Part shown: positions 1 through 40,992 of the stretch, in pieces
How the letters are laid out: every line of letters begins with the position of its first letter
Numbering within the stretch: position 1 is the first letter of the stretch
Assembly (NCBI GenBank): GCA_003560095.1
Contig: PWJI01000050.1
Coordinates: 1-40,992, forward strand
DNA from: Candidatus Nealsoniibacteriota bacterium
Lineage (GTDB): Bacteria > Patescibacteriota > Minisyncoccia > Minisyncoccales > PWPS01
Length of the DNA stretch: 40,992 bases
Reading direction: 5' to 3'
Notes under the pieces: model-generated
Databases searched by the model: none
What the model saw: only the letters and a program-made list of their open reading frames with translations
What the model was told of the DNA's origin: nothing
Program-made: the position numbers and the translations under genes

Positions 1-2
1 CC

Positions 3-152
3 AGAGGAGATGCCGGTAAAAAACACTGGATACAAGGAGCAGGTCTCGGACTTTACATCGCCCGTCAGTTTATTGAAATGCACGACGGAAAAGTTTGGGC
101 TGACTCACAAGGGAAAGGAAAAGGTTCTCAATTTTATGTGAAGATTCCGTAG
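3..152 (+). CDS. Sensor histidine kinase, C-terminal fragment (truncated by window edge)
   Basis: Frame 3 reads RGDAGKKHWIQGAGLGLYIARQFIEMHDGKVWADSQGKGKGSQFYVKIP*, with the GxGLGL G2-box of HATPase_c. Confidence 0.85.
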   Translation, partial: RGDAGKKHWIQGAGLGLYIARQFIEMHDGKVWADSQGKGKGSQFYVKIP

Positions 153-200
153 GTTAAAATTTTTATTTGTAAAGTTTTTGTTTTAATCTATGTGTTTGTA

Positions 201-224
201 ATTAAAGAGGAAGATTGTTATAAT
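201..224 (+). promoter_or_regulatory. Putative sigma70-type promoter of proS
   Basis: TTGTAA and TATAAT about 17 nt apart, upstream of the proS start; coordinates approximate. Confidence 0.45.
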
Positions 225-255
225 TTTAACGTTTTTAATAAATTAAATTTAAAAA

Positions 256-1503
256 ATGAAATTATCACGTTTATTTACCAAAACAAGCAAGTCTACAGTT
301 GGGGAGTCAAAAGCTAAAAGTCACGAGCTCTTGGTTCAAGCCGGATATATAAATCAAGAAATGGCTGGTGCTTATAGCTTGCTTCCTCTTGGAGATAGAG
401 TTCTAAAAAAAATAGAAAATATTATTCGTGAAGAAATGGATGCCATTGATAGTCAAGAGATTATTATGCCTGCAATTCACCCGCAAAGCAATTGGGAAAA
501 AACGGGAAGGTGGGATAGTGTAGATATTCTTTTTAAAGTGCCCAGTCGATGGGGAGATACCAAGTATGCATTAGCACCAACTCATGAGGAAATAGTTTTC
601 CCTTTGGTTAAAAGATTTCTTTTTTCTTACAAAGATCTTCCAATCAGTGTTTATCAAATTCAAAATAAATTTAGAGATGAGAAAAGAGCAAAATCAGGCA
701 TTATAAGAGGAAGGGAGTTTGGAATGAAAGATATGTATAGTTTTCACGAAACCAAAGAGGATCTCTCTGAGTATTACGAGAGAGCGAAAGAAGCTTATTT
801 GAAAGTATTTAAGCGATGTAAAATAGACGCTAAAGTTACTATAGCCTCAGGAGGGGATTTTACCAAAAAGCACTCCCATGAATTTATGGCAATATCAGAG
901 GCAGGTGAAGATATTATAATTGCTTGTGACTCTTGTACTTATGCTGAAAATACGGAAGTTAGCGAGCTAAAAAACGGAAGCGCTTGCCCGGAGTGTGGCA
1001 AAAAAATGAGAGAAGCTAAGGCAATTGAAATAGGTAATATATTTGACTTAGGAGACAAGTTCGGAAAAGATTTTCAAATGGAATACAACGATCGAGAGGG
1101 TGGCAAAAGAATACCTTTTTCCGGATGCTATGGAATAGGGACCACAAGGCTTATTGGCACGATTGTTGAGATTAGTAATGATGAAAAAGGAATAATATGG
1201 CCGGAAGAAGTTTCTCCTTTTGATGTACATCTTATAGCTCTTAACTCTGACAAAGAAAAGGTAAAAGATTTTGCAGAAAAAACCTATAATCAACTTAGTA
1301 GTGCCAACATATCTGTATTGTATGACGATAGAGAAGATGTCGGTGGAGGATTTAAATTTAAAGATGCTGATTTAATAGGTATAACAAGACAAGTTATTGT
1401 TAGTGAAAAATTATTGGAAAAGAATATGGTAGAACATAAAAAAAGAGGAGAGGAAGAGGCTAAAATTGAACCTATTGAGGAGCTTGTCAAAAAAATAAAA
1501 TAA
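256..1503 (+). CDS. proS: Prolyl-tRNA synthetase, short form with a small C4 zinc-ribbon-like insert instead of a full INS editing domain
   Basis: 415 aa class II synthetase motifs (LLPLGDRVLKKIENIIREEM, FRDEKRAKSGIIRGREFGMKDMYSFH, GCYGIGTTRLIGTIVE); C-terminal anticodon-binding domain. Confidence 0.95.
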   Translation: MKLSRLFTKTSKSTVGESKAKSHELLVQAGYINQEMAGAYSLLPLGDRVLKKIENIIREEMDAIDSQEIIMPAIHPQSNWEKTGRWDSVDILFKVPSRWGDTKYALAPTHEEIVFPLVKRFLFSYKDLPISVYQIQNKFRDEKRAKSGIIRGREFGMKDMYSFHETKEDLSEYYERAKEAYLKVFKRCKIDAKVTIASGGDFTKKHSHEFMAISEAGEDIIIACDSCTYAENTEVSELKNGSACPECGKKMREAKAIEIGNIFDLGDKFGKDFQMEYNDREGGKRIPFSGCYGIGTTRLIGTIVEISNDEKGIIWPEEVSPFDVHLIALNSDKEKVKDFAEKTYNQLSSANISVLYDDREDVGGGFKFKDADLIGITRQVIVSEKLLEKNMVEHKKRGEEEAKIEPIEELVKKIK

Positions 1504-1556
1504 CTCACAAAACATATTTTTCAAAGACAGGAGCTTTCTTTAGAGAAAAGCGCTTT

Positions 1557-1585
1557 TTGAAATATAAGCATTTAAGTGCTATAAT
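1557..1585 (+). promoter_or_regulatory. Putative sigma70-type promoter upstream of uvrB
   Basis: TTGAAA - 17 nt - TATAAT. Confidence 0.55.
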
Positions 1586-1645
1586 TTAAAAGTAATATAA
1601 CCTCCCCCTAAGGAGACAAAAAAAGGGGGTTTTAGTGTTGAAAAA

Positions 1646-3616
1646 ATGAAATTCAAGTTAAAGTCAAACTATAATCCGGCAGGAGATCAGCCAAAAGCAA
1701 TAAAGAGCTTAACGAAAGGAATAAGTAAAGGGTTTAAAAAACAAACCCTTCTTGGTATTACCGGATCCGGAAAGACTTATACTATTGCTAAAGCTATTGA
1801 AGAGCTACAAAGACCGGCTCTTATTATAAGCCACAACAAAACCCTTACCGCTCAGCTTTGTAACGAATTTCGTCATTATTTTCCGGAAAACTCCGTTCAT
1901 TACTTTGTTTCTTATTATGATTATTATCAGCCCGAGGCCTATATCAAGCAAACCGATACTTATATAAGAAAAGAGGCACTCATTAATGAAGAAATAGATA
2001 AGCTCCGTCACAAAACAACTACAGCGCTTTTAACCAGAAGAGATGTTATTGTAGTTGCCTCTGTCTCTTGCATTTATGACCTCGGATTACCTTCAGCTTA
2101 CAAAGAAAATATTTTTTTTCTAAGAAAAGGAGATAAGACAAGCAGAGAAGATCTTATAAAATCTTTAATAAATATGCATCTTAAAAGAACTCCTTCTGTG
2201 CTTGAAAGAGGAAGGTTTAGGGTGCAGGGTGATATACTTCAAATTGCTCCTGTAAACGAAGATGTTATTTATCAGGTAGAACTTTTTAATGGAAGAGTTG
2301 ATAAAATATTTTCTGTTGATCCGGTAAAGGGTTTTGTTGTTGGAGAAACACCTGAGATTGAAGAAATTACAATATCTCCTCCAAGACACTTTTTATCCAA
2401 AGAAGGAGGAATGGAAAATGCACTTAAAAAGATAGAAGAAGAACTTAAAGAAAGAATTAAATATTTTGAAAAAAACAATATGCCCCTTGAGGCGGAAAGA
2501 ATAGAGAAAATAACAAGGAACGATATAGCAAGAATGAGAGAAACAGGTTTTTGTCACGGAATAGAAAATTATTCTGCTGCTTTGTCCGGAAGAAAAGAAG
2601 GAGACTCTCCGTCCTCTCTTCTTGATTATTTTGAGAATGATTTTTTGACTGTAATAGACGAATCGCACATTACCATACCTCAAATTAGGGCGATGTATTA
2701 CGGAAACAAATCAAGAAAAGATTCTTTAATAAAAAACGGTTTTAGACTTCCTTCGGCTAAAGAAAATAGACCGTTAACGTACAATGAATTTAAAAATAAA
2801 ATAGGAGATGTTATTTATGTTTCTGCCACTCCCGCAGAGTATGAAAAAGAAAATAGTCAAAATATTGTAGAGCAAATTATAAGACCGACCGGACTTGTTG
2901 ATCCAAAGTTAACTATTTTGCCTTGCGAGGGGCAAGTGCAAAATCTTTTGAAAAAAATCAAAGAAAGAGCTTTAAGAAAAGAAAGAGTTCTTGCAACTAC
3001 GCTGACAAAAAAAATGGCGGAAGACCTAACAGAGTACTTAAAAGAGGAAGAGATAAAAGTTTCTTATTTACATAGTGACATTGATTCGTTAGATCGAATA
3101 AGAATTCTTACTTCTTTAAGAAAAGGAGATGTGGATGCTGTGATTGGAGTAAATCTTCTAAGAGAAGGCTTGGATCTTCCGGAAGTTTCTTTAGTGGCAA
3201 TACTCGATGCGGACAAAGAAGGATTTTTACGTAGCGAAACATCACTCATACAAACAATTGGAAGAGCAGCGCGTAATGTCAGAGGAGAGGTTTTAATTTA
3301 TGCCGACAAAATAACAGGATCAATAGAGCGTGCAGTAGAAGAGACTGAAAGGAGAAGAAGAATGCAAATGGAGTATAATAAAAAAAATAACATTACTCCA
3401 CAAACAATAAAGAAAAAGATTGATGATATTGTTCCGGCAAAAGAAGTTTTAGAAATAGAAGCAAAACCAATTTTAAAATCTGAAAAAGAGTTAAAAAAGT
3501 TTATTACCGAAAAAGAAAAAGAAATGAGAAAGGCTGCAAAGGATTTAAATTTTGAATTAGCCACTCTTATTAGAGACGAGATAAAAGAATTAAAAAAGAA
3601 AAATGAAAAAAAATAA
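1646..3616 (+). CDS. uvrB: Excinuclease ABC subunit B
   Basis: 656 aa; [12 protein letters not shown], beta-hairpin [59 protein letters not shown]. Confidence 0.98.
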
Positions 3617-6122
3617 AAAAATTAAAGAAGAAATTGTGATTAGGGGGGCCAGAGAACATAATTTAAAAAATATAAATCTTGAAATTCCTCGCAATAAGAT
3701 GACTGTTTTTACCGGAATTTCCGGTTCCGGAAAGTCTTCTCTTGCTTTTGATACTATTTTTGCCGAAGGGCAAAGAAGATATGTGGAGTCTCTTTCTTCT
3801 TATGCAAGACAATTTTTAAGTAGAATGGATAAGCCTGAAATTGATGAGATAGAGGGACTTTCTCCTTCTGTATCTATTGATCAAAAAGCTCATTCTCATA
3901 ATCCAAGATCTACGGTTGCAACAGTAACAGAGGTTTATGATTTTTTACGTGTTCTTTTTGCACGTATTGGAAAACCACATTGTCCTAAGTGTGGGGATGA
4001 AATAAGTTCTCTTAGCACGGATCAAATAGTTGATATTATTTTAGAAAAAAAGGAAAAAGAAAAAATAATTATTCTTGCTCCGATAGTAAAAGGAAGAAAG
4101 GGGGAATATTATCAAATACTTTATAATCTTCTAAACGAAGGTTTTAAAAAAGCGAGAATTGACGGACAATTTTATTCACTTAGAGAAAGAATAGTGATGC
4201 CTCGCTACGAAAGACATGATATATCTGTTGTTATTGACGAGGTTCCGGTAGCCAGCACAGAAAAAGAATTAAAAGCAAGGCTTACCGAAGCGGTAGAAAC
4301 GGCCCTTAGAAAGGGAGGGGGCTTTTTGGAAGTTATTGCAAGCAAAAAAGAGCATCATTTTTCTGAAAAACTTTCTTGTCCAAAAGATAATTTTTCTTAT
4401 CCTGAAATTGAACCCAGACTTTTTTCATTTAATAGTCCTTACGGCGCTTGTTTTGACTGCAACGGCTTAGGGAGAGAAGATATTTATTCAGAAAAAACTT
4501 GCAAAACTTGCCAAGGAAAAAGACTTCGCGAAGAAGCGATGCATATTTTAATAAAAGGAAAAAGTATTCATGACGTAGTAGAGTTACCCGCAGTAAAGGC
4601 AGTTGATTTCTTTAAAGAACTAAAAGAAGAGTTAAATTCTTATGAAAAAGAGATAGCAGCCACTCCTTTAAGAGAAATTCAGGACAGGGCAGGATTTCTT
4701 TTAGATATAGGCTTGGGTTACTTAACATTTAATAGAGAGTCAAAAACACTTTCCGGTGGAGAGGCTCAGAGAATAAGACTTGCTTCACAAGTGGGAGCTA
4801 GGTTGGTAGGAACTCTTTATATATTAGACGAACCTACTATAGGACTGCACCAAGAAGATAATGCAAGACTTATAGGAACTCTTCATGAACTAAGAGACAT
4901 AGGAAATACTATTATTGTAGTAGAGCATGACGAGGAAACTATTTTTGCTTCAGATTATTTGGTTGATTTTGGTCCCGGAGCAGGAAGTATGGGAGGAAAT
5001 ATTGTTGCTTCAGGAAATATGCCGGAAATATTAGAAGATAAATCAAAAAAGTCGTTGACTCTCGATTATTTGCGCAAAGATAAAGAAATACCTTTACCTG
5101 CAAGATGGAGAAAAATAAAATCCTCTAATCCTTTTTTAAAAGTAAGAGGAGCGAAAGAGAATAATTTGAAAAACATAAATATTGACTTCCCTTTATCTCG
5201 TTTTATTGCTGTTACAGGAGTTTCCGGTTCAGGAAAAAGTACTCTTGTGCATGATATTTTGTATAAAAATATAGTAAACAAAATAAATAAATCCAATTTA
5301 AGAGCGGGCAAGTGCAATAAGATAAGTGGAATAGAGTATGTAAATAAAGTAATTAATATTAGTCAAGCACCTATTGGAAAAACGCCAAGATCAACACCGG
5401 TTACTTATGTGGGAGCGTTTACGGACATAAGAGAACTTTTCTCTTTTAGTAAAGAAGCAAAAGAACGGGGATGGACTCCGGGAAGATTTAGCTTTAATGT
5501 TTCGGGTGGACGTTGCGAGACATGCAAGGGTTATGGATATATTATGGTGGAGATGCACTTTCTGCCAACGGTATTTGTTAACTGTCATGTATGTAAGGGA
5601 AGAAGATATAATAGAGAGACATTAGAGGCAAAATATAGAGATAAAAATATCTTTGATATTTTAAGTATGACAGTTGATGAGGCATTAAATATTTTTCATG
5701 ATACTCCGTGGATTGAAAAAAAACTAAAAATACTTCAAGACGTAGGGCTTGGCTATCTTTCTTTGGGTCAATCTGCAACAACACTTTCCGGTGGAGAGGC
5801 TCAGAGAATAAAACTTTCTGCCGAACTTGCCAAGCCGGACACTCGTAATACTGTTTATATTCTTGATGAGCCCACCGTTGGCCTTCATTATGAGGATGTT
5901 AAAAAACTTATTTACGTTCTTCAAAGACTTGTAGATAGAGGAAATACGATTATTGTTATCGAGCACCATATGGATGTAATAAAAACAGCAGATTATGTTA
6001 TTGATCTTGGTCCGGGAGGAGGAGATGAAGGAGGAGAAATTATTGCCACAGGTAATCCAAAAGAAGTTTCAAGAAAGGGCCAAAGCTTTACGGGGAAATA
6101 TTTAAGAAAAGTAATTCCTTAA
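3603..6122 (+). CDS. uvrA: Excinuclease ABC subunit A (compact, 839 aa)
   Basis: Two ABC ATPase halves ([39 protein letters not shown]), LSGGEAQRI twice, zinc motifs; overlaps uvrB by 14 nt. Confidence 0.97.
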
Positions 6123-6136
6123 TTTTTAAGAAAATT

Positions 6137-7324
6137 ATGGATAGAGAAAAAATAAACAAAATTTCTGAAAATTCGGGGGTTTATCTTTTTAAAAATAAAA
6201 AGGGAAATATTATTTATGTTGGAAAAGCAGCTAATCTGAAAAGAAGAGTAGGAAGCTATGCTCGAGCAAAAGACGAAAAAAGTACTAAGATATGGAATTG
6301 TGCAGAAAGAATACAAACAATAGAAACAGAGACTGTAATCGAAGCCCTTATAAAAGAAGCAGAGCTGATAAAAAAACATAAGCCTTTCTTTAACATAAAA
6401 GAAAATGATGACAGAAGTTTTCTTTATGTGGTAATTACAAAAGAAGAGTATCCTCGTGTTTTATTAGAGAGGGGAAGGAGCATAAAAAGAGAAAACTACA
6501 GAAGTTTTTTTGGTCCTTTTGTTTATTCTTCAGAAATAAAAAATGCACTAAAAATTATAAGAAAAATATTTCCTTATTCTACTCATAAAAAAAACGAGAT
6601 AAATAAAAGTAAGCCTTGTTTTTACTATCAAATAAATCTTTGTCCGGGAAATTGTTTTAAAAAAATAGATAAAAAAGATTATTTAAAGACAATTAAAAAT
6701 ATAGAACTTTTCTTTAAAGGAGAAAAGAAAAGAATTATTTCCTCTCTTGAGAGAGAGATGAAAGAGCTTTCTAAAAAAACAGAGTATGAGAAAGCAGATG
6801 AGGTAAAAAACAAAATTCAAGCATTGAGGTTTATACAAGACACAGTACTTGTTTCTAAAAGAGATAATATTATCAAAGACGAAGAGCCAAGAGTAGAGGG
6901 TTATGATATATCAAATATCTCCGGAAGCTCTTCTGTAGGAGCAATGACTGTTTTTAAGAAAGGCATTCCTCAAAAAGAAGAGTATCGTCTTTTTGAGATA
7001 AAAGAATTTTCTAATCCCAATGATACAGGGATGATTAAAGAAGTAATTAGAAGAAGAATTAATAGAGAATGGGAATTTCCTGAGTTAATAGTAGTTGATG
7101 GAGGGAAAGGACAAATATCTTCCGTAAAGAAAATATTAAAAGAAAAAGGCTTAAAGATTCCTGTTGTTGGTGTGGTTAAGGGAAAAAGCAGAAAAGAAGA
7201 GAGGATTATCGGAAAAATAAATAAGCCAATAAAAGAAGAAACTATTTTAAGTGTGCAAAAAGAAGCTCATAGATTTGCAATAAACTATCATCGCAAAAAA
7301 AGAAGTAAAAATTTTTACAAATAA
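6137..7324 (+). CDS. uvrC: Excinuclease ABC subunit C, short form without C-terminal HhH region
   Basis: GIY-YIG N-terminus (GVYLFKNKKGNIIYVGKAANLKRRV), UVR motif, RNase H-like domain (VEGYDISNISG, VVDGGKGQ, EAHRFAINYHR); ends right after YHRKKRSK. Confidence 0.93.
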   Translation: MDREKINKISENSGVYLFKNKKGNIIYVGKAANLKRRVGSYARAKDEKSTKIWNCAERIQTIETETVIEALIKEAELIKKHKPFFNIKENDDRSFLYVVITKEEYPRVLLERGRSIKRENYRSFFGPFVYSSEIKNALKIIRKIFPYSTHKKNEINKSKPCFYYQINLCPGNCFKKIDKKDYLKTIKNIELFFKGEKKRIISSLEREMKELSKKTEYEKADEVKNKIQALRFIQDTVLVSKRDNIIKDEEPRVEGYDISNISGSSSVGAMTVFKKGIPQKEEYRLFEIKEFSNPNDTGMIKEVIRRRINREWEFPELIVVDGGKGQISSVKKILKEKGLKIPVVGVVKGKSRKEERIIGKINKPIKEETILSVQKEAHRFAINYHRKKRSKNFYK

Positions 7325-7328
7325 AAAT

Positions 7329-7874
7329 ATGAAAGAAAAATTTTCACATAAAAATAATTTAAAAATAATACCAATTGTAGTTGGTCCCTTGAAAACAAAT
7401 TGTTATCTTTTAGTTTCAGGAAAAGAGGGGATGGTTGTAGATCCCGGAGATGATGCCGAAAAAATAATACAGGAAATAGAAAAAGAGAGTGTTTCTATAA
7501 AATATATTTTTATTACGCACGGGCACTTTGATCATAATCTTGCAAAAGATAAATTACAAAGAGAAACAAAAGGACAGATATTGACCAATTTAAAAGATGG
7601 GCAAATTGTCTCTTTGGGAGAAAATGACTTTAGTATTCTTCACACTCCCGGACACACACAAGACTCTTTTTCTTTAAAGGGAGAAGGCTTTCTCATAAGT
7701 GGAGATGTTTTGTTTTTAAGAGGACACGGGAGAACAGATCTTCCCGGAGGCAATCAAGAAAAGATAGAAGAAACACTTGAGAAACTAAGAAAAAATATTG
7801 CAAAAGAAGCGGTTATATACCCGGGGCACGGCAATTGTTTTACGATGCAAGAGTGGGAAAACTCGTTTAGTTGA
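7329..7874 (+). CDS. MBL-fold metallohydrolase (glyoxalase II-like)
   Basis: THGHFDHN, HTPGHTQDS, SGDVLF, YPGHG motifs. Confidence 0.9.
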   Translation: MKEKFSHKNNLKIIPIVVGPLKTNCYLLVSGKEGMVVDPGDDAEKIIQEIEKESVSIKYIFITHGHFDHNLAKDKLQRETKGQILTNLKDGQIVSLGENDFSILHTPGHTQDSFSLKGEGFLISGDVLFLRGHGRTDLPGGNQEKIEETLEKLRKNIAKEAVIYPGHGNCFTMQEWENSFS

Positions 7875-7921
7875 AAAAATAGATTGGCTATGATAAAATA
7901 ACGGAGTATTTTTAAAGCTTG

Positions 7922-8007
7922 GGGTCGGTACCAAAGTGGTCAACTGGAGCAGGCTGTAAACCTGCTGGCGCAAGCCTTCGGGGGTTCGAGTCCCTCCCGG
8001 CCCACCA
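7922..8007 (+). tRNA. tRNA-Tyr (GTA), encoded CCA
   Basis: Acceptor GGGTCGG/CCGGCCC, GTA in the anticodon loop (CTGTAAAC), long variable arm, GGTTCGAGTCC T-arm, 3' A-CCA. Confidence 0.95.
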
Positions 8008-8132
8008 CTTCGCTCGTTCATTCCATTTACGAGCTACGCGGTGCGAGGCACTAAATAGTTAAAATTAAAAATTTTTGTTTTTATAAAAGAGCGAAGGGGT
8101 GTCCCGCGAAGCGTTAGTGGAGTGGGGTAGCT

Positions 8133-8372
8133 ATGTATTACGTTTATATTCTTAAATCCAAAAAAGATGAAACGTATTATGTTGGGATGACTTCTGATCT
8201 GAGAAGAAGACTTGGAGAGCATCGTAGAAAAGAGGTGAAATATACAAGAACAGAAGATATTTATAGCCTGGCTTGGTATGGTGCATTTAGAAGCAAAATA
8301 CTTGCCAGAAATTTTGAAAAATATCTTAAATCGAGTTCGGGATTTTCGTTTAGGAATAAAAGATTAGTCTAG
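8133..8372 (+). CDS. Stand-alone GIY-YIG domain protein
   Basis: MYYVYILKSKKDETYYVGMTSDLRRRLGEH; single-domain COG2827-like architecture. Confidence 0.88.
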   Translation: MYYVYILKSKKDETYYVGMTSDLRRRLGEHRRKEVKYTRTEDIYSLAWYGAFRSKILARNFEKYLKSSSGFSFRNKRLV

Positions 8373-8423
8373 TTTCTATACTATAAAGGTGTATTAAACA
8401 AGGTTGGTGTTATTTAAAGAAGT

Positions 8424-8495
8424 GCCGAGATAGCTCAGTGGCAGAGCATTCCCATGGTAAGGGAAAGGCCCCGGGTTCAAATCCCGGTCTCGGCT
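8424..8495 (+). tRNA. tRNA-Thr (GGT), no encoded CCA
   Basis: Acceptor GCCGAGA/TCTCGGC, anticodon loop ATGGTAA, T-arm GGTTCAAATCC. Confidence 0.95.
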
Positions 8496-8520
8496 CAGAA
8501 AAAATAAATGATAAAAAAAT

Positions 8521-8694
8521 ATGGCAACAAAAACAAAAAGACCATTTATAAAATTTGAATGTGAGGATTGCAAAAAAGCAAACTATCATGTTCAGGTTAC
8601 AAAAGGAAAAAATATAGAAAACGATAAAATGAAGCTCAAAAAGCACTGCAAGTGGTGCAAGAAACATACAGTGCATAAAATGAAACTTAAGTAA
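8521..8694 (+). CDS. rpmG: 50S ribosomal protein L33 (57 aa; absent from the supplied ORF track)
   Basis: Translation MATKTKRPFIKFECEDCKKANYHVQVTKGKNIENDKMKLKKHCKWCKKHTVHKMKLK*; two CxxC motifs. Confidence 0.88.
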   Translation: MATKTKRPFIKFECEDCKKANYHVQVTKGKNIENDKMKLKKHCKWCKKHTVHKMKLK

Positions 8695-8751
8695 AACAGT
8701 TCATTATAATTTTGAGTCTAGAGAATATATTTTCCCGAAAAAACGGGATAC

Positions 8752-8828
8752 GGGGGCGTAGCTCTAATTGGCAGAGCGGGGGTTTCCAAAACCCTAGGTT
8801 GTAGGTTCGAATCCTGCCGCCCCTGCCA
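8752..8828 (+). tRNA. tRNA-Trp (CCA anticodon), encoded 3' CCA
   Basis: Acceptor GGGGGCG/CGCCCCT, anticodon loop TTCCAAA, T-arm GGTTCGAATCC, 3' G-CCA. Confidence 0.94.
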
Positions 8829-8909
8829 TGTCATTCGCGAATGACATGGCCTGCCACGTCGTTCTCGAACGACGTGACTTGCCCACATTGTTTGTGAGCG
8901 ATATAGTAG
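8822..8909 (+). repeat. Two to three imperfect, roughly 28-30 nt palindromic tandem units, each starting with the tRNA 3'-end sequence CCTGCCA or a degenerate form
   Basis: Perfect 24-nt palindrome CCATGTCATTCG/CGAATGACATGG (8826-8849); CACGTCGTTC-TC-GAACGACGTG (8855-8876); degenerate third unit TGCCCACATTGTTTGTGAGCGAT. Confidence 0.85.
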
Positions 8910-8930
8910 GTCGTGTTGTTCGAAAAATTT

Positions 8931-9206
8931 ATGTGGTATTTCTACGTTCTAAAAAGCAGTAAGAAGAATTGGTTTTACAGAGGATCGACAGGAGATCTAA
9001 AGAATAGAATTAAAGAGCACAATAACGGAGAAATAACTTCCTCAAGGCCTTATATTCCCTTAAGCCTAGTTTATTATGAAGCCTATATTTCTGAAATGGC
9101 CGCACGTGAAAGAGAGAAATCTGTAAAGAATAGCGGATCAGTTTGGACGCCTCTCAAAAGAAGAATAGAAAACAGTTTGTCATGTCGTTCTCGAGCGACA
9201 CGATAA
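8931..9206 (+). CDS. Stand-alone GIY-YIG domain protein (ORF extends to a GTG at 8913; ATG at 8931 preferred)
   Basis: MWYFYVLKSSKKNWFYRGSTGDLKNRIKEHNNGEITSSRPYIPLSLVYYEAY; C-terminal codons run into a palindrome. Confidence 0.85.
   Translation: MWYFYVLKSSKKNWFYRGSTGDLKNRIKEHNNGEITSSRPYIPLSLVYYEAYISEMAAREREKSVKNSGSVWTPLKRRIENSLSCRSRATR
9183..9200 (+). repeat. Palindrome TGTCGTTC-TC-GAGCGACA related to those at 8826-8876
   Basis: GTCGTTCTCGARCGAC core shared with the copy at 8858-8873. Confidence 0.8.
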
Positions 9207-9249
9207 ATCGTTTTGTTCATAAATAGTTTAATTGTAATAGTTGAATTCA

Positions 9250-9279
9250 AGAAAAACTCGAGGATTTCCTCGGGTTTTT
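9250..9279 (+). terminator. Intrinsic terminator
   Basis: AAAACTCGAGG-ATTT-CCTCGGGTTTTT stem-loop plus T-run. Confidence 0.75.
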
Positions 9280-9331
9280 GTTTTGTGGTATAGTTACATC
9301 ATCTAATTATTATTTATTGGTATTTAATCTG

Positions 9332-10120
9332 ATGGAAGATAGTGAAAAAGAGATTAGAAGAAAAGAAAAAGATATAAGGAGTACTTTTTTTAGAACAATA
9401 AAAGCTACGGTTTTTTTTGCATTTAAATTGATTAAAACAGGAAAGAGAATTATATCTATAGCGATTTTTATATTTCTTCTTTGGTTTGGGTATAATTTTT
9501 ATAACACTTTTTCTGAACTTAGGGAGAGAGGAATGGGAAGGGAGCAAGCGGCTATAGAGGCATTTACGTTTGTTGTCGATAAAACAAAAAACCAATTTAA
9601 TAACATTTCTAAAAAAATTCCGTCACTTTCTTTTTTTACCAATGAATATTCAGAAAGGGAGGATATAAGAAATATATTTATTGAAACAAGAGGAATTCCG
9701 GAAGCATATTTGATAATTGTAAGCTATGATGAAATAAAAGAAGGAGTACCAGTAAAAAGAAGTGAGCCAATTTGGTTTGAGGTATGGTTTTATGGTGAGC
9801 CGTATAATAAAAAAGTTATTTTCGAAAATAGGTTTTTTAAAGAAGAGAGAAGTTTTTCTGCAACAGATGAATTTATAAACAATAACATTAGTCCATTATT
9901 TTTTAACGAAAGAGCAACAAAAAACAGCGTTCAGGCTGTTTTTGGAACACCCACTTGCACGATATCGGAGCAAGCAGGAGATGACACTTTAACTACTTAC
10001 CGGTTTAAAGAAACATCAAAAACCCCATTAGCTGCCGTAACTTTTGTTAATGAAAAAATTATTGCAGTGTCTTCGGGAATTGTTTTTCTTGGTGATAATG
10101 AAAAAACATTATGCAAATAA
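9332..10120 (+). CDS. Membrane-anchored protein of unknown function
   Basis: ATG at 9332 preferred over the TTG at 9278 in the ORF track; one hydrophobic segment (IISIAIFIFLLWFGYNF) followed by a predicted extracytoplasmic domain. Confidence 0.65.
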   Translation: MEDSEKEIRRKEKDIRSTFFRTIKATVFFAFKLIKTGKRIISIAIFIFLLWFGYNFYNTFSELRERGMGREQAAIEAFTFVVDKTKNQFNNISKKIPSLSFFTNEYSEREDIRNIFIETRGIPEAYLIIVSYDEIKEGVPVKRSEPIWFEVWFYGEPYNKKVIFENRFFKEERSFSATDEFINNNISPLFFNERATKNSVQAVFGTPTCTISEQAGDDTLTTYRFKETSKTPLAAVTFVNEKIIAVSSGIVFLGDNEKTLCK

Positions 10121-10980
10121 AAAACAATAAAAATGGGTTTATTTCTATTGTAGCCGCGGTTGTGACTGTTGCCGTAATTGGCGGCGGAATTTTCATGGGA
10201 AGTGCAGCAATAGACAATGTTGCTAAGAGCGGTTGTGGAGATTCTGTAGAAAGATGGCGAAGCGGACAAGCTTATGCAGATATTGCCGATAATAAAGAGG
10301 GAGCTATTGAAGAAGCGCAGAAGTGTCAAGAAGCGGTAATTGAAGCAACCGAAACCGCAAAAGCAACTGCGGCAATACTTGGAAGAGCTTCTAATTTTAG
10401 TGGGAGTGGGGCAGAGATGGTATCAACGGAAGCGATTAATATTATGATGGATTATGTTGAAGAGTCGTCTAAAGAGAGCTATAAGCCACTAGATAAAAAC
10501 AAGCGCCCACCAAGTGATGTTCGTAAAAAAATAGAAGAAAAAGAAATAGAGCAAAAAAGAATAGAAGATACTCAAAGAGAAAGAGAAGAAGAGGTTCAGG
10601 AGGATAAAGAGTTTTTTGCAGAAACAAAAGAAGATGACTGCAACCTTGAGATTTTAGCTAATGGAACACCAAGTGTTCTTGCTTTTTGTGAGGAAGGATC
10701 TACCGGTTTTTGGTATTCAGATAAAGACGGTGATATTGTAAAGCTAAGAGTTAGGTATCGTATTAATATTCCAGATCTTGGAGGACAGCAAGAACTTGAA
10801 TGGCAAGAGATGAATTATAATGTAAAAGGAGATCCTGTTTGTGGATTTGAGCATACAGAAGGAAAGACAGATGATTATCCTGATTTTTTTAGTGGTTATA
10901 AATCTTATGTATATGTTGATATTCAATTAGTTGACAGTAAAGGAAACTTTAGTAATATTTCTTCTTGTCAAGTAAAATAA
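10111..10980 (+). CDS. Secreted/anchored protein of unknown function, pilin-like N-terminus
   Basis: NKNGFISIVAAVVTVAVIGGGIFMG hydrophobic N-terminus; Lys/Glu-rich central linker; overlaps the previous CDS. Confidence 0.65.
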   Translation: MQIKNNKNGFISIVAAVVTVAVIGGGIFMGSAAIDNVAKSGCGDSVERWRSGQAYADIADNKEGAIEEAQKCQEAVIEATETAKATAAILGRASNFSGSGAEMVSTEAINIMMDYVEESSKESYKPLDKNKRPPSDVRKKIEEKEIEQKRIEDTQREREEEVQEDKEFFAETKEDDCNLEILANGTPSVLAFCEEGSTGFWYSDKDGDIVKLRVRYRINIPDLGGQQELEWQEMNYNVKGDPVCGFEHTEGKTDDYPDFFSGYKSYVYVDIQLVDSKGNFSNISSCQVK

Positions 10981-11030
10981 AAATAGGAAATAGTTTTCTT
11001 TTATTCGTAATTATTTTTTAATAAAACAAT

Positions 11031-11185
11031 AGTACGCGAAGGTGTAGGACAGTTTATTTTTATGGTACAATTGGGCAATATAAATTAATTAAAGAATTTA
11101 TGAACAAACAAATATCAACAGTAGTAGGAATTTTAATAATTTTACTTGTTGCCGGAGTAGCGGGAGCAAGTGTTTTATTTTTAAG
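11031..11185 (+). repeat. Copy 1 of a duplicated promoter plus membrane-anchor module
   Basis: GTACGCGAAGGTGTAGGACAGTTTATTTTTATGGTACAATTGGG...AAATTAATTAAAGAATTTATGAACAAACAAATATCAACA matches 12405-12560. Confidence 0.8.
11061..11071 (+). promoter_or_regulatory. Extended -10 promoter of the serpin gene
   Basis: TATGGTACAAT (TGnTACAAT), conserved in the second copy as TATGGTATAAT. Confidence 0.55.
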
Positions 11186-12365
11186 TCAAAGAGATCAAGA
11201 TAAAGATGATATTTTCGTGGATGATGTTTCTGTGGATGAAATTTCTGTGGGTGATATTTCTTCTCGTGAAGATTTTTCTTTTGAGGTTTTTACTAAAGAA
11301 CTGGATGAAAAAAAGAACATTTTTATTTCTCCCTATAGTATTCATACAGCCATGCTCCTTGCTTATATCGGAGCAGATGGCAATACAAAGGAAGAAATGA
11401 AAAAGGCTCTCGTTCTTATAGGAATGGAAGAGAAAGAAATAAAAAAAGAAGCATTGGAGCTTAAAGTTCATTTGGAAGAAGTTTCCGAAAGCACGGAGGT
11501 TTCTGTTGCGAATGCTCTATTTCTAAAAGAGAACATTCCTTTCTTGGATAGTTATAAAAAGGATGGGGAAAAATATTTTGATGCCAAGATAGACTATCTT
11601 CCTTCCACAGGAGAATCGATAAACAAATGGGTTAGTGATAAAACCAATGGACTCATACCGGAAATTATTGATTCGGGGCCTATTTCAGATGATGTTATTA
11701 GTTACTTGATAAATGCCATTTATTTTAAAGGATTTTGGGAGAACGAATTTAATGAAAGAAACACCGAAAAGAGATTATTTTACGGAGTAGAAGAAAAAGA
11801 AATAGATATGATGCAAAGAGAAAGTTCTTACTTTCATACAATGAATGAGGAAATGCAGGCGGTGACCATAGAGTACAAAGAAGGAGATTATCTTTTTCAT
11901 GCCTTCATGCCTAAAAAGGGAAGCTTAAGTGATCTTTATAGAGAATTCATAGAAGAAGGTTTTGGAGAAATGAGACCTAGAAGGAGGGGTGAAATAATTT
12001 TGCGTTTACCAAAATTTACTATGAGAAGTAGTTTGGAGCTTAGTGACACGCTGAAAGATTTAGGAATAAGAAATGCTTTTAATATAGCGGATGCAGATTT
12101 TTCACAAATGGCTGACTTGGAAGCTATGGAAGATAATATATTTATAAATAGCGTTATCCACAAATCTTTTATTGAAGTAGAAGAAGAAGGAACGGAAGCG
12201 GCGGCGGTTACAGCAGTAGAGTATTGGGATGCAGACATGCCTGTTGAAGAAGAGCCCACTCCGATAGTGGAATTCAATAAGCCATTTTTCTTTGTAATAG
12301 AAGAAGCAAAGACGGAAACTATTCTTTTTATGGGACAGCTTGTTGATCCTACTGACTTAGAATAG
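11100..12365 (+). CDS. Serpin family protein, N-terminally membrane-anchored
   Basis: NIFISPYSIHTAMLLAYIGADGNTKEEMKKAL; INAIYFKGFWENEF; hinge EEEGTEAAAVTAVE; FNKPFFFVIEEAKTETILFMGQLVDP. Confidence 0.95.
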   Translation: MNKQISTVVGILIILLVAGVAGASVLFLSQRDQDKDDIFVDDVSVDEISVGDISSREDFSFEVFTKELDEKKNIFISPYSIHTAMLLAYIGADGNTKEEMKKALVLIGMEEKEIKKEALELKVHLEEVSESTEVSVANALFLKENIPFLDSYKKDGEKYFDAKIDYLPSTGESINKWVSDKTNGLIPEIIDSGPISDDVISYLINAIYFKGFWENEFNERNTEKRLFYGVEEKEIDMMQRESSYFHTMNEEMQAVTIEYKEGDYLFHAFMPKKGSLSDLYREFIEEGFGEMRPRRRGEIILRLPKFTMRSSLELSDTLKDLGIRNAFNIADADFSQMADLEAMEDNIFINSVIHKSFIEVEEEGTEAAAVTAVEYWDADMPVEEEPTPIVEFNKPFFFVIEEAKTETILFMGQLVDPTDLE

Positions 12366-12404
12366 TTTTTTACAAAACGGATAACAAAAATATTTCACAA
12401 AAAA

Positions 12405-12560
12405 AGTGCGCGAGGGCGTGGGACAGTTTTATTTTTATGGTATAATCGGAAAATAAAAATTAATTAAATAATTTATGAAAAAACAAATACCAACAACAAT
12501 AGGACTCTTAATAATATCATTTGCTGCTATAGTGGCAGGAACAAGCATTGTTTTAGTAAA
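12405..12560 (+). repeat. Copy 2 of the duplicated promoter plus membrane-anchor module
   Basis: GTGCGCGAGGGCGTGGGACAGTTTTATTTTTATGGTATAATCGG...AAATTAATTAAATAATTTATGAAAAAACAAATACCAACA. Confidence 0.8.
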
Positions 12561-13182
12561 TCAAGAAATTGGAGAAATCGGAGGAGATTTTTCATTTGAA
12601 AGAAAATCTTTAAAAGAGATTGATAAAAATGAGGATGATTTTCAAGAACAAGAAGATGAAAAAGATAGCAATAAAGAAGAAAAAGAAAAGAAAAGTGAAG
12701 AAGAGGAGGGCGAAAAAAACGAAGAATCTAAAAAAGAAGAGAAAGAAAAGGATGAGAAAGAAGGATACTATATAGTAGATGAAGCAGAAAATGTTTTACT
12801 TGATTTTCTTGAATATATGTATATTACAGGAGAATATGAAAAAGCGGCTGAGATATATCTTGGTTTTAAAGAGACGGATCACAACAATAATCTTCGCCCG
12901 ACAGAAGATGATAAGCGTGAGCAACTAGAGTGGACTGCAAGAACAATAGGTTTTGATTCTCCGGGATATGATGTTGAGAAAGTCGAGATAAAAGATACAA
13001 CAGAAGTTTCCAAAGAGGAGTTTAGGTTTGAATTTAGTCTTATAAGAGAAAATGGAGAGGCTGTTCGTTTTGGTCCTTGTTGCGGTGATTTTGAAACTCC
13101 AGAATGGTACACTCACCCTTATTTTGTTAAAAAAGTAGAGGGTGATTATAGAGTTCATGGAGAGCTTCTGTATTTACCTTAA
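12475..13182 (+). CDS. Membrane-anchored protein with highly charged Glu/Lys linker and small C-terminal domain
   Basis: MKKQIPTTIGLLIISFAAIVAGTSIVLVNQ anchor resembles the serpin anchor; EKKSEEEEGEKNEESKKEEKEKDEK linker. Confidence 0.75.
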   Translation: MKKQIPTTIGLLIISFAAIVAGTSIVLVNQEIGEIGGDFSFERKSLKEIDKNEDDFQEQEDEKDSNKEEKEKKSEEEEGEKNEESKKEEKEKDEKEGYYIVDEAENVLLDFLEYMYITGEYEKAAEIYLGFKETDHNNNLRPTEDDKREQLEWTARTIGFDSPGYDVEKVEIKDTTEVSKEEFRFEFSLIRENGEAVRFGPCCGDFETPEWYTHPYFVKKVEGDYRVHGELLYLP

Positions 13183-13291
13183 ATCATAAAAAAATTTATA
13201 TAGAAAAATTCCGGTCAAAATTATTTTTTGCCATTATTTAAGGATTGTGGTAAAAATAAACAAGGTATAAATTAAAAATTATAAAAATAAA

Positions 13292-14737
13292 ATGAAAAAT
13301 AAAATTTATATAGGAGTATTATTGCTCTTTTTTGTTTTTTTTGGAATTTTTTCTCTGACAAAAACGGGAGAAGGTAGTTCACAAGAGGCGCTCTATCAAT
13401 ACGAAAGAGTGTTGAAAATTGAAAAAGCTGCCTCCAATCTTTTTGATTTTGTTTACGGCAGAGGAGAAGAGGAAATAGAAAAAGCTCTAACTGATTTATT
13501 AAATAAAATTGAGGATATTAAAAAAAGAATAGAACCTAAGATAGAAAGCCAAGAAAATGAAGTTATAAGAGCTCAAAGAAATCTAAGAAATTTTGATTCT
13601 TATGGTATGGATATTGAAATGAATTATAAAAAAGAAGGAGGTGAGTTTTTAAATTTTTTGGGAAACGTTAAGGTAGAATCCTTAGAAAATAATATAAAAA
13701 TAGAAGGGATTATTAAAGGGAAAGATAATTATGCGGGAGAAATAGAGCTTGAAGGATATTTGTCTTACATCAATGACAACATTTACGGAAGGATGGATGA
13801 TTTTCATGTTGAAGATATTTCTGAGCGAGAAAGAGAAGAAGCAGAAGAGTATTTAGGGAAGGATGCTTTAATTGTTAGAAAACCTCTTGATAAAATAGAT
13901 ATTTTGATAGAAGAAGTAAGTAGAGAATTGTTTTTTTATGGTTTTGATGTAGGAGATATTGATATAATGAAAGGAGAAGATATTTTAAACGAAATAAAAG
14001 AAATTTCGTTACGCTCCTTAGATAGAAATATAATAAAAGTGGTTGATGTTCAAAGTGACATACTAAACGGAAAGAGTGTTAAAAAATATGAAACCAAAAT
14101 TAACGAAGAAAATATGGTAGATTTTTTCTTTGAGCTAATGGATGATTATGGTATTTTTGAATTTTTGCCTATCTCCAAAGAAGATAAAAAAGAATTAAAA
14201 GAAGAGATGATGTATGCTATAGAAGAAAGTAATGATGACACGAAAAGCTATCTTTGGATTGACAATGGAAGAATTTTGAAGACAAAAAGCACTACTACTT
14301 ATGAAGAGTATGATTTTTGGAAAGATGAAATAGAAGAGGTGAAAATAGAGTTTGTTGTTAATTATCATAGCTTTAACAAAAACTTCAATTTAACGCCTCC
14401 CTCTGAATATATTGATGTAGATAAGATGATAGAAGAAGAAATGCAAAGAGCTCAGTGGGCTGCTGAAAATGCAACTAGGAAATCATCAGTAACCCAAGCA
14501 AGGTCTTTGTTAGAGGTTGAGTACGCAATGAACTCGAGTTATAACAAAGCAATGGAAAATGAGGAGTTAAGAGACATAAAAGAAGAATATGATCTTGTTT
14601 TACATACAAGAGATAAGAGTTATTGCGTAGCGGTAGATCTTGAGGGGGGAGATAATTTTTGCGTTGACAATACAAACTTTCCTCAAGAATATTCAGGAAA
14701 TATTTCTTGTAGCTCTTTTAATGTAAGCTGTAAATAG
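13292..14737 (+). CDS. Secreted/anchored protein of unknown function
   Basis: 481 aa; N-terminal hydrophobic segment IYIGVLLLFFVFFGIFSL; four Cys near the C-terminus. Confidence 0.7.
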   Translation: MKNKIYIGVLLLFFVFFGIFSLTKTGEGSSQEALYQYERVLKIEKAASNLFDFVYGRGEEEIEKALTDLLNKIEDIKKRIEPKIESQENEVIRAQRNLRNFDSYGMDIEMNYKKEGGEFLNFLGNVKVESLENNIKIEGIIKGKDNYAGEIELEGYLSYINDNIYGRMDDFHVEDISEREREEAEEYLGKDALIVRKPLDKIDILIEEVSRELFFYGFDVGDIDIMKGEDILNEIKEISLRSLDRNIIKVVDVQSDILNGKSVKKYETKINEENMVDFFFELMDDYGIFEFLPISKEDKKELKEEMMYAIEESNDDTKSYLWIDNGRILKTKSTTTYEEYDFWKDEIEEVKIEFVVNYHSFNKNFNLTPPSEYIDVDKMIEEEMQRAQWAAENATRKSSVTQARSLLEVEYAMNSSYNKAMENEELRDIKEEYDLVLHTRDKSYCVAVDLEGGDNFCVDNTNFPQEYSGNISCSSFNVSCK

Positions 14738-14764
14738 AAAAAGAAAAAGCTGAAAAATATAGCG

Positions 14765-14792
14765 CCTCCTCTTTAAAAAGAGGGGGTTTTTT
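14765..14792 (+). terminator. Intrinsic terminator
   Basis: CCTCCTCTTTAAAAAGAGGGGGTTTTTT. Confidence 0.75.
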
Positions 14793-14796
14793 GGTA

Positions 14797-14825
14797 TTGA
14801 CAAAAAATAGTTATGGGTATATATT
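14797..14825 (+). promoter_or_regulatory. Promoter of the DUF5320 gene
   Basis: TTGACA - 17 nt - TATATT, followed by ACAAAGGTCGG at about +1. Confidence 0.6.
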
Positions 14826-14866
14826 TAAAACTACAAAGGTCGGTTTATTAATCAATAAATTAAATT

Positions 14867-15085
14867 ATGCCAAGATTTGATCAAACAGGACCCTTGGGCT
14901 TTGGTCCTAAAACAGGAAGAGGAATGGGGCCTTGTGGCTGTGGATTTGCTTATAATAGAAGAGCTAGCAGATTCTTTTTTTCGAAAAAAGAAGAGAAGGA
15001 AATTTTGAAAGAAGAGATAGAAGAATTGGAAAAAGAACTTGAAGGAGCTAAAGAGGAATTAGCCAAAATAGAGGGTCAGGAATAA
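14867..15085 (+). CDS. DUF5320-like protein
   Basis: MPRFDQTGPLGFGPKTGRGMGPCGCG signature followed by a coiled-coil tail. Confidence 0.85.
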   Translation: MPRFDQTGPLGFGPKTGRGMGPCGCGFAYNRRASRFFFSKKEEKEILKEEIEELEKELEGAKEELAKIEGQE

Positions 15086-15088
15086 AAA

Positions 15089-15137
15089 GAAGGCCTTAGG
15101 ATCCGTCCCGATTTCTCGGGACGGAGGGGGGCCTTCT
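15089..15137 (+). terminator. Intrinsic terminator with extended stem
   Basis: AGAAGGCC...CGTCCCGATTTCTCGGGACG...GGCCTTCT nested inverted repeats. Confidence 0.75.
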
Positions 15138-15176
15138 TATGTATTATAATAATTAAAATTCATTTATTTTCAAACC

Positions 15177-15455
15177 ATGCCAAGACCAAGAAGCAGAAGA
15201 AAAGTCTCTTATTGTCCTTGTGTTACATATTTTAAGCCAAGAGGAGTTCCTCTTAGAGACTTAAGAGTGGTTAAATTAAACGAAGAAGAAGTAGAAGCGC
15301 TAAGATTAAAAAACATAAAAAATTTTAACCAAATAGAGTGTGCTGAAAAAATGAATACTTCTCAAAGCACCTTTCAGAGAATAATTAACTCTGCTTATGA
15401 AAAAATCTCAGTTGCCCTTGTGGATGGAATGGCTATAGAGATAGAGCAATCTTAG
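15177..15455 (+). CDS. DUF134 family predicted DNA-binding protein
   Basis: MPRPRSRRKVSYCPCVTYFKPRGVPLRDL...LNEEEVEALRLKNI...QSTFQRIINSAYEKI. Confidence 0.9.
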   Translation: MPRPRSRRKVSYCPCVTYFKPRGVPLRDLRVVKLNEEEVEALRLKNIKNFNQIECAEKMNTSQSTFQRIINSAYEKISVALVDGMAIEIEQS

Positions 15456-15496
15456 TCTATTTTTAAATTATATTTTTGCTGCTAATTTAAGAAAAC

Positions 15497-17011
15497 TTAT
15501 TTATTTTGATTTTGCAGCATTGACCTTATGTGTTTTTTTGCGGTTGCTGTTTTTGCATACTCAAGCCATTTTTGACTAGGCTTGTTTTTTTTATTAACTA
15601 TAATTTCTATTATGTCTCCGTTTTTAAGGCGACTATTTAGCGAAACCATTTTGCCATTAACCTTCGCTCCGCCAATAGAGTTTCCAATTTCAGAGTGAAT
15701 TGCGTACGCAAAATCAACCGGACTTGATTCAATAGGCAGATCAATAACATCTCCTTTTGGAGTGAAGACAAATATCCTTTCTTGAAAAAAGTCTTTTTTT
15801 AAATTTTCTGCAAATTCGGTATTTTTTCTCTCGGAAGATTGGTATTCTACAAGCTCTTTTATCCAAGAAGGTATATCTTCATGGTTAATTTCTTTATTAA
15901 AACTTTTTTCGTCGAAAAAGTTTTTAAAAGGTAAAAGTTTTTTTATCCATTCAAAGCTTGAACTTATTTTACTTTTATTATTTTTCTCTTTATAAGCAAC
16001 ATGTGAAGCAATTCCGTATTCTGCTTCTTGGTGCATTTTTTTTGTTTTGATTTGTATCTCAACAACATTTCCATATCCGGTAAATATTGTTGTATGAAGG
16101 GCTTGATACCCGTTTGGCTTGGGAAAGGCAATATAGTCTTTAATTCTTCCCGGAAGAGGGCGCCATATGCCGTGGATTATTCCCATAACCTTATAGCAAT
16201 CATCAACATCTGAGAGAATTATTCTCAAAGCCGATATATCGTGTATTTTTTCTATATTCCAATCTTTTCTAAGTAATTTATTGTATAGGCTGTAAAATGT
16301 TTTTATTCTATAATCAAGCACAAAAGTTGTAATTCCGTTTTTTGCCAGTGCTTTGCGAATTGATTTTTGAAACTTATCTAATTTTTGGTAATCTTCTTTC
16401 CTTTTTTGCTTTAAGAGAGATTTTGTTTTTTCGTATTCTTTCGGATAAACAAAAGGAAAAGAAATATCTTCTAATTGACGATTGAGTTTTCTTATTCCTA
16501 GGCGATAAGCTATTGGCACATATATTTCCAGTGTTTCTTTGGCTATTCTTTCTCTTTCTTCTTTTGGGATGTATTCCAATGTTTTCATGTTGTCCAGCCT
16601 ATCGGCAAGCTTGATAATAATCACCCTGATATCTTGCGAAACAGCAACAAATAATTTTCTGAGGCTTTCGTTATGTCTTTCTACTCCTCTGTATTTCAAT
16701 TTCCCAAGTTTTGTAGCTCCTTGCACCAAAAAAAGTACTTCATCTCCAAAATTTCCCTTTATTTCTTTTTCCTTTGTGACACCATTTTCTATGGTGTCGT
16801 GTAAAAGACCGGCAGAAATTGTTATAGGGCTCATTCTTAGATTGGCTAATATTTTTGCAGTTTCGCAAAGGTGATTAAAGTAAGGTTCTCCTGATAGTCT
16901 TTTTTGTCCTTCATGTGCTTTTTTTGAAAATTCAAAGGCACGTGCTATTAGCTGCAAGTCTTCTTTGGACGGTGAAGAAATTAGGTTTGTTATTTTTTTT
17001 ACATCATCCAT
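15497..17011 (-). CDS. RelA/SpoT-family (p)ppGpp synthetase/hydrolase, lacking ACT domain
   Basis: HD domain, synthetase domain (YQALHTTIFTGYGNVVEIQIKTKKMHQEAEYGIASH), TGS domain (IFVFTPKGDVIDLPIESSPVDFAYAIHSEIG). Confidence 0.95.
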   Translation of the reverse strand: MDDVKKITNLISSPSKEDLQLIARAFEFSKKAHEGQKRLSGEPYFNHLCETAKILANLRMSPITISAGLLHDTIENGVTKEKEIKGNFGDEVLFLVQGATKLGKLKYRGVERHNESLRKLFVAVSQDIRVIIIKLADRLDNMKTLEYIPKEERERIAKETLEIYVPIAYRLGIRKLNRQLEDISFPFVYPKEYEKTKSLLKQKRKEDYQKLDKFQKSIRKALAKNGITTFVLDYRIKTFYSLYNKLLRKDWNIEKIHDISALRIILSDVDDCYKVMGIIHGIWRPLPGRIKDYIAFPKPNGYQALHTTIFTGYGNVVEIQIKTKKMHQEAEYGIASHVAYKEKNNKSKISSSFEWIKKLLPFKNFFDEKSFNKEINHEDIPSWIKELVEYQSSERKNTEFAENLKKDFFQERIFVFTPKGDVIDLPIESSPVDFAYAIHSEIGNSIGGAKVNGKMVSLNSRLKNGDIIEIIVNKKNKPSQKWLEYAKTATAKKHIRSMLQNQNK

Positions 17012-17087
17012 AATTATTTAATTATAGTTTATAAAAAACAAAAAATCTATAAACTTTAAAAGTGTAATTTATTGTTTTTTCAAATAA

Positions 17088-17112
17088 AAAAGGGTAGATA
17101 GCCTACCCTTTT
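17088..17112 (-). terminator. Intrinsic terminator for the cdaA-like gene
   Basis: AAAAGGGTAG-ATAGC-CTACCCTTTT, 10-bp perfect stem. Confidence 0.75.
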
Positions 17113-17134
17113 ATTTAAAAGTAAAAACAAGCAG

Positions 17135-18613
17135 TTAGCTTTCCTCTTCTTTTTCTTCTTTCTTTTCTTCTTTTTCACTAATAAGAGTGACATTAATATT
17201 TCGGGGAGAATCCTCGTGAAGACTGTAAGAATCGGGAAGAGCAATTTTAGTTTCAAAATTTTCTGTATTTCTTATATTTTCCAAACTTATTTCTTCGGTT
17301 AAAATATAATCAGGAGTATCTTCTTCTACGGGAATTAGTACAATTGCTTTATCCGGACTAATAGAAACTTCTTTTATTTTTAAATTATTTGGTATTTCAA
17401 TAAAGTTTGCTTCTATCAATAATTCTTCTTTTTTGTATTCTTGTGCTTGCACATTAATAACAGAAGGATTTATATTTACTACCGAAACATTAAAGGGATG
17501 AGTTATATTAGCTTTTTCAAGTTCTATTTCATTTATTCCCGACTCTATTTTTTCTCCTGGGATACTTATTCTTATTGATTCAGGGGAAAGTGTATTTAAT
17601 ATTGTTTGTCCTCTGGCGGAAAGCGTTACTGTTACAGTTTCGGGCACAGTTTCTTTGATTATCTTTTCTTCAGGAATATTTCTATAACTAATAGGAACAT
17701 TAAAATCTCTTTGAATTATTTCTGCCTGAAAAACAACAAAAAACCAAGCAAGAAGAGCGATAGAAATAGCAGATATTTTTTCTAAGGTTCTTTCTCTAAA
17801 GAGACTTTTGAAGAAGTTGTATGGTTTTTCCGGAAATTTTTCTTTATAGTGTTGGTTTAGGTGCTTTTCCAGCTCGCGAGTATCTTTAAGAGTTTTCATT
17901 CTTCCTTGTTTTGCAACAGATATTTCTCCTCTCTCTTCTGAAACTACAATTGCAAGAGCATCTGACTTTTCAGAAATACCTAGTGCCGCACTGTGCCTTG
18001 TTCCTCTTTCTTTTATTTGTTTTAGGTTTTGTGATAGGGGAAGGTGAATGCCAAATTTTGTAATGCGATCTTTGTTTATTATTAGAGCTCCATCATGCCC
18101 CGGAGACTTGGGGTCGAAAATACTCTCAATAAGAGGAGCGGTTACAATTCCGTCAAGAAGGTTTCCTCCTCTTGTATGTCTTTCTACTAGCTCTTGCCCG
18201 GGAACAATAATTAGTGCCCCGTGTTTTTTTCGCATCAAGTTGGAGGTTGCTTGTACAACAGAAAAAATGGTTGAGGAAAAAGAAGAAAAGGCTTTGTTTT
18301 TTACTCTTCTTGTTCCCGATGTAGCAATTAGCTCAAAAGATCTTTTTAGTTCATCTTGAAAAACTATCACAAGAACAACAATAAAAATACTAAAAAAAGA
18401 TTGAAGTATTAGGGCGGTTATATAAAGATGAAATATTCGCGCAAGAACATAGAGTATTCCAAGCAAAAGAATTCCGATAAATGCTGTAAGTGAGCGTGTT
18501 TGCTTTAAAAAAAGAATTGCAATGTATGATAGTACGGCAATAATAAGAATATCGAGAATATCTGCCAAATACATGCTGCCACCAAGATCTAGGTTAAAGC
18601 TATTAATATCCAT
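17135..18613 (-). CDS. Diadenylate cyclase (CdaA-like, DisA_N domain) fused to YbbR/CdaR-like repeats
   Basis: N-terminal TMs, PGHDGALIINKDRI, ERGTRHSAALGISEKSDALAIVVSEERGEISVAKQG; C-terminal TM plus YbbR-like repeats (FNVPISYRNIPEE...VTVTLSARG). Confidence 0.92.
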   Translation of the reverse strand: MDINSFNLDLGGSMYLADILDILIIAVLSYIAILFLKQTRSLTAFIGILLLGILYVLARIFHLYITALILQSFFSIFIVVLVIVFQDELKRSFELIATSGTRRVKNKAFSSFSSTIFSVVQATSNLMRKKHGALIIVPGQELVERHTRGGNLLDGIVTAPLIESIFDPKSPGHDGALIINKDRITKFGIHLPLSQNLKQIKERGTRHSAALGISEKSDALAIVVSEERGEISVAKQGRMKTLKDTRELEKHLNQHYKEKFPEKPYNFFKSLFRERTLEKISAISIALLAWFFVVFQAEIIQRDFNVPISYRNIPEEKIIKETVPETVTVTLSARGQTILNTLSPESIRISIPGEKIESGINEIELEKANITHPFNVSVVNINPSVINVQAQEYKKEELLIEANFIEIPNNLKIKEVSISPDKAIVLIPVEEDTPDYILTEEISLENIRNTENFETKIALPDSYSLHEDSPRNINVTLISEKEEKKEEKEEES

Positions 18614-18725
18614 ATGTTTATATGTAGGAAGAGTTAAATTATTATTTCATTATATAAGCGATATTTTATTTGTCAAAAAGCCCTTGTTCTGCTAAAATTA
18701 ATTCGTTATTATTTAAGAAAAAGAT

Positions 18726-19220
18726 ATGAAAAGAAAAGTATTAAGCTACTATAATTCGACTTTAAGGAAAAAATCTAAAGAAGTTCAATACAATCAAGAG
18801 ACAAAAAAATTAATTGAAGAAATGAAAGAGATTCTTTTGGAAAAAGACGGTGTTGGGCTTGCTGCTCCCCAAATAGGAGAATTAAAAAGAATTATTCTTA
18901 TAAAAGCAGAAGAAGATATTTTTTCTTTCATAAATCCGAAAATAACAAAAAAAGGAAAAGAAAAAATTAAAACAAAGGAGGGTTGTCTTTGCTTGAAGGG
19001 AGTTTGGGCGAATGTTGAACGTTTTAATAAAGTAAAAGTGGAGGCGTTAAATCAAGAAGGGGAATCTATTTCTTTGGAAGCTGAAGGATTAATGGCGGTG
19101 ATATTTCAACATGAAATAGATCATCTTGATGGAAAGCTTTTTATCGATAGAATTGGTTTTATCGAAAGAATAAAAGTTCTTTCTCAGTATTTTTTTAAAA
19201 AGCAAAATGCATCTTCCTGA
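18726..19220 (+). CDS. def: Peptide deformylase
   Basis: GVGLAAPQIG, EGCLCLKG, QHEIDHLDGKLF. Confidence 0.95.
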   Translation: MKRKVLSYYNSTLRKKSKEVQYNQETKKLIEEMKEILLEKDGVGLAAPQIGELKRIILIKAEEDIFSFINPKITKKGKEKIKTKEGCLCLKGVWANVERFNKVKVEALNQEGESISLEAEGLMAVIFQHEIDHLDGKLFIDRIGFIERIKVLSQYFFKKQNASS

Positions 19221-19839
19221 ATATTTAAAAGAAAAAGCTTTTTTAAAAGAAAATGCTCTCTATGAAGCTTTTTGTAAAATTGATCGTGTTGATTTTGTTC
19301 CTGAAGCAAAGAAAAAATTTGCTTATCAAGATCTTCCACTTCCTATTGGAAGTGGTCAAACGATATCGCAACCGCAAGTTGTTGCATTTATGCTTAAGTT
19401 ACTTGATGTCAAAAAAGGAAATACAGTGATGGATATTGGTTTTGGATCAGGATGGACAACAGCCCTTCTGGCTTTTTTAGTAAGTAACGGAAATGAAGTC
19501 AAAAAAAACAAAGGATTGGTTTGTGGTATTGAGCTTGTTCCTGAGGTGTATGAATTTGGCAAGAAAAATATTGAAAAGTATAATTTTTTAAAAAAAGGAG
19601 TTGTAAGGCTTTTTCTAGGAGATGGGAGAGAAGGAAAAAAAGAAAACGCACCCTATGATTGTATTTTAATATCGGCTGCTGATCGTGACAAAAAACTACC
19701 AATAAAATTAATAAAGCAACTAAAGGATGGTGGGCGGGTGGTTATGCCGATAAATTCTTCTATTTTTTTATTTATTAAAGAGGGGAGTAGCTTTAAAGAA
19801 AAAGAATATCCCGGATTTTCTTTTGTGCCACTTATATGA
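19207..19839 (+). CDS. pcm: Protein-L-isoaspartate O-methyltransferase
   Basis: LPIGSGQTISQPQVVAFMLKLL; VMDIGFGSGWTTALLA; overlaps def. Confidence 0.9.
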   Translation: MHLPEYLKEKAFLKENALYEAFCKIDRVDFVPEAKKKFAYQDLPLPIGSGQTISQPQVVAFMLKLLDVKKGNTVMDIGFGSGWTTALLAFLVSNGNEVKKNKGLVCGIELVPEVYEFGKKNIEKYNFLKKGVVRLFLGDGREGKKENAPYDCILISAADRDKKLPIKLIKQLKDGGRVVMPINSSIFLFIKEGSSFKEKEYPGFSFVPLI

Positions 19840-20885
19840 ATTACATAAAAAAAACTATTATCGCTTTATTTATATTAATATTCTTAGGAGTTTCTTTCTT
19901 GGGTGTTTTTTTCTATACAGGATTTTATATTCCTAAAAGCGATAGCGAAGAGAAAATATTTTTTAGTATATCTTCCGGAGAAGGCATGTCTGGAATCGCA
20001 AAAAGACTGGAAAAAAAAGGCATTATAAGGAAAGATTATTTTTTTACTTTATATGGTGCAATTACCGAAAAAGGAAAAAAAATTATGCCCGGGGGTTATG
20101 TTTTTTCTCCATCAATGAGTGTTTCTTCTATAATGAAAGACATTTCTTCCTTAGAGGATAAAAGAATAACTATTGTTGAGGGATGGAATTTAAATGATAT
20201 AGCTGGCTTTTTAGAGGAAAACGGATATGGCTCAAAAGAAGAGTTTTTCGAAATTGCCGGGAAGCCTCCTTTCTATGACGGAGAAAATGTTGTAGAGCAA
20301 TTCCATGGCAAAAAAGACTGGGAAATTGATGTTTTAAAAGAAAAGCCTAAAGACGTTAATCTTGAGGGATATCTTTTTCCGGATACTTATTTTATTTCTC
20401 CGAAAGCTCCCATGGAAGAGGTGGTAAGATTTTTTCTTTTGCGATTTGAAGAAAAAGTCTTTAATGAAATAAAGGAAGAGATTGGCGAAAAAGAAATGTC
20501 TTTATTTGAAGTAATAACTATTGCATCGCTTATAGAGAAGGAGGTTATCACGTACGAAGATAAGCGTATTGTTTCCGGTATTATCCAAAAGAGAAAAGAA
20601 AAGGGAATGCGTCTTCAAATAGATGCTACAATTAGCTATCTTACTCAAAGAAGGTCTGTGAGGATTCCGATATCTGAAACAAGGATTAATTCTCCCTATA
20701 ATACTTATTTTCAAGAAGGATTACCCCCGGGTCCAATATGTAATCCGAGTATAGAAAGTATTCGTGCCGCTATTAATCCTAAAAAAACAGAATATCTTTA
20801 CTATTTATCTAAACCTACAGGAGAGACAGTTTTTAGCAGAACACATAAAGAACATATAGAAGCAAGAAATAAGTATCTTAGGTAA
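19836..20885 (+). CDS. mltG: Endolytic transglycosylase MltG
   Basis: N-terminal TM, ISSGEGMSGIAKRLEKKGII, TIASLIEKEV, INSPYNTYFQEGLPPGPICNPSIESIRAAINP. Confidence 0.95.
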   Translation: MNYIKKTIIALFILIFLGVSFLGVFFYTGFYIPKSDSEEKIFFSISSGEGMSGIAKRLEKKGIIRKDYFFTLYGAITEKGKKIMPGGYVFSPSMSVSSIMKDISSLEDKRITIVEGWNLNDIAGFLEENGYGSKEEFFEIAGKPPFYDGENVVEQFHGKKDWEIDVLKEKPKDVNLEGYLFPDTYFISPKAPMEEVVRFFLLRFEEKVFNEIKEEIGEKEMSLFEVITIASLIEKEVITYEDKRIVSGIIQKRKEKGMRLQIDATISYLTQRRSVRIPISETRINSPYNTYFQEGLPPGPICNPSIESIRAAINPKKTEYLYYLSKPTGETVFSRTHKEHIEARNKYLR

Positions 20886-20887
20886 AA

Positions 20888-21433
20888 ATGAAAAATAAAA
20901 TCTTGATGATAATTGCCTTTAAAGGGTTTAGAGATGAAGAATATTTTATTCCCAAATCTTTTTTTGAGAGCAAGGGCTTCTTTGTAGAAACAGCGAGTAC
21001 AGAAAAAGGACTTGCTATTGGGGTTTACGGAGGAGAGGCGAATGTGAGGTTAAAAAAAGAAGAAATAAATGTAAAAGAGTTTGATGCGATTATTTTTGTT
21101 GGAGGACCAAAAGCACTTGATTATTTAGATAATGATGATTTTTACAAAATTGCAAAAGAGACGTTTGAAGAAAATATTGTTTTGGGAGCCATATGTATTG
21201 CTCCGATAGTGATAGCAAATGCCGGACTTTTAAAAGGCAAGAGAGCTACTGTTTGGTCTTCTGATACTCAAAAAAAACCAATAAAACTAATAAAAGAAAA
21301 AGGAGCAAAGTATGATGGGAAAGAAGTTGTTAGTGATGGAAATATTGTTACCGGAAATGGACCTGATGCAGCAAATATTTTTGCTCAAAAAATAAATCAA
21401 GTAATTGAAAATTTGACAAAAATTACCAATTAG
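20888..21433 (+). CDS. DJ-1/PfpI family protein
   Basis: ESKGFFVETAS; GAICIAPIVIANAGLLKGKRATVW. Confidence 0.9.
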   Translation: MKNKILMIIAFKGFRDEEYFIPKSFFESKGFFVETASTEKGLAIGVYGGEANVRLKKEEINVKEFDAIIFVGGPKALDYLDNDDFYKIAKETFEENIVLGAICIAPIVIANAGLLKGKRATVWSSDTQKKPIKLIKEKGAKYDGKEVVSDGNIVTGNGPDAANIFAQKINQVIENLTKITN

Positions 21434-21440
21434 ATATAAT
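21413..21440 (+). promoter_or_regulatory. Promoter of the rplJ-rplL transcript
   Basis: TTGACA - 16 nt - TATAAT, overlapping the end of the PfpI CDS. Confidence 0.65.
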
Positions 21441-21451
21441 GTTAGAGCATT

Positions 21452-21550
21452 TATCCGCAGACAGTAGGGGCTAAAGCTTAAAAATCCTACCGAGGAAGAT
21501 ATCTATAAATTACCTTATCTTGGTCTGCGTTTTTTGCAGATTTTTTTATT
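21452..21550 (+). ncRNA. Ribosomal protein L10 leader with terminal attenuator hairpin
   Basis: CCGCAGACAGTAGGGGCTAAAGCTTAAAAATCCTACCGAGGAAG... followed by GTCTGCGTTTTTTGCAGATTTTTTT; located directly upstream of rplJ. Confidence 0.85.
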
Positions 21551-21591
21551 TAAACAAAGGTCGTAAAGGTTAAAATTTTGGAGTAATTATT

Positions 21592-22104
21592 ATGACAACA
21601 ATTACTAAAGAAAAGAAAAAAGAGATTGTTAATGAGCTTTGCGAAAACATATCAAAGCAAGAAGGAGTTTTCTTTATTAACTTTAAGGGTATAAAAGGAA
21701 ACGATTCCGGTGTTTTGCGCAGTAAGCTTAAAAAAGGAGAAGCTAAAATGACTGTTGCCAGAAAAACTCTTGCAAAAATAGCCTTTCAGAAAGAGGGAAT
21801 TGATTTTGATCCTCTTTCTCTTGAGGGAGAGGTGGGATTTGTTTTTAGTTTTGGCGATAGTGCAGGAGTGGCAAAAATTATAAAAGAGTTTAAAAAAGAA
21901 GAAAAGATTTCTATCCTTGGAGGTGTTTTTGAGGGAAAAAACCTAAGCGCTAAAGAGGTTGAAGAGATTGCCGATCTTCCTACCAGAGAAGAGCTTCTTT
22001 CTAAACTTGTTGGATCTATCTCTTCTCCTGCATCAGGATTTTTGCAAGTTTTGCAAGGAAATACAAGAGATCTTTTAACTGTTCTCTCTAAGGCAAAGTC
22101 TTAG
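21592..22104 (+). CDS. rplJ: 50S ribosomal protein L10
   Basis: L10 family sequence, position upstream of rplL. Confidence 0.95.
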   Translation: MTTITKEKKKEIVNELCENISKQEGVFFINFKGIKGNDSGVLRSKLKKGEAKMTVARKTLAKIAFQKEGIDFDPLSLEGEVGFVFSFGDSAGVAKIIKEFKKEEKISILGGVFEGKNLSAKEVEEIADLPTREELLSKLVGSISSPASGFLQVLQGNTRDLLTVLSKAKS

Positions 22105-22150
22105 CTTTAAAAAGAAAAAAAGTAAAAATTATTAGTTAAATTATAAAAAT

Positions 22151-22630
22151 ATGGCTGAAGAAAAGAGAAATCAACCTACTCAAAAAGAGGAGGAAAAAGA
22201 AACCAAAGAATCAAAAGAAGAGGAATCTATTGAGGTTCCCGAAAAGTTCGAGAAGCTTGTAAAAAGCATAGAAGAGCTCACTGTTTTAGAGCTTTCTGAG
22301 CTTGTAAAAGTTTTAGAGAAGAAGTTTGGAGTATCGGCATCAGCACCAGTTGCTGCAGCGGCTCCCGTTGCCGGTGCTTCCGGAGACCAGGAAGAGGGTG
22401 GAGAAGAAAAGAAAGAATTTACTGTTGAGCTAAAAGAAGCCGGAGAAAAGAAAATAGAGGTTATTAAAGTAGTAAGGACAATTACCAACAAAGGACTCAA
22501 AGAGGCAAAAGATTTAGTTGATGGCACGGCAGAAGGTCCTCAAGTAATCAAAGAAAACGTTCCTGCAGAAGAAGCAAAGGAAATTGAAAAAAATCTCAAA
22601 GATGCTGGAGCTGTAGTCGAGTTAAAATAG
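22151..22630 (+). CDS. rplL: 50S ribosomal protein L7/L12 with charged N-terminal extension
   Basis: [60 protein letters not shown]. Confidence 0.97.
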
Positions 22631-22635
22631 AAGAA

Positions 22636-24471
22636 TTAGAGACCTAATGAATATACCTCCTCTCCCAAAAGGAGGTATATTTTTTTTCCGTCGGGAGTTA
22701 TCGTAATATCTTTAAGAAGTGCAAACTTCTCATTAAAGATTTGATTTATAATTGTGCCGTCTTTTTCAAGAATAATAATTCTTTTTTCTTTTTTGTCCGC
22801 AATAAATAGAGGGGTGTTTGGATGAGTGTAAATTTTTCCTTTATTTTTTAAAGGAGGGAAGACAGAATAATTTATAGTACCTTCTTTTTCTCCTTTGTGG
22901 TATTTGTGTATTTTATTTTCACTATCTAAAACAAATATTGAACCATCAATGGAAAGAGATTTTCCATTTTTTACAAATGCTTTTTCTTGATTAATCCAAG
23001 AAATAGGATCTTTTTCTATGTAGTAAACAATTCTTCCTTTTGAATCTAAGAAATAAGGCCTTCTCAAAAAAGAAGAAAGAGAAACAAATTCTTGTTGCTC
23101 TTCAATTAGGTTAATTTTTAGCAAAGAGTAGTTTTCCCCGGTAACAAAAAAAAGATTATTTGGAGGAGAGAAGGCAATAACTTTTTCGCTTGAAGGAGAA
23201 GAAAGTGATATGTTATTTTCAGTTGGTAGATTTTGTAAATTAGCTTGCCCACTTTGAGTATTCATCACAATTACGTCAGAAGAAGATGAAGAAAAAAGAT
23301 AAACATTTTCATTAAGTAGAGATATTTGGTCGGGATTCATTTTTTCAACCGTGCCTACTAAAGAAAGATTATCAACTTCTTCTCTCGGAAAAAGATCTTC
23401 AAGGTGTTTTTCCAGCGAGCTATGCATTTCCATTGCTTCTTTCTCAAAAGACTCTTTTTCAATCAAGAAAGAAAGGTCTTCAAGAGCTTCTTTCATTAGG
23501 GGAATATTATTTCCTTCTTTTCCTTCTGAGATTTTTTCTTCTATAAGGATTATTTTCTCTCTATCTTTTTTTGTCCTAATGTTGTTTTCTATTTTTATTG
23601 CTATTGCTCCCAAGAGAATAACAGCAACAAGAAGAGCCACAAGAAAGAAAGGATTTTTTTCTGAGGAAGGTCTTTTGATTTTTATTTCCGGAATATTATT
23701 CTTTAAATTTAAAGCTCTAAGCTTAGAAAGAGAGGATATATTTTTTAAAAAAACTTTTCGAAAAGAAAATTTTTCATTTCTTTCTTTAGAGATAACCTTG
23801 GTTTCTTTTTCTTTTAAAGAAATAGCGTGATCTATAATAAAAGCAACCCCGGAAGAATTAGGTTGTTTTTCTTTTTGAAGTTTTGATATTTTTTCTATTG
23901 TTTCTTGGGAGGGTCCTTTGTTTGTTATTTCCTCCAATAACTTTTCTTTTCTGAAAAAATCATATATTTCCGAGGTTAAAACCATTAACCTTTCTTCTTT
24001 TTTCATTTTCCCCGAAACCATGTCATGGAAGAGATTTGTCTTTTCTGTTCCCGCATCCTCTCCTATGTCTTTTGCTTTTTCTTTTTTTAAGAGAAATATT
24101 TTTATTCTTCCTATTTTCGCGAGATTTAGATCAAAATTTTTTGAAGAAATAATTACTATACTTAGCCTGTCACCATATTTATTTTTAGCAATAAAATCAT
24201 TTACTTCTTGAAGAGTTTCTTTTAGTGCTTTTTCGGGAGAGAGGGAGGTGTTTTTATAAAAATGTTCTTTGGTAACATGAAAAATATTTTGCAAAAAAGA
24301 ACGATCCCTTGACTCAGGATCGGATATTTCTCCTATTAGATAAATTCTTCCCAGTTTTCCCTCATAAGCATCTTTTGGCTTATACTGGAAGCTTTCTGAA
24401 ATTTTTCTTTCGTTTTTTGGATTAAAATAAAGCTCAAAAACTTTCATTAGCTTATTATAAAATTTTTTCAA
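22636..24471 (-). CDS. Membrane protein with possible PP2C-like N-terminal and beta-propeller-like C-terminal region
   Basis: 611 aa; TM NPFFLVALLVAVILLGAIAI; repeated beta-rich C-terminal segments (e.g. KGKIYTHPNTPLFIADKKEKRIIILEKDGTI). Confidence 0.65.
   Translation of the reverse strand: MKKFYNKLMKVFELYFNPKNERKISESFQYKPKDAYEGKLGRIYLIGEISDPESRDRSFLQNIFHVTKEHFYKNTSLSPEKALKETLQEVNDFIAKNKYGDRLSIVIISSKNFDLNLAKIGRIKIFLLKKEKAKDIGEDAGTEKTNLFHDMVSGKMKKEERLMVLTSEIYDFFRKEKLLEEITNKGPSQETIEKISKLQKEKQPNSSGVAFIIDHAISLKEKETKVISKERNEKFSFRKVFLKNISSLSKLRALNLKNNIPEIKIKRPSSEKNPFFLVALLVAVILLGAIAIKIENNIRTKKDREKIILIEEKISEGKEGNNIPLMKEALEDLSFLIEKESFEKEAMEMHSSLEKHLEDLFPREEVDNLSLVGTVEKMNPDQISLLNENVYLFSSSSSDVIVMNTQSGQANLQNLPTENNISLSSPSSEKVIAFSPPNNLFFVTGENYSLLKINLIEEQQEFVSLSSFLRRPYFLDSKGRIVYYIEKDPISWINQEKAFVKNGKSLSIDGSIFVLDSENKIHKYHKGEKEGTINYSVFPPLKNKGKIYTHPNTPLFIADKKEKRIIILEKDGTIINQIFNEKFALLKDITITPDGKKIYLLLGEEVYSLGL
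22651..22687 (+). terminator. Terminator of rplJ-rplL
   Basis: ATATACCTCC-TCTCCCAAAA-GGAGGTATAT-TTTTTTT, 10-bp perfect stem. Confidence 0.85.
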
Positions 24472-24530
24472 AAATAAGCAATTAATTTAAAATATACCGG
24501 AAAGTAAGAAATATTTTTTTAACAAGGGTC

Positions 24531-24558
24531 TTGACAAGATAGTAGTGAAAGATATAAT
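24531..24558 (+). promoter_or_regulatory. Promoter of hsp20
   Basis: TTGACA - 16 nt - TATAAT. Confidence 0.75.
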
Positions 24559-24562
24559 TAAA

Positions 24563-24589
24563 TTGGCACTATAGGACATAGAGTGCCAA
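24563..24589 (+). promoter_or_regulatory. CIRCE-like inverted repeat (variant)
   Basis: TTGGCACTA-N9-GAGTGCCAA versus CIRCE consensus TTAGCACTC-N9-GAGTGCTAA; same 9-9-9 geometry; upstream of hsp20. Confidence 0.75.
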
Positions 24590-24620
24590 AAAGGTCGGAT
24601 ATAAACCAATAAAAATAATT

Positions 24621-25052
24621 ATGAACATTATTCCAAGAAAAACATTCGGAGAATTAGAAAATTTTTTTAACGATGATGATTGGTTTTTTCCGGTTTTTTC
24701 CAAGAAGTCGTTTGATCCTGATATGGATGTTTACGAAACCGAAAAAGATGTGGTAGCTGAAATTAATTTGCCCAATATAAGTCCTGAAAATGTAGATGTT
24801 TGGGTTGAAGATGGTCTTTTAAAGGTTTCCGGAAACTTTAGCGAGGAGGAAGAAGAAGGCGAGAAAGGAAAGAATTATTGGAGAAGAGAGATACGTAAAG
24901 GCTCTTTTCAAAGAGCAGTAAGGTTGCCAAGTGAGGTAAATGAAGATAAAACCGATGCTGTTTATGAAAAAGGTGTTCTTAAGGTAACTTTACCGAAAAC
25001 AGAGCCAAAGAAAAAGAAAGGAAAAGAAATAAAAGTAAAGGAAAAAAAATAA
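24621..25052 (+). CDS. Hsp20/alpha-crystallin family small heat shock protein
   Basis: DMDVYETEKDVVAEINLPNISPENVDVWVEDGLLKVSG... RLPSEVNEDKTDAVYEKGVLKVTLPK. Confidence 0.95.
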   Translation: MNIIPRKTFGELENFFNDDDWFFPVFSKKSFDPDMDVYETEKDVVAEINLPNISPENVDVWVEDGLLKVSGNFSEEEEEGEKGKNYWRREIRKGSFQRAVRLPSEVNEDKTDAVYEKGVLKVTLPKTEPKKKKGKEIKVKEKK

Positions 25053-25064
25053 ATCGGATATAAT

Positions 25065-25100
25065 AAAAGCCCCGCACAAAGAAATGTGCGGGGCTTTTTG
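25065..25100. terminator. Bidirectional terminator between convergent hsp20 and acidic-protein genes
   Basis: AAAAGCCCCGCACA-AAGAAA-TGTGCGGGGCTTTTT. Confidence 0.85.
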
Positions 25101-25113
25101 TTTTTTCAGTATT

Positions 25114-25380
25114 TTACCAGTCTTCTTCGCCACCTTCTTCTTCGCCACCTTCTTCTTCGCCACCTTCTTCTTCGTCCATGTCGTCATCTTCATCCCAGTC
25201 TAAATCTTCGTCATCAAGATCAAGATCATCATCTAAGTCATCTCCGAGATCATCATCCAAGTCATCTCCGAGATCGTCGTCTAAATCATCTCCGAGATCA
25301 TCATCTAAGTCATCTCCGAGGTCATCCTCGCTCATTGCGAAAAATTTTTTATTAAGTTCGTTTTGGTCTGAATTGAACAT
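25114..25380 (-). CDS. Low-complexity, highly acidic Asp/Glu repeat protein
   Basis: MFNSDQNELNKKFFAMSEDDLGDDLDDDLGDDLDDDLGDD...EEEGGEEEGGEEEGGEEDW; internal ATG at 25380 chosen over 25458. Confidence 0.7.
   Translation of the reverse strand: MFNSDQNELNKKFFAMSEDDLGDDLDDDLGDDLDDDLGDDLDDDLGDDLDDDLDLDDEDLDWDEDDDMDEEEGGEEEGGEEEGGEEDW
25119..25330 (-). repeat. Coding tandem repeats: 24-bp units encoding DLGDDLDD and 15-bp units encoding EEGGE
   Basis: Repeated TCATCTCCGAGATCATCATCYAAG and TTCTTCTTCGCCACC. Confidence 0.85.
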
Positions 25381-25459
25381 AATTATAAATTCTTTTTTAT
25401 AAAGAAAAATTAATTTTAAATCGTTACGCTTAAAGTGCACCGACCTTTTTACTGGCACT

Positions 25460-25487
25460 ATTATAGTTTTAAAGCAAATGTTGTCAA
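25460..25487 (-). promoter_or_regulatory. Promoter of the acidic-protein gene
   Basis: Minus strand TTGACA - 16 nt - TATAAT followed by AGTGCCAGTAAAAAGGTCGG. Confidence 0.65.
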
Positions 25488-25588
25488 GACCTTTTATTTA
25501 TTGTTTTTTCATGTCAATTAACATAGTGGATATATTATTTTAAAAGGCGAGTCTTGTGTCTTATATTTAGTTATATTATAATGGCATC

Positions 25589-25993
25589 ATGTGGCAAATA
25601 GTGGAAAAAAGAAACATAATTACTGATTGGTTTTTGTGGCATTACGTTACCGCTCTTAAAGATATTTTTTTAAAATGGAAAAATATTCTTCGCTTTAATT
25701 TAGACTATTTTTCTATTCCTTTTTTGCTTGAAACTCTTTTTTCTCCGTGGAGAAGGTATAAAATTTCTTACGGAAGAGGATTTGATATCGGAAGGTTTGC
25801 CGAAGCAATTTTTTTTAATGCTTTTTCTCGCTTTATGGGAATGATTGTTCGTTTTTCTGTTATCTGCATAGGTGTTGTTTTGCAGATTTTTGTTTTCATC
25901 ATTGGTTTTTTTGTTTTTTTATTTTGGATAGCTCTTCCTTTTCTTATTTTAATAGGAGGAGTTGTTTCTTTAATATGGATAATTTCAATTTAA
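25589..25993 (+). CDS. Small integral membrane protein, overlapping the downstream Clp-like gene
   Basis: 134 aa, hydrophobic C-terminal half; overlaps the next start by 19 nt. Confidence 0.65.
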   Translation: MWQIVEKRNIITDWFLWHYVTALKDIFLKWKNILRFNLDYFSIPFLLETLFSPWRRYKISYGRGFDIGRFAEAIFFNAFSRFMGMIVRFSVICIGVVLQIFVFIIGFFVFLFWIALPFLILIGGVVSLIWIISI

Positions 25994-28488
25994 AAAAATC
26001 AGCAATCAATAAAGCTCTTTTTTACGATAAAATTATTTTTTTTCGTAATGCTGATTTTTTTTCAAAAATATTTCTTACTCTTTTTATTACATTCTTTTTT
26101 TTCTTTTTGGGACAATCTTTTGGGTATATCTCAACGAATTGGCCCCTTTTTGCACTTTCTTTTCTGTCTTTTTCTTTTGCTTTACTTTTTTTTGAAATAA
26201 ATCTTTTTTTTGAGAAAAGCATAAAAGAGCCCAAGATCATTATAGATATCAAAGAAGCGGCCGAAAATATAAATGAAGTTAATATAGCTGAATTTCTTGA
26301 TTTTAAAAGTGCAAAAGTAATCGAAAGGGCCGACAGAATGGGAGGTGTTGATTCTTACCTCTTGCTATTTTCTTTACTTAAAGAAGCAAAAGAAATGGAT
26401 TTTGTCTTTTATCGTATTTTAATGGACAAAAAACACATCATGCAAGAGCTTAGAAAATTATTTAAAGAAAGAGGAAAAATAGAAGAAAGAAAGTATTCCG
26501 ATTGTTTTAAGAAGACCATGATTGATGCCTTTCACATTGCAAAAGAAAGGGGGAGTGAGAGAATTAAAAACGAAGACATTTTTGTAGCTCTTGGCAAGAA
26601 TAACAGATATCTCCAAGAAATACTTTATGCCGCTGATTTAAGCCAAGAAGACGTGGTGCATCTTACTTCCTGGCAAATAGAGCTAAATAAAAAAGAGGAT
26701 CCTTGGGGGTATAGAAACTTAATGAAGAAAGGAAGAATAGGAACAGAGTGGGCATCCGGATATACTCCTTTTATTGATAATTTTGCAATTGATTGGACGA
26801 AAGCGATGAAAATGGCTGGTTTTCCGGAAACTGTGGGGCACAAAAAAGAAGGTGAGTCATTGGAGAGAGTTCTTTCAAGAAATGAAGTTAATAGTGCCGT
26901 TTTAGTTGGAAAGCCCGGGGCGGGAAGAAAAAGCATTATAAGAAAAATTATAAGAAAAAGTTTTTTGGGCGAATGTCTTCCGGAGGTGAATCATAAAAGA
27001 TTTTTAGAGCTTGATATGCCATCACTTTTAGCGCACGCTCAAGGAATGGAAGAAACAGAGAAAGTTCTAGAGGAGATTTTTTCAGAAGCTGCAAGAGCAG
27101 GAAATATAGTTCTTATAATCAATGATTTTCATAACTTTGTGGGTGGAGAGCAAAGACCGGGGACAATTGATATTACAGGAATTTTGTCGTCTTATCTTCA
27201 TGTTCCTGCATTTAGGGTTATTGGGGTTACCAGTTATCTTGGGTTTAGAAAATATGTGGAAAAAAATCCTTCAATCCTTTCTCTTTTGGAAAAAATAGAA
27301 ATAAGAGAGGCAACACAAGAAGACACTCTTTTGCTTCTTGAAAGAAATGTTTTTAAGCTTGAAAGAAAATATAGAAAATTAATTTCTTTTTCGGCATTAA
27401 AAAAAATAATATCTCTTTCTGATCGATATATACAAAATGTTCCTTTTCCGGAAAAAGCTCTTGATTTACTGGAGGAATCAGTAGTTCATATTAATCAAAA
27501 AAAGAGCGAAATACTTTTACCTAAGCACGTTGAAGAGATTCTCTCTGAGAGGACAGAGGTTCCTGTTGGGGAAATAGGAAATAAAGAAAAGGAAGTTCTT
27601 CTGAATATGGAAGATTTGCTTCACGAAAGAATGGTTAATCAAGACACTGCTGTAAAGGCTATTTCTATTGCATTAAGGAGGTCAAGGGCGGATGTTGATA
27701 CAAGAAAAGGACTTATTGGAAGCTTTTTATTTTTAGGGCCTACCGGTGTAGGGAAAACGGAAATGGCAAAAGCTATTGCTGATGTTTACTTTGGGAAAGA
27801 AAAAAAAGTTAACCGAATAGATATGTCAGAATTTCAAAGTATTTCGGATGTTTCACGTCTTATTGGCTCTTCAGAGCAGGAAGGAGTTCTTACGGGGGGA
27901 GTTAGAGAGGATCCCTTCTCGCTTATTCTTTTAGATGAAATAGAAAAAGCGCATCCCGATATATTAAATTTGTTTTTGCAGGTTCTCGATGAGGGCCACT
28001 TAACCGACGCAATGGGAAGAAAGACAGATTTTAAGAATACAATGCTTATTGCTACCAGTAATGCCGGATACCAAACTATACTTGATGCCGTTGAGAAAAA
28101 AGAAGACTGGGAAAAAGTAAAAAAGAAGATTTTAAAAAAGCTTTTTCAAGACTCCATATTTAGGCCTGAATTTGTTAACCGTTTTGACGAGACAGTTCTT
28201 TTTATGCCTCTTTCAAAAGAAAATCTTAAAGATATTGCAGGACTTCAGTTAAAAAAATTAGTCAAGCAGCTTGAAAAAAAAGAAATGAAATTTAATGTAA
28301 CCGAAGAACTTAAAGAAAAAATAGTAGAGTTAAGTTATGATCCTGTCTTTGGGGCAAGAGAAATGCAGCGTTCTATACAAAACAATATAGGAGATGTTTT
28401 ATCATCAGCTATCTTAAAAGAAGAATTGAAAAAAGGGGACTCTTTTACTATTAATCCAGAGGATTTTTCTTTGCAAAAAGAAAACTAA
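25975..28488 (+). CDS. Membrane-anchored, divergent Clp-family (ClpA/B/C-like) AAA+ protein
   Basis: Start ATG at 25975 (MDNFNLKK) preferred over 25924; two N-terminal TMs; D2 GPTGVGKTEMAKAIAD, LILLDEIEKAHPDILNLFLQVLDEGHLTD, FRPEFVNRFDETVLF, YDPVFGAREMQRSIQ. Confidence 0.88.
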   Translation: MDNFNLKKSAINKALFYDKIIFFRNADFFSKIFLTLFITFFFFFLGQSFGYISTNWPLFALSFLSFSFALLFFEINLFFEKSIKEPKIIIDIKEAAENINEVNIAEFLDFKSAKVIERADRMGGVDSYLLLFSLLKEAKEMDFVFYRILMDKKHIMQELRKLFKERGKIEERKYSDCFKKTMIDAFHIAKERGSERIKNEDIFVALGKNNRYLQEILYAADLSQEDVVHLTSWQIELNKKEDPWGYRNLMKKGRIGTEWASGYTPFIDNFAIDWTKAMKMAGFPETVGHKKEGESLERVLSRNEVNSAVLVGKPGAGRKSIIRKIIRKSFLGECLPEVNHKRFLELDMPSLLAHAQGMEETEKVLEEIFSEAARAGNIVLIINDFHNFVGGEQRPGTIDITGILSSYLHVPAFRVIGVTSYLGFRKYVEKNPSILSLLEKIEIREATQEDTLLLLERNVFKLERKYRKLISFSALKKIISLSDRYIQNVPFPEKALDLLEESVVHINQKKSEILLPKHVEEILSERTEVPVGEIGNKEKEVLLNMEDLLHERMVNQDTAVKAISIALRRSRADVDTRKGLIGSFLFLGPTGVGKTEMAKAIADVYFGKEKKVNRIDMSEFQSISDVSRLIGSSEQEGVLTGGVREDPFSLILLDEIEKAHPDILNLFLQVLDEGHLTDAMGRKTDFKNTMLIATSNAGYQTILDAVEKKEDWEKVKKKILKKLFQDSIFRPEFVNRFDETVLFMPLSKENLKDIAGLQLKKLVKQLEKKEMKFNVTEELKEKIVELSYDPVFGAREMQRSIQNNIGDVLSSAILKEELKKGDSFTINPEDFSLQKEN

Positions 28489-28510
28489 TAAGTCTAACTA
28501 AAAAAAATAA

Positions 28511-28545
28511 ACCTTCCGCCCGCTTAAAGCGTGGCGGTTTTTTTG
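28511..28545 (+). terminator. Intrinsic terminator after the Clp-like gene
   Basis: CCGCCCGCTTAAAGCGTGGCGG followed by TTTTTTT. Confidence 0.65.
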
Positions 28546-28577
28546 TAGTGAAAATATTTAAGTGTGGGCACATAGGG

Positions 28578-28606
28578 TTGACAAGTTATGGTTTGTGGAA
28601 TAAAAT
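28578..28606 (+). promoter_or_regulatory. Promoter of the mraZ cluster
   Basis: TTGACA - 17 nt - TAAAAT. Confidence 0.65.
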
Positions 28607-28662
28607 GGGAGCACAGAGGTAAATTGTGGAAAAAAGTGGGGAAAACTAAGAAAGTTTGTGGA
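28595..28662 (+). promoter_or_regulatory. Candidate MraZ operator: repeated GTGG(A/G) boxes
   Basis: GTGG at 28595, 28626, 28636 and 28658, spaced roughly by helical turns, upstream of mraZ. Confidence 0.5.
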
Positions 28663-28701
28663 AAAGTAGCCTTTTAAAGTTAAATTCTTAAGAGTTAAAT
28701 A

Positions 28702-29133
28702 ATGTTTATTGGGGAATATACATATAAAATAGACAACAAAAAGAGGCTTGCTATTCCTTCAAAATTTCGCAAGAGTTTAAAAAAGAAAGCTGTAATAACA
28801 AGGGGGCTTGATCGCTGCCTTTTTCTTTTTTCCATGGAAGAGTGGAAGAAGATTGCAGAAAAAATAAGCACCCTTCCTTTTGGACAGTACGATAACAGGG
28901 GTTTTTCCAGAGTAATGCTTTCCGGTGCAATGGAAGTAGAGTTTGACTCTCTTGGAAGAATTTTGGTCCCTGATTATTTAAAAGAATATGCTTCTCTTGA
29001 AAAAGAAACAGTTGTTGCCGGACTTTATAACCGCATTGAAATATGGGATAGAAATTCGTGGGAAAAATATAAAGAAAAAACAGAAGATGAACTTGGTAAT
29101 ATTGCCGAAAGGTTAAAGGATTTTGGTGTTTAG
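28702..29133 (+). CDS. mraZ: Division/cell wall cluster transcriptional regulator MraZ
   Basis: MFIGEYTYKIDNKKRLAIPSKFRKSL; EVEFDSLGRILVPDYLKEYASLEKETVVAGLYNRIEIWD. Confidence 0.95.
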   Translation: MFIGEYTYKIDNKKRLAIPSKFRKSLKKKAVITRGLDRCLFLFSMEEWKKIAEKISTLPFGQYDNRGFSRVMLSGAMEVEFDSLGRILVPDYLKEYASLEKETVVAGLYNRIEIWDRNSWEKYKEKTEDELGNIAERLKDFGV

Positions 29134-29152
29134 AGTTTAGGTTTTAATTATT

Positions 29153-30022
29153 ATGCATATTCCCGTTTTAAAAGAAGAAGTTTTACAATTTTTAAAACCC
29201 GAGAAAGATCAAAATTTTATTGACTGTACGGCTGGAGAAGGGGGACATGTAGAGGCCATTTTGGAAAAAAATGGACCCAAAGGAAAAGTTCTTGCCATTG
29301 AGTGGGATGAGGAAATTTATGCTCTTTTAAAAGAAAAAGAAAATGAAAACAAGAGAATTGTTGCGGTTAATGATTCTTATACTTTGATAGATGAGATTGT
29401 TAAAGAAAAGAATTTTTTTCCGGTTTCAGGAATTCTTTTTGATCTGGGTTTTTGTAGTTTTCATATCGATGAAAGCAAAAGAGGCTTTTCTTTTATGCGT
29501 GATGAATTTCTTGATATGCGCTACAACAAGAATAATCCGCTTACGGCTTATGAGATTGTAAATAAATATAAAGAAAAAGATATTGCCTATATTTTAAAAA
29601 AATGGGGAGAAGAGGAGTTTGCAGAAGATATAGCAAAAAAAATAGTTCTTTTGAGAGAAAAAAAACCAATAAAGACAACAAAAGATCTTGCCGAAATCAT
29701 TAGAAGTTCACTTTCAAAAAAATCTGTTAAAAAAAAGAGAATAGACGATGTTACGAAAACATTTCAGGCCATAAGAATTGCAGTTAACGGAGAAATACTT
29801 GGGTTTAAGGCGGCACTTCCTCGTGCTCTTGAGGTTTTAGAGAGGGGAGGAAAAATGGTTGTTATTTGTTTTCATGGAGGGGAAGAAAAGGTGTTGCTTG
29901 ATTTTTTTCGAAAAGCAAAAGTTAAGCTTATTACACCAAAACCAATTATTCCAAACAAAAAAGAAATAAATAAAAATATCCGCGCACGGTCGGCAAAATT
30001 ATATGCAGCGGTAAAGAAATAA
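29153..30022 (+). CDS. rsmH: 16S rRNA (cytosine(1402)-N(4))-methyltransferase
   Basis: HIPVLKEEVLQFL, DCTAGEGGH, DLGFCSFHID..RGFSF, FQAIRIAVNGEI. Confidence 0.96.
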   Translation: MHIPVLKEEVLQFLKPEKDQNFIDCTAGEGGHVEAILEKNGPKGKVLAIEWDEEIYALLKEKENENKRIVAVNDSYTLIDEIVKEKNFFPVSGILFDLGFCSFHIDESKRGFSFMRDEFLDMRYNKNNPLTAYEIVNKYKEKDIAYILKKWGEEEFAEDIAKKIVLLREKKPIKTTKDLAEIIRSSLSKKSVKKKRIDDVTKTFQAIRIAVNGEILGFKAALPRALEVLERGGKMVVICFHGGEEKVLLDFFRKAKVKLITPKPIIPNKKEINKNIRARSAKLYAAVKK

Positions 30023-30061
30023 TTAAAAAAGTTTAAAAAGTCGTAATTAATAATATTTATC

Positions 30062-30349
30062 ATGAAAACCGTTTTAAAGTTTTCTCATATTTTATTGTCT
30101 TCTCTAGTAGTTGTACTTGCTGTTTTTTGCATTTATCAAATTATTAGCGTAACTCAAGAAAGATATGTTGCGGAAAAAAATCAAAGAAAAGTAAATGCAA
30201 TTGTTAGGGAAAATTATTCCTTTTCTCAAAGCTCTAATAACGAAGTTTCTTTAAGGGATGTTGAAGAGATGGCCCTGGAAAGAGGATTTATTGCCACAGA
30301 AGATGTTGCATATATTAAAGTTTCCGGAACAGAGGTTGTGGCGAGATAG
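30062..30349 (+). CDS. FtsL-like small bitopic membrane protein
   Basis: 95 aa, single N-terminal TM, position between rsmH and ftsI. Confidence 0.6.
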   Translation: MKTVLKFSHILLSSLVVVLAVFCIYQIISVTQERYVAEKNQRKVNAIVRENYSFSQSSNNEVSLRDVEEMALERGFIATEDVAYIKVSGTEVVAR

Positions 30350-30373
30350 TCTTATTAATTTAAAAAGAAAATA

Positions 30374-32053
30374 ATGTGTGATAGGCGCTTGTGGTTTGTT
30401 TTTATTATTTTTTTTATTATAACAGGAGTTATCTCATGGAGACTTTTTGTTTTGCAGGTTGCCGAAGGAGGCTCTTGGAAAGCTCAAGCTAGGGGGCAGC
30501 AAAGTATTTTTGAGCAAGTGCAAGGCGAGAGAGGTTCTATTTATATAACCGGAATTAACGACAATTTGATTCCGGTTGCGGTAAATAAAACCAAACATTA
30601 CGCTTATATTTCTCCTCGTGAACTTAGAGGAAGAGAAGAAAGCAAAGAAGATCTTGCAGTGCTTTTTTCTGATATTTTAGGCATTGAAAAGGAATTTGTA
30701 ATGGAAAGAATAGAAAGAGATAGCAGTTACGAAATTTTAAAGAAAGATTTAGAGGTAGAGGATATTAAAAAAATAAGGGAAAAGTCTGGAATTCATGAAG
30801 GAAGGAAGATTGTTCGTGAATATCCTGAAAATGATTTAGCCGCTCACATTATTGGTTTCTTAGGGGGGCAAGGAAAGGGGCAGTACGGAGTAGAACAATA
30901 CTATAATGAAACTATTGGGGGCAAAGTAGGAATAAGAGAAGGAATAAGGAGTGGATGGGGTTCTTTTATTACTAGTGACTCTACTCAAAGCGGAGACGAT
31001 ATAATTTTGACTATTGATCACAATATTCAATATTTTGTTGAAAGAACTCTCAAAGAAGCAGTAGAAAATTTAAATGGTACGGGAGGAACGGTGATAGTGG
31101 GTGATCCAAGTGATGGAAGAATTATAGCAATGGCCAATTATCCGTCATTTGATGTAAATAACTATTCAAAAGAAGATCAGAGTATTTTTAAAAATTCGGC
31201 AGTGCAAAAAACGTATGAGCCGGGCTCTGTATTTAAGCCAATTACAATGTCTATTGCTCTTGAAAAAGAAGCTGTGAGTCCGGAAGATACATATCAAGAT
31301 ATTGGGAAAAAACAAATTCACGGAAGAGTGATTCGTAACTACGACAGAAGGTCTTACGGCCTTGTAACTATGACCGAAATTCTTGAAAAATCCATAAATA
31401 CAGGAATAGTTTATGTAAAAGATCAAGTAGGTAATGAAACTTTTTTAGAATACTTGTATAGATTCAAATTTTTTGAAAAAACCGGAATTGATCTTCATGG
31501 AGAAATTTATTCTCCAAATAGGTCTTTTCTCGAAGGCCGTGATGCTAATTTTGCAACTGCCTCCTATGGTCACGGAATAGAAATTACCCCTATTCAGCTT
31601 TTTCGTGCTTTTTGCGTTCTTGCAAACGGAGGAGAAATGATTGAACCTTATGTTGTAAAAAAAGAGGAAGAAGAAACTCATTTTAGAGAAAGGGTTATTT
31701 CTCCGCAAGCCGCTTTACTTACGACAGAAATGATGGTTTCTACTATTGAGCAGGGGTTTGGAAGCGAGGCTAACGTTCCCGGATATCATATTGCCGGAAA
31801 AACCGGGACGGCACAAATTCCTTGGTCTAAGCTTGGAATAAATAAGGCGGGTTATTCAAACAAAACCATACAAGGCTTTGTTGGCTATGCTCCGGCTTTT
31901 GATCCACGATTTGTAATGGTTGTTAAAATAGATCAACCCTATACTCGATCTGCGGGAGCATCTGCAGCTCCGGTCTTTAAAAAAATTGCGGAGTATATTT
32001 TTGAATATAAAAAAATACCTCACGATTACATTATACCAACCGAAGAAAACTAA
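30374..32053 (+). CDS. ftsI: Penicillin-binding protein / peptidoglycan transpeptidase FtsI-like
   Basis: ERGSIY, YEPGSVFKPITM (SxxK), KSINTG (SxN), AGKTGTAQIP (KTG). Confidence 0.93.
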   Translation: MCDRRLWFVFIIFFIITGVISWRLFVLQVAEGGSWKAQARGQQSIFEQVQGERGSIYITGINDNLIPVAVNKTKHYAYISPRELRGREESKEDLAVLFSDILGIEKEFVMERIERDSSYEILKKDLEVEDIKKIREKSGIHEGRKIVREYPENDLAAHIIGFLGGQGKGQYGVEQYYNETIGGKVGIREGIRSGWGSFITSDSTQSGDDIILTIDHNIQYFVERTLKEAVENLNGTGGTVIVGDPSDGRIIAMANYPSFDVNNYSKEDQSIFKNSAVQKTYEPGSVFKPITMSIALEKEAVSPEDTYQDIGKKQIHGRVIRNYDRRSYGLVTMTEILEKSINTGIVYVKDQVGNETFLEYLYRFKFFEKTGIDLHGEIYSPNRSFLEGRDANFATASYGHGIEITPIQLFRAFCVLANGGEMIEPYVVKKEEEETHFRERVISPQAALLTTEMMVSTIEQGFGSEANVPGYHIAGKTGTAQIPWSKLGINKAGYSNKTIQGFVGYAPAFDPRFVMVVKIDQPYTRSAGASAAPVFKKIAEYIFEYKKIPHDYIIPTEEN

Positions 32054-32056
32054 GAA

Positions 32057-32668
32057 ATGTTTTTAAAGAATAAAAAGTTAATTTTCGTTTCCGGAGATAA
32101 AAGCAAGGATGTTGTTTATTTTCTTGAGTTTGTCTTAAAAAAGGATTTTTCTGTTTTTTCTACTGAAAACATTCCGGGAATTATAGATATTTTTTCGGTC
32201 ATAAGGAGTGATGTTTTGATAATTAAAGACAATAACGAAAATTACGAAAAAATAAAAGAATTTTTAGATCGTTTTTCTTCTTCTATTTTTATAGCTACTG
32301 AAACAGAAAAAAAAGGAAAAATAAAAAAAATACTCCAAGGATCTTTTAAGGAGTTAAGCTTTATCATTGATCTTTCTGTTGCAAAAAAAACAGAAATCGC
32401 AAAAAAGAAAAATATACTTACCTTTGGTGTTAATAAAAAAAGCGCTGATTTTTATATAACAGATATTCACCAAAAAGAAGAGGAGACTAATTTTAAAGTT
32501 AATTATGATTCCAATATTATTCCTTTTTGGTTTCAGAAGAGGTTAAAGAATAAAGAAATATATTCTTTTCTACCTGCGTTATGCGTTGCAAAAGTTTTGG
32601 GACTTAATTTAGCGCAAGTGTCCTTTGAGATAAAAAAAGATCTTGAATTTCTCTTTACGGAAGATTGA
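32057..32668 (+). CDS. Degenerate/partial Mur ligase-like protein without ATP-binding P-loop
   Basis: TFGVNKKSADFYITDIHQKEEETNFKVNYDSNIIPFWF...NKEIYSFLPALCVAKVLGLNLAQVSFEIKK resembles the Mur ligase middle region; no GTNGKT-type motif. Confidence 0.55.
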   Translation: MFLKNKKLIFVSGDKSKDVVYFLEFVLKKDFSVFSTENIPGIIDIFSVIRSDVLIIKDNNENYEKIKEFLDRFSSSIFIATETEKKGKIKKILQGSFKELSFIIDLSVAKKTEIAKKKNILTFGVNKKSADFYITDIHQKEEETNFKVNYDSNIIPFWFQKRLKNKEIYSFLPALCVAKVLGLNLAQVSFEIKKDLEFLFTED

Positions 32669-32701
32669 AAATTTGCTAATCTGCTTTCTTAAGGAGCGTG
32701 T

Positions 32702-32786
32702 AGCCCATTGTCTAGTGGCTTATAGGACCGTAGTAGGCAAGCACACACTACGGGGTAGACGCCGGGTTTTTACCCCGCATTGAAAT
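32702..32786 (+). pseudogene. tRNA-Glu-like relic or structured RNA
   Basis: GCCCATTGTCTAGTGGCTTATAGGAC and GACGCCGGGTTTTTACCCCG resemble the downstream tRNA-Glu but are split by about 30 nt containing hairpin CCGTAGT...ACTACGG; no T-arm. Confidence 0.4.
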
Positions 32787-32797
32787 TTTGTGGATAT

Positions 32798-32870
32798 GGC
32801 CCCATCGTCTAGTGGTTTAGGACGCCGGGTTCTCAGTCCGGTAACACGGGTTCGAATCCCGTTGGGGTCA
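32798..32870 (+). tRNA. tRNA-Glu (CTC), no encoded CCA
   Basis: Acceptor GGCCCCA/TGGGGTC, anticodon loop TTCTCAG, T-arm ACGGGTTCGAATCCCGT. Confidence 0.93.
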
Positions 32871-32952
32871 CAATTTATTAATGAAAATCATTTAGTAAAA
32901 ATAGTAAGGTTGGTAGTTTAGCAGAAAGACACTTAATTTAATAAAGCTTAAA

Positions 32953-34065
32953 ATGAAAACATTGTATGGAATAGCCATTCTTTCCGGAACCATAATTGGA
33001 GCCGGATTATTTTCTTTGCCTTATATTACTTCTGTTGTTGGAATTTATGTAATGATTGGTTATCTTGTTTTTTTGGGGGCTGTTTCTCTTTTGGTGCATT
33101 ATTTTTTAGGAGAAGTTGCTCTTAAAACACCTGATTTTTTAAGATTACCAGGGTTTGCAAAACATCACCTCGGGAAAAAAGCTCAAAAATTAGCTTATGC
33201 TTCGGGAATAATGGGTATGCTGGGAGCTGTCTTGGCGTACTTGATATTGGGAGGAGAGTTTTTAACAGCACTTCTTTCTCCTCATATGGGGGGAAATTTA
33301 TTACAGTACACAACTATATACTTTGCTATTTCTTCTGTCTTTATTTATTTTGGAATCAAGGCAATTGCAAAAATAGAGTTTTGGAGTATTATCATTTTTT
33401 TGGGATTACTGGGATTAACATTTATAAACGGATTTGATAAAATTACTTTAGATAATTTAACTTTTTATCACGAGGGTAAGTTTGATATTTTTTTACCATA
33501 CGGAGCTCTTTTATTTGCTCTTTGGGGAGGAGCGCTTATTCCTGAAATAGAAGAAACATTGTCTCCGACAGGAGAGAAGAAAAAACTTTTGAAAATTATT
33601 CCTTTGGGTATTTTTTTAGCAATTTTTATTTCTTTGTTTTTTGTTGTTATTGTTTTTGGTATTACCGGAGAGAACACAACAAGAGAGGCTCTTGTAGGTC
33701 TTGAAAATTATTTGGGTGGAGAGGTTGCTTCTTTAATGCTTGCTTTTGGTCTTTTGGTTGTATTTACCTCTCTTATTACCATTGGGCTTACGGTAAAAAA
33801 AATACTTTGGTATGATTTGAAAATGAAAGAAAAAGCATCTTGGGCTGTAGCTTGTTTTGTGCCCTTTATTCTATTTCTTTTAGGGGTAAAAGATTTTATA
33901 GTTGTTATTGGTATTGTGGGTGCAACGATGATTGCCATAGATGCTATATTGATTCTTTTAATGTACGAAAAAATAAAAGAAAAAAAAGTAAGATTGATCA
34001 CTTATCCTTTAATTTTTCTTTTTGTTTTAGGAATTATTTATGAGGTTGTTTACTTTTTTGTGTAA
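32953..34065 (+). CDS. Amino acid permease (aromatic amino acid/AAAP-like)
   Basis: LYGIAILSGTIIGAGLFSLPYITSVVG; about 11 hydrophobic segments. Confidence 0.8.
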   Translation: MKTLYGIAILSGTIIGAGLFSLPYITSVVGIYVMIGYLVFLGAVSLLVHYFLGEVALKTPDFLRLPGFAKHHLGKKAQKLAYASGIMGMLGAVLAYLILGGEFLTALLSPHMGGNLLQYTTIYFAISSVFIYFGIKAIAKIEFWSIIIFLGLLGLTFINGFDKITLDNLTFYHEGKFDIFLPYGALLFALWGGALIPEIEETLSPTGEKKKLLKIIPLGIFLAIFISLFFVVIVFGITGENTTREALVGLENYLGGEVASLMLAFGLLVVFTSLITIGLTVKKILWYDLKMKEKASWAVACFVPFILFLLGVKDFIVVIGIVGATMIAIDAILILLMYEKIKEKKVRLITYPLIFLFVLGIIYEVVYFFV

Positions 34066-35000
34066 TGTTACTTAATACTGTAATTTTTCTTTTTTCTTGT
34101 CTTCTTATCATTGTTTCAAGCAGGGGAATCATTGATGCTCTTCATAGAGTAACTTGTAGACTAGGATGGAAAGAATTTATTGTAGCCTTTTTTACGGCCT
34201 CAATAGGCGCGGTAATTCCGGAGCTTTTTATAGGCATTAGGTCTGCGCTAAAAGGAGTTCCCGAATTAGCGCTCGGGAGTATTATTGGACAAAATATAAT
34301 ACTTCTTACTCTTTCCGTATCTATTTGCACTTTTATCTTAAAAGAAATTGTTGTCCAAAGTAGAACGGTGAGAGCCGGAGCAACCTTTTCTCTTTTTGCC
34401 GTTACTCTTCCTTTTATTCTTCTTTGGAACGGAACACTGACAAGAGTAGATGGAATAATTCTTGTATTGGCGTGTTTTTTGTATGTTTATTGGCTTTTTT
34501 CAAAAGAAGACCATTTTATTAAAAAATATGACAAGACACCCGTTAGATGCTCTCTCTTAAAAGACTTAGCGATTATTTTTTTTGGTTTTCTTCTTGTTGT
34601 GCTTAGTGCAGAAGGAATAATATTTTCGGCCAGCAATATTAGTGAGCATTTAAATATTCCGGTTGCTATTTTCGGTCTTTTCGCTATTGGTCTTGGCGTA
34701 GCTCTTCCGGAAACATTTTTTTCGGTTGCTTTAGCAAAAAAAGGACACTCTTGGATGATTCTGGGAGGTCTCTTGGGAGCGGTTTCAATTTCTTCAACGC
34801 TTGTTTTGGGAATAGTTTCTATTATTAATCCCATTGAAGTTAGTGATTTTTCTTCTTTAAGTATAGCACGCTTTTTTCTTATTTCCGGAGGATTTTTTCT
34901 TTTACTTTTTGTAAGAACAAGCAATAAGATAACGAAAAAAGAAGCGTGGTTTCTTTTAGGGGTATATATATTGTTTCTCTTATTTGAATTTATCTTTTAA
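34065..35000 (+). CDS. Sodium/calcium exchanger family (CaCA) membrane protein
   Basis: Two alpha-repeat-like segments: FFTASIGAVIPELFIGIRSALKGVPELALGSIIGQN and FAIGLGVALPETFFSVALAKKGHSWMILGGLLGA. Confidence 0.82.
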   Translation: MLLNTVIFLFSCLLIIVSSRGIIDALHRVTCRLGWKEFIVAFFTASIGAVIPELFIGIRSALKGVPELALGSIIGQNIILLTLSVSICTFILKEIVVQSRTVRAGATFSLFAVTLPFILLWNGTLTRVDGIILVLACFLYVYWLFSKEDHFIKKYDKTPVRCSLLKDLAIIFFGFLLVVLSAEGIIFSASNISEHLNIPVAIFGLFAIGLGVALPETFFSVALAKKGHSWMILGGLLGAVSISSTLVLGIVSIINPIEVSDFSSLSIARFFLISGGFFLLLFVRTSNKITKKEAWFLLGVYILFLLFEFIF

Positions 35001-35041
35001 CTTGAATTTTTTGATATTCGGTGTTATCATTTAGGGGTATT

Positions 35042-36034
35042 ATGGGTGAAACAGTAATTATTATTATATTAATTTGCGTTCTTTTTATTATTTTGCTTTT
35101 TACCCGTAAAGCAAACTTGGACGTGGAAAGAAGACTTACAGACCTTATTAGTGGCGAATTGAAAGAAATAAGGGGAAATGTAGATAGTAGCTCTAAAAAT
35201 ATGAACGAGCAAATATCTTCCTTTGTCAAAGAAACGGAAAATATAAAAGACAGAATGGAAAAAATGCAAAGCACGGTAAAAGATATTTCTTCTTTTCAAG
35301 AATTTTTTCGTTCTCCAAAAGTTAGAGGGGAGTGGGGAGAGGCGAGTCTAAAGCATTTGCTTCAAGAATATTTCCCCGAAGAGCTTTATGAAACGCAATA
35401 TACATTTGCTTCCGGAGAAAAGGTAGATTCTATCTTAAAGCTTCCCGATAAAAAACTTTTGCCAATCGATTCCAAGTTTCCCTTTGATAATTTTCGTAAA
35501 ATGATAGAAGCAAAGGAAGACGAGAGAGACTTATATCGAAAAAAGTTCTTAGAAGATGTGAAGAAAAGAATTAAAGATATTTCGGAAAAGTACATTATAC
35601 CTTCCGAAAATACAGTTGATTTTGCAGTAATGTATGTTCCTGCTGAAGCTGTTTATTACGAAATAAACATGGCTTCCGATATTGATATTGCTGAATTCGC
35701 TAGATCAAAAAAGGTAATCTTATCTTCTCCCAATACTTTCTATCTAACGCTTAGAGCAATAGAGCAGTGGTTTCGTGATACTCAGATTACCAAAGAGGCT
35801 CACGAGATTATGAATCGATTAAAGAAAATAGAAAAGGACGGAGAAAAATTGACGAATGATTTTAATAAGCTGGGAGTTCATTTAAGTAATGCTAATTCGG
35901 CTTATAAAAATTCAAAGAAGAGAGTTGTTTTGTTTGATAAAAAAGTAAAAGGAATATTAAAAAATAATAGTAAAAATAAAAATCTGCAAAATTCGCAGAA
36001 TAAAATAAATCCTCCGGAAAAGGAAGAAAAATAA
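35042..36034 (+). CDS. rmuC: DNA recombination protein RmuC homolog
   Basis: SPKVRGEWGEASLKHLLQEYFPEELYETQYTF; LLPIDSKFPFDNFRKM; PNTFYLTLRAIEQWFRDTQI; ATG at 35042 preferred over the GTG at 35021. Confidence 0.92.
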   Translation: MGETVIIIILICVLFIILLFTRKANLDVERRLTDLISGELKEIRGNVDSSSKNMNEQISSFVKETENIKDRMEKMQSTVKDISSFQEFFRSPKVRGEWGEASLKHLLQEYFPEELYETQYTFASGEKVDSILKLPDKKLLPIDSKFPFDNFRKMIEAKEDERDLYRKKFLEDVKKRIKDISEKYIIPSENTVDFAVMYVPAEAVYYEINMASDIDIAEFARSKKVILSSPNTFYLTLRAIEQWFRDTQITKEAHEIMNRLKKIEKDGEKLTNDFNKLGVHLSNANSAYKNSKKRVVLFDKKVKGILKNNSKNKNLQNSQNKINPPEKEEK

Positions 36035-36051
36035 CTTTTCCGCAGAAAAAA

Positions 36052-36396
36052 ATGATAGCAGTTATCGAAACAGGGGGGAAGCAATACATAGTTTCTCCCG
36101 GAAAAAAAATAAAAGTAGAAAAGCTGGGCAAAAAAGCCGGAGAAGAAGTTGATTTTGAAAATGTACTTCTTTTGGAAAACGACAAAGAAGAGGTATCTCT
36201 TGGAACTCCTTACTTAGAAGAAGTTGTTGTAAAAGGGGAGGTTTTAGAGGAAGGTTTTGGCGAAAAAAAGATGGTTTTTAAGTATAAGCCTAAAAAGAGA
36301 TATAAAGTAAAAAAAGGCTATAAGCAGCCTTACACAGAAGTGGAAATAAAAGAAATAAAAAAGAAAGCTAAAAAGAGCGAAACAAAAAAGAAATAA
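36052..36396 (+). CDS. rplU: 50S ribosomal protein L21
   Basis: MIAVIETGGKQYIVSPGKKIKVEKL; KYKPKKRYKVKKGYKQPYTEVEI. Confidence 0.96.
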   Translation: MIAVIETGGKQYIVSPGKKIKVEKLGKKAGEEVDFENVLLLENDKEEVSLGTPYLEEVVVKGEVLEEGFGEKKMVFKYKPKKRYKVKKGYKQPYTEVEIKEIKKKAKKSETKKK

Positions 36397-36397
36397 A

Positions 36398-37009
36398 CTA
36401 TTTTCTTCCCTTTAGTGCCGCTAGCAGAGTGCTTTCATCGGCATATTCCAGTTCGCTCCCGGTAGAAAGTCCTCGGCCCAGCCGAGTGCTTTTTATTTTC
36501 ATCTCATTTAGTATTTTTTCAAGATAAATAGCGGTTGCTTCTCCTTCCGGATTTTGATTGGTAGCAATAATAATTTCTTCTGCTTTTGGGAGATTGAATT
36601 TTTTATTATCAACAATTCTTTCTTTTAATTCTTTTGCTCGAATGTTTTTTAAATTTTCTTTTTTTAGCGGAGAGATGTTTCCTCCAAGAATAAAATATAT
36701 TCCTTCATATTCGTTAGCTTTTTCAATCGAGTGAAGATCGGTTTCTTTTTCTACAACGCAAATTATTTTTTTGTTTCTTCTTTCGTCTTTGCATATGGAA
36801 CAAATTCCCTCTTCTTTTTCAAGAGAACGAAAACATATTTTGCATTTGCTGATAGATTTTTTTAATTCTTTTAAGCTATCTATTAAATCGTCAATTTCTT
36901 CTTTTGGAGCATCGAGGCAGTAAAGAGCAAATCTTGTCGCTGTTCTTTTTCCTATGGTGGGAAAACGAGAAAAAAGATGAATTAATTTTTCAACCGGAGG
37001 AGGGTACAT
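36398..37009 (-). CDS. recR: Recombination mediator RecR
   Basis: RFPTIGKRTATRFALYCL; C4 zinc finger; Toprim; STRLGRGLSTGSELEYADESTLLAALKGR. Confidence 0.96.
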   Translation of the reverse strand: MYPPPVEKLIHLFSRFPTIGKRTATRFALYCLDAPKEEIDDLIDSLKELKKSISKCKICFRSLEKEEGICSICKDERRNKKIICVVEKETDLHSIEKANEYEGIYFILGGNISPLKKENLKNIRAKELKERIVDNKKFNLPKAEEIIIATNQNPEGEATAIYLEKILNEMKIKSTRLGRGLSTGSELEYADESTLLAALKGRK

Positions 37010-37013
37010 TTTT

Positions 37014-38360
37014 TTAATGAGTCTTATCTAAATTTTTAAAGGTAGCTGTGTTTTGATCAAAGTAAAGCTCTACTTTTCCAATGGGTCCGTTTCTGTGCTT
37101 TGCGACAATAACGTCCGAAATATTTTTTCTTGAAGTGTCTTGTCTATAATAATCTTCACGATAAATAAACATTACCACATCGGCGTCTTGTTCTAATGCT
37201 CCTGTTTCTCGAAGATCTGAAAGGCGGGGTACTTGCGGTGTTCTTTGCTCTACTGCTCTTGAAAGCTGCGATAGAGCAAGAACAGGAATATCAAGCTCTT
37301 TTGCTAATTTTTTTAGTTCTCGGGATATTTCTGTCATTTGCTGAACCATTGAATCTGTTTGGGTGCGGGGTTGCATTAATTGCAGATAATCCACAATAAG
37401 AAGACCAAGGCCTTTTTCCGCCTGAAGTCTTCGTGCCATTGTTCTCATTTGCATTACATTAAAAGAAACCGAATCATCTATGTAAATTGGTAATTTAGAG
37501 AGTTCTTCAAAAGAATCTCTTATTCTGTCAAAATCGTTGTTTTCTCCTTCTTTTCTTAAGTTTCCTGTCCGTAGTTTCCATAGGTTTATTCCCGAAATAT
37601 CTGAAATTAAACGATCTACAATTTGATCTACAGACATCTCCAAGCTAAATATTCCAACGGGAGTATTTGTTTTTGAGGCTACATTTTTAGCAATATTTGA
37701 GGCAAACGCACTTTTTCCCATACTGGGTCTTGCAGCAAGAATTATCAAATCTGATTTTTGAAGTCCGGAAATTATATTATCTAAATCGGTAAAACCGGTA
37801 GAAACTCCTCGCGCCCTACCTTCTTCAGTATTAAGATGCTCTATTCTTTCAAACGCGCTTTCCAGAGTATCTTGAAGAGCGTGAAAATTTTTGCGTGAAG
37901 AGCCTTGAGAAATTCCAAGGACTTTTTTTTCTGCTTCATCAAGAAGAAGATCAACGTCTCTTCCTTCATCATACGCAGAGGCGCTTATTTCTTGGCCGAA
38001 GCTTATCAGATCACGCAAGATTCTTTTTTTGCATATTATATTAGCATAATGAACGATGTGACTTGCTGTCGGGACAGAGTTTACTAAAGAGGTGAGGTAA
38101 CCTTTTCCTCCCACTTCCTTTAATAATTTTTTTTCTTTAAGACTGGCAGAAACAGAAAGAAGATCTATAGCTTCACGTTTCTCATAAAGAGTGAACATTG
38201 TTTCGTAAATATCGCGGTGTGCTTTTTTGTAAAAGTCTCTTGCAGTAAGAAAGTCAACAACCTTAAAAATAGAATCGGGCTCAAGCATTAAAGATCCCAG
38301 TAGAGATTCTTCAGCCTCTATATTTTGTGGTGGTAGTTTTTCAATATTTGTATCGCTCAT
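37014..38360 (-). CDS. dnaB: Replicative DNA helicase DnaB
   Basis: PPQNIEAEESLLGSLM; ARPSMGKSAFASNIA; LGLLIVDYLQLMQP; LSQLSRAVEQR. Confidence 0.98.
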   Translation of the reverse strand: MSDTNIEKLPPQNIEAEESLLGSLMLEPDSIFKVVDFLTARDFYKKAHRDIYETMFTLYEKREAIDLLSVSASLKEKKLLKEVGGKGYLTSLVNSVPTASHIVHYANIICKKRILRDLISFGQEISASAYDEGRDVDLLLDEAEKKVLGISQGSSRKNFHALQDTLESAFERIEHLNTEEGRARGVSTGFTDLDNIISGLQKSDLIILAARPSMGKSAFASNIAKNVASKTNTPVGIFSLEMSVDQIVDRLISDISGINLWKLRTGNLRKEGENNDFDRIRDSFEELSKLPIYIDDSVSFNVMQMRTMARRLQAEKGLGLLIVDYLQLMQPRTQTDSMVQQMTEISRELKKLAKELDIPVLALSQLSRAVEQRTPQVPRLSDLRETGALEQDADVVMFIYREDYYRQDTSRKNISDVIVAKHRNGPIGKVELYFDQNTATFKNLDKTH

Positions 38361-39769
38361 ATTTTTTTTATTTTAAAGCCGTCTTTTGTATCTTCAATAC
38401 AATACCCCATATCGGCAATTTTTTTTCTGATTTCATCTGCTTTCTGAAAGTCCTTTTCTTTTCTGGCTTTTTCTCTCTCCTTTGTAAGTCTTTCTATTTC
38501 TTTAGAAATATTTTCTTTGTCTTGATAGCAAACAAGTCTTTCCTCTTTACAGCAAAAAATAAATTCAAGAAAAGAGTCTATTCCTTTCAAAAACTCTGTT
38601 ATATTCTTTGCATCCAAAGAGCTTAGGTTTTTTATCTCCGGATTTATTTTGTTTATAAAAGTGAAAAGTTCAGAGATTGCTAGTGGCGTATTGAAATCAT
38701 CTTCCAAAGCAGCTTTCATTTTTTGACGTGTTTCTTGAATTATTGTTTTTATTTCTTCTTTCTCTTCTTTCGTGTTTTCCTGGCAGGCACACTCTATGTC
38801 GGAAATAAACTGATCTATTTTTCTTAGCTCTACCGAGCATTGATTAATATTTTTTTCTTCATAATCAAGGGGAGAGCGATAATGAGATTTTAAAATAAAA
38901 AAGCGTAAAATTCGTGGAGAGTGTTTTTTTATAAAATCTTTAATAGTTACAAAGTTTCCCAATGATTTTGACATTTTTTCGCCATTAACCGTTAGAAATC
39001 CGGTATGCATCCAGTATCTGACAAAAGGAACTTTTTCGGATATTCCTTCCATTAAGGCTATTTCGGCTTCGTGATGAGGGAACATTAAATCTCTTCCTCC
39101 TCCGTGAACGTCGTATTGAGGGCCAAAGAAACTTTCTGCAATAGCGGTATCTTCAATGTGCCATCCGGGCCTTCCTTCTTTCCAGGGGGTTGTCCACTTT
39201 GGTTCTTTGTTGGAAAATTTCCACACACAAAAATCTCCTTTATTTTTCTTTTCCACTCCTTCATCTATTCTTGATGTTCCGTCTTCTGCTTGCTGAGTGG
39301 TTCTTTTAGAAAGTTTTCCGTAATCTTTAAACTTGGAGATATCATAATAGATGCCGTCTTCTTTTTTATAAGCAATTCCTTTTTCAAGCAAGCGTTCTAT
39401 TTGACCGATTATTTCTTTTATGCATTCTGTTGCCTTAGCATAACGTGAAACGGCATTTACTTTTAATAGCTCCATGTCGCTATAATACTCTTTAAGAAAT
39501 GTGCTTGCAATTTCTTTTGCGCTGATTTGATTTTCGTTTGCTCGGGCAATTATTTTATCATCTATATCGGTAATATTTTGAAGATAAAATACATCGTAGC
39601 CGTTTTTTCTTAAGTATTTTACAAAAGAATCAAAGAAAACATAAGTTCTTGCGTGCCCTATATGCGAATGATCGTATACTGTTGGGCCCCAAACAAAAAG
39701 ATTTATCTTTTTTTCTTTATCTCCCTCTAGGGTATCTTTTTTTCGGGTTAAAGTGTTTTGTATTTGCAT
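38357..39769 (-). CDS. cysS: Cysteinyl-tRNA synthetase
   Basis: WGPTVYDHSHIGHARTYVFFD; WHIEDTAIAE; KMSKSLGNFVTI. Confidence 0.97.
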   Translation of the reverse strand: MQIQNTLTRKKDTLEGDKEKKINLFVWGPTVYDHSHIGHARTYVFFDSFVKYLRKNGYDVFYLQNITDIDDKIIARANENQISAKEIASTFLKEYYSDMELLKVNAVSRYAKATECIKEIIGQIERLLEKGIAYKKEDGIYYDISKFKDYGKLSKRTTQQAEDGTSRIDEGVEKKNKGDFCVWKFSNKEPKWTTPWKEGRPGWHIEDTAIAESFFGPQYDVHGGGRDLMFPHHEAEIALMEGISEKVPFVRYWMHTGFLTVNGEKMSKSLGNFVTIKDFIKKHSPRILRFFILKSHYRSPLDYEEKNINQCSVELRKIDQFISDIECACQENTKEEKEEIKTIIQETRQKMKAALEDDFNTPLAISELFTFINKINPEIKNLSSLDAKNITEFLKGIDSFLEFIFCCKEERLVCYQDKENISKEIERLTKEREKARKEKDFQKADEIRKKIADMGYCIEDTKDGFKIKKI

Positions 39770-39858
39770 AGTGTAGCAATTTTATCATACAGTAAAGAGC
39801 AATACAAATTAAATAAATTTCTTTTATTTTCTTTTTTTTGTAGTAGAATTATACCTGC

Positions 39859-40410
39859 ATGATAGAAGAAATTACAACAGTACTAATTGGAATGACTCCC
39901 TTGGTAGGAATAAGGGCCGCTATTCCTGTAGCTATTTTAAACTTTGGAATGAGTACTCCTTATGCTTATTTTCTTTCTGTTTTAGGTGAATTTATTCCCG
40001 TATTTTTTATTTTGGCTTTCTTAGGCGCTGTTTCAAAGTGGCTTTCCTTCAAATTTTCTTTTATGCGACGTTTTTTTGATTTTTTATTTCAAAAAACAAG
40101 AAGAGATTACAATGGAAGAGTTCACAAATACGGACTTTTTGCTCTTTTTCTTTATACCGGCATACCTCTTCCTTTTTCCGGAGCGTGGACCGCTTCTTTG
40201 GTGGTTTTTCTTTTTGGTCTTCCTTATTGGAAGTCTGTTGGAGTTATTTTTTGTGGAATTTTGCTTGCGGGAGTAAATGTTTTAATTATTATGGAAATGG
40301 GCATTGCAATAGAAAAATATCAAGGCCCGCTTGCGCTTGTTGGCTTGATTGCCCTTGCAAGTCTTGTTTATTTTCTTTATTATCGAAGAAACAATAAAAA
40401 ATATGAGTAA
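39859..40410 (+). CDS. COG2426-like small multidrug export protein
   Basis: MTPLVGIRAAIPVAILNFGMSTPYAYFLSVLGEFIPVFFIL; KYGLFALFLYTGIPLPFSGAWTASLVVFLFG. Confidence 0.82.
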   Translation: MIEEITTVLIGMTPLVGIRAAIPVAILNFGMSTPYAYFLSVLGEFIPVFFILAFLGAVSKWLSFKFSFMRRFFDFLFQKTRRDYNGRVHKYGLFALFLYTGIPLPFSGAWTASLVVFLFGLPYWKSVGVIFCGILLAGVNVLIIMEMGIAIEKYQGPLALVGLIALASLVYFLYYRRNNKKYE

Positions 40411-40992
40411 TTTAGTATTATATCGTAAATATAGGCCTCAAAAATTTTCTGAAGTTATTGGTCAGGAGCATGTAACAAAAACACTTCTTAATGCTGTTTC
40501 AAGCAATAAAGTTTCTCACGCTTATCTTTTTTGTGGGCCAAAAGGGTGTGGTAAAACAACCGTTGCTCGGCTTTTGGCAAAAGCGGTAAATTGTGAAAAC
40601 GAAAACGGTCCCGAGCCTTGCAACAAGTGCTCTTCTTGCAAAGAAATAATAGGAGGAAATTCAATGGATATTATTGAAATCGATGCTGCTTCTCACCGGG
40701 GAATAGATGAAATAAGAGAGCTTCGTGACGGTGTTCGTTTTGGTCCCGTAAAATCAAAATACAAAGTTTTTATATTAGATGAAGCGCATCAACTTACATC
40801 GGGAGCGGCAAACGCTCTTTTGAAAATATTAGAAGAAGCTCCGTCTCATACTATTTTTGTTTTAGCAACTACAGAGGCACATAAAATGATATCTACAATT
40901 ATCTCTCGCTGCCAAAGATTTGATTTTAGAAAAATAACTGTTCCGGAAATGGTCAAACGTCTTGAAAAAATAGTTAAAAACGAAAAAATGTC
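40403..40992 (+). CDS. dnaX: DNA polymerase III subunit gamma/tau, N-terminal part (truncated by window edge)
   Basis: MSNLVLYRKYRPQKFSEVIGQEHVTKTL; GPKGCGKTTVARLLAKAVNC; ILDEAHQLTSGAANALLKILEEAP; overlaps the previous stop. Confidence 0.96.
   Translation, partial: MSNLVLYRKYRPQKFSEVIGQEHVTKTLLNAVSSNKVSHAYLFCGPKGCGKTTVARLLAKAVNCENENGPEPCNKCSSCKEIIGGNSMDIIEIDAASHRGIDEIRELRDGVRFGPVKSKYKVFILDEAHQLTSGAANALLKILEEAPSHTIFVLATTEAHKMISTIISRCQRFDFRKITVPEMVKRLEKIVKNEKM

Follow-up and report, generated by a model that had tools for sequence, protein, structure and literature searches.

The DNA analyzed here (the window) comprises 40,992 nucleotides, i.e., contig PWJI01000050.1 of the Candidatus Nealsoniibacteriota assembly GCA_003560095.1, and represents contig 55 (C55) of a 768 kb draft genome (G000; 55 contigs, estimated contamination 4.5%). 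Two genes on its forward strand, coding for a serpin of 421 aa (11100-12365) and for a protein of 235 aa with a charged linker (12475-13182), start with the same duplicated unit, consisting of a leader of ~85 nt with an extended -10 promoter and the first 30 codons (copy A, 11017-11189; copy B, 12393-12564; ~78% identical). In local alignments, 11017-11178 was paired with 12393-12556 at a score of 149 (mean 27 and maximum 38 in 300 dinucleotide shuffles), the 89 non-coding nt upstream scored 87 when taken alone (maximum 34 in 500 shuffles), and a repeat finder delimited 137 nt with 78% identity (11053-11189 / 12428-12564). The ~150-nt repeat that a preliminary description had placed at 11031-11185 and 12405-12560 is thus real and its coordinates are right within a few bases; the consensus given there masked a one-base indel, one T being absent from copy A in GGACAGTTT(T)ATTTTTATGG, the T-run ahead of the -10. 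Beyond codon 30, the two genes scored 30 (shuffle mean 27) and no match between their ectodomains was obtained in a comparison with low-complexity filtering, which agrees with the earlier statement that the remaining coding sequences do not resemble each other. A simple tandem gene duplication, in which similarity would run through both proteins, was rejected since the similarity ends at codon 30 and the rest of both genes is at shuffle level.

Behind its anchor, the serpin continues with an acidic linker (11190..11264, +), within which homology to the orthologous serpins resumes (about residues 36-45), followed by the serpin domain (11265..12350, +; PF00079, E 1e-90, 305 bits), which was aligned with solved serpins. 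Its hinge, EEEGTEAAAVTAV, fits the inhibitory consensus, and with this hinge intact the protein would be expected to inhibit proteases. The second protein is composed of the anchor, ~65 charged residues forming a D/E/K linker (12565..12762, +; D+E 42% and K+R 20% over residues 33-82), and a small C-terminal domain (12763..13179, +). This ectodomain is 28% identical to the protein encoded at C32:10167, which also has the anchor, and probably adopts an NTF2-like fold (AlphaFold model from two sequences with a modest pLDDT of 65; best fold match the NTF2-like 3k7c, E 4e-3, probability 1.00). Elsewhere in the window, a repeat scan located a 24-nt tandem repeat with at least five units (25199-25342).

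The N-terminal signal anchors of the two proteins, MNKQISTVVGILIILLVAGVAGASVLFLSQ in copy A (11100..11189, +; profile E 1.9e-17; one hydrophobic stretch with a mean KD of 2.79 from residue 8) and MKKQIPTTIGLLIISFAAIVAGTSIVLVNQ in copy B (12475..12564, +; profile E 1.8e-16; mean KD 2.49), follow a 30-residue consensus, M(K/N)KQISTxxGxLIILxVAGVAGASVLFLxQ, with KK at the cytoplasmic end, an 'IST/IPT..G' entry and ~20 hydrophobic residues; K3, I5, T7, and G10 are the best-kept positions, also in diverged copies. All 14 anchor proteins checked in this genome have a single N-terminal TM stretch and none beyond residue 50, and in many of them a D/E-rich linker lies behind the anchor. These features are most readily interpreted as those of an uncleaved signal anchor (N-in/C-out) that would leave the C-terminal domain outside. 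A lipobox was looked for, no Cys was present in the 30-residue anchors of this genome, and by its residues the anchor is not a lipoprotein signal. Bacterial type IV pilin-like class III signals have a Gly or Ala before the cleavage site and a Glu at +5; pilin-like processing was ruled out, as KKQIST has Lys before Q and no Glu is found at the start of the helix. No named library model corresponded to the anchor, and the NCBIfam matches stayed below the cut-off and mostly tracked the charged linkers.

Upstream of the start codons, leader A (11017..11099, +) contains an extended -10, TGG-TACAAT (11063-11071; read from the sequence), and an AT-rich 5' leader that ends in AATTTATG, while leader B (12393..12474, +), which aligns with it at 83% over 75 nt (E 7.8e-16), contains TGG-TATAAT (12438-12446). 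Both elements presumably act as promoters; a scan for TTGACA-type promoters did not call the extended -10 of copy A, and by eye the -10 of the window resembles sequences that precede several unrelated genes of these genomes. The ~85 nt of leader including the -10 are common in full only to the two window copies. Roughly the part from the -10 to the ATG is shared by the C24 copy and by G001:3.2 from the same genus (68-70% over 60 nt vs. a shuffle 95th percentile of 57%), and ~22 nt are shared by C40:43.2, a gene that begins 3 nt past the stop codon of a surface-protein gene located upstream, while nothing convincing was seen upstream of most other anchor copies. When the 5' leader was searched for as a pattern, the two window copies alone were returned, and the spread of the promoter by itself to other genes was rejected, as a search with leader B alone recovered just leader A beyond chance-length matches. 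Since the left edge of the module varies among copies, what stays constant is the anchor, which the promoter accompanies in some cases only. The promoter is therefore the weaker half of the initially proposed promoter-plus-anchor module: beyond the window pair, further copies were found of the 30-codon anchor and not of the complete leader, which weakens the suggestion of a co-regulated surface regulon.

The preliminary description had suggested searching the genome for further copies, and these exist. With 160 nt of copy A as query, seven places were recovered by DNA (E ≤ 6e-8; two in the window, one on C24, two on C40, and two on C17), and a profile built from nine anchors detected nine strong (E ≤ 1e-14) and six weaker places (E 8e-5 to 0.012). 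In one genome, 9 to 15 genes whose products have unrelated outward-facing domains hence start with the same 30-residue anchor; weak members such as the DUF1287 protein (E 0.003) may be convergent hydrophobic starts. The downstream parts include a serpin, META, DUF1287, DUF3221, a divergent InlB B-repeat, the NTF2-like pair C55:12475/C32:10167, and several unknown domains, and an all-against-all comparison of the ectodomains recovered the expected orthologue pair and only three weak matches (C17:5.8/C32:2.4, C17:5.8/G001:3.2, and C32:10.2/C55:12475). The right edge of the module is sharp: ungapped DNA identity among the nine strong copies is 54-88% within codons 1-30 and drops to 23-51% in the 100 nt that follow.

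Outside this genome the anchor is rare at a strict cut-off (E ≤ 1e-4), as it was matched in 5 of 381 genomes of the phylum; at E ≤ 0.01 it was matched in ten of 40 genomes of close relatives, most of them with a single match (own genome included in both counts). This search combined a first-look filter with a 30-position profile, so diverged copies of the anchor would be missed. A closer anchor profile run against genome contigs gave one record, Candidatus Nealsonbacteria PWII01000024.1. No relative of the anchor was present among viral contigs, and a viral source was rejected for this reason.

Several comparisons bear on the age of the copies. The anchor DNA of the window serpin is 88% identical to that of the META gene on C24 and 87% to that of C40:47.9. 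Three genes, each on a different contig, agree completely over 26 nt that include C/G-ending codons (GCC, GCG), as expected from copying and not from protein constraint; the longest exact repeat among the anchors is 32 nt. Between C40:47.9 and its G001 orthologue, DNA identity is 74% for the anchor and 73% for the ectodomain, and the higher identity between paralogues (87% vs. 74%) suggests that the module spread, or was homogenized, after the two species split. Homogenization among copies may thus have taken place, although the tree of the 90-nt anchors lacks resolution and the AU test does not reject the grouping of C40:47.9 with its G001 orthologue (p 0.19). In a triplet count, which has no outgroup and is not polarized, the upstream part of copy A agrees with B over C24 by 14:3 and its anchor with C24 over B by 17:4 (p 2e-4), a mosaic (promoter like the neighbor, anchor like C24) that could also be produced by fast divergence of the anchor of copy B.

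In order to follow an exchange of the front end, the serpins of the same family were compared; they occur in 12 of its 16 genomes (own included), and 14 of the 15 serpins found had a readable start. The full anchor is found only on the window serpin and is missing from the 13 others. Among these, two deep paralogues, the second serpin of the same genome (MIKKEVSRPVG) and the G004 serpin, begin in a loosely similar way, possibly a diffuse ancestral motif, and the rest are plain. This second serpin (L022:2455-3759) groups in the tree with the serpins of G004 and G005. The maximum-likelihood tree places the window serpin as the sister of that of G001 (same genus; support 96/97; 64% identical), next come G010 and G013, and then G008, G015, and G014; G001 and all of these start with a plain MKKhhhh. 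The surroundings differ as well: in G001, G010, and G013 a conserved companion gene of ~200 aa comes after the serpin (with comF nearby in G001 and G010), whereas in the window it sits between uvrC and relA, beside another cassette gene. The simplest account is that a relocated serpin lost its own front and received the cassette (promoter, leader, and anchor); this serpin swap is a single well-polarized event. DUF1287 represents a weaker second case, its G001 orthologue having an unrelated N-terminus and the copy in the genome of the window only a weak anchor (E 0.003). Within the family, no orthologues of META or of the 12475 ectodomain were found, so their swaps cannot be polarized.

The segment 7875-14866 of the window is a variable spot between a uvrA-uvrC-hydrolase and a DUF5320-DUF134-relA block; here it holds both anchor genes, and two other genes stand between the same conserved blocks in G004, a genome of the same genus. 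In G001, the relA-like gene (L116:1241-2800) is split by an in-frame TAG, possibly a sequencing error or a real break.

A common module thus stands ahead of unrelated downstream parts, and the serpin has a different N-terminus in its nearest orthologues and a different context in three relatives. The best reading overall, which we hold to be quite probable, is that a 5' cassette has been copied onto unrelated genes for exported domains and has replaced the front of the serpin, i.e., terminal reassortment. The cassette would consist of a leader of variable length, which in the window includes an extended -10 promoter, and 30 signal-anchor codons, and recombination would place it on the fronts of such genes. 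In the case of the serpin, the original promoter and N-terminus would have been replaced, and the gene would now occupy the variable spot flanked by the uvrA-uvrC and DUF134-relA blocks, away from where relatives have it. Each resulting protein would have its ectodomain held outside the membrane on a linker. The reusable 5'/N-terminal module envisaged at the outset is in this way supported by the additional genomic copies, by their unrelated ectodomains, and by the serpin orthologues with a different N-terminus. One recombination would supply export and, in some cases, expression. The renewal of surface proteins in genome-reduced Patescibacteria is poorly understood; new ones seem to arise here by front-end change in a tiny, probably uncultured bacterium, and a front-end cassette with orthologues that keep a different start makes the mechanism traceable. 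Metagenomes lend themselves to testing this idea, through a search for the anchor and a comparison of the starts of orthologous domains. A bolder version, in which this 'QIST anchor' would be a lineage-specific display signal, both a recognized sorting signal and an actively spreading cassette that replaces promoters and starts, appears rather unlikely; if true, the QIST display cassette would offer a tiny, possibly host-dependent bacterium a fast route to surface expression of any domain.

Alternatively, the anchor genes may descend from one ancestral membrane protein that was duplicated long ago and whose ectodomains diverged or were replaced piecemeal while the constrained anchor remained. 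The occurrence of the anchor across several genera within the family and the order, the K3, I5, T7, and G10 pattern kept in diverged copies, and the equal divergence of anchor and ectodomain between C40:47.9 and G001 (74% and 73% at the DNA level) would fit such an old paralogous family, which we nevertheless consider unlikely, as a serpin fold cannot derive by divergence from a META or NTF2 domain, there are orthologous serpins that begin with another N-terminus, the copies share non-coding leader and synonymous positions, and DNA identity ends at codon 30. It is also quite improbable that a dedicated insertase or protease of the lineage recognizes the IST..G.LII entry, and that selection more than copying keeps the anchor on its cargos: most genomes of the same family lack the anchor at the cut-off used and its residues are compatible with a plain signal anchor, even if conservation is strongest in the entry residues (K3, I5, T7, G10) and the copies are found on surface-type domains, several of them adjoining peptidoglycan-binding surface proteins. 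Nothing points to a phase-variable locus of the mycoplasma vsp/vpma type, in which repeated 5' ends serve as recombination sites for switching the expressed ectodomain, and this is the most remote of the alternatives, given that the copies lie on different contigs, are 54-88% identical, each front their own complete gene (in the window each with its own -10), and share exact repeats of 32 nt at most, all this in spite of the same anatomy, i.e., a conserved 5' UTR and N-terminal codons before unrelated coding sequence (PMC2268961).

The preferred reading, the copying of a 5' cassette, has counterparts in known systems. The term terminal reassortment was coined for type III secretion signals with their regulatory promoter, and the process was reportedly described for type III effectors by Stavrinides, Ma, and Guttman in 2006. 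According to PMC7555288, in which that study is cited, a new exported protein arises there when an N-terminal export module that is already present becomes fused with a gene unrelated to it. Our case is alike in having a common 5'/N-terminal part on unrelated downstream parts and, for the serpin and less clearly for DUF1287, a downstream part that occurs elsewhere with a different terminus; it differs in that the module is a membrane anchor (TM helix) in a probable Patescibacterium and the sequence gives no indication of injection. The vsp/vpma genes of mycoplasmas have conserved 5' UTRs and N-termini and non-conserved remainders (PMC2268961), an arrangement that recurs here (the full leader just in the window pair); unlike them, the anchors of this genome have no lipobox Cys, and the copies are scattered, have diverged, and each belong to a gene of their own, instead of forming a single-promoter locus with near-identical recombination sites. 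According to PMC11898559, YSIRK/G-S signal peptides are a conserved N-terminal motif on otherwise different Gram-positive surface proteins, which is similar to the situation here, except that our anchor has no YSIRK motif, looks uncleaved, and was apparently copied at the DNA level together with leader. Injected effectors and the surface genes of mycoplasmas provide precedents for the idea, and in the literature searched we found no description of it for a membrane anchor in this group.

Some neighbors of the anchor genes deserve mention. Two large surface proteins (L023:5255-7555, -; L024:7079-8722, +) have a common signal peptide, a peptidoglycan-binding domain, and a C-terminal Lcl_C-like domain, with unrelated middles, and represent a second reused front; anchor genes adjoin both. 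At L078:2534-5103 in the genome of the window and at L076:152-3018 in G013, an anchor gene is located beside seemingly the same sigma-factor-type genes (identity as sigma factors judged by eye), and the ectodomains of the two anchor genes differ, one being DUF1287 and the other an unknown one.
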